Made by a program: the position numbers and the translations under genes. A DNA stretch of 64,000 nucleotides from assembly GCA_001600875.1 (NCBI GenBank), contig BCLD01000002.1, forward strand, positions 909,646 to 973,645, given 5' to 3'. Numbering within the stretch: position 1 is the first letter of the stretch; each line of letters begins with the position of its first letter. Origin of the DNA: Solicoccozyma terricola. Taxonomy: Eukaryota > Basidiomycota > Tremellomycetes > Filobasidiales > Piskurozymaceae. Below the pieces are notes generated by a model. The model worked only from the letters and a program-made list of their open reading frames with translations, did no database searches and was not told the DNA's origin. Below are positions 1 to 64,000 of the stretch, in pieces.

Positions 1-381
1 TTATTCAGCGAACAACAATTAATTACCCAACACCACAATTTCCCGCGGCACTCTTTTCCAGGTTGGAACCTGCCTGACCTCTGTCCATCATGTTGTGAAC
101 CACATCCTTTCCGCAAGCCAGGATAGCCGGTGAATGCCAAACAGGTTCTCCGATGGGCACTTTACAAGATGGTGGGCCATTCGTCTCATAGCCAAGGTGT
201 GCTTCGATGAGGCTGACTGCTCGCTGCTTTTTTATAAATAAATAAAATAAAAGTAAACGTTCCGCTGTGCGGGCCGATAATGGACCGGTCCTGTGTTGAT
301 TTGAAGTAATGCCATCTACAAAGAGCGCTATTGGGGGTTATCAGTGACCACCACCATCACACATCCAACACTACCATCACT
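1..381. other. Intergenic, upstream of lactate dehydrogenase
   Basis: No reading frame here is supportable. The stretch holds an A/T-rich segment near 230-255 and leads into the L-lactate dehydrogenase start at 382. It probably carries that gene's promoter, but I see no recognisable site. Confidence 0.5.
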
Positions 382-3026
382 ATGTCCTGTCGCTCCACAT
401 TTGCCAAATCACTGGCACGGGTGTGCCGTGCGCGCTCCGTCCCTTCAGCTCCCTTGGCGGCAAGATCGCTGTCAACCATGTCAGCTTCAGTACAGACCGG
501 CAGTTCATGGCGTCGATATGCACCTCGCCTGGTAAGTTCAACTGACCCCGGACGCATGCGTGACCTCATGCAGCTGCTGAAATCACCTACATCCTCTAGA
601 CGGCGACGGCATCGCTTGTCCTCTTCTGCACAGTCTCCCAATCCCTGCTAGTCTACGCAGACGATCAAGCATCTACGGCCAAGGGCTCACATCCAGACGA
701 ATCTGCCGCCATCCCGCATCCGGCTGGGAACGAGGGATTGAGGGTGGTTGATGCGGAAGAACTCAAAAAGCACACGACCAAAGACAAGGGCGTTTGGGTG
801 GTCATCGAGGGAACGGTTTGGGAGTAAGTCACCAGCCAGCACATGAGCTGGGAGTCTGCGACGCTGACGAAGAATGCGAGTCTAGCGTCACCCACTTTTT
901 AGATCTGCATGTGAGTCCTACCTGTATGTTCCACCCACCAACAGTTCTCAGCTGATTCTCCACGCCTCCATTGTACAGCCCGGAGGATCGAAAGTCATAC
1001 TTGCGAACGCCGGCAAGGACGCAACGTCTGTCTTCAAGCCGCTTCACCCAAAGAACACCTTGGAAGACAATCGAGACCTGCTGAAGAAGATTGGGGTGGT
1101 GGATGCAAGTAGTGAGTCTTTTGTCAAGCGACTCTCGAGTATCATCACGCAGCTCATGTCTGCTGTTCGATCTCAATAGCGATTGAAAGTATCAAAGCCC
1201 CCGAGTCAGACGACGACAAGAAGCGGAAAGACGCGCGCGAGAACATGATGGGATCCAGTGGGATGGTGAATTTGGACGACTTTGAGGTGAGGCAGGCAAC
1301 CATAGGAGGTGTTGCGCGACATGAAACCTGGCTGAAGGGAAATCATCCGTAGACTTTGGCTCGGCAAATCCTCTCACCGGCTGCTCTTGCCTACTACGAG
1401 TCGGGCGCCGACGACGAATCGAGTATGCGACGACCTTGTCCATCTTTTTCTTGGCCGTTCAAAGGCTGATTCTCCGAGTGTCTCATTGCAGCGCTACATT
1501 ACAACCGGTCCGCCTACCAACGAATCCGATTTCGACCTCGCGTCCTCCGAAAGGTCTCCAAGATTGACACGTCTACAACGATCCTAGGTGTGGAATCCAG
1601 CTTGCCAATTTTCATAGCACCAGCAGCTATGGCCAAACTTGGACATGAGCTGGTGAGTGCAGGAGAAGGGCAACGGTAGATTTGTCCCGTTCTGATACAT
1701 GGTGTAATTGGGTAGGGCGAGGTCAACTTGACTAGGGGAGCGTGAGTATTCTCAAACAACTCGTGGCAAGGAGGGACACAAGCTGACGAATCGTACGCAA
1801 CAGGGGCCAAACCAACATTCTCCAAGTCATCTCATCCAACTCCTCCTGTTCACTGGACGAGCTGGTAGCAGAGAAGCTACCCGACCAGCAGCTTGCTTGG
1901 CAGCTATATGTTGCTGCAGATAGGGATAGAGCTGAAAGGACTATCAAGAAAGCAGTGGCCCTGGGAGTACACTCAATCTGGTTGACTGTCGATGCACCGG
2001 TGGTGAGTCAGTCGCCAGCTTGCGCCGTGCGCCAGCGAGCTTTAAAGTCGGCTGCTTATGGGGACTTTGATGATACCAGGGAGGAAAGCGGGAGCGTGAT
2101 ATCAAAGAAAAGATCGCTCGTGATCCTGTGAGCTGGCTAGAAGAGCTTCACCCATCGATTTACCGCTAACCACAACAGCGCTGCCGGACAGCCTGCGCGT
2201 GATTTCAAGCCTGATCCCAACGCCGCATCGGAGAGTGCTGTACAATTCTCGTGAGTATAAGCTGATGTGTGGAGATGATTGATTTGCTGACGATCCATCC
2301 CACAGCTACGTCGATGCCGATCTCTGCTGGGAGGACATCGCATGGATCCGAAAACTTGCTCCTGGCAAGCCATTTGTCCTGAAAGGCATCCAATGTGTCG
2401 AGGTAAGGACGACCTCTTGTCGCTGAGGGACGAGCAGCTCAGATATATGTTGTCAACAGGATGCTGTAATGGCTGCTGAGCATGGGGTGCAGGGCATCGT
2501 TCTATCTAATCATGGTGTAAGTTTCCCTTCTTCGCCTCGCACTCGCCAGATCTTGATACTTTCTCCGGATTATAGGGTCGGCAACTAGACGGGTAAGATC
2601 CATCCTGCAGGAAAAGGCTCATAATGGCTGACGATCTAACATCCTGCTAGCTCTCGCCCGCCCATCGAAGTATTACAGGAAATACGCAAGGAGCATCCCG
2701 AACTTCTTGAAAAAATGGAGATCTACGTTGACGGAGGAATTCGCCGGGGAACGGATGTGCTAAAGGCTTTGAGTCTGGGCGCAAGGGCAGTCGGATTGGG
2801 GCGGCCTTTTCTCTACGCACAATCAGCATACGGAGCTGAAGGCGTCGTGAGGGCGCATGAAAGTGGGTACCTTTTGGTAGTGGCATGTGAGGTCGTCATA
2901 ATGTCGACTGATCGTTTTCCTCTCCTTGCAGTCCTGAAAGAGGAAATAACAACAGGAATGAGGCTGATGGGAGTGACTTCGCTCTCTGAACTCAAACCGG
3001 AGATGGTGGACTGCTTGCCACCGTAA
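382..3026 (+). CDS. CYB2: L-lactate dehydrogenase (cytochrome c), cytochrome b2 type
   Basis: Flavocytochrome that oxidises L-lactate to pyruvate and passes electrons through heme to cytochrome c in the mitochondrial intermembrane space. Sixteen exons join to about 559 aa: 382-531, 600-823, 886-910, 979-1111, 1180-1286, 1353-1422, 1492-1652, 1716-1741, 1804-2002, 2080-2127, 2192-2250, 2306-2402, 2460-2516, 2576-2592, 2651-2862, 2932-3026. The N-terminus is basic and serine-rich with a following hydrophobic stretch, as for bipartite mitochondrial import. A cytochrome b5 domain follows; its heme-ligand motif HPGG is split by the intron at 911-978. The FMN dehydrogenase domain shows [14 protein letters not shown], the active-site SNHGGRQLDG (the base His) and [15 protein letters not shown]. 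The C-terminus matches the family ([13 protein letters not shown]). Exons of 25, 26 and 17 nt are unusually short; the 17-nt one encodes GRQLDG. An upstream in-frame GTG at 331 is not a credible start. Substrate is inferred from the b5-FMN fusion. Confidence 0.9.
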
Positions 3027-3198
3027 CGATCCTTACTCTCATATGCATACTCCCTTGCCTCACATTGTTTCAGATGGCCTCCTGTCCTTTCCTTTGAGAT
3101 GCGGGGATGCCAGGTGTCAGCTAGGATGTGAACGATCGTCTGCCTTATAGCTTTTGGAGTAGAGCACAAGAGTAGCCGCTCCCGCGTCAAGCATCAAA

Positions 3199-4173
3199 AT
3201 GTCAGAAGAGGTTCCCCCGATCGACAAACAGCCTCGTAACCTAAGATCCAATGCTGTGTTCATGGTGGCGACGTACTCGGCGCAACCTTTGCTTGCTCTC
3301 CTCTTCCTGAGTCTCATACCCTGTTCAGGTCCGTCTACTGCTAAATATTGGTGGTTGGGTATCGAGATGAAGGACGATGGCGGTAACATATGGCTGGGTG
3401 CATTAGGCTGGTGCTATAGTGACAAGGCAACGTGAGTAAGTCCTGGCTCCAGCCACCAGTTTCCCGCTCAGACAAGGCTTTGGCAGGTGTCAAGGATCGT
3501 CGTACGGTTACCACATTTCGGAGCCTGAGAGCGCGAGTATGGTACCGGTGGTATTGATATACCATCTGATTGGTGAGATACTTGTGTTGCTTCGCCGGCT
3601 GCTTGCTCACGGACTACTACGACCGAAAGTTTTGATCTTCCATAGCGTCCTTACCGTTGTCAATCTGATTGCCTTCTTTAAACTGTCGGGACTTATCTTC
3701 GACAGCCCTAGACTGGCCCAACTCCTGATACTTGGAACTGCGCCTCTCTCTCTGTTGTTCCAGGTTATCGGACTGACGCTGGACAGTGTCGTCTTGCGCA
3801 AGATCAAGGGCGACTCTGCAGTGGCAAGCGTCACAGCCCAAGGCAGTTTCTGGCTGTAAGTTCCGGGAGTTACCGAGCCGGTTTCACAACTGACACACAT
3901 TCGGTCCACGACAGAACCATACCAGCATTCATATTCTCGACCCTCTGGTTTGTGGCATCTATCATGTGTTACCGAGGTGCTCTCCGGTTTAGGGAATTCG
4001 CATCTCAGCGCATTGACAAAGCTTTCGAGGAATTACAGAACGAGGAGAAATCCCAGAACGAGAAGATAAAAGCTGCGCAGACTGAGTGGGGTGTTCTTCC
4101 GCTGGCAGGGAAGAGCGCAGGAAGTCGCGGAATGTGGGGTGCACGACGTGGAACAGATGACAGCGAGGAGTGA
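3199..4173 (+). CDS. Claudin/SUR7-PalI-like four-span membrane protein
   Basis: Three exons (3199-3431, 3487-3855, 3915-4173) give about 286 aa. I see four hydrophobic segments: one near residue 25-45, two in the middle (around VVLIYHLIGEILVLL and LIAFFKLSGLI to LLFQVIGLTL) and one near FIFSTLWFVASIM. The first extracellular loop carries a glycine-leucine-glycine-tryptophan-cysteine element followed by a second cysteine across the first intron, which resembles the W-x-G-x-C...C signature of claudin/SUR7 proteins. The C-terminal tail is charged and presumably cytosolic. Family members of this kind sit in the plasma membrane and act in membrane domains or pH and stress sensing, but the specific role here is unknown. 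It runs co-directionally 173 nt after the lactate dehydrogenase stop, and its own stop converges on the annexin gene. Confidence 0.6.
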
Positions 4174-4228
4174 TATACTACATCCTATTAACTAGGGAGA
4201 CACACGCGAGCTCTATCCTTGGTGCTTC

Positions 4229-6133
4229 TCATTCGATCAGCTGGACCAGAAGACGCTATGATGGAGTATTGTCAGCGAGGCTAAAACACGCCATGCTTCT
4301 CACTCGCTCCCTTTTCGTCGACTTACCTCATATTTCCCACTCGTTTCGCCCTTTACGGCCTTGTCCAAACTTTTGTTGTACTTGGTTTGATACACCATCT
4401 TGACCTCTTGCCATCTCTGCCTGTTCCAATGACCCCGGACGACCCTCCAAATGAGCCTCTCGTCTTTGGTTCCCATGCCTGACATCGCATCCTGCAGCAT
4501 GTCTGCATCGCGTTCAATCCCTCGGCCGCTTCCTTCATAGTACCTGACAAGGAAGAATAGACTATCTCGCATGTGGCCGGAGAATTCACGATGAACCCTG
4601 ATCAAAAGAGCGTCAGGGACTTTACGCACGTCGGCAAAGCACGATTACTACTAACATGTCTGACAATCTGATCTTGTGGGCAGCTGGATACGCTCGAGCG
4701 AGTTCGTGCATATGCGCGTCCGATCGTTGCTGGAGGATGCCACATATCTTGATCTCGTCCTGGAACGCGCAAGGACGTCAGGCTACGCAAACACCAAGCC
4801 TACGGACTTGCTCACTGTCCCGATTTTTCCCACGCCTGCAGAATGCAAGGCCTGGACATCTCGCTGGACCATGCCTTGATCAACAACAGGATTCTCATCC
4901 CTTGTGCCGGCAAGCGCCATGAGGAACATTCTACATTCCGCAGCAATCAGCACTCTTACGTCCCAATGATCACAAGCAAATAAAAGCAAATAACTCACCT
5001 CTCCGTCTTCATACTCAACTCCCCCTTCACCACGCCGACAAGATCTCTGCCGTACATCCTCTGGTAGCCCTCCTTCAACATCCAAATCTCCTGGTTCGAC
5101 CGATTGATCAGGATCTCGGTCAGAAGGTCTTCGTGAGTCCCGGCACCGGCGCAGGCCTGTTTTCGCCGGAGCAGTTTAGTTATCTTCCGGTTACGAAGGA
5201 TAGGTTACACTCACTCGGTGGAGCAGATGGAGGTCACCTTTAAGAGGCCCGAGGCAGAGGAGGACAAGACCGTTCTCCAACCTAGAAGTGGGGGATCGAA
5301 ATGAGTATGACTTGGATGTTGCATATGATCTATCCAGCTCACCACCCGCTGAGCTCCTTCTCCAAAGTCTGCTGCAGACTTCTCCCAACCAAACCCTCGT
5401 ACGTCCTCGACAACATCTCCATCTTGAAGGCATCAAGTGGGGTGAGCACATCTATGAGACCGCGTTCATCACTGGGGTGCAACAACGGAAATGGGCGTTA
5501 TTTGCGGTGATGAGGAGATTAAAGCGGGGTCTTTTCGACTCACGTCCCAAATCCCTTTGTCGCCTTTCGCACCCTGTCACTATCAAATGCTGGATCATAG
5601 CCGGCGAGTTGGGTCAGCGGTGGGGCAGGAGGAGGGGCTGGGATCGCTACTCCGAGGAAGAAGGTGCCGGACGGTTGAGGAGGGGCAGGGTACCCTGATT
5701 GCGGTAGCCCTTGTTGCGGATACGGAGAAGGGTTGAGATTTGGGGGCGGCTGACCGTACTGCGGCTGACCGTATTGCAGCTGCTGCTGAGGGTAGCCAAC
5801 AGGAGGAGGTGCGCCATACTGCTGTGGAGCGCCGTATTGTTGAGGAGCACCGTACTGTTGAGAGGCGCCGTACTGTTGGGTCGATCCGCCATAAGGTGGC
5901 TGCGGTGCACCATATGGTTGAGTTGGAGGAGCTGCATTATACTGCTGTGGCGGGGGTGCACCGTATGGCTGCTGGCTGTATCCGTACTGCTGCTGGCCGG
6001 CGTTGGGATCGTGTGGGTACCCAGGATGAGGGTTGTAACCACCTTGTTGTTGATAAGGCTGCTGTTGCTGCTGCTGCTGTGGTGGCTGCTGCGGCGGCTG
6101 AGAGTAGCCTTGCTGGTAGTTGTTGTATGCCAT
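4229..6133 (-). CDS. Annexin with long Q/P/Y/G-rich N-terminal tail
   Basis: Calcium-dependent phospholipid-binding protein of about 486 aa. Eight exons on the minus strand: 6133-5544, 5471-5343, 5282-5216, 5156-4999, 4930-4816, 4759-4656, 4597-4327, 4255-4229. Residues 1 to about 160 form a low-complexity tail rich in Gln, Pro, Tyr and Gly with repeated YGAPQQ-like units, comparable in style to the tails of annexin A7/A11. Four annexin repeats follow, each starting with a calcium-loop element: GFGTDE, GAGTHE, GKIGTDE and GMGTKDE. The last repeat ends in GETSGKYE plus a short final exon of 27 nt, RLLVQLIE, which matches the usual annexin C-terminus. The start is the ATG at 6133; in-frame codons upstream are non-ATG. 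The minus-strand tail coding also leaves a long open frame on the plus strand, which is a shadow. Role in fungi is not settled; membrane trafficking or repair is inference. Confidence 0.92.
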
Positions 6134-6651
6134 GGTTGTGGACTGACGTGCGACCAGTCTGAGTGAGGGTGGCGGTGTGTGTGGTGGTTGAAAATGAGGG
6201 GAAGACGTCCTCCTCCTACTGACTGACTGTTCCTGGCGAAATGGCTGTGCCAATCTCCCAACTAATGCCAAGCCGGCTAAACCCGGGTCAGCATTCAGCC
6301 CAGGTCACGTGCAAAGGCAAGGGTACAGGGGAATGACATGCCATGGTAACATGTCCTCCAGTCCCCCAGTCCCTCCGTCAGCGTCAGCATATCCACAAGG
6401 AATGCCAGATAGGGGGTGCGTCGCTGGCGATCATAGAGAATACAACGTCATTCATGGTCGCGTCGAATGCAGCGCAGGTCGAAATGACTTGTGTTGGAGA
6501 GGCGTATCCCTCAAATGACCTGAATCAATGGATTCTAGTATGCAAGTCCACATCATCACATTCAAAAACGATGACACATTCACATTCTAATTATAACCAG
6601 CTCTTTTTATTACGAACCCTCTTTACTCTCTCGTTTCGAACTTTTTCACAC
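6134..6651. other. Intergenic between annexin start and esterase stop
   Basis: Upstream region of the annexin and 3' region of the carboxylesterase. It contains one CACGTG palindrome at 6306-6311, 173 nt upstream of the annexin ATG. Short open frames here have no support. Confidence 0.5.
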
Positions 6652-9012
6652 TCAAAGCGCCGACGCATCGACTATCCTCTGCTGAAGCAACCAGCCTTCC
6701 CTCTCTAGCTGAGGGCGAGCTGCTACCTCCAGCTGGGTGCCGGTGGGAGCATTCCAATCGGCGTTGGACGAAAATGCAAAAGTGGGAACAAGCCTAATGG
6801 GAGTCTCCTCGTAGTTGCCGAGGAGAGAACCGTACGTTGGCCAAGTTCGAGCGGTGTCTAGCTTCTGCTTGTTAGGGCTGTGCAGCGAGCGGGATGGTCA
6901 AAGCTATGGCACAGACAGCGAAACAACCTCACACTCACTCTCCCGTTCTGATGAAGCTCCCAATATACGCTCGCCACTCCTGCGCTATGGCTAGTTCAAA
7001 TGGCTTCATCACCGCAGTGGCGTTCTGTGAAGCGAGAGTCAGCCCAGTATCACTCAACACCGCTGTGTACGCCGCCATACCTGTAGATAGCTGTTATCCG
7101 CCGAATGTGTCACAGGAGCGAGTGGCACACTGACGTTCCAGTAAGCGGTTCCTACCGTCGGAGCATCGAAGCGGAAACCCCACGTCTGGTCACAGTTCCC
7201 GTACTGACACATTGCTCGATTGACGAGCCGTTCTGACCCAGAGATGCCACCTTCCCCGAAAGAGCCAGCTGCTTGGAAGAAAGCTTCGAGAGTGTTGGGG
7301 AAGAAGTTTCCGGTGCCCGAGGCATCCGCGTATGTCGCATTCAGAGGGAAGAAGCTGGCGTATCGCTCAATGTCAACCTGCGACACGTTGTAGAAGCCAA
7401 GGGTAGTCGCATTCAGCTCAGTAACCGTGTGAGGAAGAGCAGCCGTTGCCTCGTCGGTGACATAGCCCCCGATCCATGGTAGTTTACTGAATTTGCCTTT
7501 GAGCCATAGGTTGGTAAGAGTGTCGGTGAGGGTCCTGCCATCGACCGTAGGGAGAAATCCGCCGTAGGGAAGACTGGTAGACATATATGAGCGAAGTCGT
7601 GACGGCCCTCAAAGTTTAGAGACGCCTACCCGTTTGCATCTGTCAAAGCGGCCAGTGCATTCGTAGCATTAACGAACATGTATGGATCCGCAGCGCGGAA
7701 ACACTCCATCTGTGTCGATGAGGAATTGCAGCCTAGGAGACCAGCTAAACGGTTATTGCGTGCCTACGTCAAAAAGAAATATCAGGGCTCCTTGTCGTGG
7801 ATGTTTCGTCTCGTGTCTCCCACATACCGAGTGCTGCTGCACAGTGAACATAGGCGATCTCTGAATTGACCTCGCAACCGCTTGCTTGAAGTTTGGTTTC
7901 TGACCATCATATAATGCCATCTGAGAGATCATTGCGTAACCTCCTCCCGATTGTCCCATTATGGTGATGTGGTCTGGATCACCACCGAACCTGCACAAGA
8001 CAATCAGCCATGATCATGGGCTACATCAAATCTTAACACTAACTGGGCAATGTTGGTCTTGACCCAGTCGTATGCTAATCGTGAGTCGAGCAACCCCGCA
8101 TTTGCGGGTTCCCCTTCACCCAGCAACTCATCTGAGGCAAAGAAGCCAAAACCACCTAAACGATATGCAGGATTTACAGCGCTTTGTTTGAGCAGATCAG
8201 TATACAGAACGCTTACGGATCATCGATAGACGAGGACCTCACATAAAGTTTTGGTCATGCCCAACCCCTGAGTGCCAAGCAGAACATTGAGCTTGCAAGC
8301 CAAATCCAAATGAACAAAAGGCACTCACAATCTGAAAAATCCTGTTAGCTCCGTCGTAGATGGTGTCAGAGGGTGACTCTCAATTGAATGCGCAAGCAGC
8401 TTACATTATTCGCCGCAGCACTATATTGGAGACCTCCCCCATGTGTGTAGACTGTGGAAGTGAAGGTGTAAGAAGGTAGCGACTAGGAATTTCTTAGCAT
8501 TACCTACCCATCACCGGTAGGTTGTCACCTGCTTTCGCGGACGCTGGCTTCCAGATCCAGAGTTTCAGGCAGTCCTGCTCAGGGTCGACTAATTGAGCAG
8601 CGTCGGACAAGCACTCCATCAAAATCCACTCACCTCTACTCCAGGACCCGCTTTGACACCAACGATGTTCGAAGCTCCTCCGAATTGGATGCAACGCAAG
8701 GCGTCATCACTGACGTCCGTCACAACTCCTGCCATGCTCTTGAGAGGGCGGGGGGACTTGAAACGCAAGTCACCTACAGGAGGGGTCGCGTAGGGTATGC
8801 CCTTCCAACTGCAGAACTTAAGAGTGAGTTGTATTCATGTTCCAAGGCGACACGACTTACGACTCCACTGTTCCGTTGTTCTGAAGCTTACCAACATAGA
8901 CTCCAGCATCTCCCAGATCTATCGTTGGGCCTGTGTTATTGCGCTTGTCCAGCACTCTAGCGTGCGAGTGCAGTGCAGCGACAGCAATGGCGATTGTCTG
9001 AAGGAAAAGCAT
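6652..9012 (-). CDS. Secreted type-B carboxylesterase/lipase
   Basis: Alpha/beta-hydrolase that cleaves carboxylic esters, probably outside the cell. Twelve exons join to about 572 aa, the usual family length: 9012-8861, 8808-8634, 8574-8508, 8451-8405, 8341-8329, 8267-8243, 8181-8044, 7990-7828, 7763-7630, 7573-7081, 7024-6939, 6877-6652. It opens with a signal peptide (MLFLQTIAIAVAALHSHA). Family marks in order are GIPYATPPVGDLRF, EDCLKLWIW, the oxyanion element THGGG, AYRLGGFGFF, NAGLLDSRLAYDWVKTNI, the nucleophile elbow GQSGGG, an acidic residue in YVTDEA and a candidate catalytic His in THSADN. The elbow is GQSGGG rather than the commoner GESAGG. The fifth exon is only 13 nt (8329-8341) and the sixth 25 nt, yet both are needed to keep the frame. 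Natural substrate cannot be read from the sequence. Confidence 0.9.
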
Positions 9013-9783
9013 GATGACTAGCTTGATTAGGAGGGCTTCCACATCCTGAACGACACAGCTCAGCTTTATAGATGGAATCCAGCTGGTATACTGTCCTCTA
9101 ACATCGGGCGCATTGGTGCAGGAATCTATGGAGAAACATTGTTCCGGCCAACAAGCCAACTACCCAGTTTCAGGAACGTCCCCTCCACCCTGCTGGTGGC
9201 GGCGTTCGAGGTGTGGAGCCGCATTACTATGAAGTCCCTAGGATGGCTACCCCGTGACCTGAGATACCGGTTTTCCGGGAAGATTTCAAAAGGGAGATCT
9301 TTCCTCCTCGGGATTATGCATGGATCACCTACCTATCTACCGAAGGACAAAAGCACCTGACCGTTAGTAGCCTATGCTGTGCGAAAACCACAAGAGGAAT
9401 CACCCGTTTGCCGCACATAGGCTGTTGCGACACTAGCAGCACGTCTCATTCTCTGAACAACATATCTCACGAGCGCCCAATCCATGGTGAAACTTCTCGC
9501 GGGTTGACAAAACCGGTGACCTTCATTTCGCCAGCAGAACTCATTCATCGTCACGAACAAAGTCTTCTGACATGGTGTATTACAACTGCGACGACGAGTC
9601 TATGCAATGTATGAACCACTGGAAATATGTATGCAACGGACCCGATCATCCACATCTTACGCGGCATGCGATTCTGACGCATTTCCGCTGACGGCTTTTA
9701 AGTGTGTTAATCTGCAATGAGACAATAATGGTACATCACGCGAGGGAAAGCGATCGCATCCTATTCTGCGCTTCATATTGTCA
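9013..9783. other. Intergenic, esterase promoter and polyol dehydrogenase 3' end
   Basis: About 770 nt between two minus-strand genes. Open frames of 60-75 codons occur on both strands but none shows family features or convincing splice signals. I see no repeat or RNA gene. Confidence 0.5.
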
Positions 9784-11443
9784 TCAATAGTCTCCAACCA
9801 TCTGTGATTCCAGTACGGCATTAGTGTACTTCCTCTCAATTCTATGCTCCGCTTTCTACTGACCACCTTGAGCACCATCTTTCCCTCGTCATCTACACCC
9901 TTGACAAGCGTTTCAAACGCCTTCTTCGCGTTCGCCAAAGGGATCCTCGTGGTCACCAACTTGGCTACGTTCGGCAAGCGTCCGGATGCGAGGAGCTTGA
10001 GAGAGTCTTGGTAAGTATTACTGTGACGTGAAGAATAAGATGAGTGTCCAGCTGGTCGCAAAAATAGAACGGAAGAGGACGGTAACTTACGCAAATCGGA
10101 AGACACCGAGAATGTCGACCTCTCTGAAGCACGCTGCTGCAATAGGACTGTTACGCATGCAGTGTCAACTGAAAAGTACAGACACCCGTTGAATTTCTTT
10201 AACACTCACAGCAATGCCTCCGGAGTTCCCATGCCGATGTAGACTACCTTGCCACCGACCCTTGCGCACTGCGAGCAAAACAGAGTGTCCCGATAAGCCA
10301 AAGTTCCGTTGACGGCCCACGCTCAACTCACATGAATGGCAGACTGCATGCAACTCTCGACACCGGTGCACTCAAGCACAACGTCGAAGCCCTCCGACAG
10401 CTCTCCGCCTGCCCATTCCAGAATCTCTCCTGCCGTCTCCTTTGCCACAACCAACCCTGCCTCCTTGGTCTCTGCTCGAGGCTTCCTCGGCATGACATAA
10501 CCACCATTTGCAAATCCTTCTCTGATGGCAAAGTCTACCCGTTCTTTGCTGATATCGACTACGCTAACATGAGTTGCGCCGAGTGCTTTGCTGATCTCGC
10601 AACCTAGCAGACCGACTGCTCCACCACCGAGAACGAGGACGCTTTGACCGACAGTGATACCTGCTCGACGCGCACCTTGCAAAGCGACAGAGAGTGGCTC
10701 GACCAGGGATCCTTGTTCGAGGGTGACGTTTGACGGGAGAATGTGGAGGAGTCGAGATGGATGATTGTAGTATGTCTGAAGGGTACCTTGCTGGTGGGGG
10801 AAGACCTTGGCTGAGGCGGCATATCGCACTGCGTTGCGATGTGGTCAGCGGGAAGGCAATACCGATTGAGTGTGGAAACCCCTACTAACTCGATGGACAC
10901 AAGTTGTAGCGACCACTGTTGCAGAGCCTGCAGTGGCCACAGTTGACACCCGCTTCGATGGCGACCTTGTCACCCACTTTCACATCGGTCACGCCCTCTC
11001 CGACAGCGACCTATTATGACAATCGGTAAGCGGACATCAGGGAAATATCGGAGCTGTCGGTACTCACTACGGTCCCAGCACTCTCATGGCCCAAGGCCAT
11101 AGGTTGCTGAAGGATGAAGTTTCCGTTCCGCCCGTGGTTGTAGTAGTGAACTGGTAATAATTGCTACCAGGTCAGCCTTCTGGTCTGGCGGATATACCCA
11201 ACTTTACACTCACGATCAGAACCGCAGAGGCCGGTCGCCTGAACCTCGACCTGAGCCCACCCAGCAGCTGGTGCCTCTACTGGTCGGCTCTCCTGTTCGA
11301 TTAAAGAATCAACAGGACTTTGTGAGCCAAACAACAACCACCCCAGTCGAGGCCGAGGATACGGTGCTCACCAGCCGAAGATCTTTGGCTCCGTACAGGA
11401 CCTGTGCCTTGTTTTCACGTCGAGTTGAGGCTGCAGATGACAT
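9784..11443 (-). CDS. Zinc-dependent polyol dehydrogenase (sorbitol/xylitol/arabitol family)
   Basis: Medium-chain dehydrogenase that oxidises a sugar alcohol to a ketose with NAD+. Nine exons give about 380 aa: 11443-11372, 11292-11214, 11150-11068, 11010-10890, 10828-10332, 10268-10210, 10147-10091, 10020-9864 and a last exon 9801-9784. The N-terminal GroES-like domain carries the catalytic zinc ligands (GLCGSD, then [10 protein letters not shown]) and the structural-zinc cluster [15 protein letters not shown]. The Rossmann domain shows [11 protein letters not shown] and an Asp (VVDIS) that favours NAD+ over NADP+. The end reads KMVLKV followed by MVGDY if the last intron (GTCAGT donor) is spliced; if not, the frame runs on for about 60 unrelated residues, so the short end is preferred. 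It lies 238 nt downstream of the aldehyde dehydrogenase on the same strand. Exact polyol is undetermined. Confidence 0.88.
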
Positions 11444-11681
11444 GATGAATGGAGAGTATGTGCTTTGTAGTAAAAGGGCCGTGGATGGAGTGGCTGGTGT
11501 TTGGAAGACTGCTACACGATGCTTGCTCTTTCCGATGCCTGGGATATATACATGCCCTTCTACAAGTCAATCTCCGGCCAAACACGGACCGATCACCGGA
11601 GATTATTGCGCCCCGCGGTAAATCGCGGAACAGCGATTTCTGGCTAAATCTACAACTCCCGAGCACCCCCACCTCCATCGC

Positions 11682-13957
11682 TCAACAAGGCCAATCCATG
11701 GTCACGCCGAGGTTGTGGTGAACAGCCTTGACCTGAGTGTATGCCTCGAGACCGTAGGTTCCCAATTCTAAGGCGTGGGATAGTTGTGTCAGGTCCAGGC
11801 CCCAACCAAAACTTGATCTCACGCGACTCACCCCTACCAATACCGCTCTGCTTGAAACCACCAAACGGTGCCTGCACTTGCAACAGCGCATACGAGTTAA
11901 CCCATACGGTACCTGCCTCCAGGGCACCCGAGACCCTCATGGATTGTTTGGCGTCATTGGTGAATACAGCAGCGGCCAGTCCGTAGATCGAGTTGTTGGC
12001 GAGCTCGATAGCTTCCTCTTCCGTGGTGAACTTGGCGACGGAGATGACTGGACCGAAAATCTGCAAACAGAGAGTGGTTGCTATCAGCGAATGCATCTGC
12101 TAACACAAGTAATCCCCCACTCACTTCCTCCTTGATGACAGTCATGTCAGCCGTGACGCCCTCAATAACAGTTGGCTCAACGTAGAACCCCTTGGATTCA
12201 GCCCACTTCTTGCCTCCAGTCGCAATGGTGGCTCCCTCCTTCCTGGCTGACTCGATATAGCCGAGAACCTTGTCGCGTTGGTTGGCGGAGATCTAGAAAT
12301 GGGAGCGGTATGCTTTAGCTGGCCAACTCTATCTGTAGTGCCAGTCCTATGAGATGCTCACCAAGGGACCAAAGGACGTAGCCTCGTCGGATGGCTGCCA
12401 GACCGCAGAAGTAAAATGTTAATGCCTCGTCTAATTTAAATCCAAGACACCACGACTGACCTTGCCGATAGCACAAGCCTTGGCGTTTTCTACCAACTTG
12501 GCCACGAGCTTGTCGTAAATACCAGCCTGGACGTAGACTGGAAGGCGATTAAGGCGATTTACGCAAATATCAGAAGAAGAACGACCAGCAAAGATTTCTC
12601 GAGCGAAACTCACGTCTCGAACCGGCGCAGCAATCTTGTCCAGAGTTGAACCAAATACCCAAAGCGAGCCAGTTGGCGGTGTCGTCGATATCTGCTGTGT
12701 CGAAGACGATTGATGGGGACTGACAGAAGGAGACCTTCTTATCAGCACATATAACATGGTATATGTGTCTGGTTACACCGCTCACTCACCTTTCCACCCA
12801 ATTCCAAGGTGACTTTTTTCAAGTTACTCTGAGCGGCGGCGACCGAGATTCTCCTTCCAGTCAACACCGAGCCGGTGAAAGCGACCTTGTCAATGTCCAT
12901 ATGGCTCGCGATGGCATTTCCAGTAGTGGCACCCAACCCAGTAAGGGTGTTAATCACACCAGCCGGGAAACCAGCTTCCTTTGCGAGTTCACAGAGGTAG
13001 AGAGCGGTGAGGGGTGTGAGCTCGGATGGCTTCATGATTACACAACATCCGGCTGCGAGAGCTGGTCCGACTTTCCACCCCCACATGAGGAGGGGCTGTG
13101 TAACGGCGAAAAGCGGTCAGCTAGACGGTTACGACATGTGAGATACACTCGAGCAGCACTCACGTAGTTCCATGGAATGCTATAATGTAACACAAACCTC
13201 TCTATTAGCCATCTTCCGGATCATGGTCAAACGCAACCAAGCGACTCACATTTGACCACAAACACCAATCGGCTCATGCAGAGTGTAAATCAACTTGTCC
13301 TTTCCGAACGCGTCGATGGTCTGACCGAAGATCTTGTCGCAGACTCCAGCGTAGTATCGAAGGCAAGCGACGGTGTCTGCGACGTCTGCGTCCCTGTATG
13401 GCAATACCTGGAGATCAGGACTGTGCCGCCATACCACAAAAGATAAGACACGCGAATAACGAAAGACTTACCTGGCAATTCGAACACCTTTACCGGAATT
13501 CCAAGACTCCAACTCGGCAAGAAGCTGTGCGTCTCTCTCCATGAGATCCGCGAGCTTGGAGAGCACTACAGCCGATCGAGTGTCAGTCTGACAAGATCTA
13601 CTGACCTTTTTGTTCATTTGCACCTGCAAGACTCACATGCCGACCTTTCTGTAGCCGCCACTCCCTTACCCCAGGTAGTTTTGAAGGCCTTCCTTGCAGC
13701 CTTGACAGCGGTGTTCACATCGTCTTCGGTGGCATGCGCGAAATCAAGTTGATGTTCGCCAGTTGAAGGGTCGATGGTCTCGAATGTCTTGCCGTCGGAG
13801 GATGTGTGCCATTCGTTGTTGCTGTCGAGGGTAAGTGGACAAGGTATCAGGGAGAGGGTGGGATGAGAGTGGTTGCAGCTGGCACTCACATGAAGAGACC
13901 GGTAGGCACGTTGACCTCCCTGCCAGATGGCAGCTTGACTTGTTGGTGGGTGGACAT
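11682..13957 (-). CDS. NAD(P)-dependent aldehyde dehydrogenase
   Basis: Oxidises aldehydes to carboxylic acids. Twelve exons join to about 503 aa, typical for the ALDH superfamily: 13957-13890, 13821-13637, 13565-13472, 13393-13250, 13179-13164, 13095-12790, 12719-12614, 12537-12461, 12394-12362, 12292-12125, 12060-11832, 11767-11682. Visible marks are [21 protein letters not shown], the cofactor region [20 protein letters not shown], the catalytic glutamate in LELGGK, the catalytic cysteine in GQDCCAGSR, and the C-terminal [13 protein letters not shown]...[16 protein letters not shown]. There is no targeting peptide, so the enzyme is probably cytosolic. The exon encoding IPWNY is only 16 nt (13164-13179). 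Being tandem with the polyol dehydrogenase, it may act on a related intermediate, but acetaldehyde is equally possible. Confidence 0.94.
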
Positions 13958-15503
13958 GGTGATGCGTCTGATTGCGATGAAGACTGGATGATAGAGCGAT
14001 CTGGGAGCGATTCTATGTAGCGAGAAGCGAGTGAGAGCAGCCAGGATGAAAGTGCTGGAGGGGGGGGGGAGGCGGGGGTTGCTTTGGTGCTTTATGAAGG
14101 GAAGACCCAGCCAGGCTGCACTCCGACCTGAGAGATGGGAAATATCCGCGAGTTTACCCGTCTAAGCGAGAACCAAGTGGGGCCTAATCAAGTTTCGCCA
14201 GCGCGGTCCGCCCGGCAATGGGAGGGGTAAAGAGGAGAACACGTGATTAAATTATATAAAATGGTTTCACTGCCACGTCATTATTTGATAGTCACCCATA
14301 TACAGGTTAGTCCACGTCATTTCGCACATCTTTCGCGGGACTAGTAACATGTGGTCCCCCCTCGTCCGCAGTCTGCACCCCAAAAAACACAGAAAATGTG
14401 CACGGACAGGGTAAATCGCACATTACAGGACGGGTGCTCCTCTTCCTTCATCTCAACGCACGCCCAACCTACAATTGCAAGACCGCGTCTGTCTCGGAGA
14501 TTTGGATGTTGCAGGGGTCGAGCTGTCCTACATCCGTCAATTCAGGTAGACGGGGCTACTGGGCACACGCGCGCGTTTCCCTGTCAATAGAATAACTCTT
14601 CCTCCATACCCGCTTGAGCCTCATTTGCAGAATAGAGTGTTTCTCCTGCCCGTTCGCTGCCTGGAAGAACTACGCCCCTTACCCACGGGGGGCAGACTGC
14701 CACCCGCTGACGGTCCACAGAACGTCTCCCATGTCTGCCAATGTCTGAGTTCACCACTTTTCACCCTCGGGGCTATGTCCAGTTTCCCTGCATAGCAGCC
14801 TGCAGGTTAGTGTTTTGAATGTCGCTGGACGAGCGCAGGAGGTATTGTGGCATGTGTCGATGTCTTACAACCAGGACCAACTCCCTAGCTCTGTTGCCTG
14901 GCAAACCATCCCCCCCCCCCCCGGCGCCCCCCGGGGGTTCGGATATTCTAAGACTTCTCGGGAGATGGATAGATTACACACCCAACTCGGCTGTTGAGAT
15001 GGAACCTCAAGATGAAAACGTCCATACGCCAGATAGTTTCACGGACTTGGTCGCGACTTGGGGATATATAAGAATCAGGACCGGGAAATGCAAGTCGACA
15101 GGAAAGGGGGGTGACTCTAATACAACAACCACCCCAGATATTTTCCATCCGGTCAAACTACAATTACATCTCGATACACAAAACGTGGGATCGACCTCCT
15201 GCATCCATCTCTTAACCTGGGGGTACCGCTGGAAAGCATTTTAATCGAGAGCTGGAACCAGCCAGACACTGAAATTCTACGTGCAGCGTCCGAGGGCTAA
15301 ATATAAAAGAAAATAACTCGATCGACCTCCATTCCTCTTTCCTGCTTCCGTTGATCACCATTTTTTTAGGGGTGCGCTCCACTATCCTCCAACTTCGGCA
15401 TAACTTTTTTTTCCTCGGCTTCTGCGACTGTACGTGCGTGGAGGTCAACTCATTTAACTTGCTCGATCCCCAACGAACTTGCCCTCGTGGGATTTCACAT
15501 ATC
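13958..15503. other. Long divergent intergenic region
   Basis: Separates the aldehyde dehydrogenase (-) from the serine-rich gene (+). It holds a G run at 14061-14069, a C run near 14910-14921, a CACGTG at 14240-14245 and an A/T-rich stretch at 14247-14263. Open frames up to 141 codons (14819-15244) are low complexity or lack splice context, so I do not call genes. Confidence 0.5.
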
Positions 15504-17217
15504 ATGTCCCATCCACCCCGTTCATCTCCGCCACCTGGTTTTCACCATTACCACATACTGGATTCTCCAGAGTCAGATATCGGTCTGGGAATCTCCACGG
15601 ACGCCTGGCCTCGTCAAGACATTCTTTTCCGACCGTTGGTGAAAGACACCTCTTCTGCTGCGGTGAACTTTGCGAGGCCGTTGCAGTTGGCTCCTAAAGT
15701 GGAGCACGATCAAATCGAATTAGGTGGACTCCAAGGCAATATCAGATCCATTCGTGAGTAATGCAAGTAGTTGTACAGGTGTTGCTGGACAAACCATCCT
15801 AATGGTCACCCATGCTGACCTGACATCCACAGCCTTCGTCTTCGGTACCTCTTCCCAACGTCTTCGGAGAAAAGCTCAGGTAGCATCTCCTACTTCCTCT
15901 CGTTGCTCCCCATTCGGTTCGCCTTCCACTCTTTCAACGTCCCCGGCCCTCTCCTCCACCTCCTCCAGCCCGTTCCAATACTCATCGGGCGACTCACTAC
16001 CAACGACTCCCGATATGAGGATGAGCAGCGGTCGTGCTCCTCGTCCCACTGCCGGACAGCAGGCCTTCGAGTCGCCTTGCCCCGTCAAGCGTAGGCCTCT
16101 CTCCTTTCTGCTGCCACGGCCAAGGCCAATCCACTTGCGCAGATCTTCAATCGATGGAAGCGACTTTGAATCGGAGCACTCCGACTCTGAAGATTTCATG
16201 GACTTTCTTTCCACCATGCCCCTCCCACCTTCAGAGAAGATGCCGCAACCAAGTCGGTCCGGACCTTTCGCCAATGCCGTCGGCAAGCTCACCTCCCCAA
16301 GTCTGATCTCCTTATCGTTGGGCAAGAAATCACACGCCGCAGCGGAGAAGACCTCTCGTTATTTGGCTTCGACACCGCCGATGTACACCAACCGAGGAGC
16401 CATGGCGACCACCGCAAATACCCTTCTGGTCGACAGGGACGACGTTTTCGACTCTAGGCGATCAACAGACAGAGTGGCCGGACCCTCTTCCGTCGCCGAA
16501 TTGCACATGTTCAGAGCAAGCATCGATGCTTTGGCTCTATCTCCGAAATCCAACCCGAGTCCTCCTGCTCCCAAGCAGATCAGGAGGAAGGCCGTGCCCG
16601 CCTACATCTCTTCCGATAACGAACACGAATCTACCTTTTCGTTCTCATCTGCGATCGAATTATCGCCATCCATCGCTGTCTCACCAAGGACAAGCAGTCT
16701 CCTACCATTCCCTTCACCCAGCTCTCGGTCGAGCTCGATACCTCAATTCCAAGTAAACCAAAGGACCAAGTTCGAAATGATCGAATCATATGCTACCACC
16801 CCGACGGGTTCCATTTCAGACCACTCTTCCGACGTGGATACCGTACATCGATACAGTCGCATCCGAACGAAGAGTACCTGGTCTTCATCATCTTCCTCCA
16901 CCGCTCGAAGTGGATCCTCATCGGACAGAGAGAGCATTATTCGAACCCCACCAGCTTCGGCCTATGATTCTCCGGCTTCCTCATCTTTGTTCGCAATTCA
17001 ACAAACAAGCTCTCGTAAGCAGTATACTCTCGAAGTGGCAAGTCTAAGACATCAATCCACTCGCAACGCCAGTGCTATCAGCTTCGCGGAGCCACCATCC
17101 AGAGCGCACGCCAATGGCGGCGACGATACCCCAGTCAAGAAAGGCGGTTTCGCCATGTCCTTTTCCGCCGTCTCACACAAGCTGAGGAGGAAGCCTGCTA
17201 TGAGGGTACCGAGATAA
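15504..17217 (+). CDS. Serine-rich disordered protein of unknown function
   Basis: Two exons (15504-15753 and 15833-17217) give about 544 aa; the intron is a standard GTGAGT...CACAG. The protein is dominated by serine, proline and threonine with scattered basic patches. It contains SP/TP and RxxS motifs that would suit proline-directed or basophilic kinases, for example RRSSIDGSDFESEHSDSEDF and RRKPAMRVPR at the end. No membrane segment, signal peptide or recognised domain is visible. The ATG at 15504 is followed by a proline-rich start with no closer upstream ATG in frame. I do not recognise the family. It may be a clade-restricted regulatory or scaffold protein, but that is inference. Confidence 0.7.
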
Positions 17218-17542
17218 CAAAACAAAAATGTATTAAAAAGGGGCCAAGGGCGGCTTGTGGGCGAAGTTGCGAAAACGAGGCTGAGAGGTCACTTGTCATT
17301 CTTCTTGTAACGTTTATTTAGGAACCCGTTTGGGTATGTGTTCGACGATATCATAATGTTCCCTACAAGCCGGTTTGGCTGTTGACCTGAAATTCGCCAC
17401 CCATGATGACGTCATCACGAATTCCCCGAAATAATTTGAGAAAAGTTGGCAGTGGTCAAGTCCTCACCGTCCATTCCATTCCATCCATCGTCGCCATCAT
17501 CACCTCCATCCATCGCCATCCATCCCTCACTCCTCACGCATC
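17218..17542. other. Intergenic before LAS1
   Basis: About 325 nt with a pyrimidine-rich CCATC-repeat stretch near 17468-17525 immediately before the LAS1 start. Nothing else is recognisable. Confidence 0.45.
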
Positions 17543-19458
17543 ATGCGCCTTCCTCATCGTCTCCCATGGACATCGCAACGGGAGCTCATCGAATTGCATT
17601 CACTGATATGGGATGACTTTGATAATGAGGTCCTACGAGCGCGGGGGGTTGCACGGGTGAGCGACGGTGCGGTGCAGCGACACCGGAGGGACAATGGTGG
17701 CTAAACTTCCGCGTCTACCAGATCTCCATCTACCTATCCTCACCGTCATGTCCTCTGTTCATCCACCTCCTTCACTCGCTTCTCACCGCGTCACTCTCAT
17801 GCTATCCACCACGAACCTCCAGTGAATCACTCACCCTCCGAATGACTTACGCAATGGCTATTGTGCGATTCATTAATGGAATGGCAGACCCTCTTCAGAC
17901 CGGACCGTACGCACGACCGATCTCCATGATCGCACAACGACTTGGAATCCCAATCGAGCTCGTTCAACTTCGTCATCAAGCAACGCATGAAGATCTACCA
18001 TCTCTTTCTGTCCTCCGAGCAGGGTTATGGACTTGCATCGCTTACTTGCGAGATAACTCTTTTGGGCCTCTAATCTTTGCTTCTGACCCTTCCATCGCAT
18101 ACGGAACATCGACATCGCGTGACGCACAACGTCAAGATCTGTCTAATACCCTATCCTCACTCATCAAACGATACAAGCGATTAATGAAGGCGTATTTCGC
18201 AACGAGGACATCCAAAGCTGCTTCTTCGACTGGGTCTGCTTGGAGTGGTGGAGCGGATTTGAGAAAGGTCATGAGAGAGATGGAGGAGTTGTGGAATGCA
18301 GATGACGAAGATGTTGGGCTATCTCGAGATGTGTTGGTAGATGCTTTGGTCCGGACAGGATGTTTGGTACCTCTTGCCAGGAAGTGAGTGAGAAAGATGT
18401 TCGCGCAATCGATCCAAGTCGCTAATATCACAATTCCAACTGCAGGAAACGCCCATCACTCAAATCATCGATGGGGAAGATACCTATGCCACCACTCGCT
18501 CAGATTCGGTTATGGAAACCACTCCTCCAGCTTGCTGCATCGCGGCTTTACTCTTCTTCGTCCGCGGAAAGCTCTGCAGATGACGACGAGGATAGGACCA
18601 CGCTCGCGCAGGATTTAGCCCTTCGCATAATTGCGATAGTACAGAGTCCGGAGCCTACATCGCCAACGGATATAGGTGTTCCTTCAACCACGCCTCCAAT
18701 CAACAATTCAGCAGATCTTGACGCAGACTTCCTCGCTCTAGATGCCGATGGTGGTTTGGAATTTTCGACGGACACTACGGCCAACACAATGGAAGCATAC
18801 AAAGAGGCCAAATCTTACCGATTCACCCTCATGACCTGGTTGACCCTCTTCTGGATTGGAGAGGAATCCGAGTTGGCCGAGTTGCTGTTGGACGAGACGG
18901 ACAAAGCAGTCGTTGGGAAAGCTCTAGCAAAGGCCTTACTCACTGTGGAATACTCTGCAGAGGCAGGTCCGACAGTCAGCAGGTGAGCATCGTGATGAAG
19001 CCACTAATTCCATTGCGAAGGCTGACACTGGAATTTTGTGGCCGACGATAGTCTAAGAGTCCTGGCTGATCACCTAGCTGTAGAGGACGAAACGTTCGCT
19101 GTGGCAGTCAAAGCACTTCCTATCGATGCACTAATTCGGAATGAGCCCGCGAATGCAAGTACCGACGAAGACTTTCTGCAAGCGATGGAGGCTCGGTTGC
19201 AGGGTCTGTCTGATGTGGTAAGCTGCTGCGACGAGAGGTCTATACGTGTGTCTACCCAGACTGATTATATTCCGGCTCTCTCAGCTGCGGTCCAAGGATG
19301 GAGATGAGGAAGATGTCGATATGGATGCGGAAGACACCGGAGCAGCTGACAGGTCAAAGACGATCACTCCTCCGAAGACTGGTCAAACGGCGGTTGGCTG
19401 GACACTTGTAGACCCGGTTAAGTGGAAGCCATGCCCAATCGGAACGTGGTTGTCATAG
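17543..19458 (+). CDS. LAS1: LAS1, HEPN endoribonuclease for pre-rRNA ITS2
   Basis: Catalytic part of the complex that cuts the C2 site in ITS2 of pre-rRNA in the nucleus or nucleolus, partnering the GRC3 kinase. Five exons give about 550 aa: 17543-17656, 17722-18383, 18446-18982, 19052-19217, 19285-19458. The N-terminus (LPWTSQRELIELHSLIWDD) and the helix MTYAMAIVRFINGMADP match the LAS1 N-terminal domain. The HEPN catalytic motif R-x4-H is present as RHQATH near residue 120. The long middle region is alpha-helical and acidic, and the C-terminus ends in GWTLVDPVKWKPCPIGTW, a typical LAS1 tail (W-x-PCPIG). The first intron (17657-17721) and the second exon's start are assigned from phase and homology. 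It converges on the THP3-like gene, also an RNA-processing factor; this may be coincidence. Confidence 0.9.
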
Positions 19459-19780
19459 CGATGTACGATGACATGGGTCAGATCATGGTGATGTGTAGAA
19501 ATACAGATGATACAGGTGATATTGGAGTAGCAACGGGATTTACCAGATAGCCAGCTGCGAGACGGGATTCGTTAGTTACTGTGAATTGGCATACCTTGCT
19601 TCCCCTATGCCCTCCCAGGACATGCGCGCACGCCGATGCAAGAACTTGGTTAGACCATCGCGGCGAGATGCGAGCGACCAGGATGGGGGAGATGAGCGGA
19701 GAAGAGGACGCGAATGCCAAACAAGACATGTGAACCAAGAGAGAAGAAGGGGCTGATGGAAGACCTCAGTGACACACGCC

Positions 19781-22054
19781 TCACAGCTGACCCTTGATGT
19801 CGACCTTCTTATATTTGTCATTACCCTGCTCGCAAGCTGCGTAAGCCTTTCGGCAATCCCATATTCGATCTGCGAGTGGGGTCGGAGTTGGCAAAGCGAG
19901 ATGACGTCTGGCAGCTGCAGCATATCCCTTTGGCAATGTGGCCGGTGTTGCCGTAGTGGTCGGATTGGTGTAAATGGCTGCATTGTGATCCTCGAGGAAT
20001 TGATGGCATTGTGCTTCGTCGTCGAAAGCAAGTTCCTTGACGATATATGTAAGTGGTAGAGATATGTAACTGGTGGGTTTAGCAGCCAAGGGGGAAAAGT
20101 TCAGCATAAGACGCCTGCAAGACAAAATGACATCTGACACCCACGCTTTCGACATTTTAGTCAACGCCGCTATCCTCTCCCTCGCCACAAACTGATCCAT
20201 GATATAACCTCCCATGTTAACGACGTCCATGTACAATTTGAAGAAGCTGTGATAGTTTCCAGTAGCTAAAGCGGTTGAAATATTCGAAGCTTGTTCGACA
20301 GGACCCTGAGCTTTCTCTTCCGCAGTGAGATGACCGATGCTTCTACTTAGCTCTGTGTAGGTGAGTGAACGGGTGGGACTTGTTGGCATTTCGGATACGG
20401 AAGATCTGTTCTCCGCCATGATCTCACCTGCTTTGTTCTGAGTGTGCAAAAGGTAAAGTATACGATATGCAAGAAACTCTTCCGGTTTACCAGGGATATC
20501 ACGTTCGTACAACTGTTTCAACATTGACTGGCATTGATTATATTCGCCGAGATCGCCCTGTTGGCGTAGCATGGGTCAGATCTGTACGAGAGCATAGAGA
20601 ACAGCGGAGGGAACTTACTACTTGTAAAGCCATCCTAGCGTGAATCTCATAAACAGATACGGTGAAATCATTTTTAATCCTTTGAACCTAATCCAGATCC
20701 TCCAATCATCAGAATAAATTTCCACCCTCCTCTCCATCCTTGCCGCACACTCACCGTCAAATCCTGTCTCAAACTCTTGAACTGATCGCATATATATGCA
20801 TAATTCTCTTCCTCTTTCCATTTCTTCTTGAGTAGATCTAGAGTCTGACGAAGGACAGGAAGTGGGCGGACATCTGCCGGGTCTGGTTCCTGTGAGTCGG
20901 GACGTCGGACGGCCCCGGACCAAAATTGGTATATGAGGTTGGTGATGGAATGTAATGGAGGTGAGATATTACGCACAGAGGTTAATCGCAAATAACTCTT
21001 CTCTAGTCTCATGTTTGTACCAACGATCGTATGTCTATCCCAATCGATGACATTCTATTTGCAAGATCAACCGCACGATCAGCTCTTCCCTCTGCAAAAG
21101 ACTCTCGACATGTCAAACCTCCCAGCTCCACATACCGGATCTGAGACATCATTCAAATCATCCAATCCCAACCTACTTCCCAACCACTTCCTCTTCCCAC
21201 CACCTCCTTTCCCAACTCCTAAATTCCCCAACGTCAATTTCCTACCTGAATGATCTGTAACATCCAATGCATTCTCATGATGATGATGTGGAACATACAA
21301 TGGACCTGAATTTTTTTGACGATCGAGTTCCATCTCACGTTCGAATCTCCGTGCTCGTTTCGCTCGCGCTTCATCTTCAACAGATGGTGTTGTAGAGAAC
21401 GTATATGGGGATGGGAAGTTGGGAGATGGAGCTGTAGTTGTTTTCTTCGCGTTACCTCTGTTGGGATTACAAAGGGTTGGTGAGGGTGAGGGTTTGGTAA
21501 TTTAGACGGAAAGAGAAAGAACAGAGGACCACATACTTTTTCCTCTTTTGTCCAGTCGTCGGTGTATTGCTTTGAGTGGACCCAGATCCAGAAGCTACAC
21601 CATTGGTATGTATATGTGCACCACCTTTCGAGCTTCCAAATTGCTTAGGTAGCGAAGACGAGGTGGGCGCAGTCGCAGTCGTTCTCAATCTCTGATTCTT
21701 CAAACTGAATGAGAACCAGGACAAGTCGGACCCATCAGCGCGGTTCAACAACCCCCCGCCGCGGGGGGCCAGTAATACACCCCACCTCACCTTTCCAGCA
21801 CATCAAACGGATCCATATCTTCCCATTTCATCAGCTGCATCTGCCCGCTCGTATACGCTGCATAGATGATCTTGCGCATTTCCTCTGATACTTTGGATTT
21901 GTTATCTGCTGTGGAAGCTGCGAGGGTGCGCGATACAAAGTCTCTGTGGTGGGTGGATGTAATAGGTGGGTTAGGCTAAAAAGAGGTGGGAGACGAGATT
22001 GTGGATGACTGCCACTAACTTGAGAGACGGAGGCCATGTGGAGTTTGAAGCCAT
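19781..22054 (-). CDS. THP3: THP3/LENG8-type SAC3/GANP-domain protein
   Basis: SAC3/GANP-family protein of the kind that acts with CSN12 in transcription elongation, mRNP assembly or splicing in the nucleus. Nine exons give about 553 aa: 22054-22020, 21943-21791, 21704-21537, 21457-21136, 21054-20977, 20889-20755, 20687-20619, 20557-20145, 20069-19781. Residues WPPSLKDFV at the start, then a basic disordered middle, the block KWLGSRLGLDDLNDVSDP, and the conserved core RPLPVLRQTLDLLKKKW...[36 protein letters not shown] and GDLGEYNQCQSMLKQLY identify the family. The last intron is set at 20070-20144 because it restores the conserved KAYISLPL join; a shorter in-frame splice or read-through is also open. 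It shares a 268-bp divergent promoter with NUC1. Confidence 0.88.
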
Positions 22055-22322
22055 GATGATGTTAAGAGGATGAGCTGGACGTTGAACCAGGCCAAACATG
22101 CTCTTCGATCTACCGGGGGGGGAGGGACATGGGGAGGACATAATTATCTCACGATGGTCATTCGCCACCGCACTCCCAATCCGCGGATTGCAGCTGATTA
22201 TATAATTATATAATACGGCCACGTGGCAGCCACGTGAGGCAAATAGTTAAAAAGTTGAAAGAGTCAGTCCCCCTGTCAGTCCCCCTGTCAACGTCTGTCA
22301 ACGTCTGTCCAGTGTCGCCCTC
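22055..22322. promoter_or_regulatory. Divergent THP3/NUC1 promoter with twin CACGTG and tandem duplications
   Basis: The 268 bp between two divergent start codons contain two CACGTG palindromes 5 nt apart (22220-22225 and 22231-22236), beside an A/T-rich TATAATTATATAATA stretch at 22199-22215. Between 22262 and 22312 two short direct duplications follow each other: a CAGTCCCCCTGT unit twice and a CAACGTCTGT unit twice. CACGTG is a bHLH (Cbf1-like) site in fungi; its use here is inference. Confidence 0.55.
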
Positions 22323-24309
22323 ATGACCATGCCATCCTCCACCATAATCCGAGGATCCATTTTTGCAGCAGGTCTGGTAATCGGCGTCGGAGCAGGCGGA
22401 GCCATCTTCGCGAAGAAGGAGAGGCAACAGGCTATCACAGCTCCTGTGTCCGTCTCGGGGGATAAAGGTCGCGCTGGGCCGATCGTGGAGGTGACGGATA
22501 AGAGGGTGGTGTTGAGTGGTCATGCGCCAGACCAAGGGGCTTCTCAGATATTGAGGCATGGCTTTCCAGGTACGTGTGAACGAAGCGGGGATTGCATTCA
22601 CCGCGAACGGAAACTGTCTTTGGGAGTCTGGCGAGGAGTCTAGCAATACCCCCGCCCCGCGAACGCAGTGAGCAGATTTGACGTTTCGCAAGCATAGCGA
22701 GAGCATAGTCTTCGCGACCATATCGATCTATTGAACGACCAGTAGAGGAGCGACCATCACGAGCAATGTCTTGGATGACAGCAATCAAGCCAAAGCTAAA
22801 TCGCGTCGGTTTCAACATACAGGTCCTACGCCGGATATCCTAAAGAGGACAGCATATGTCGCTGCATACGACAGACGTCTTCGTCATCCATCATGGGTAC
22901 GTATTCTCGTATTTATACCCTGTCATGATTCGCTGCATGGAAAGCTAAATGGTATCGGCACACACAGACGGCTGAACATTTAACTCGAGCGAATCTAGGT
23001 CGCTCCCCATCTCCATCTCCATCCCCATCCCCACCCATATCACCATCCCGACCATTACCTGTCTCCACACCTCAATCCGTCCCGAACTCCAACTCCAACC
23101 CACCAACCTCATCAATCATCACATCTCCATCATCTACTGCCGCAGTTGTCAGCACCCCTTCGACGCCCACGAAAGGAGACCGAAGCAAATCCCAATTCAT
23201 AGAAGATCAAGATATCCCATCAATGTTCCGTGCTCAATTGAAGGATTGTGAGTTTTCCTGTCCCCAGGGAGGGTGTTGTAGATCGAACGTATACCCCACC
23301 TCGCGTTGACCAGTCCGCTAACCGCGTCCTCCTCTTTCTGGGTCTTGATGTCGAACTTTTAAGACTTTAGAAGTGGTTATGATAGAGGACATATGGTTCC
23401 TGCTGCTGACGCAAAAATGTCACAAGTGCGTTTTTCATGTTCCAAGTGACGCTCTTTTTTTTTCTCACATCTGACGGGAACCGGTCTCTTTTCCTTGCAT
23501 ACACCACGCCACACCATGCTTCGTCTCCTCCACCTCTTCCTCGCATTCAACAGCTCGCAATGAATGAAACCTTCCTGCTCACAAACATTGCACCTCAAGT
23601 CGGGGACGGATTCAATCGTCATTATTGGGCGTATTTGGAGGATTTCTGTAGGAGGTTGACAGGTAGCTTTGAGGATGTTTACGTTTTTACGTGAGTGTTG
23701 CCTGGCAAGTGGATTTGGAGGGGGAGATTAGTTGACGGGGGATTTTTTCTTCTGTGCATAGAGTGCCGCTTTATCTACCAAAGCAGGAACACGACGGTAA
23801 ATGGAGGGTTGTGAGTTACTACCATCCAGCGAGGAGAATCGGATCTTAACGCCGTCGCACCCTATCATCCGTCCAGTCCTACGAAGTCATAGGCTCCCCA
23901 CCATCCATCTCCGTACCAACTCATTTCGCAAAGGTTGTCTTAACCTCAAAGTCGTCTGGCTCGATCACGAGCGCCACACAGGACCTGTCAGTCGGGGCTT
24001 TCGTCCTCCCGAACGCTGTGATCCCCGACGACGTACCTCTCACCTCGTTCGCTGTGCCGAGTAAGTCACATTGTTTCACTTTCGCCTGCCGACGTTCTCC
24101 ACTGACATCCTCCACTTCGCCAAAACCACTGCGTCGCAGTCGAGACCGTCGAGAAAGCCGCCGGTCTCAACCTATTCTCACCAGCCATCAAGGCATCAGC
24201 CAAGGTTCTATGCAGAGAAACCAAGTGCGAGCTCATCGTGAGGAGATTCGATGATGCGAAAAAGCAGGGGGGCGATAAGGGTCGAGGTGGCCAAGGTGGG
24301 CGGAAATGA
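22323..24309 (+). CDS. NUC1: Mitochondrial endonuclease G-like DNA/RNA non-specific nuclease
   Basis: Sugar-nonspecific nuclease of the beta-beta-alpha-metal class, normally anchored in mitochondria and linked to DNA degradation and recombination. Eight exons give about 400 aa: 22323-22569, 22823-22896, 22968-23247, 23364-23425, 23554-23690, 23762-23810, 23877-24060, 24140-24309. The N-terminus has a glycine-rich hydrophobic segment (IIRGSIFAAGLVIGVGAGGAIF) fitting an import signal/anchor. The core reads HGFPG, YDRRLRHPSWTAEHLT, the catalytic DRGHMVPAAD with its histidine, the metal-binding NETFLLTNIAPQ, and EVIGSPP...VPTHFAKVVL. A proline/serine insert of about 70 residues separates AEHLT from the DRGH block, which is longer than usual. 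The first intron is about 253 nt, several times the local norm. An alternative start two codons on is possible. Confidence 0.92.
22570..22822 (+). other. Unusually long NUC1 intron with GCGAACG-AGTGAGCA element
   Basis: The intron runs from GTACGT to CATACAG and is about 253 nt, against 50-75 nt for most neighbours. Inside (22655-22705) is a segment containing GCGAACGCAGTGAGCA and CGCAAGCATAGCGAGAGC, which resembles units in the long GH31 intron at 43334-43470. It may be a short repeat inserted into the intron. Confidence 0.5.
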
Positions 24310-24393
24310 TATGGTAGTCACGCGCATCATGGGCATCCTCGGTCGTCAATGGCAACACGATCGTATATCATAGCAGGAATGGTCATGTACCCC

Positions 24394-27300
24394 TTAGAAG
24401 TCCGCTATACTACCATAAGATTCCAACAAATCTCCATACCCATCCTGCTCCCTCAGCGCATGTCCCTCCGACTCGTCGTTGCTCTCAGCGTCCGCTAGAG
24501 CGCCATCCGAGGTAGGTCTCGGGGCGGTCACCTTATCCAGCTGCTTTGCGTGGCGGCGCGGTGATGCCCCTGACATCCTCGGTGATCGCGGGTTTCGGGG
24601 TGCGGTTTCCTTCGGCACCTCGTCCCCTGGTGGAGGCGGAGCATTCAGGAAGTCTGCTCGAACGGGCGTGCGTGAAGAAGCTAGTGACTCCGCAATGCCG
24701 GCGTCGATCGAATGGTGCCGCGATTCCACCGTTGACGCTGAAGAGTTTCGCTCGAGCCCCGGCCCATCCGTGAACTTGAGATTGGGTGGCCGAGCGATAC
24801 GGCCCTTTCTGACAACCTGGCGTCGTGCAATGCCTGCTGACGGCTTTCTTTCCACTACGATCGGGTCTACTTGAGAGTCCGAGGAGTCGTACTGCCGGAG
24901 GTCCGGAATGCCGACGGGAAGATCGGTGAGCTGATATTTTGTAATTCCGGTGGTGGAGTCGGTGTGGTAATCGGTGCCAGCCTGATCAGGTACATCACCG
25001 CTACCTGGATCCGAGAGTGCGACACGGGCGTGGTCATGCGGGTGGATCGGTATTGATGCATCAGCTGTAGCACGTCGCAGACGAGCGGATGTCGTAGAGG
25101 GTTCTGAGCCTGCCTGTGCGGTCCTGCCAAGCGACAGTGGTCTTCCCAAGTTTACGCTGACATCCAACGAATGTGCAGAAGATGGTGACCGAACATGGCC
25201 TGGCGAGGTGGATCCCCCGGCGTACGTACTGGCCGCCCGGGCAGACCCGCTCAGCAGCAATGGTTTTGTAGCGGCGGGAGGAGTAGCGGGAGGGTGAATC
25301 TGTTCAACGAGAGACGAGAGACGATTTCCGATGCCCAAACTATCCCCTCCACGACGCCGGTACCGTCCCGCCGGATATACGATACTACCGCGTGGTGAGA
25401 TGAAGGATGGCGGCATGGATGTGTCCCTACGGTAAAGATCGGCACCCGGTGCTGACGCCGGTAGTGTGAGGGCAGCCAATCTGCTAGAGAGATCCGATGT
25501 GGGAGCCATTGACACCGTGCTGGGCGGGGTTGTGCTTGAAGCGGTAGAGGTCGACCAAAGGCTACCAAGTGTCGGAGCGGCCTTCCACCTAGCCAGCGCA
25601 GCCGCGGTCAAATTCGTCGACGCTTTTGCAATGGACGCAGCAGCATCACTATCTTGGAGCGTACGCGAGATGTCTGCCGCGGATGGTGCCGACGCAGCAA
25701 TCCGAGAACGAACAACGTCCGCGACTTCCTCGAGTCGGGACCTGCCTGATGATATTTGAGCCTCTTCCTCTTCCTCCCACTGGATATCGTCTGGCCCTTC
25801 ACCTTCGAACTCTGCGAGCAACCGTTGCTGCCTGACCTGCCAAGCGACTCTCAAAATCTCGCTTACTCCGCCTACCTCTCCTATCGGATAGTTTCTTAAC
25901 AGCTCCAATGCGAACATCGATGACGCCTCATCGTCCAGCGAGTCGACGGGAATCCACATTGTTCCATTCCGATTCCGTTCCGCCGTTGGCCCTGCCAGCA
26001 TCGGCCGCTTGGCAAGGAGTAACATGGCCGTACAAATGTCAAGAAGAGCGTCGACCTTTGGTGCGGACTCTCTTGTTGTTTGACGCTCGGAGAGTATATA
26101 GTCCCAGATGGCTATGAGCGGGCGTGATGCCAGTTCCGCCGAGAGAAGAAGCGTGAGCCATCGATAGGAATAGGTAGGCATTGAAGGTCTCAGTGATCGC
26201 TTCGACTGGGTATATGTCAACATCGAAACCAATCAGTATATCCACCTGGCAACCGCTCACACCTAAGACCCTAACTCACCAGCTCCCTCCACAAGCCTTC
26301 ATCCGCCCACCTGACCCTCTCATCCAATCTCTTCATCGCGCTTTGCACCTCTTCCACGCCAAGAACCACATCCCCAAGTTCACCCATCAACCCTGTAAAC
26401 GCCCAATACGTATCTGCTTCGACGTGCGCCCCGCCTTGGAAGACAGTGTACAACGTTCGAGCTACTTCCGAGATACCAGATGTTAACTCGATCGCTGGGT
26501 TCGCGGAGGAGAAAACGTAGAGTAATCGAAGTAAACAATCTGAATTCCGATCTTGTAGAGGAATCGACGACGCGTCAACGGAAGGTATGGGATGTGGTGA
26601 CAATAGGGTGATTGGCGAGGCTTCCGTGTTCACTAATCCAGTGACTGCTGTACTCAGCGATAACCGCGGAGTCTTGATCGTACTCAATCCATCGACATCC
26701 TTTCTCCGTTTCTCGAAACGCTCATCTTCAGACGGCGAAAGAACAATCGCCGGACTCGTCAACATCGCTGGTGTTCCCGACGATGCCGCCACCGCCGTCG
26801 TCGTCGTCGCCCCCGTCCCCGACCCTAACTCCCGAGGTCCTCTAATAGCCACCCTTTCCCTTTCCCCCTTCTCCTTCCCTTTCCCCTTCTCCTTTGCTGT
26901 AAACCTCGGTTCTTCCTTTGCTTTCCGAATCGCCACGACTCTCTCCTTGATTGCATTCCGATTCCCAATCACTTCCACCCTCTCTCCCTTCCTTTTCCTC
27001 TCTCCACCATGTTCTTTCCTACTTTCCCCTTCAAGCTCCAAATCAATCGATGGATCTGAAGACGAAGATGCATGGTGAGTCGATCGTTCGATACTGCTGG
27101 ATAATGGATTTCGAGATGAAGTTGGTGCAGGATCTGAAAGGAATCGGTGAATTGTGGATGAATGATCGATTTCTTGTGAAATAGCGAATAGATGACGATC
27201 GTGTGGGGTTGGTGAGAATGTAGGCTGGTGTGATGAAGGAAGGGGGGAACGGGTGTGTTAGATAGGGGAGGCGGCAAGGATATAGTTTGAACGAAAAGCT

Positions 27301-27915
27301 GGGAAGGGGAAACTACGCTCACCTCTTCTAAATCGACTAGATCGGATAATGACCTCCTAGCGAGATCCTATGGAATTATGAGATGAAACAGATTCATCAG
27401 TTCCTCCCTCCAATCCCCATCCGGGCGCCGTTCCCGTTTTATTCGCCATCCAATTTTTTCAAAACCTACATAATACCTCTTCCTCAATTCCTTTTTCTCC
27501 TCTTTCCATCTCCTCTTCTCCTGTGATAAAACTCCTAGTAAAAGTAACCAAGCCAATGGTCTGAGATGTGGTGGATGATTCGGTATACCTAATTACATTG
27601 GACCGAAATCCCAAATAAGATCAGCACATACGTCGCGCAATTCCCCAATCTCATCAACTAGGAGAAGAGATAGTAGAAACGAGCAAACTAACCTCGAGAA
27701 CAAAGTCGACGAAGACTGTTTATATCAAGAGTGGGTTCTGCGATGTGATTTGAAGGATCAAGGAGGATCTCAAATGCGTGAAGGCTGTGATGAGTTGTGG
27801 AGAGATGGGTATAGGGTTGGTTAGTATTGGACGTGGGACCGGATAAGGGATCGGACGTGGATGCGGGGTGGGATGTATTATGGTATCAAACTGACCGCTG
27901 TTCCCGGTCCTGCAT
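24394..27915 (-). CDS. TBC1D13-like TBC-domain protein, probable pseudo-RabGAP
   Basis: TBC-fold protein related to TBC1D13. Six exons give about 1010 aa: 27915-27896, 27784-27693, 27588-27470, 27367-27323, 27224-26280, 26205-24394. The first exon is 20 nt. The TBC domain starts with LRRLCSRGIPNHPPHLRPLAWLLLLGVL. It continues, after a roughly 150-residue basic/serine insert, with ANPAIELTSGISEVARTLYTVF, EADTYWAFTGLMGELGDV, YSYRWLTLLLSAEL, IAIWDYILSE and LLRNYPIGEV. At the arginine-finger position IxxDxxR the gene has I-S-Q-E-I-D-H, and at the glutamine-finger position YxQ it has L-T-S, so both catalytic residues are missing. A long serine/proline-rich C-terminal tail (about 400 aa) follows. 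A Rab-binding scaffold without GAP activity is inferred. Confidence 0.85.
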
Positions 27916-28097
27916 GGTAGTGGTTGGTGGTATAAGCTTACTGACGACGTTGTGGTGATGTAGTCGTGGATGGTGTAGTTGTTGGGTATGTGGTGGACGA
28001 TGATATGGCTACAGTTGTTTACTGTTCAACGGGAGGAAGATGTCACGTGCAAGTTGGGGAGGGGCGGGAGGGCGGGACGGGAGGCGAGGGAAGAGAT

Positions 28098-28133
28098 GGT
28101 ATGGAATGGTATGGAATGGTATGGAATGGAATG
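28098..28133. repeat. GGTATGGAAT decamer tandem repeat
   Basis: Three to four near-perfect copies of a GGTATGGAAT unit in the divergent promoter region. It is next to a G-rich stretch at 28141-28160. Confidence 0.8.
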
Positions 28134-28262
28134 CTATTGGGGACCCCGGGGGGAGGGGGGGAGCTCCGACGATCCCCTTGCTGTTATTAGGTATAAGAAG
28201 TAGATCGTCGAGTTTAAACAACTACTCCGATCTGATGGGGGGAAGGGCTAGGGAAAGGGTGT

Positions 28263-28296
28263 TATCTATCTATCCATCCATCCATCCATCCATCCA
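28263..28296. repeat. (ATCC)n microsatellite
   Basis: About seven ATCC units follow two ATCT units, in intergenic DNA. Confidence 0.85.
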
Positions 28297-28846
28297 CACA
28301 TTAACACTGCATGCAAGTATGGGGACCTCCGTTTGCGCATATTACAAATCCACGCATTAGGCAGTCACCCGGACATCCAGTCCACAGCGCTTCTCGAGCA
28401 CCATCGCTACGTGGTGAGCCAAACCTTGCCTCGGGGCATCGGAACTTGCGCCGCAATAGCCAGCCAGCCAACCATTATATCCACTGGTTTGGTTGGGACA
28501 TCATGTGGCCCCCACCTCCACCGCTCACACGCCGTATCGCATAGGATACCCAGGAGGAAGAGGAGGCAGAGACGACCATCCATCCCCGGCTAAACTTGTT
28601 TTGGCATTTGCTCCATTTCCCGGCTAAACCTGTTTTGGCGTTTGAGTTAATCGGATTATCCGGATTAGCCTTTCCCCTGACTCAGAATTGTTGACGATCG
28701 AACTCCAATCTCTTGCACCCATATATCGTCAACCATGTCCCACTAAAGTGCATCAGCCTGACCCCCGTCCCGCCGTTCATCAATCCTACCTGCCACCCCA
28801 CCACCACCACCCAACTCCCTTCTTTCTTTCCTCCCACCCACGCGTT

Positions 28847-30286
28847 ATGCCGCATGAAAACGCAATCCTCGAAAACGTATTCGGGACGATCGGTGCAATC
28901 CTATGGTCTATTCAAATCTTACCTCAAATATGGAAATCATATCGATCAAAAGATACAGAAGGGTTGAGTGGAATGTTGATGTTGTGAGTATTGCCCAGTG
29001 TTCGTTTTCGGTGTTACACGAGAAACGAGCGGGAGGCTCGTTGGAGTTAGCGCTGACACCCCACACCCATACCTGTACCCACCCTTCGTCTGTACCTACA
29101 GCATTTGGGCAGTCGCTAGTATCTTCCTTGGAACATACGCCATAGTAGAGAATATAAATATCCCAATCATCGTACGTCGAATACATCAAACAATTCCTTC
29201 GCGTCGTTCTTGTCCCTAACCCNAACNCCCCCCCCCCCCCCCGGGCCCCTCCCTCCCCTCTTCGGTCTCCACCCCAATTCACCAAATAACCAGCTTCAAC
29301 CTCAATTATTCGGCGTCCTCGCTGCACTCTCATGGGCTCAAACGTTATATTACGGTCCTAGAAAATTCACAAGATTTCAAGCTGGGACTTGTTTTGTAGT
29401 TTTTTGTGCGGTTTTCGCTGGGTTTGAAGGTGGGATGGTCGTCGTTTTGAAGGTGAAATGCCCTCCTGCTTCTTATTTTCTGAGGACCGTAACGAAGGGT
29501 TCTCAGTGTGTGATGCATGATGCTGATGGAGACCCCCCCCCCCCCCTCTCTTGGCAGAACGCAAAAAACGCAGGAAACTCCAAACCGACATTCGCATTCG
29601 GATTAATCTCCGCAATTCTCATCGCTGGTGCCTTACTTCCTCAATTCTATGAAATATGGAGATTAAAAGAAGTTAAAGGGATAAGTTTGACATTCATGAT
29701 TGTTGATATGGGTGGTGGTGTTTTTTGTATTTTGAGTTTGGCGTTTAAAGCTACGATTGACCCTCTTGCTACCGTGAGTTTTGATGAGGCGAATTGGAAA
29801 AGAGGAATAATGCAATCGAATCGTGCTGATGACATTCGCTGGGTGGGCATTTTCTTCTTCGTTTTTCGTTTCGTTTACCCCCTCCTCCTTCCAATACAGG
29901 CGAATTACGCAGGTGTGGTCATCCTTGATGGTCTTATCCTCCTCCTTGCCGCTATATTAAACCCTCGTGCGAGACGTCGACGAGCTCGTGAAGCGACTTT
30001 GGAATGTGGAGATGTCGAAATTGGTACTTCTTCTAACGGCGGTATGCAAGAAAACTCGGGAGAGGTAATAACGGACGAGGAGAGGGAGAGTAGAAGGATA
30101 CAAGATAAAGAAGCGTTGGAATTTCCAGCTGGAACACCTGGTCGAATTCTACACACTGATTCGCACCATCTCCACGAAGGGCGCACTCGGAGTGACGTTT
30201 CACATGTTGGATTGTCAAATACAGGATTGGAGTCGAGACAGACGACTATCGTGACAAATGATCATGAAGAGATGGAAAAGCACTGA
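28847..30286 (+). CDS. PQ-loop repeat membrane protein
   Basis: Seven-helix PQ-loop protein of the cystinosin/YPQ type, which in fungi are mostly vacuolar transporters for amino acids or related solutes. Five exons give about 322 aa: 28847-28983, 29102-29171, 29294-29452, 29558-29773, 29900-30286. The first PQ-loop is WSIQILPQIWKSYRSKDTEGLS and the second is AGALLPQFYEIWRLKEVKGIS, each in the usual helix-PQ-polar arrangement. Hydrophobic segments alternate throughout. The C-terminal 110 residues are charged and cytosolic-looking with many arginines. The last intron (29774-29899) has GTGAGT and a T-rich acceptor and is a multiple of three, so a retained form would also be open. Two ambiguous bases (29223, 29227) lie in the second intron, beside a C run. 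Substrate unknown. Confidence 0.82.
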
Positions 30287-31032
30287 TCGTTGGACTAGAG
30301 GAGGAAAGCGTTTTGACGAGGAAACTGACGAGAAACAACTCATCGAGGGAGAGTCGTCTGCAAGGGACGCTAGATGGGGGCATCGACAGGATATCGGAAT
30401 AACAATCAGGCACACCATTGGTGGCAAACGACGCAATCGACTGAAACGTCCATGATGAGATTGGAACGTTTTCCAACGAAAACTTGAGGAGGAAGAATCA
30501 ACACGACTCCGTATTGAGAAGAGATGCTACGTCTACGAGGATAGGACGGGTGCATACGGTGCAATGGTGCACGCTTGTCAAGGGACCTCACTGACCTCCC
30601 AACTGCCCTCGAGTTGCGAAAGCGAAAGTGTCTCAGCAGTTCGATTGAGCCGAAGATGTGACTAGGACATGCCCCTCACTGCATCTGCATTTACGCCTAC
30701 GCCGATTGGATAGACAGACATTGTATCGAGTAGATGACCGGGTTGTCGATGTTGCTATGCATGATGCTTTGTTTACGTTTCGCCAGCGTAACAGTCACGT
30801 GATTCCTGGGGAACCGGGGAACAACTCACTCAGCAACCACCACCACCCAGTCCACCACCCATCAACATCACCATCACTCAGAGACTCAGGAGGCGGGTGC
30901 AGGAGAAACATCGAACACTACTGGTAGGACTTTTCGGCGGCTAGGCGCATTCTTGCGTGTTCTATCCGACACAGGGCCAAAGCATCGACATCCAGTCTTG
31001 ATAACACGACTCGTACTTACCAATCTCTCAAG
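30287..31032. other. Intergenic upstream of GATA factor
   Basis: About 745 bp with no convincing gene. It has one CACGTG at 30796-30801, 232 nt before the GATA-factor ATG, and a CAC-rich stretch at 30838-30875. Confidence 0.5.
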
Positions 31033-33940
31033 ATGGTCGAACACACAAAAGCACATGCTGAGACGACGTTGGAAGCTGGCAAGATTCATCAACTACCAGG
31101 TATGTCTGCTATACCTTAGCCAAATCCCGCCATCATCTGGCTAACATCGCACAACCTACAGTCAAAATCGTATATTCTGTACTACATCCTTCCCATCCCT
31201 CTTCGTCTTCAGCTACGCATTCAACAACCCCCACAGAAATCTTCCTTGCCTACCCACCACTCCAACAACCTGTCTTCATCCACCTTCCAGTCCGAAAACA
31301 AAGGCGCTTTCGCAGTAGTAGCAATACGACACGGGGAAAAGGCGGATATGGCGTACCGGGTGGGAATGGCATTGCAGAGCAGGAAGAGGAAGCGGTTCAA
31401 ATAGGAAGTCTATATTTGAAAGGCATATCAGAAAGTATTCAAGCCGTCAGGTCAGTGGGAGTCCCTTTCCTCCCAGACTTATTGATAATATACGCTGATC
31501 CGACTGAAAATTTCTTTCAAATCTCTCCAGTCCCGATCTCCTCCTCCCTTCCCCTGCATCCGCACATTCCTCCCCATACATGACTCCCTCACACCGCTCG
31601 CCATCGCACATACACCAAACCACACCTGCAGACTACATAGTCCAAGTCTGCTCACCATCTCCCATCAGAACATCGCACTCTCGGACCCATTCCAACGCGA
31701 CGACGAGTTCAGCTACTGGAGGAGCGGATGAATCGATATGGATTGGATCAGGGCTTATTTCATGGGCTTTAGAAGAAGGAGGTAGCGGGAGAACGATGAT
31801 TAAAGGTCGAATCATCAGGGATGCTCGGTTTGGGAGTGTCACCGGGATTACCGATAGCGTTCGACGACGGGATGATGATCAGATTGACGGGTTAAAAGCT
31901 CTTGCGCGAGAGGAAGATAGAACGGATGAAGAGGTTCAAGGTTGGGGTATTGAAGTGGTGCTCCGACTAAAGAGGATTGTAGATCCTCCTTCGCATCCCA
32001 CTCCACGAGCTCAATCCACACGAGCACGATCAACAACACCAATGGCTACAAGTTCGACGCTCCTTCTATCCACGCCTGCGGGAAGGTTTCACGGCTCGGG
32101 AACGGGAGAAGAGCAGACATCGAGTCCGTTGTTGGCTTCTCTTCAAACACCAGTAGATGTGGAGAGATTAAAAGTCGAAGTGTTTGGGGAGAGGGAGATT
32201 GATGGCAGGAAGAGGAGATGGAATGGGGAGGAGGGGAGGAGTGAGAGGTTGAGAACGAGGATGGCGACCGAAAATGAGGAGGTGGTGGCGGTCACCGACT
32301 TTCCATCGACCAACAAGGACGTGGACATGCTGGAATCGACACCAGTGACGATAGATCTGACGATACCAGCGAAACGAAACGTTCAAGCAGAGGTCTCTCT
32401 CGGCACGTCGCCGCCGGCTACCCCATCATCTCTGCAAAAGCAAATGTCAGTGGAGCCAGACATGATCATCGTCCTTGATGACCCCAAACAGGACAAGCTG
32501 TCGGAACCAGTAACAAATGACCCCCGGTTGGAAACACTGCCCCTGCAATTACCACAACATACTGAAGTGGCTACCAAAAAGAATACGACCACTGCGAAGA
32601 GCGAAGCAACGACAAAGTCCAAGCGAGGGAGAAAGAAGATACCAGCTCGACCAGGAATCTTTTGTTCAAACTGTGGCAGGACCGAGACGTGTACATGGAG
32701 GCAAAAGGAGGACCAGAGGGTTTGCAATGGTGGGTAAAGTCCATAACGTACAGCTGAGTGTACGTCAGCTGATAATCTTGTCGTTGCAGCATGCGGTATC
32801 TACTGGAACGTTCACAAGCGCATGAGACCCCCCGAGTTCTGGGGAAATCACTCCAAGTCCAAGGATAAGACGGGTAACAAAGAGAATGACACGAGTGGTG
32901 CAAACACTCCCGTACCGAAGGTCGCCACGCAACCTGCAAATGCGGTTGCAGGTCCATCAGTCACACCGGAGCAGCGGGCAAAAGAGGTAATTACCACAAA
33001 AACGATTGACCCGAAAGCGGAGGAGTTGGCGGCGATTCGACGGAGACGTGCCGAGGCATTCAGAAGAACGTTAAGCACTTACGTGGAGAAGGAGGCTGCG
33101 AGACTGCGAGCGAAAAAGGCCGCCAATGGCGCCGCAAAAGTCGTTGGTGGTCGAGACGGCAAGACCTCCACAATATCCCATCCAGCCACTGATCGCTCCA
33201 CCCCTCTATCGAACATCCATCCCACTCAAAATCCGGAGGATTCGGTGCTTGCGGTCGCCTACCCGCCGAGCGTACCTACCGATGCAGCACGTCAGTCAGT
33301 TCTCGATGCGTTGGCTGTCCGATGGCTCGATGCTCAGGCAAGCCACATGCCAAATTTATCGATTAACCAGGACGACCTTGACCTCGAGCTCTTCCAGGAC
33401 GCGCTGAATCAGCTGACGGCCCATGGTCAAGGCGATGCAATGATTGCGGGGGATGAGGATGCGGACATTTCCGCTTTTTTCAAGTTCAGTCAAAGCCAGG
33501 AGACAAGTGCAAGCCAAGGGACGGAAAGAAGTTCGCAGGAGTATGGAGGAACAAACGCGGATGCGGACGACCCGCTGTCCTTCTTCCACGCTTTGCTGCC
33601 AGGGGACAATCCACCAAGCTCGCTTCCCGGTGACTCGCCATTCGATTTTTCCCAGCTTCCCCCATCAAGTCCACCGATAATCATGCACGACCTTCAGCAC
33701 TCTGCGCTTCTGCTGAGCAGTCCTGGAACAAGTCCGAACGGCGTTAGCCCGTGGAGCGACTCTGCGGTGACGCCGGAGGCTGTCATGGGAAAACACATGC
33801 GAAGGGCGAGCGAGGTCATTGGGCGCAGTGGACGGCATCCTTTGGCGGCCGTGGCTGCATTAGGGGCAACGACGTCGGGAGACCTCGAAGAGCCGAATGA
33901 AGCGACATTGATGGCTTTATTGGCGGAATTTGAAGCGTGA
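31033..33940 (+). CDS. GATA-type zinc-finger protein, atypical finger
   Basis: Probable DNA-binding transcription regulator of about 901 aa. Four exons: 31033-31099, 31162-31450, 31531-32729, 32790-33940. A single GATA-type finger lies near residue 500-535 and is split by the last intron after its third cysteine: CSNC, then 16 residues, then CNAC, followed by GIYWNVHKRMRP. Canonical GATA fingers have 17 or 18 residues between the pairs, and the usual TPLW is TCTW here with an extra cysteine. The region after the finger is basic (IRRRRAEAFRRTLSTYVEKEAARLRAKKA) and may form a helix. The N-terminal half is serine/threonine-rich, and the C-terminal part is acidic and serine-rich with repeated DDPLSFFHALLPGD-like stretches, as in activation regions. 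Targets cannot be told from the sequence; nitrogen, iron or light control are all known for fungal GATA factors. Confidence 0.85.
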
Positions 33941-34061
33941 GATCATTTCGTACTGTACAAAAGATGTGTATATAAGGCGACATGTGCCTGCGTGCGTGTA
34001 TTTATACATTTTTGTTCGTGAATGTCAAGTAGATGTATTCCCATGCTACAACGAGATATGC

Positions 34062-36408
34062 TCAGTGTGAATGCGCTTGGATATCTTTACATGCGTGAAA
34101 TGAGAGAAGATAGTTCCAGAAGTGAAGGGATAGAGATAACGCGAGGGCGACAGCAATGAGACCTCGTATAGGATCCTCTTGGATCCACTCGGAAGTTTTC
34201 ACTGCAAAATCGACGAAATCGCTCTGATTTGTATTGTTAGATACTGCCACGGGATGCTCAAGGTGATTAGCTTGTGCGTCCTAGGGTGACTACTATTTGA
34301 AGGACATACCTGCGACTGCCTCTCCGTCCTCGGTATCATCATCATCATCATTTTCACCGTCCGTGGATTTACCACCACAATGGAAATCATCCGGATGATC
34401 CCGTACATAGGCACGCATTTTGCCAGCTATCAATTTGTTCCATTCTTTTTGACCCGATTCTGCTTGGCCGTTGATCATGCCTGGGTCGTGAGGGGGACCC
34501 GCGCGGGGGGGGGGGGGGGGGGGGTCAAAGGGCCGTCGTTTTTGTCAAAAAAAGCAAACGACTGAAGACTTACCCTTTAGCATACTACTTCCACTCCATT
34601 CCACTTGAAACGAAGCGTGAATTTTTGTTCCTCCCCTTCCATCGTGACTGAGAACTGTTCTACTCCTCGTTTGGAAACTACGCTCGGCGGTTGATAAGCA
34701 CCTGCCCCCCTTTACGCCGGATTTGACAGCGAACCCCACCTCTTCCCACTTGGAACATCAGGAGTCTGAGTAATCCCTTGCACCTCATACCATCCGTCTG
34801 AATCTTCATGCTTGATCTCCTCGTTGGAAATGCATTTGACCGAGCCCCATTTTCCGCCGATTGGTTTGACGTATGAAAATGACCGTTTGTTATCTTTCCA
34901 CGGTTGGATGTCGATGTCTACGAGGCAACTCGGGGAGTCAGGATGAAAACCGATCTCATCCCAGCTCAGGCCACTCACCTCGGAACCCTTGATTCTCCCA
35001 TATTGACTTTAAAAAATCTTCATTATGATACATCAAGTTGTAACTCTCTTCGGGGGTAGCATGAACTCTGAGGTTCAACACATTCAGCGACATGATATCC
35101 AGTCTCTTTCGACAGCGCTACTCACTTGCTAATCAAAGCCACTTTCTCCAAATCCTTTGTATCTGCAACTGTCGCCACATGTTTCCCTTCCACCTCTCCT
35201 CCCTGTACTGTAACTATCTCCTCTTCTTGCTCTCCCCCATCCACTACCACGTCTCCCGAATCATCTTCTCCCAACAACTTCAACACCCTCTTCGCCGCCT
35301 CTTTCTCTTCTTTATCGCCTCTAGCTTCCGTTTTCGTCGTTTCTAGGAACCTCTCGTACGATGATGGGGAATGAAATTTCCAAGATCTAAGAAGGAGAAG
35401 AAGTGTATGATCTCTATCTGGAAGGGTAGTTATTTCCTCCTGTTGCGGTACAATTTCAGTCCCTCTGCAATGCACGCCGGGTTAAGGAGAGGAAGGGAAG
35501 ACTACTTACGGTGCTATCGCCGTATTCAATGATCAGAGCATTCGGTATACATCCGGCTACGTATGAGGGAGACACCGATTTAAGTTGCGATAATGTGAAA
35601 TGTCTCTATGAAAACAGACGGAATCGGTCCTATCAGCTGGATGAAAAAGAAAATATTGGGTAAGAAAGCGACGGCAAGCCCGCATGCGTACCTTGGTTTT
35701 GACTCCAAGGATATTACTTCGAAATCCTACACTCTTCGTTGAGATATAAATTCGACCATGTAGCATGATACCAGCGACGAGAGCACAACCATGAGCTATA
35801 TTGTAAGATAACAAATCAGCGTTCCAACTCCACACCGACTTTACAAACGTTTCAAAACCCCCCAAAAAACACTCACTGCAAACCAACTCCTCGTCATCAT
35901 CAACCGCGAAATGCTTTCTCCATTCCTTTATCCTCTTCTCTGTAACGCAACCCTCACCCTCGGTCAACGTCGTGACCGTGGAATCAAATGTATTAACGCT
36001 TGCAAGTGTTGCTGATGATTTTGCTCGATTACGGGATACCATATTCATTGGATCACTCGGTTGTGTCGTTAATAAGGAGGGAGTGGACAAAGGAGAGGAG
36101 TTAGCGGTTGATGGGGTAGACGTTTGAATTGGAATTGTGGTTCCATTGAGTTTTGGATTCGTCGGTATCCTCGCTGTCTTTGGCCGTGACACAGGCATGG
36201 TTGGTGTTTCTGAATTGTCGTCGGTTGAATCAACCGGTTGACCGTATTGTTGGGGGGTGGTCGTCGTCGTCGTCGTCGTCGTTGTTTCAGGCTCGATACG
36301 AAGGGTCATGTCGCGGATCGGAGCACCCGATGAAGTCTCGGACACGGGGAATGAGACGGGAGGTGGAGGGAGAGGAGCGCCGGCGGCGGTGGCGGCTTCG
36401 GCGGGCAT
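34062..36408 (-). CDS. LAM/GRAMD1-type sterol transfer protein (GRAM + VASt + TM)
   Basis: ER-anchored lipid transfer protein that moves sterols at membrane contact sites. Nine exons give about 589 aa: 36408-35877, 35795-35692, 35605-35510, 35439-35126, 35067-34979, 34917-34740, 34677-34574, 34480-34310, 34243-34062. Residues 1-150 are serine/threonine/proline-rich with a threonine run. A GRAM domain follows (HGRIYISTKSVGFRSNILG...LKSVSPSYVAGCIPNALIIEYGD). The VASt domain is marked by SFSYVKPIGGKWGSVKCISNEEI, WYEVQGITQTPDVPSG and VEWSGSSMLKGMINGQ. One C-terminal membrane segment (LIAVALALSLSLHFWNYLL) ends the protein. Only a single VASt domain is present, as in yeast Lam1/Lam3/Lam5/Lam6. The fourth exon's acceptor at 35439 is chosen for frame. 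A CACGTG sits 166 nt upstream. Confidence 0.88.
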
Positions 36409-36776
36409 TGTTGGGGAGGGGAGGCAGGGGATGGTGGTTGACCGACTGACGAGTGAAGCAGAGCTGTGGCTATGCTCTGAGCTTGACCGTGGCCACCTTG
36501 ACGAGACACCATGTATCGCTGTTTGGTCGATGGAGTTGAGTCGGGGAGCGATGTGACGTCATCCTCCGGTTGTCACGTGGCAATTCCAAGTTTCAGGGTG
36601 GCGAGGACCTGTCTGGAATGGAATGGATACATGGATGGGATGTGTGGCTACTGACACGACATCGAACAGCATATTTATTGGGACGATCATTTGGAAGTAA
36701 TCACATCGAATAAGAAAGGCCAGGCCCTTTCAGGAAATATAATCCGCTGCTGGCTCGACGAGTCACCCACCCTGCT
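36409..36776. other. Intergenic between LAM and CAX genes
   Basis: Promoter side of the LAM gene, with one CACGTG at 36574-36579 and a TGACGTCA palindrome (CRE-like) at 36554-36561. The rest is the 3' flank of the CAX gene. Confidence 0.5.
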
Positions 36777-38956
36777 CAGATCACGGTGGTGGAAGTCGGA
36801 TCGTAGAACCAACATACGAGAGCGATCATGGCGCTGCAGTTCATAAAGTTCAAGTTAGAAACCTCCCTTTTGGAAGAAGAATAAGAAAAGGCCGGGGAAA
36901 AACTCACTAAGAAACCATGAGAATGTATCCTTCCAAATATTGAGTACGTCCATCACTGATTGCAAAGTTCACAAGGAGGAGTGAAACTGCCAGAGATATG
37001 CTGTGTAATATGAGGCAGAGTATCAGCCGCCCCTCTTTTTATCCGGATTATATTTCCCTCCCTTCCCTTCCCTCCCACCCACTCACGTCTCAAAATTATC
37101 AAAGTACAATGACATCGGTTGTCCTATCGCCCACCCAACGAGAACAAGAATAGGTAACAAACACAACGAAACTTGAATTGAAGACCCGATCGCAATAGCC
37201 ATACTTAAATCCAACTTATCCTTGACAGATACAGTAACAGCTGCGACGTGTTCCACAGAGTTCCCAACGAGAGGTAATAAAATCAGACCTACGAATTCCT
37301 CTGAAACTCCACCTTGTTGAGTTAAACCGTCGATCGAATCGAGAAGGACTTCAGCTGTGTATCCTGCGATTCCAGTGATTGAAAGGAGGAGAGCGATTGC
37401 GAAGAGAGGTTTGAGTTTGGGTACCTCCTCATCCTCATCTTGCTCCTCTTCCTCCCCTTCCTCCTCGACGGTATCAACCACCACTGAAACCCCATCATCT
37501 GTATTGCCCACATTCCCTCCCTCACGACTATGTCCTCCTCCTCCTCCTCCAAGTTCCATGGTTTCGCCCAAGGTAGAAGCTGCACTTTGACGACTCGACG
37601 AGGACACGATGGTAGATAATGTATGACTTTCTCCAGCTGAACCTGGACCCTTACGCTGAGAAAGCGATGGCATCCAGCTTGGTTTAGGGAATACCTTTGC
37701 GTGGTTCGGATGTGGTTGACCTGGTTGATGATGAGGTCGACCAGCTCGTGGTAATTTGAAGAGATAAGCGTGTGCTGGGGGTGGGGGAGGGGGGGGGGAG
37801 GAAAAAACAGGATCGGTGAGGTACCCTCGGTAAGCTTCGATGTTTGACCCTCCCTCAAAGAAAAAGCGAGCCACGACGCTACCAACTCACTATACAGGAT
37901 AAAAACCAAATACATGATATAGACGCTCAACAGCATAAAACTCAATCCTCTTGAAATCGCCAAAATATGTTTCTGCTCCTCTATTCCATCGACCACTGAA
38001 TTCCCCGAAGAATTCAATAACGCGACAGAAGCATAATGATATCCTGCTGGAAGAACGATAGCTGATATTGATAAACCAAGTAAAGAAATTTGAACTTGAG
38101 AACTTGCGATTGTATACATTTGTTCATGAAATCGAAGACCACCTGCGAAATAACACATTCCAAGTACGAGTAAAGTATTTGATAATATTGATCCAACCAT
38201 TGATGCTTGAACCAAACCGATTTTACCCTTTGTAAGTGCTAAAACACAAATCAAAAGTTCCACAGCATTACCAAACGTCGCATTGAGTAATCCACCTAAC
38301 GCGTCTCCTACACGTAATGCGATTTGTTCAGTCGCGAAAGAGAGTAATGAAGCTAGTGGTAAAATAGCGATGAAACTGAATATTGAAACTAGAATATCCG
38401 ATTGATGTGTCGCATGAAGTGTCCAACAGATAGGTACGAAAGGTAATAACCAAACAAAGTATGATGATTTGATTGAGTTAACGAATGAAGTCGTCCATGT
38501 TGGATCAGGAGCGAGTTTACGTTCTGGTTTTAAAAGTTGTCCTAGACTTTGAGGTTGTTGTTGTTGAGGTTGTGGAACGAATCGAGGATGGTGTGTGTGC
38601 GCGTGGGTGTGCGTGGGGGACGGGGTGACGACGTACGTCCCAATACCTCCGAATGTCGCACGACGAGTGATAGTCTTGGGTTCATCATCGTAGTCGGTAG
38701 CAGTGGTGGCGAGAGCAGTAGTAGTGGCGTTCGGTTTCGCGGTGTGAAACGTACGACTACTTGATTTCAACCCATTTCCATCACTCGGAGGATTAAAACT
38801 TGCTCCAATCCCCACACCCACACCCTCATTGATGGTATTTGAAGCACCATCTCGATTTCTTTCTACCTTGTTTGTGAGAATTGAAAGCGTTGGATGATCG
38901 GACTCTCGTATATCTGGCTCATCGATATCTGCTTCAACGGTACCGGTATCGACCAT
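36777..38956 (-). CDS. VCX1: CAX-type vacuolar Ca2+/H+ exchanger
   Basis: Antiporter loading Ca2+ into the vacuole in exchange for protons. Four exons give about 634 aa: 38956-37891, 37774-37087, 37000-36908, 36834-36777. The first about 150 residues are a hydrophilic tail rich in His and Gln (THTHAHTHHP, QPQQQQPQ), possibly autoinhibitory. Eleven or so membrane segments follow. The two ion-binding alpha repeats are clear: GNAVELLICVLAL in the first half and GNSVEHVAAVTVSVKDK in the second. Between the halves lies a long cytosolic loop with a glycine run and an acidic stretch (EEEGEEEEQDEDEE). The intron within this loop contains a G run on the plus strand (37785-37798). Chosen start is the ATG at 38956; the frame is closed just upstream. 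Confidence 0.9.
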
Positions 38957-39539
38957 AAAATGTTCTTAATGCGGTTGGATCACGACTTGGTGGTTGTTGG
39001 TTGTTGGTTGATGGTTGAAGTGTGGTGTCTAGGGGGGAACACTTGTGCTGAACTGAATTGATTGATGGTTGATGGTGGTGATGATGACAGTGCATTCTCG
39101 TTTACATCGCCTTTGCTTTTAATTTGGCTTATGGGTGCTTGGCGCTGTTTAGCCGGACATCGTTGCATCATACACCGTCATACCGTCATACCCCTCTCCC
39201 CCTCTACCCCCTCTACCACCCCATCCCCCCCATCCCCCCACCCCATACTGAGCCAAGAAGATGACACTCAACACCCACTTGGCAATCGCATAATCCCCAA
39301 GATTATTATTACGTAACCGGGTTTTTAATCTACCCGAGGGGGGAACAGCGGCGATTCAATTGACACGTCACATGGAACAAGGGAACCGCCACCGCCACCG
39401 CCACCGCCACCCGGCAGTCGTTTGACAACTGCACCATATCTAGTGTTAATGCATCACAGGTATCCACAGCCATGTTTTCTGATAATCACCATCAACCACC
39501 AACCAAATCTACAACCTCCCCGTGTTTTCCCCCTTCCCC
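38957..39539. other. Intergenic with (CCGCCA)n repeat
   Basis: Upstream of the CAX gene and downstream of the GH31 gene. It includes a CCGCCA hexamer repeat (about four units) at 39386-39410 and CCCC-rich DNA at 39190-39245. No gene is supported. Confidence 0.55.
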
Positions 39540-42500
39540 TTACAACAATTTAACACCCAACGATTCAATCCTCCCATCTTCCCTTCTCTTCACACTCCCC
39601 ACTTTCTCAATCCCATTCCCACTATAAACATCAACCTCTACAATATCACCTTTCCCAAATCCATACGATTTAACTTCAAGTCCAATAGTACCGTATTCGT
39701 AATCTGGCTTGGTTACACTTTCAGGACCAAGTAAGAGGAGGGTTTTAGGTCGGATGAATACGGGGATTCGATCGAATGAATAGTTCTCTTCGATGATCCA
39801 TCGAGGACCGGTAATTTCCTTTCCAGACCAGTAGCTGTGAGGGTTGAGAAGAGAGCGTGTGTGTGTGTGTGTGTTTGTATGAGCCATTAGATGCTTCCAG
39901 AAATGTCCGAAATAATAAAATAAAAATAAAAAAAATGAAATTACCACCACCACTCACCAAGTCCATGTACCTTCCGGAATATAATACTTTGCAGTCGTAT
40001 CCGAAAACACGGGAGCGACTAGAATATTATCACCAAGCATGCTGAAACGTATCCACCTTTGATTCAGTCCCAACGACATTCTCCTACTTTGACGCCACAA
40101 CCACCACGATTCCCCCAAACTCACAATTGCTGATCTAGATATGCAGACGTAGGGTCATCTGGGAATTCAATGATCATAGATCGCATCATTGGAACACCAG
40201 TCAAGTGAGCTTTGACGGCCTGTTTAGTGTGACGGGAGAAAGAAAAGGTGAATTAGTCGCATATCATTATAATTCAGGGGGTGGGGGTGGGGGTGGGGTG
40301 GGGAGGGGTGTGGAGGGGAGGGTCATTTGCCGTCCCCTCCCCCACCCCCACCCCCAACCCCAACCCCAACCCCCGCCCCCGCCGACTTCCAACTCACTTG
40401 AGCCCATAAATACGGCATTAATCTCAATTTCGCCTTGACTAGATCCGCACAAAGAGTTGCAGCTTCTTCACCCCATAACCATGGGACACGATACGAGAAA
40501 CTTCCATGAAGACGAGACTGGTTTTGTACGGAAGGAAAGGAGTCGAATTAGCGGGTAGTAGTAAAAAAGGGTGAGGATGTATGGGTTCTTGCCCCCCCCC
40601 CCCCCTCCCTCCCCCCTCCCTCCCTTACTCACGTGGGTGGAGAACAATCCGAATGCGAGCCATCGTTTGAATACTCCAACGGGTGCATGTCCCTGTGAAC
40701 ACGACGAAGGGGGGTTTTTTTTTCATCGTGAGCATAACTTCCCACGCACAGGCTGAAAAAAAAAACCCGCCTCACCTCAAAACCTCCAATATCATGTGCC
40801 CAGAAAGCGAAACCACAGGTGGTCAAACTGAGACCTCCACGAAGAGATTCCGCCATCGCTTCGTACGTAGATTCGCAATCTCCTCCCCACTGCCAAAAAA
40901 GAAACACAAAGTGAAAAGGGAGAAGGCCTGAAATCAGCTTCCCCGTAGTGCCTGAAAACCACCGTTCAGACGCCGGAACACAACACACTTACATGAACTG
41001 GGAATCGCTGACTGCCTGCAGTAGCTGAGCGAGAGAAAACAACGGCTTCATGTTTTCCAAGTTTGCGCTCGAGCATCCCGTAGACGACTTCGTTGTATTT
41101 GAACGTGTACCAGCTGAGAAGAGAGGGGGGGGGGGGGGGGGGGGGGGGGGAACGTGGGGTGGGTGAGTGGGATATCTTCGCGGATGATGACCCGGCAGTC
41201 GCCTCACTTGTGCATTTTCCTTGGGTCACTGCCGTCAAAGTACTTGACGCCGAGATGAGGGATACGCTCTCCAAAATCGGTCTTTTGGCAAGAACAGGCG
41301 AGGGGGGGGGGGGGGAGAGAGAGCTTATCAGTATTGAGCAGCATTTTCCCCGGGCACCCCCCCCCCCCTTCCCCCCGCTCCCCCTCCCTTTTTCATCCCC
41401 AACTCACCTTCAAAGACACCTTGTATGGTTTCGCCAATTCAACGAGAGCCTCCAACTTTTCAGCAAACCATTTACAAGCGTCCGGGTTTGTAAAGTCGAC
41501 GAGCGCGAGTCCGGGTTGCCACATGTCCCATCTGAGCGGGGGGAGGAGGGGGGAGGGGGGGGGGGGTCGAAAGATGCTCAGAGACGAGGGGACGACCAAC
41601 CGGTCGCATCCACAACTCACTGCCAGACGTCGCCGTTCGTCCTCTTGAGTAGGAAACCACCATCCATTCCCTCCTGGAATAACGGAGAGTGCTGACCTGG
41701 ATGATTACATGGAACAACGCGTGAGCCCAACCTTCCTTTCCGACTAATACAACACCCCCCGACTTGTACTTACTGATATACGGGTTAATCCACAGCGAAA
41801 TATTCACATCGTACTCCTTGCCTACACCCGTAAGGTACTTTTGAGGATCAGGGAACATTTCCGGATCGAATATGAAGGATGACCTGTTGCGCAGCAGGGT
41901 GAGTTCACAGAGGACGAGGAATCTTCGAATAAAAGATTTTTTCAATCCCCAACTCACCACTCGAATCGTTTCATCCAATAACAATCCAAGTGCAGAACAC
42001 GAACATGCGCATTCCTTTTCCTCATCCCCTCCAAGAACCCAGAAACGGTTGCTTCATCGTAATCAGTCGTGAATGAGGTAGAAAGCCAAAGTCCGAAAGT
42101 CCATGATGGTGGGAGTCTGAGGATGCGTGGTCGAGGAGAGGCAAGGTCAGCGAACCCGTTCCGATTCCTACTTGACGACCCCAAGGAAACACTCACCCAG
42201 GTCGTCCTGTCAACAAAGTGTAATTCGACAGAACAGCCTTCAAATCCTTTCCACCGATGATGTAGTATTCCAACGATTCACCACGGACGCTGAATCCGAC
42301 TTTTGAGCATTTCTCACTGCCGATTTCGAATTCGACTGCGAGCGCCAGCGAGCGGGATTTCCAAGATTAGCAGGAATGCCCAGACCCGCCCTTAGACACC
42401 ATCGTACTCACCTTCCTCTGTATGATTGACAAAGATTCCATACCCTTTCGAAGAGAGATAGAATGGAACGTTCTTATATGCCTGTTCCGATGAAGTTCCA

Positions 42501-43795
42501 CCATCTTTTCTCCCACGCCAACCATGAGTCAGTCAGCATTCTACCGGGCCACCATCATAACCCACCACCACCACCACGGCCTCACCTGAATTCCACATCG
42601 AAACCCTCTGTCCATTCTTCACCAACGCTCCAAACCTCTCTCCAAGTCCATAAACCGTCTCACCGACACCCAACACCAATTCGTTAAGCATAAACCTAAC
42701 CATTTCCCCCGTTTTCAATTCATCCGCACGAACGTTAGCCAAAGCGTCAGGCATAGTGGACATGATGGACGTCTCTGAAGCTTGTGCGAGTGTGTATTTA
42801 TACGGAACGTCGATTATAGCTTGTCCCTTTGTAGCAACACCCGTCATGTATTTCCCATTTTGAGAAAAAGACAATCCATATTTCCGTGATTCAGTGTTGA
42901 TATCCACGGAGAGATTGCCGGATTTGAATGAGATGGGTTTACCGGGTGGGTTTGAGAGGATGGTTGGGGATGGGTTCGGGTTGATGAGTTGGATAGATGG
43001 TGCGGTGGGAGCACCATCTGGGAAAAGCTCAAAGTTGGGTCCGGTTGGTACGACTCCCTGGATGTGTAAAGGTTGAGTTCAGCATGCGATTGACAACGGA
43101 AGTGATCGACGACGTAGAAGAAGACGTACCTTGAAATGATCGATTCTGGGAGAGGTAGGAAAAGGAAAGGGCAAAGCGAATAATCAGACCCTTCCAACTC
43201 TAAACGACCAGATTCAAGTTTGCTCTACTCCTGGTGTTCCTCTCAATGTGTTTGCAAGAGGGGGAACAATTCTCACTCCGCTGGCAGTGTATTCCTCATT
43301 ACATCTGCGGGAGGAAAGTATTGCTGACGTTTGAGGCAAAGGGTATTGCTCTCCATACTCGCACAGATAAAGAGTATTACTCTCTATACATGCAGAGACA
43401 AAGAGTAATGCTCACTACGTTCGCGAGACAACAATCTTCGCTCCGCGAAGAATATCATTGCTCGCTCCGCTCGCGAAGAAAGGACAGTCGGTGCTCCGCT
43501 TCGCTCGCATCACTCACCTAACCTTGATAACATCATCACAAGGACTTGAAAACCCGACAGTCAACGTCGTCCCATTCAAACAATCCCCTCTATTGTTTAT
43601 CGGTTTCGTCGACACGACGACATCTAGCGCTTTACCGTCTTTAGACGGGGTAGCGAGTACGACGTCTGTTCCACCTTGATAATTTGTCCCCGATAGGGTA
43701 TGCCACTGGGAGGAGGAGGCGGGTGTTGTCAGTGGAGAATAGGGACCTTCCCTGCAATGCAATGAACGCCTCACTAGACCATCTCTGAACTTCAT
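39540..43795 (-). CDS. GH31 alpha-xylosidase
   Basis: Glycoside hydrolase family 31 enzyme, closest in motif to bacterial YicI, removing alpha-1,6-xylose from xyloglucan-derived sugars. Seventeen exons join to about 809 aa. Main ones: 43795-43518, 43145-43130, 43057-42586, 42504-42412, 42335-42197, 42116-41958, 41883-41774, 41696-41621, 41531-41408, 41281-41208, 41113-40993, 40889-40776, 40692-40633, 40517-40398, 40219-40125, 40041-39958, 39834-39540. The nucleophile Asp is in KTDFGERIP and the acid/base Asp in [20 protein letters not shown]. Other marks are [46 protein letters not shown] and [11 protein letters not shown]. No signal peptide is seen, so it is probably intracellular, acting on imported oligosaccharides. 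The second exon is 16 nt and the first intron is 372 nt, both outliers. Confidence 0.92.
40277..40383. repeat. Facing G-rich and C-rich arrays inside a GH31 intron
   Basis: In the intron between GH31 exons 14 and 15, GGGGGT-type repeats (40277-40322) are followed after 11 nt by CCCCCA/CCCCAA repeats (40334-40383). The halves are roughly complementary, so the RNA could fold into a long hairpin or each half could form quadruplex DNA. Confidence 0.75.
43334..43427. repeat. Degenerate ~31-nt tandem repeat in long GH31 intron
   Basis: Three adjacent units of 30-32 nt share an AAAGNGTANTNCTCNCNANNNNNGC-like core on the plus strand. On the coding strand they read as GCGAACGTAGTGAGCATTACTCTTT-like units. 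Next to them (43428-43510) are GCTCGCTCCGCTCGCGAAG blocks that form short inverted repeats. Related blocks occur in the long introns of NUC1 and the SYLF gene. Confidence 0.6.
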
Positions 43796-44443
43796 GATTG
43801 CTGGAATATCCACGTACTGAAAACGAATGAAACACTGAAAACAATCCCCGGTCAACATTCCCTTGCAACCTACCATTTATCCAAATCTCGATTGAATTGC
43901 TCCGGCCCGTCGGCGTTCATCCGCCCGGTCCACCGACATCTCACCGCGACAGCGAGGTTTATCCGCGGGGGGAATGGCGGCTATCCAGGGGCCAGACAGG
44001 GCTTGGTAACACGTGATAGGGGATCGTATCGCGCCGAGCAGCCGAGGTATATCAGTTATGAGTTATGAGTAATCTTCTTGGGGCACCTAGTAATCTGTGC
44101 CCGGGTCATTGTCATGTCATTGGATGAGCTTGATTTGAAAGACATTATGATCAAAAAATTTGCAAAGTAGGTTGCGGCTACAAGGCCAGCAGGCAGGAAT
44201 GATTCGCCGAGCCACCAGTTTGACTTGCATACCTTGGCAAGCATGCGCAGCGTGGCTCGTGCTGAGACGGGTTATGGCCCTGAAGGTTGAAGGAGGCTGG
44301 CAGGAGGGACTGGGAAGTTATGAGATAGTGAAAGCAAAATAGGGATGAATGGTAGACAAGTGAAGTGACGTGGAAGAAGGGCTACATTCCGGGCTATTAC
44401 ACGCTTCTTCCCATTCACCTTCCCCATATAAGTCCCTCAATCA
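43796..44443. other. Intergenic between GH31 start and a hypothetical gene
   Basis: About 650 bp, probably the GH31 promoter. One CACGTG is at 44010-44015, 215 nt upstream of the GH31 ATG. No gene seen. Confidence 0.5.
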
Positions 44444-45043
44444 TTATAAAACTCCAGGATAACCAGCGATGCTAAGGGCTTGCCAAAGAGGGCTGTCCCA
44501 CATAGAGCTCTGCCCCTGAGAGCTCTGCCCCTGAGAGCTCTGCCCCTGAAAGCTCTGTCCCTCAAAAACGCTGTTCTCCTCGGTTGCGCTCTGTTCCTCC
44601 GCAGCTGACGGACTTCCGGCCTGACTGGATCCATCCTCTACATCCGACTCGCTAAGCCTCCTGAATCCCCTCCTTCTTCCTTTGAAAAGGCCCCGATAAC
44701 CTGCTGCAATTTTCCTTCTGAGACGAGGACCGTCGCCAGAACCTGTGGTAGTCTCTGTAGCTGGTGACGAACCTCTGTCCATCGTTCCCGAATCATCATG
44801 CTCAAGTTTTTCTTCTTCTACCGAACACTCAAGGCAGTCAACTTCCTTAGCTTTCTGCTCATCCACACTAGGTCCAAGGGGTGGAAGTTCACCAACGACA
44901 TAGGGGTGGTGGTGGTGTATTCCACCAGGCGCTCGCGGTGATGAGGGCTCACTAGTGTCGGGAGGAGCCGTAGACGGTTTGAATCCTAAGAAGATGTCCT
45001 TCTTGGGTTCCTTCTCGGTTGTTTGATTTGATTGTGAGTCCAT
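44444..45043 (-). CDS. Small disordered protein with GQSSQ repeats, unknown function
   Basis: An intronless frame of 199 aa starting at the ATG 45043. The protein is hydrophilic and disordered, with an EPKKDIFLGFKPS stretch near the start, a His run (GGIHHHHPYVVGELPP), an acidic middle, a strongly basic patch (RLRRKIAAGYRGLFKGRRRGFRRLSESD) around residue 110-135 and three to four GQSSQ repeats near the end. No membrane segment or domain is seen. The single-exon structure is unlike nearly all its neighbours. It may be a real, fast-evolving gene or a chance frame; the ATG context and length favour a gene only moderately. Confidence 0.5.
   Translation of the reverse strand: MDSQSNQTTEKEPKKDIFLGFKPSTAPPDTSEPSSPRAPGGIHHHHPYVVGELPPLGPSVDEQKAKEVDCLECSVEEEKLEHDDSGTMDRGSSPATETTTGSGDGPRLRRKIAAGYRGLFKGRRRGFRRLSESDVEDGSSQAGSPSAAEEQSATEENSVFEGQSFQGQSSQGQSSQGQSSMWDSPLWQALSIAGYPGVL
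44504..44563. repeat. 15-nt tandem repeat (AGAGCTCTGCCCCTG)
   Basis: Four consecutive copies of a 15-nt unit, the last diverged, encode the GQSSQ repeats of the minus-strand frame. Each copy contains the palindrome AGAGCTCT. Confidence 0.85.
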
Positions 45044-46684
45044 GATAGAATTGCTGATGGTAGATAGTTGTATAGACAGAAGACAGCCCCAATCCTTGCA
45101 TTCATTTCCTCGTTTTTATACCCCTCCCTTGCTCCATCCCCCTCGATGTTCACCTTCAAAACCGCAAAAATCACCTCTTTTCATACTTTATCCTGGTACA
45201 TCAATGGAAAGCATACTACCACCATACCCATAATGTTTGACCTATTTGCCACTTCCTTTCATTTCCCCCTTTCCTGGGAACCCAAAGTGCATGCTCCGGG
45301 ACGACATTGCGTCTCCGAGTGTGACATTCAAGGTCCGAGTCATTTTGAGTACCAAGAACGTAGCGCTTGGTCTGTGCTTGTTGGTGCAAGGTCAAAGGCA
45401 GGCAGATCGCTTCCCCGTGCTTTTTCCCCCCGATTGCTTGTTTTTATGCCCCGAATGGTCCATTGACTTGACATCCTCACCAATCTACAGCATCATCATC
45501 TACCAGATCTACTTCGTCCTGAATACAGTCATACCCTCCACAACCACGCAAGGCACGCACCCCCCTCCGTGTGGAATAGTACTCTTCTCAGCGCGATCGA
45601 TCTGCCCTAAAACGTCTTTTCCACGATCCACATCTCCACTGCTCCACTTCGTCGATTTCTTTCCCATCGTTCTAATCCTTCCTCCTCTCGCCAGGCAAGG
45701 ATCTTCTTCCTCCTAATCCCAGTCCATTCCACTACCAACGTATGTTCATAGAACATCTACCCGCCACAACATGTCTCGCATCCAGTCTTCCAGGTACCGG
45801 AGTCACGCTCACCTGTATATGTCAACAAACAAGACGAGCCGCTCCCTCTTCCTCTTCCTCTTCCTCATCCCCACCCCTATCCCATCCCCATCCCCATCCC
45901 CATTTCATACCACTTCCACACCATCGATTCACCGAATACACATATCTACACGCGCAATATCGCAACGAGTTCCAACGAGCAGTTCGCTCAAACACGTCCT
46001 CCGACGCGAACATTTTTTGAATCCTTACGCTACTTGTCCATGCCAACGATGGATAGAGCATAAGATCAAAATCGCACAATTGATATCACAGTGAGAATAT
46101 TTCTTCCATTTCATCGTTTCTGGTGTTCAAAGTCTGAAAATATTTGGTTGGTCGTCACAATCAGGATTCGAAATATCCGAAATCCAAACGGGGTTTACCG
46201 AAGACCCCATCGTCACTGGCGAATTCTTCATCGCAAAGAAATCACAATCGACTACAATCCTCCGATCATATCTCCCAAACCTTCTTCTTATCACTTCACT
46301 CGGCTTGCCTAGAGGCTCTGCTCTACGGCGAGTGAGTCTTGTCACGCACAAGACCGCGGCGTACGACGGGTTCGCGTCACAGCGTCGCAGCTTCCCAAGG
46401 AAGCGTGCTTAAAGTTTCCGAAGGGTCTCTTCCTCAAGAGAGACTCATTCGAATAGTTTTGCTGGTCGATTATTCGTGAGTGGTGGGAGCAATCATTCGG
46501 CGGATCGTTCAGTGCTGATATACAACGGCGTGGCGCAGAATCCACGGTCGATTATTCTCTTAACATCCCCGCCTCCGAACATCCGAGAACGCCACAGTCC
46601 TCGATTCGACCTACCCAGAAACAACACCGTCATCCCCACCCCTATTCCCAACATCCTCCAGATCCACCTCTTCGTTAAACAAAC
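45044..46684. other. Unresolved region, probably part of a plus-strand intron-containing gene
   Basis: No complete gene could be built. Strong plus-strand splice signals are present: donors at 46091 (GTGAGA) and 46332 (GTGAGT), and an acceptor ending at 46164. The exon they frame, 46165-46331, is open in a frame ending SQTFFLSLHSACLEALLYGE, which looks like a real amphipathic helix. Upstream, several frames of 90-160 codons between 45068 and 46094 are low complexity (Ser and Pro-His runs at 45840-45905) and do not join cleanly. I do not recognise the product. A frameshift or assembly error could explain the failure. Confidence 0.35.
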
Positions 46685-49141
46685 ATGGCTCGAGAATACT
46701 TCTCTCCAGACTTCGCTCCTCGTGTGCAACCTCCCGCAGCAGCCAAAGTTTCCGAACCGAAGCAACCGCAGGTCGTCGTTGCGAATTCGAAAGTACCAAT
46801 AAGACGATCACTTCCACCGCGCGCTGCTAAAAACAAACCAGCTGCAGTGCTGAAGGGCGGAGTGGAAAAGAAGAAAGTAGCAACAGTAAAGGCAGGGAGC
46901 CATGGGAAGAAACCGATGGAAGTTAAACAAGAGAACGTCGTGAAAGCGGTGGTGGCGAAACCAGCGAAGCAGGTGGTAGAAAAAAGAAAAATCGTAACCG
47001 TAGAGAAACCTGGGCCGTCAAAGATACCGAAAGTCAGTCATCCGATGGAAACGAAGCCTTCCAATAAACCTCTCCCCATTCGATCCATCTCCAAACCGCC
47101 TTCTGGAGCGCTCGCGGCGAAGATTGAAGTTCAGAACAAGTACATTATCGTAAGTGATGCGGCCAATTCCATTTTCAACGTCTCCCACTGACCGCCAGCC
47201 CCTACATGGCAGGCTCATTTCGTTACTACTACCGCCATGTCAACCAAAGGTCGTCATGAAGCCATCCTCAGGCATATTCGTGCTTTTGGCCAGCACGAAG
47301 CGGCCGAATGCCCAAACAAACCAGTCGAGGATCATCAGATGGTCGACACCAATGTGATCATCGAACCTGAGCCAATTCCCAGCTCATTCTCTGATCACGA
47401 AACGGACATGGATATCGAATCTCCTGATGAAGTCGTAGTGGACGGTGACATGGATATCGACAGATCTCTCTCTCCTGTGCAAATGGTTCACGCCAGTACG
47501 AATGACCAACTCGAGCCTGATCGCCTCTCATGCTCCGACATGGACATCGAGTCTTTGGATGAGGTGGTAGTTCGCGATGAGGTGGTCTGCGACGGGGGTT
47601 CTCCCAGCGGAATCGTGGCTCAAGCTACATTGGGTCAGTGATCTCGCTACTGTGCTTGAGATACTAATACAGAAAGCCATAACTGACATAATAACTATCA
47701 GAAGAGCACTCCCCTCTTCCAATTGCAATCAGCAACGCAATCCGGAATCAACCAACGCCCGTACGCCCCGTACGCCCCGGATCCCCTCTTCCCCCTTCAC
47801 ACACCCGCCCGGTCGCTTCCATCCACGCCAGACCGTATTCTTCCAGTCGATTGCCATTTATGCGAGTGCTTTCTCAGCCTCAAACCAGCCTGCCGTCTAC
47901 GGTTGTGCAGGCAGAGGCCGTTCCGGTTGCACTGGTCATCGAGGAGGAGCAGGAGAAAGAGGTGGCTCCGCAGGAAACTGTGGACGACGAAGGAGAGAAT
48001 CCCCTCGCCCCTCTACCCACCTACCCGGTTTCTTCGATCATCGCGAGACCGGCTTCTAGCAGCCGAGTACTATTCACGCCAGTCCGATCACAATCACAAT
48101 CCAGGATCCCAGTTAAGGCTGTGCAGGTTGCTCCGGTCATCGAGGAGGAGGAGGAAGAAGATGAGGAGGCGCAGGAAGCTGGGCCGTCCTCATCGAAATT
48201 ACTCCCCGTCGCCGAATTGGAGGAATCCGAAGCCGATCGAATCCGGCAGATACGCAAGGAAGAGGCTCGCATCAAGAACATGGTCTCGCCACTTCCCGGA
48301 CATGTCGTTGGCTGGGGACAAAATACCTCCACCACAATCTCTCCTCTTGCTATTAGACTTCAAGCCAAACCGTGGGCAAGCCCCGTCAACCCCGATCCTC
48401 CTGTGGAAGCAGAGGTACCAAGGGACTTCTCCAAGGGACCTTTCACGGAGAATGTGCAGGGTTACGAAAACCCCAAAGCGCAAGAACTTTGGGATAGATT
48501 TTACGGCGACGAAGAGGAAGAGGAAGAGGAAGAGGAAGGCGAAAACGCCGGAGAGATCTCTGTGCTACTTGACTTCGTTCAAAATTGGTCCGCGGCTCCG
48601 TTACCGTTGAAGCGACGCGAGAAGAGGGATGGAGAATTGACCCCAGCATTGTCTGCCAACGATCGGAGCGAGAACGAGAATGTCTCTGGCTGCGACGAGG
48701 TTTCCGAGGAGGCTATCAATCACGCCGTCACCGTCCTCTTTGGGTCCTCAAGAGGAATCGAAGCTCTTGCCGAAGCGCTTTCCAAGACGACTTCCGCCAC
48801 GCTTGTGAAGGCTGCTGTCAAGGCGCCAGCTGCTTCTGCTTTGCATCTCCAGGCACAGCGACTCCAAGGTCTATACCAATCCGAAGTGAAACTGTTTGCA
48901 GAACATCGCCTCATTTCCAGCGGCAAGCTGTCTGCGTTGGAAGCTGAGGTAGCGGAACTCAAGGCTAAAAACGACTATTTGCAGTCGTATTTGGACGATT
49001 TGGTCAGTACACCCATCCATGGTCTTTGGGGTTGTTGAATTGATACTAATATGACCTGGTATACAGCTTCGACCGGACCCTTCTTTTGCAATTCTTCGAG
49101 ATGAAGCAGAGGAGCAGGAGTTCTCAGGCTACTCTGCCTGA
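46685..49141 (+). CDS. Basic/acidic coiled-coil protein of unknown function
   Basis: Four exons (46685-47149, 47213-47633, 47702-49002, 49067-49141) give about 753 aa. The first about 150 residues are strongly basic with many Lys-Pro and Val-Lys pairs (KKKVATVKAG, KQVVEKRKIVTVEKPG), typical of microtubule- or nucleic-acid-binding tails. Two acidic repeats follow (DMDIESPDEVVVDGD and DMDIESLDEVVVRDE). The middle is proline-rich with long Glu runs. Near the C-terminus EALAEALSKTTSATLVKAAVKAPAASALHLQAQRL and LEAEVAELKAKNDYLQSYLDDL should form helices, the last a coiled coil. The final exon adds LRPDPSFAILRDEAEEQEFSGYSA. No known domain is visible; a chromatin or cytoskeletal scaffold would suit the composition but is a guess. 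Confidence 0.65.
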
Positions 49142-50876
49142 GCTCCTGCCTATAGTTAAGAACGGTAAGAGGAGTATCTTGGTCGCTGCGACGCACGCTC
49201 CTGACAATCCTGAAACTCCCCATATTGTGCTATCTCCCAGAACACGACGTGAGTTAGCGTCAGCATATGTGTGTGCAACTGTGGATTCTGACTCGTCATG
49301 CTACCCACCAGTAAGAACAAGTCTCTACCCACACCAAATCCACACGGTAGCTATGCAGCATGGAAACATGCTGTGTGCGCGTGCGTCTCCTACCGGTGAG
49401 CCTCCTCTTCCTCATGACATTGTTTCTGCGATGTCTGACGCGTCTTCGATCTTGGAAAGGTTAACAGCCATCATCTCCGACCGTGAGTGGCCTGTTTCTG
49501 AACCTGTGTCCGTTCAAAGTGCTGATCACCTCCCCCTGCGCGGTCCGGAAACGAAATGAAAGCAGAAACTGAAGCAGAACGAAAGCAGATGTGCATCTTC
49601 ACCCAACCGATGAGGATGCAACCGGACGTGTAGAAACTGATGCTTGCCTGTGGGTCTCGTCTAACCGGCCCTATTCGCTGCTCTCCTTCGACGCTAACCC
49701 GCCGCTCAAGATCGTGTAAGACTCCGATCGCAATAGCGCAACCATCAAAATTTCTCAGCCACGTCAACTCGCTCGATGAAAGGTTCACACCATCGAAGCG
49801 AGTACCACCGTCGATGACGCGGAATTAGCGGTCACGCTTGGTGAGTTTCTGGATATCTGTTGTCTTCGATGCCGATCGTAAGCTGAACCCCGAGGCGTAC
49901 ACTCGCCACCTTTTGCGTCCACCTGCTTAGCGTCGCAAGGAAGACATCGCATTCCCCCCATATCCCGCTGTATGGTCCAGCGGGACTCGTGAGACTACGG
50001 AGCTGATGACGCTGCTTTGTGAGTTGGCCTGGGCCCAGTCTCCTCGCCTTCGCGACGCCGTGGGCTGAAGCCAATCACCTATGCTCTCGTATCACAGGTG
50101 TGCGAACTTTATTTCCCTCTCGCAAGTCGCCACCCGAACAAGCAGAACATCGACACCCGGCTTTATGCGCCAACCAGAATCCTCTCCGCTTTGACAACAT
50201 GTCGCCGAGTTGATATCTGAGTACGCCCTCCATCCCGTGCTGGCCACACACCCAAAGACGCTACGCAAGGCACCTCCCACCGCTGCAAACACTACCGCAA
50301 TTTCTATCAATACCCATTTCCACTTCTCCTACACCCGAAACCCCCCAATATTACCAACTTGTTCTGTCGTCTTCGCCCATCGCCAATCCCTATTAATCAA
50401 CCGGCTTCGACCATAACTCCAAACCGGCATCCATTGTAGACCCCCTAATCCAGCCACCCCGCCATCCAGCCGATCTCAACAATCGTCGCTAACGATTTCC
50501 AGCTCGATGTTTTTCAAAGAATTCAAGTCGCGGTTTTTCCATCATTAGTCAAATTGCTATTCCCCTGCGGCTTTTTGACGAATGATAATTTTCTTTTCCT
50601 ATTTCACCTTTTTTCTTGTATACTTTATTTCCCGGCTTTCTTGACTCGCTTGACTATGATTCGAAATAATAATTTGCGTTCTTTTAACCTATTCATACAC
50701 GCACAGCCCCTATTTCAAATAAATTTCCTCTATATCAGACGAGTAGCTCGCAAATTAACGAAAAAAAAAACTTTTTTGATAGAGACCATTCCACACATTC
50801 ATCGATAAGTCTACTAACCCCTCCGAAACCACGCCGCACCGCACCGCACCGCACCGCACCGCCATCCATCCCATCC
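49142..50876. other. Long intergenic stretch with decayed-looking frames
   Basis: Plus-strand frames (for example 49102-49559) show splice-like signals such as GTGAGT at 49249 and a CACCAG acceptor near 49311, but no continuous protein results. DNA from 50500 to 50820 is A/T-rich. It may hold a decayed gene or a long 3' region of the preceding gene. A CGCACC repeat lies at its end. Confidence 0.4.
50834..50861. repeat. (CGCAC)n short tandem repeat
   Basis: Five to six CGCAC units just after the 3' end of the tyrosine phosphatase gene. Confidence 0.8.
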
Positions 50877-51881
50877 TCAACCAATCACCTCCCCCTCCAA
50901 CTCATCCAACAACCCTTCTCCAAACTCCTCACACATCCTATAAACCTCCTCAAACCCATCTAAACCACCATAATAAGGATCCGGTACTGATTTCCTAAAA
51001 GATCTAGTTGATTTATCGAATTTAGATGATGATCGAATGTGTGATGAGAATAATGATATTTGAGCTGTTGATTTAGATGATGATTTGATACGATTGATGT
51101 TTCGAAGACTGATTTGGGGCGTGGGTGGGTGGGTGGTATCAAGGTTATCAGGGGATGAAATGGGGGTGCGAATGGAGGACGTTACGCACTTGTCTTCGTC
51201 CATTGCGATTATATGTGTAAACTCTGTGAAATCATTCAAACGTAATTGTCTCGCTCTAGAGTTGATTGGTACGCCGTGCTAAATAAGTCGTAAGGTCGTA
51301 TCAGAGAAGAGCAGGTGAGGAGGGAAAAAAAAAAAAAAAAAAAAATAGACGTTTCAGCGTTTGTATGTCAGAATCGACCCGGTGTCCTCTTCCCCCTCTT
51401 CACACCTTTTTCAAAACTCTAACACTCCTTTTATCTGGTTCCTCACCAACATGATACCCTGCCGTTCCACATGATTCGATGTGAATCTTATTTCTTAAAG
51501 AGGGACGTTGAGATGCTAGATGAGTGACGAGTGCTGCTGCTATTGGAGATCGACTTGAGAAAAGGAGAAAGGTCATCAGTGAATGAAGATAAAAGGGAAT
51601 GAAAGGAAAGAGAGAGGAAGGAGGATTAACGTACCAGATGCTGTTGACCGGTTGGATATTAAATTAAAAACCGTGAGTCTAGGAGGGGGTTGAGGTCCGA
51701 GGCGGATTACACTCACTTTCTGCATTGTAAAAGGAAAAAAAAGAGAAAGGACAAAAAGGTTTCATTGATTTAGCGGTGAATCGTCGAACTCTATAAATCC
51801 CGGAGCTCACCCAAGACAAACCATCAACACCCTAAACTCTGGCTTACTCTGAGCGTCGCCGTTAGAAGACGTGGATGCCAT
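50877..51881 (-). CDS. LTP1: Low-molecular-weight protein tyrosine phosphatase with 3-nt and 6-nt exons
   Basis: Cytosolic phosphatase hydrolysing phosphotyrosine. Six exons give about 182 aa: 51881-51811, 51719-51717, 51640-51635, 51553-51406, 51278-51190, 51108-50877. The active-site loop C-x5-R-S of the family is VCLGNICRSP. Here its codons come from four exons: exon 1 ends in VCL plus GG, exon 2 is just AAA, exon 3 is CATCTG, and exon 4 starts TCGATCTCC. Together they spell G-N-I-C-R-S-P without a spare base. Each tiny exon has a CAG acceptor before it and a GTGAGT or GTACGT donor after it. Later marks are ESCGTAGYHVGEEPDKRSV, HGVPINSRARQL, DFTEFTHIIAMDED and the general-acid Asp in VPDPYYGG, with GFEEVYRMCEEFGEGLLDEL at the end. 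A serine/lysine-rich insert precedes VPDPYYGG. Confidence 0.92.
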
Positions 51882-52549
51882 GGTGAAAGATATGTCGCTT
51901 CACTTGAACGACGATCCTCGTTTCCTCGTGGTGGGGGTTCCTGTTGGTTGGGAGATGGATTGTGCACGTGACTCGATCGATGGATCGGGGACTCGGAGTT
52001 TGTTTACTTTTCACGACCAAATGGCGAAGTACAAGTTGATGGCCAGCCAGGCAGGTTGGCACCATTGCACACCTCGTCGAACAGTCCCATCATGGTCGTC
52101 GTACACACATTATCATGTTTAGATGTACTCCCATTTTCTTAGATGGATTATGAAAATAGCATACGCGACGTGTGTGTGGAAGATGGATGGGCATGTGGTG
52201 GATGTGTGACTTGGCTGGAATCATAGGGGAATTCCTATTTCTGTCACCAATTATCCAACTGGTTCCCCGGATGACTCGACTCCACAGTCCGCCGCTCTCC
52301 CCCCCTCCCCCTCTCCCCTCGGTTCCGTTCCCCTACTCATTCAATCCCGTATCCACATCGTATCAGCCCGAAGAACCACGCCGTCCCCCCGCGGATGTAT
52401 TGCACGTGACAAATGGGATCCACATGGTCCAAGTTGGATCGACTAGATGCACAAGTCATACATACATACACCAACGCTGAAAAAGTACATCCAATGCTGT
52501 CCCGAACCATCAACAACCACCACCACTACCACCCACCTCTCATCCAAAC
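51882..52549. other. Divergent promoter region, tyrosine phosphatase and ABC transporter
   Basis: Two CACGTG palindromes, one 84 nt upstream of the phosphatase ATG (51965-51970) and one 142 nt upstream of the transporter ATG (52403-52408), both in a GCACGTGAC context. No gene is supported. Confidence 0.55.
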
Positions 52550-55500
52550 ATGGCGTACACCGTCGTCCCTTCCGTGGACCCGGAGGACTCACCCACCGCC
52601 ACCACCACCACCACCAACATACCAAGACGACGAACACCACGATACCTCGCTCCGACTGTTCTCGCGTTTGATGTGATTAGATCAGTAGGTTTGGCCAGTT
52701 TGATTGGGTTGAGTGTTGTGGCGTGTTTGAGTTTGAAAGATGGGGAGGAGGATGGAATATGGGGAATACAGAGGGGAATAAGAAAGGATTTGTTTGGGAG
52801 ATTCGATGATTGGAAGTTGGAACTTGGATTGATTATTGTTTATGTGAGTTTTTCTTGGGGGGTTTGGTTGGGAGCGGAGTTAGCATAATCCTGAACTTTA
52901 CTCCCCNNNNNNNNNNNNNNNNNNNNNNNNNNNNNNNNNNNNNNNNNNNNNNNNNNNNNNNNNNNNNNNNNNNNNNNNNNNNNNNNNNNNNNNNNNNNNN
53001 NNNNNNNNNNNNNNNNNNNNNNNNNNNNNNNNNNNNNNNNNNNNNNNNNNNNNNNNNNNNNNNNNNNNNNNNNNNNNNNNNNNNNNNNNNNNNNNNNNNN
53101 NNNNNNNNNNNNNNNNNNNNNNNNNNNNNNNNNNNNNNNNNNNNNNNNNNNNNNNNNNNNNNNNNNNNNNNNNNNNNNNNNNNNNNNNNNNNNNNNNNNN
53201 NNNNNNNNNNNNNNNNNNNNNNNNNNNNNNNNNNNNNNNNNNNNNNNNNNNNNNNNNNNNNNNNNNNNNNNNNNNNNNNNNNNNNNNNNNNNNNNNNNNN
53301 NNNNNNNNNNNNNNNNNNNNNNNNNNNNNNNNNNNNNNNNNNNNNNNNNNNNNNNNNNNNNNNNNNNNNNNNNNNNNNNNNNNNNNNNNNNNNNNNGGGG
53401 GGGGGGGGGGGGGGGGGGGGGGGTTATCGTGTGAGGAATGTGTTTTCGGGTCAAAGTGGATTTCCTTCAAGGAAAACGTTTGAGAGGAAAATGTGGTCAC
53501 GGCAAGGGGCGAATCGAGTCAATGGTGATGGTGTTCGTTCCGTTGCTTTGACGCTGCGACAATATTCCACTCTGGCTCTGCGAGAATGTCGTTGGATGGA
53601 CAGGGGCTACGGATCTTGTATTTCCCAACAACAGACAGTCTGATGATGTTTTTCTTTTTCTCCCCCCTCCCTCCCTCCCTCCCTCCCTCCCTCCCTCCAC
53701 CAGTTACCTCCAAACGGACGGGAAAGGTGAAGACGGAGAAGGAACGATGATCAAACCTTGGTTCTGGATAATCGCTCTATTCCTCGGTCCAACACTCTCT
53801 TCAATCTCATGGCAAGTTTACAATTTCATGTCCACACGAACACTAGTCAAGACGGAGGCGTTGATCACTTCAATGTTGTTTCAACATTCGTTACGGATCA
53901 AGATGAAGGATTCGGTAGAGGAGAGTTTCAAGGTCGCAGTACCTACTACTACTACTGGTACTGTGACACCTACGATCGTGGTTGAAGAACAAGTGATCGA
54001 ACGTCCAGACGTCATAGATACGAGCGGTGATCGCTCAATCATTCCGGATACCTCGAGCGATGGTGATGCTAGTTCAACCATAAAGTCCACCACCACCACA
54101 CCTGCTGCAACCACCGCCGCTGGACATGGACACAAAGAAGCGAGTATCGCAGGTCGAATCAACACACTAATCAGTAATGACATCGAGTCTGTCGTCGAGG
54201 GTCGAGACGTCTTCATGTTCTTATTCTATGGACCTCTTCAAATCAGTATCGGTACCTACTTTTTATACAAAGTTCTTAGCTGGAGTGGTCCGGTTGCTAT
54301 TTTGGTAACAATGTTCACATTACCAATCCCTGGAATGTTGGCAAAAATCTTGAATAAAACTCAAGCGGATCTTTCGAGAGCTAGTGAAGCTCGTATTCAA
54401 GTCATCACCGAGGCGATAAACACCCTTCGTATGGTTAAACTATTTGGATGGGAGGATAAGATTGCAGAAAGGATTGCGGAAAAACGTGAATTGGAAATGG
54501 CACTCATCAAGAAACGTACACTATTTCGAACACTAGTCGGTACCGTGAATTGGTGCTTGCCTATTCTTAGTATCGTGTTGTGTTATGGTCTTTACACCGG
54601 TGTTGAAAAGCAAACACTCACATCGGCAAAGGTGTTCAGTAGTATAACCGTTTTTGAAATGCTCAGGTATGTGTCAGCCTGGGCCGGCGGCCAAAAGCCC
54701 CCCATTGTACTCACGTTACAACCCATTCACGCAACAGGTTCCAGATGTACATGCTCACCAACCAGCTCACCACATTCATCCAAGCGAAAGTTTCAATTCA
54801 ACGACTGAACGCATTCCTCACCGAGACCGAACTTCTCGATGGACTCAAAGATAATGCGCCCCCTCCGCCAACACCTGCCGAAAGCGACAATATATTCTTC
54901 CACAATGCGTCATTCGCATGGACAGTAGCAGACAGTGGACCTTCTCGCTTCAAGCTGCATATCGATGACCTAGAAATTCCTAGAGGAAAGACTACGTTGG
55001 TATCCGGCAAAACGTCCGCAGGAAAGAGTAGTCTGCTGCTCGCATTGTTGGGCGAAATGAATTGGATACCTGAGGGTCCTGATTCGTCGTTCAACCTGCC
55101 ACGTTCCGCTGGCGTAGCTTATGCAGCGCAAGAGGCATGGGTCATGGCGGACACGGTTCGCAACAACATCACCCTAGACAACCCGTGGGACGCTGAACGT
55201 TACCAAAAAGTCATCCACCAGTGTGCCTTGGAGCGCGATTTAGAACTCTTTGCCGCCGGTGACCAGACGGAGCTTGGAGAGAAGGGTCTGAATGCTAGGT
55301 AGGTCTGTCATTAAGCTGAAGAAACTTGTCAACCCCCGCTGAATCTATCCTTAATTACCCACCCAGCGGCGGTCAAAAGGCGAGGATCAGTCTCGCGCGT
55401 GCCGTCTACTCCAGAGCCAACATTCTCCTGCTGGACGACCCCTTGAGCGCTCTCGATCTCACGACTTGCAAGTGGGTGGTGGAGAAATGCTTCAAGGGCG

Positions 55501-57654
55501 ACCTCATGCGAGGGCGGACAATTGTTCTCGTCACCCATCACGTCTCCCTCGCCACTCCAATTTCCGACTACCTGGTGCACATCGCCCTGGATGGAACGAT
55601 TGACTACCAGGGAGCACCAGAGAAGGCTTTAGAATTCGAAGATGATGACCCCGTCATCGTCGAAGAGATCGTCGAGAAGGTGGAAGAATTCAAGGAGAGC
55701 GCCGAAAACAAGCCCGACCCGGAGCGTGACGCGAACACAAGCTTGGGAAAACTCGTGATGGAGGAAGAAAAGAGCGAAGGTCGTGTCGAGATGAAAACAT
55801 TGCTGAAATACTTTGCCGCCGCTGGTGGACCGATCTTCTGGACAGTCTATCTCGCAGACATTTTCATCGGTGAGTTCTCTTGCGCGCTTGGTCAGTCGGT
55901 AGCACAAATCGAGGATGCTGATCTGTCAACGCCATCGTTGTACAGGCGAGATACTCTTCGCTGGATGCGTGTATTGGCTTGGTTTGTGGTCCAGGGCGTA
56001 TGAAGAGGCGGAAAACACCTCAGATGTCTCAATCGTCTGGTATCTTTCCATCTATGTCGTCCTCATGTTGGTTCAGGTTTCTTCTTACAACTCGAGTGGG
56101 ATTCTGTGGATGTTTGGGTCCCTTCGCGCCTCTCGTTCATTGCACATCTCACTGGTCCAGCATATTCTGGGAAGTACATTCCGCTTCATCGACAAGACAC
56201 CTACTGGAAGGTTAATCAGTCGTGCAGGACGAGACTTCAAGGCACTTGACGGGCCATTCACTCAAATGTTCTCTGGATGGGTCGAGATCATTTGCACTTT
56301 GACCCTCAAATTCGTCCTTCTCGTCTGGATTGTCCCCATCTTCACCCCTATCGCTTTAATCATCGCCGTCTGCGGCGGATTGATAGGAGAGATGTACATC
56401 AAAGCGCAACTCAACGTCAAGCGAGAGATGTCGAACGCAAAATCACCCCTCTACTCTCAGTTTGCCGCAGCCGTCAACGGTGTCGTGTCTATCCGTGCTT
56501 ACGGTGCCGAAAAGACTTTTGTGAGCTCGCTTAGAGCTAGCACGGACAAGTATACACGGTGTGCGACGACATTTTACAATCTCACTCGATGGGTCACCAT
56601 CCGTATCGACCTTCTCGGTGCAGTGTTCTCTGCTACCCTCGCCTCCGTCCTATTCTATGCTGGACACAACTTCTTGGACGCCGCTCTCGTTGGATTCCTT
56701 CTCAACCAAGCGACTAGTTTCGCCGACATCTTGCTTTGGGCTGCTCGTATGACCAACGAGCTCTCGGTGCAGGCTCAATCTATCGAACGAATCAATGACT
56801 ACCTGGTAGTCGAGCAGGAGCCAGCCGCAACAACGCAAGGCAAACCTCCCGCTTCTTGGCCGACATCCGGTGAGATTGTGATCAGGGACCTGACGGCGAG
56901 ATACTACAACGGCGGACCAGTTGTCCTTGATAACCTCAATCTTACAATCCCCTCCGGATCCCGGATTGCCGTTGTGGGTAGGACAGGGAGCGGAAAGTCA
57001 ACCCTCACCTTGGCTTTACTTCGAGCTATTCCCACGACCGGAACAATCAATATCTCAGGGTTGGACACTGATGCTATCAACTTGAACGCACTACGTTCAC
57101 ACGTCACCATCATCCCTCAAGACCCTATTCTACTCTCGGGTACACTGCGCTTCAACCTGGATCCATTCGGCGAGCATGAAGACTATGAGCTATATGGTGC
57201 TCTCAATTCATCGGGTCTAGATTACGCAGGCGGAATGGCTGGTTCCTCCGGTACCGCCACCCCGACCGTCTTGACTTTGGAAACTCAGATTTCGAGTGGT
57301 GGTAGCAATTTGAGTCAGGGTCAGAGGCAATTGGTCGCTCTGGCGAGGGCGTTAGTCAGGGGGTCCAAGATTTTGGTATTGGACGAGGCAACGGCTAGTG
57401 TTGATCACGCGACCGATGCGTTGGTCCAACAGGCAATCCGCAGTCAGCACGGAGTCACCATCCTCACCGTTGCGCATCGTCTGTCCACCATTATGGACTA
57501 CGACAAAGTGATTGTACTCGGTGCGGGCAAGCTATTGGAATACGACACTCCTGCAAATCTATTGAAAAACTCGGAAGGTTACTTTAGAGCATTGGTTAAT
57601 GACTCGAGCGATAAGGCGGAGCTTGAGAGACTGGCCAACGGCGGGACCAGGTAA
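52550..57654 (+). CDS. ABCC/MRP-type ABC transporter, interrupted by assembly gap
   Basis: Full-size ATP-driven exporter of the C family, probably in the vacuolar or plasma membrane. Visible exons: 52550-52843, 53704-54666, 54738-55298, 55367-55869, 55946-57654. The front of the first membrane domain is missing in the N gap. What remains starts in [11 protein letters not shown]...[14 protein letters not shown] and runs through TMD1, NBD1 (Walker [10 protein letters not shown], signature [13 protein letters not shown], Walker [12 protein letters not shown], switch THH), a charged linker, TMD2, and NBD2 ([35 protein letters not shown], switch AHRLS). In NBD1 the Walker B acid is Asp rather than Glu, the usual degenerate first site of ABCC proteins. 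A serine/threonine-rich insert of about 80 residues lies in TMD1. Substrate unknown. Confidence 0.9.
52907..53396. other. Assembly gap (490 N)
   Basis: A run of 490 N bordered on the right by 26 or so G. ABCC proteins need several hundred residues of membrane helices between the first exon and the exon at 53704, more than 860 bp including the gap can hold with introns. The gap size is therefore probably an underestimate. Confidence 0.95.
53663..53700. repeat. (CCCT)n polypyrimidine repeat before ABC exon
   Basis: About eight CCCT units directly precede the CACCAG acceptor at 53703 and serve as its polypyrimidine tract. Confidence 0.8.
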
Positions 57655-57928
57655 AGGCTTGGAACAGGGACTGTTAGATAGATCACAGCTGTAACCCGAC
57701 TTATACTGATTGGATTACCACGAGTTGCCATGTGCCAGTTGACCGAGTTTGTAGGGAGGACTTAGAGGGGTGCTGGATAGCGTGTTCGTAGTGACTAACC
57801 GCCTTACGTCATATCAAGATCGTCGATCGATGGCAAGTATTGACAGAGCTGCACATCGACAGCTACAAGGAAACGCTCGCCAGCATCGATGTTCCAGGGA
57901 CACCTGCACCGACTACAACAATCTCACC

Positions 57929-60344
57929 ATGTCATCTTCAGTAAAGAAACGTATCCTCGTTGTCGGTGCTGGTGCGGCAGGGATGTCCTGCGCCGAGCAG
58001 CTCAGTCAACATCCCGATCGATTCGATGTGACTCTGGTAGAGTCTCAGGGTTACTGTGGTGGTCAAGCTTTTAGCATTCCCATCGACGAGGAACGATTTG
58101 GTAGCAAGTGGATGAATCAGGGTGTACAAGGGTGCGTAGATGGAGATTGCTCTTGCAACTGTTAAGGTGGCCCAACCAGATACTAACCGGATTTGCAATA
58201 TGCTGGCCGAGCAGAGGCTCATATATCTATCATCACACTTTCCGATGCTTCAAAAAGCAAGGAATGGAGGCAGAACCTGTGGACCTCCAGGTCTCATTTG
58301 GAAAGGGAGAGAAAGTGCGTTATATACTTTTGCCCTCTGGCCGACATGCTTTGCTACTACTGTCCCATCTCCCTTGTCCATTCTTTCTTGCGTGTTCCTC
58401 GGCTGACACCTCCCACCCCTCAGTTTTGGTCAAATGTGTTCCCAACACATTTGATCGAAAAGCATCAAAGAGAGATAGCGAGGTTCAATTGGGCTATCAA
58501 AGTGATGCGTTGGTTTGAAGTTGTCTTTGCTCTGATCCCTATAAAGGTTACGTTGAAAATATTTTTCTTCTCGGACGAGTAAGAATCATTTCCTGTATCA
58601 TCCCTTGGCAGGCTTTCTCAAACCCTCCCATACAGGTTCATGAACTACATGATATATCCTTCGCTGGCTCTCTTCCTCGGTGGGTCTTTTTGCTCATTCG
58701 GATGTTCTCCCCGCTGACCTACGGGGAATAATGAACAGGCACTGGCAATGCTACCCCTAACTTGCCCACCATAATGATGGAGAGGTTATATACATCACCG
58801 ACGTACGGAATGTGGTATCCGATCGACCCGAAAAGTCTAAGCAGCAATCTACCTCCAATGGTAGTCTTTCCAGAGGAGACAAAGTTTTACACCAGTTGGC
58901 AACATGATATGGAATCCAGGGGTGTCAAGGTCAGTGCAGCTTGTGATATGCATGCTCATCATCTGACACTTTGCCCTATCGATCCTTTCAGATTCGCTTG
59001 AACACTGAAGTAACCCGAATCATCTCCCGCTCCAAACGCTTTGGAGTCAAGGTCCTCATCCGTCCTCGCCGCGAACAGCCTGACAAACACAATCCGATTG
59101 GAGAAGAAGACGAGGATCTGTCTGAAACAGAGGAACATTTTGATGAAATTGTTCTATGCTGTCTTGCCGATACCTCCAAGCGTTTGTTAGGATCTACTGC
59201 TGGACCGGTGGAGCGGGGGGTGCTCGGGAGCGCACAGTGGAGTGACGACGTTACTGTGACTCACACTGTGAGTCGGGGTGACTGTCTGTGAGGTACAAGT
59301 GACGGCTGACGTTGCGATACATGTCATAGGATATCGATTACATTCGAAAGTACTACACGATCGAGTTTGAGGAGCAGTCAGCCGTTAACAAGGTTGGGGG
59401 TCGTGATGACTCCAGGCGGGTGGCGAATGCGAAGAATGATTTTAATCCGTGAGTGGCTGGATATCGTTCTGACTGGACAATTGTTCACAACTTCCCTATG
59501 GTGGTCACGCAGCATGTACCTGATAAAGCAGACTGCAGACCCGAAGAAACTGGAGATGTGCTTCGATTGTTAGTGGTGAATGTTGGCAGAAGCATTGATG
59601 TTCGCTAACGGGACCTAAGCAGGCTCGGCATTCCAGTACCAGCTCGACAGAGAAAATCCGCTCCAGGATCATATATTCCAGGTAAATTGAGCTCAGATTT
59701 GTCTTACAGTCAGGATATTGACCTGTCTTGTTTGCCCAGACTATCTTTTTGAACAAAAAAGACAAATCTTTATGGGACATGGATGAAATTCAGAGGGATA
59801 AGATCAGTGAGTGCATTGCATCTGAGGTTGTGGTAATCTGCCGAATACTAACCCTTTTCCAATCTTTCCCAGTTCGAATTGACTGGTGGCACCAACTTTG
59901 TGAAGCGACGGCGGTCCTTTTGAGAACCTTCGAAGTTGGAACTGACGTCTTGTCCTCCTTTCAGGCCATTCTTGGACGCATTACGCTCTCGTGGTACGCA
60001 AGACTCATCCTGCGTGGATTCCCGGAAAAGCGGCTAATCGTCGCTTATAACAGGTTCCATGGATGTGGCTTCTCAATGGCTCAAAGTCGACTCACTATGC
60101 CGCAGCGTGGACACTCGTTAATGCGCACGAGCTTGCGGTGATTAGCGGAATGGCAGCGGCTTATGCTCTAGGTGCTTCCGTGAGTGATGGGGGCAGTCTT
60201 TCTTGTTCGACTTTGCTCTGAGTGAAAACCTTGCCTTAGTATCCGGAAGACCTCGAGAACGACCCGTTCGCCCTCCTTTGTTTCAGACTGTACCTACTTC
60301 TCAGCCACGGCAAGTGGTACAGCAAGGGAAGTCATAGGAGGTGA
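57929..60344 (+). CDS. FAD-dependent oxidoreductase, flavin amine-oxidase-like
   Basis: Flavoprotein of about 518 aa. Fourteen exons: 57929-58131, 58215-58314, 58424-58578, 58636-58679, 58739-58929, 58992-59267, 59330-59448, 59513-59568, 59623-59681, 59740-59806, 59873-59899, 59965-59993, 60054-60179, 60240-60344. The FAD-binding dinucleotide fold is at the N-terminus (ILVVGAGAAGMSCAEQL) with the ribose-binding Glu in VTLVES. Later there is a second flavin-side element, NTEVTRIISRSKRFGVKV...FDEIVLCCLADTSKRLL. The C-terminal block VPWMWLLNGSKSTHYAAAWTLVNAHELAVISGMAAAYALGA resembles the conserved FAD-contacting end of amine-oxidase-like proteins. No membrane anchor or signal is seen. Two exons are only 27 and 29 nt. 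The substrate is unknown; polyamine, carotenoid-type or sterol-like desaturation are all possible in this superfamily. Confidence 0.8.
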
Positions 60345-60454
60345 CCATATTCAGGCGGACGACTGTAGCAAATATGATAATTTGTATCCAGCAGCCACTC
60401 CTTCACAAGTTCGACATCTATATATCATGGAGTTACAATGCAATGTTACAATAG

Positions 60455-63167
60455 CTACGTCAGGTGTACCTTTTCAGTCTCCTCCTCCTCCTCCTCCTTG
60501 GCATTGTGATGGTGCTCTTTCGAGTTGACCGACAATTCCTGGGTAGCTTGAGACAGGTAATCCTCCTCCTCCATTTCTAATCGCATCTCATCCTCCTCCC
60601 TCTTCTTGGTTTCCAGTTCCTCGTCCTTGATCAACTGTTCTAACATCTCGCTGTGTTGCTCCCATTCCTTCGCCTCCGCCGGTTCTACGTCCTCGTAACC
60701 GAGTCCAGACCTGACAGGAATCGGAGATATCATATGCTGGTGATGACGATGCTCATAAATGACTCGCTGTGTTTCCTCATCCGAGTCGCCTTCATCGTCT
60801 CCGATCGACGTTGGGGTAGGCGGAAGCTTAAGGACTTCCTAAAGGCCGTCAATATATGGTATCAGTTGGAGTTGTGTGCACCGTTGCCACCACAAGCCCA
60901 CTCACTCCTTCCCTGAGTTCCAAATCATCAGGAATTTCAATAAATACATCCAAGTTTTCACCCTTCATCGTCTGCGCTCTGCCTGATTCTGCGTCTTTGA
61001 GGGCTTCCATGAGGTTTTTGGCCTCGTATGGTACACGGACCTTGCCTGTGAGCTGAAGCGTGGGTGGATGGGAGGGGAGGTCAAATTGACTGACTGACAT
61101 GGCGGGCGGAGGATACGTTGTCCAAACCTACAATATCACCCGCTTTAATACCTGGCCACGAGTACATTGCGCCATTTTCCTCTACGATATGGCGCGGGGG
61201 TACCATCGATTTCATCAGCTCAGCGTTCTCCCATCCTCCGGTGAACCCATGCTTCTATCCACCCACCATATCGATCCACAAACACCTGTCCTACCAATTG
61301 CACACCAGCAAACATCCCTCTACTCCTGATATAACTAAACACCGGTGCCTTCTCCTTCCCTGCCTCCATAGCTGCACCAACGCCGAACGGACCGGCAACT
61401 ACACCGATATCCGATCCCAAAGTTGCCTTGTGAGAGAAGAAAGATTGGAGGGCGGCTTGTGAACGAATGACTAGGACAGCGTCGTAGATGTCGACACCGA
61501 GCATGAGACCTGTAGATAGGTTGTTCGGTGACATTGCTGAGGGTGCCGACCAAGCTGTATAGCGAAGAATGTACCGGAGGTCAATTTGGTCCATCGGGTG
61601 GTGGGGATAATCACCTGCTCCACTTTCAACTCACTCCCATCATCCAATTTGGCAACTACGACACCTGCACCACCTGCTCCTCCCAATGGTGCTATACCAC
61701 TCCTCATCGAAGTGAAGATAGCGAGACCTTTTGCGTCTCTAATTACGGAAGGAGGGATCTTACGAAGGACTTTTCGTTGTTTTTTCCCTGGATTGTTAAG
61801 AGGATGGATGTGAGATGTGATGAAAAGGGTTGGGTTAGGTTTTGGTTCGGGAGGAGTGGGGGGAAGTTGGGGGAAAAAAGACGAATGGGTAGGACTAACC
61901 GTTGAGTGGATCAGTGTGCTTATCCACAGGTACTGTTGTTTCCAGTCCCTCGACTGTGGGTTGACATTGAAAACACGAGAGAAGGAGGAGAAAAAAAGGT
62001 CCGCAGGACGACATAAGGGAAATGCCAAAGCAGGTTAGGGGTAATTTGTTTTCAGTCTCAACAATAGACAACTCGTTAATTCTTCCCCCCCCTCTTCCCC
62101 CCCCCCCCCCAGTTGTTCAAAACTCACCAGTAAAAGCTCTCAATATCCTCGCCGCTTTATCCATCTGTTTTGGGAAATCCCCTAATCACACCGACGATCC
62201 GTAAATTACGCAAATAGTCAGCTTTACGAAGACGTTTTTTTGGAGATGAAATGATGGGGAGGGGGAGGCGGGGGAGGGGGGGGGGGGAGGGGGGACATAC
62301 CTGTCACTGGCCAGAATGCTTCGCTACCCATCTGTACGAAACGAATGTAGATATCGTCAGTTTTTTTTTGGGTTCTAGTTCATGAGACCTTCCCATAATT
62401 CAATCTTGATATGAAAACCCCCCCCCGGACCGCCTTCTCTGGGGTTTGTTTTGAAAAAAAAAAAAAACATTTTAAAAGCCATTCCACAGGATTTGTGAAT
62501 CATTCTTAAGGACACCTGGAAAACGCGTTTAAAAAATGGTGTAGGTACATGAAGCGTGAGGAGTGTTCCACTCGCTCCATCGTACCAGGTGCAAGGTATC
62601 ACCTCGCTAGGCTCAGCGAGACCGATGCTACCCATGCTCTTAAAACACCAACGAGTCCCGCTCGCTAACGCACACACAAGAAAAAGCCCGAAAATCCCTT
62701 CGCCAACACGCCCTCATAGACATATTCCCCCATTTCTTCTTCGAAAAAAAGGGAAGAAAGAAATGGAATGGAAAATCACTGCGACCTTTTCCTAAAAACT
62801 GCAGCACGAATATTCCCTTCAACCACCCCCCCCCCCCCCCCAAACTCGTACCCACCTTCCCAGCCGCTGTATTAACCTTCCCACCCAACGAATCACTCCA
62901 TTGAAACCCTTTCCTCAACGCTGCATTCCCCCATTCCGATCTTCTAACTTTCCAAGTCTTTTTCCCACCACCTTCACCTTCTGTACCACTTCCTGTTCCA
63001 CTTCCACTTATTTGTGTCTTGTTACCGCCGTTGGCAGGTGTTGATGAAGTGGAGGATGTTAGGGAAACGGGTTGAGAAGCTGCGGATGAACGTGAGAGAC
63101 GGGCGGGATGACGAGGTGGGGGGAGAGGTGGGTGGGGTGGGAGAGGTGGTGATGTTGATGTTGACAT
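60455..63167 (-). CDS. SYLF/YSC84-domain protein
   Basis: Lipid- and actin-binding SYLF (DUF500) protein of the endocytic YSC84/LSB3 kind. Nine exons give about 490 aa: 63167-62856, 62331-62301, 62181-62128, 61953-61900, 61787-61635, 61554-61267, 61181-61132, 61052-60906, 60838-60455. The N-terminus is Ser/Pro-rich. The SYLF core reads MGSEAFWPVTG, MDKAARILRAFTVEGLETTVPVDKHTDPLN, IPPSVIRDAKGLAIFTSMRSGIAPLGGAGGAGVVVAKL, WSAPSAMS, GVDIYDAVLVIRS, LGSDIGVVAGPFGVGA and SYIRSRGMFAGVQLVGQVFVDRYEENGAMYSWPGIKAGDILTGKVRVP. The C-terminal 130 residues are acidic and coiled-coil forming; no SH3 domain is present. An ATG at 61100 would start a separate 193-aa frame, but it lies inside an intron and the SYLF end needs the downstream exons. 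The first intron is about 524 nt, a strong outlier. Confidence 0.87.
62332..62855 (-). other. Unusually long first intron of the SYLF gene
   Basis: About 524 nt from GTGGGT to TACAG, ten times the local norm. It holds GCGAGC-rich blocks on the coding strand (around 62570-62670), G and A homopolymer runs, and an ATGGGTAGC copy near 62630 that repeats the first nine bases of the true second exon. Confidence 0.55.
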
Positions 63168-64000
63168 GGTTGTTGGATCGTGTAATACGATGGGATGGGA
63201 AACGGTGTTTCCGGTTCAATAGATGAAATGGAAGGAGGGTGTGGTGTGGGATTATCTTGAATGGTATAATGAACTCCTTGAATTGTCGTGTGATTCTTTT
63301 GCTGTAGATTACGATTACTTCCTTTGATGATGATGATGATGATATATATACCAATCCATACTCCCCCGACATGGTATACATACGCTCCTCCTCTTGCTAA
63401 TAACCCGCCCCCGCACGTGGGATTCGGCACGGGGGTCGGTGACGAATGCATTCGGGCAATGGCCACGATTACTAGATGGGAGAGGGGAGGGGAGGGGGGA
63501 GGGCGGGTGGAGTCGTGGTGGAGTCGTGTTTGCAGTCGGCTGTGATGGTCGGTGGCAGGTTAACCGGGGGTTATAAATGCAGCCAAGAACGATGGGGTGG
63601 GGAGGGGGAGGGGAGGGGCAAGGGAATATCCCAGTGTGTGGGGGGAATATCTCATCAACTACTGCATGTATCCAGTCTGATATTTCTGATGAGCAAGGTA
63701 ATATGACATTGTAATGGTCCCGTACGAGTACTCGGATAATGATGGATGTGCGATGTGGTCGTTGTATTGGCTTTTTGCGACTGGGAAGGGAACTGGGAGG
63801 TGGTGGGGGGGGGGGGGGGGGGGGGGAGGGGGGGATGGATGGTTGACGCGTCATTGGTTGGTTGGTTTGGGTCGGAGGGGGGATGGACGTTGGAAGCATC
63901 ATACATCAACCATCACCTCCGCTACTCCTCACACCACCCCACACCCCACTCCCTCCCCCCACACCCCACCACACCACCACCCCACCACCCCACCACCACC
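63168..64000. other. Intergenic end of window with microsatellites
   Basis: Contains a GATGAT run (63324-63345), one CACGTG at 63414-63419 (247 nt upstream of the SYLF start), a G run at 63806-63833, and CCACC/CACCCC repeats from 63930 to the end. No gene is supported. Confidence 0.55.

Follow-up and report, generated by a model that had tools for sequence, protein, structure and literature searches.

Two consecutive microexons of 3 and 6 nucleotides predicted to complete the catalytic loop of a low-molecular-weight phosphatase in Solicoccozyma terricola

Exons of 1 to 6 nucleotides (nt), an adjacent pair of microexons, and a microexon that acts as a switch in a fungus are all in print. A constitutive 1-nt exon is reported for Arabidopsis APC11 (PMC4674806), and the Fusarium CYP621A P450 genes are reported to carry a 1-nt exon, based on 20 orthologs and RNA reads in two species (PMC12940212). 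Plant microexons are given as 1 to 15 nt long and often unannotated, and rice has an adjacent pair of 5 and 12 nt (PMC8831610). Exons of 3 nt are listed for Drosophila homothorax, troponin T, and rodent NCAM, some of them alternatively spliced, together with two 5-bp exons in Ubx and two 9-bp exons in Fasciclin 1, whose adjacency is not stated in the excerpted text (PMC7392893). For the P450 genes of Phanerochaete chrysosporium, the shortest microexon is given as 6 bp (PMC1184071).

Here we describe a predicted low-molecular-weight (LMW) phosphatase gene of the active type (gene 1), in which nine central nucleotides of the catalytic loop are very probably supplied by a 3-nt and a 6-nt microexon that follow one another and are routinely included. 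It lies within a 64,000-nt stretch of Solicoccozyma terricola DNA, the whole of which we call the window. Like gene 1, Fusarium CYP621A is fungal, is hard to annotate, and has an ultra-short exon that completes a conserved motif (PMC12940212). That exon is single and 1 nt long, whereas gene 1 has a 3-nt and a 6-nt exon in succession within a catalytic loop, the arrangement recurs in a diverged second copy, and the transcript match is at the protein level only. APC11 and the plant microexons are likewise tiny and routinely included (PMC4674806, PMC8831610), but they belong to another kingdom and other genes, and the pair in gene 1 totals 9 nt and is predicted to form an active site. The 3-nt exons of homothorax, troponin T, and NCAM fall in the same size class but are given singly in the excerpted text, and micro-Ex8 of hth sits inside a longer alternative exon (PMC7392893). 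P. chrysosporium, too, is a basidiomycete with short introns and microexons, and the excerpted text of PMC1184071 reports no catalytic-loop pair. The original prediction called a 3-nt exon near the smallest known; the size stands, and the rarity is tempered by the constitutive 1-nt exons reported in PMC4674806 and PMC12940212. We found no paper in the open-licence PMC literature linking microexons to low-molecular-weight tyrosine phosphatases. Apparently new are a microexon pair that builds a catalytic loop, the seeming survival of that pair through a gene duplication, and a 6-nt exon that holds the residue at loop position PX5 (Ile or Thr).

Gene 1 occupies window positions 51881 to 50877 on the minus strand and has six exons over 1005 nt from start to stop. 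Exon 1 (51811..51881, 71 nt) runs from the start codon to ...MVCLG and ends with GG, in phase 2, at the donor GTGAGC. Exon 2 (51717..51719, 3 nt) is AAA, the third base of a Gly codon and the first two bases of an Asn codon of the catalytic loop. Exon 3 (51635..51640, 6 nt) is CATCTG, which supplies the last base of Asn, the full Ile codon, and the first two bases of Cys. The Ile codon, ATC, is the only full codon in this exon and encodes PX5. Exon 4 (51406..51553, 148 nt) begins RSPIAAALV with the invariant Arg-Ser and is followed by exon 5 (51190..51278, 89 nt; HGVPINSRARQ...AMDED) and by exon 6 (50877..51108, 232 nt), which holds the stop codon and the D-loop DPYYGG with the general-acid Asp. 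The mature product is 182 residues long; its catalytic loop reads CLGNICRSP and its acid loop DPYYGG.

The five introns are 91, 76, 81, 127, and 81 nt long. Retention of intron 1 (51720..51810, GTGAGC...CAG) or intron 2 (51641..51716, GTGAGT...CAG) would lead to a stop after 24 or 25 residues, respectively, and no match to YTRAY, the branch-site pattern applied here, occurs in intron 1. Retaining intron 3 or intron 5 would leave the frame intact. Intron 3 (51554..51634, GTACGT...AAG) would then add 27 residues inside the loop. Intron 4 (51279..51405) runs GTGTGA...TAG. Intron 5 (51109..51189) is free of stops, so a naive read-through model of the gene has 209 residues rather than the 182 of the mature protein; the sequence of this intron is missing from P0001, the protein from a close relative discussed below.

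Exons 2 and 3 are microexons in the usual sense, that is, short internal exons with AG/GT borders. The borders are CAG/AAA/GTGAGT and CAG/CATCTG/GTACGT, and the phases are GG/A AA/C ATC TG/T CGA (slashes mark exon borders); acceptors, donors, and phases can be read directly in the sequence as originally predicted. We enumerated all GT-AG and GC-AG parses with introns of at least 20 nt, and exactly one splicing of gene 1 gives MVCLGNICRSPIAAALVTHL. The C-x5-R-S loop appears as CLGNICRS only when both microexons are joined, and every form that skips one or both breaks C-x5-R, in agreement with the earlier claim that both are needed. The assembly of an LMW phosphatase loop from AAA and CATCTG, also proposed there, is supported by this unique parse, by P0001, and by a second gene in the same genome.

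The 209-residue read-through model scored 105.2 bits against the Pfam LMWPc profile (PF01451; cut-off, 23.2 bits), and the score fell to 84.4 bits when the microexons were left out. P0001 scored 123.9 bits. The general-acid motif in gene 1 reads VPDPYYGG, with D149 and P150 invariant in 13 of 13 rows of alignment A1. The top two solved-structure matches were 5O7B (slr0328; 94.8 bits) and 1D1P (92.0 bits), the latter of which we take to be yeast LTP1; both belong to the same family as gene 1, with C-x5-R-S and a D-loop. The NCBIfam profile search returned matches far below the cut-off only. As a separate observation, exon 6 (window 51108-50877, minus strand) encodes a Ser/Lys/Arg-rich stretch, SSHIRSSSKFDKSTRSFRK, immediately before the acid loop. 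This stretch is longer than in the alignment A1 rows other than P0001, and the second gene shares part of it.

We searched for proteins related to gene 1 by scoring the 7,998 candidates that shared the most words, of which the best 120 were listed. The best match, P0001, is a protein of 181 residues from a single 985-bp contig with the source tag "lgn," presumably denoting the Logan assemblies. Aligned over 182 positions with one gap, the spliced gene 1 product and P0001 share 174 identical residues, and P0001 reads CLGNICRSP unbroken, with Asn at the place of exon 2. Since the 985-bp contig is shorter than the 1005-nt gene, P0001 is taken as the spliced transcript of a close relative, with the nucleotide joins deduced from the protein. 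The next matches after P0001 are about 42% identical, and the named ones among the matches listed are mostly mushrooms and rust-relative yeasts. The complete loop CLGNICRS occurs in 118 of the 120 listed relatives, all 118 of which have Asn at the exon 2 place. The other two are differently damaged models: P0030 (Cyclocybe aegerita) has the damaged loop VVWNICRS, and P0081 (Laccaria bicolor) is a partial model starting LGNICRS. Damage next to CLG in these two may mark an exon border near the intron 1 place in other basidiomycetes.

The same 3+6 layout is predicted in a second gene. A search with the gene 1 protein across the 23.9-Mb genome (33 contigs) gave three matches to gene 1's own exons and one other place, G000:C20:425782-426351. 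The LMW phosphatase gene there (minus strand; L003 1501-2300) has a 3-nt exon, CAA (C20:426481-426479), at the same place and in the same phase as AAA in gene 1, and a 6-nt exon, CACCTG (C20:426411-426406), with the Thr codon ACC at PX5. Its borders read GG/gtgagt..ttttag/CAA/gtgagt..tcaaag/CACCTG/gtaggt..cgccag/CCGCTCT, with introns of 76, 67, and 59 nt, and the spliced loop reads VCSGNTCRSPMAAA (CSGNTCRS). A single parse gives GN-x-C, and looser patterns permit two or three. An intron before HGV lies at the same place as in gene 1, a join that was made by eye. The assembled fragment spans the whole Pfam LMWPc profile at 93.7 bits, and its best solved match is 1D1P. We found no in-frame ATG in the 156 nt upstream of its MVCSG.

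We placed the second gene in a tree of 47 rows, comprising gene 1, P0001, the second gene, and, taken at even steps, 24 of the 119 other listed relatives of gene 1 and 20 of the 120 proteins listed from a CxGNTCRS search. It clusters with gene 1 and those 24 relatives, apart from the 20 CxGNTCRS-search proteins, with support of 99/91 unmasked and 96/94 when the catalytic motifs are masked. One CxGNTCRS-search protein, P0223, falls weakly beside the group of gene 1 and its relatives. Masking the motifs brings the second gene together with gene 1 and P0001 at 98/96; in the unmasked tree it stands outside the gene 1/P0001 pair, and only 12% of the 200 bootstrap trees unite the three. Neither tree places the origin of the second gene within the CxGNTCRS protein group, a result that is not final, since the tree program warns of a long branch for this gene with and without masking. 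The introns of the two genes are unalignable, with no cross-gene pair reached by fewer than 10 of 200 mononucleotide shuffles. Read most simply, the 3+6 layout is probably ancestral and older than the duplication, and was kept through it and through long divergence. Such a layout, apparently stable through gene duplication, would represent short-intron splicing pushed to two consecutive exons, nine bases in total, at the most constrained place of the enzyme.

The residue encoded by the 6-nt exon differs between the two genes. In bacterial enzymes, PX5 is reported to steer specificity, with Thr directing activity to phosphoarginine and Ile to phosphotyrosine, and a Thr-to-Ile change shifts activity (PMC8001253, citing Fuhrmann et al.). 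The PX5 codon is ATC (Ile) in gene 1 and ACC (Thr) in the second gene, which therefore has the Thr that marks phosphoarginine phosphatases of the YwlE type. Its acid loop is DPYGGD, as in P0121 of the CxGNTCRS-search proteins; P0143, named an arginine phosphatase by its source, has DPFGGD. All 120 listed CxGNTCRS-search proteins carry C[ST]GNTCRS, a uniformity that is partly built in because the search picks proteins sharing exact words. It is conceivable, though we hold the idea only tentatively and rate it as rather unlikely, that the 6-nt exon serves as a specificity cassette, in which case gene 1 would be of the phosphotyrosine type and its duplicate maybe a fungal enzyme acting on phosphoarginine, produced by a base change inside the six-base exon. 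If so, since neither gene was picked up when the raw genome was scanned for the family, such enzymes may be wrongly counted as absent from related fungi. With Ile in one and Thr in the other, the two genes would make a natural pair for testing whether phosphoarginine phosphatases exist in fungi.

Exons of 3 and 6 nt are unlikely to be recognized across the exon, and the short introns around them (91, 76, and 81 nt) would instead be recognized as units, by intron definition. Only 3 nt separate the acceptor of intron 1 from the donor of intron 2, presumably too little for both sites to be engaged simultaneously. Given this gap, the introns would be removed one after another. Such stepwise removal would resemble recursive splicing: once AAA is joined to exon 1, it would leave the donor AAA/GTGAGT for the next step. 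Stepwise splicing around a 1-nt exon has been argued likewise for APC11 (PMC4674806).

The original prediction further suggested that splicing could switch the enzyme off. Skipping exon 2 would give CLGICRS, skipping exon 3 CLGNRS, and skipping both CLGRS; all are in frame and all break C-x5-R, and the claim that loss of both exons keeps the frame and shortens the loop holds by frame arithmetic. Since introns 1 to 3 are all in phase 2, a missed exon would yield an in-frame protein with a broken loop and no frameshift. A regulated switch, with one or both microexons skipped under some conditions to give an inactive or substrate-trapping phosphatase, would fit these in-frame forms and the lengths of the two exons, which are divisible by 3 in both genes, and a glucose-dependent microexon switch has been reported in Trichoderma Xlr2 (PMC11121469). 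However, the multiple-of-3 size probably reflects common descent and not two separate origins, and it carries little weight because nine bases between phase-2 borders can be divided over two exons in eight ways, of which two, 3+6 and 6+3, preserve the frame. No skipped form occurs among the 240 listed proteins, of which 118 of 120 gene 1 relatives and 120 of 120 CxGNTCRS-search proteins have the complete loop. This absence is weak evidence too, because the listings rank proteins against a complete loop and P0001 is the sole close relative among them. SRRM_C (PF15230), a domain of the animal SRRM3/4 microexon program, had no match in the genome, which says nothing either way because the 14 control genomes were likewise blank. 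We consider a regulated switch unsupported and improbable; skipped forms, if made at all, would read as nonworking by-products rather than as a programmed switch.

A different 3-nt register is less probable still. Exon 2 could be TGA instead of AAA (AAAG/TGA/GTGTAA), which would give G-D-I-C, and AG/TGA/GT obeys the GT-AG rules in both genes (G-D-I-C in gene 1, G-D-T-C in the second gene). Against this register, the residue at this place is Asn in P0001 and in 118 of 118 listed relatives with a complete loop, and the donor GTGTAA looks weaker than GTGAGT, in our unscored judgment. We regard the TGA register as very unlikely to be the main splicing pattern, and it could still arise as a minor product in both genes. 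AAA is the preferred reading of exon 2.

We compared the microexon reading with chance by shuffling the sequence that separates exon 1 from exon 4, keeping dinucleotides, fixing its first 6 and last 3 bases, and allowing GT-AG introns of at least 40 nt. For gene 1, 1 of the 20,000 shuffles allowed NIC to be read, and none did so by the 3+6 split; 15 allowed GN-x-C, 272 G-x-x-C, and 4,668 the bare C-x5-R. The C-x5-R spacing alone is therefore poor evidence, and the exact loop residues, unlike the spacing, show that the gene 1 microexons exceed chance. For the second gene, the corresponding counts, each out of 20,000, were 27 for GN-x-C, 2 for GN-x-C made by the 3+6 split, 914 for G-x-x-C, and 8,269 for the C-x5-R spacing alone, so its support rests on GN-x-C identity together with the same 3+6 split. 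Support outside the shuffles comes from P0001 and, for gene 1, from the second gene. Coincidental look-alikes in a broken gene whose loop is truly missing would account for the bare spacing, but not readily for the rarity of NIC identity in shuffles, the agreement of P0001 and the second gene with the microexons, or an otherwise intact gene with DPYYGG, and are the least credible reading of all.

Both genes were missed by a six-frame Pfam LMWPc search of the genome, which gave zero matches; 11 of 14 control genomes matched, all 11 of them prokaryotes. The microexons alone do not explain this, because introns 4 and 5 also cut the domain. There was no recognized tremellomycete name among the 120 listed relatives of gene 1 (the best 120 of 7,998, with many rows lacking a name), and either real loss or poor annotation may explain this. 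Finely split genes of this kind can make a protein family look absent, and they may evade ordinary gene searches.

An origin of the three loop introns by introner-type gain was rejected, since introns 1 to 3 of gene 1 each match only themselves in the genome in a search for near-identical copies (simple repeats and very common words skipped). Among 28 intron pairs compared, intron 1 with intron 4 and intron 3 with intron 5 of gene 1 were each reached by 1 of 200 mononucleotide shuffles; homology was rejected for both pairs, given their pyrimidine-rich sequence and the 28 tests.

The pattern YAG-NNN-GTGAGT occurs four times in the window versus 0.98 expected, and 3 of 100 shuffles reach four. 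The other 3-nt exon candidates were rejected: the sites at 18378 and 35120 resemble ordinary exon ends, and the site at 8323 closes a 13-nt exon in a carboxylesterase-like gene. This gene, named by eye (window 8452-8127, minus strand), has the 13-nt exon GATTTTTCAGATT (8341-8329) and a 25-nt exon (8267-8243), with a joined reading of ...HGGGLQYSAAANNDFSDWVGHDQNFIAVNPAYRLGGFGFF. Small exons may be common in the source genome. Near the phosphatase gene, on the plus strand at window 53747-57654, lie two long open frames resembling pieces of an ABC transporter, also named by eye.
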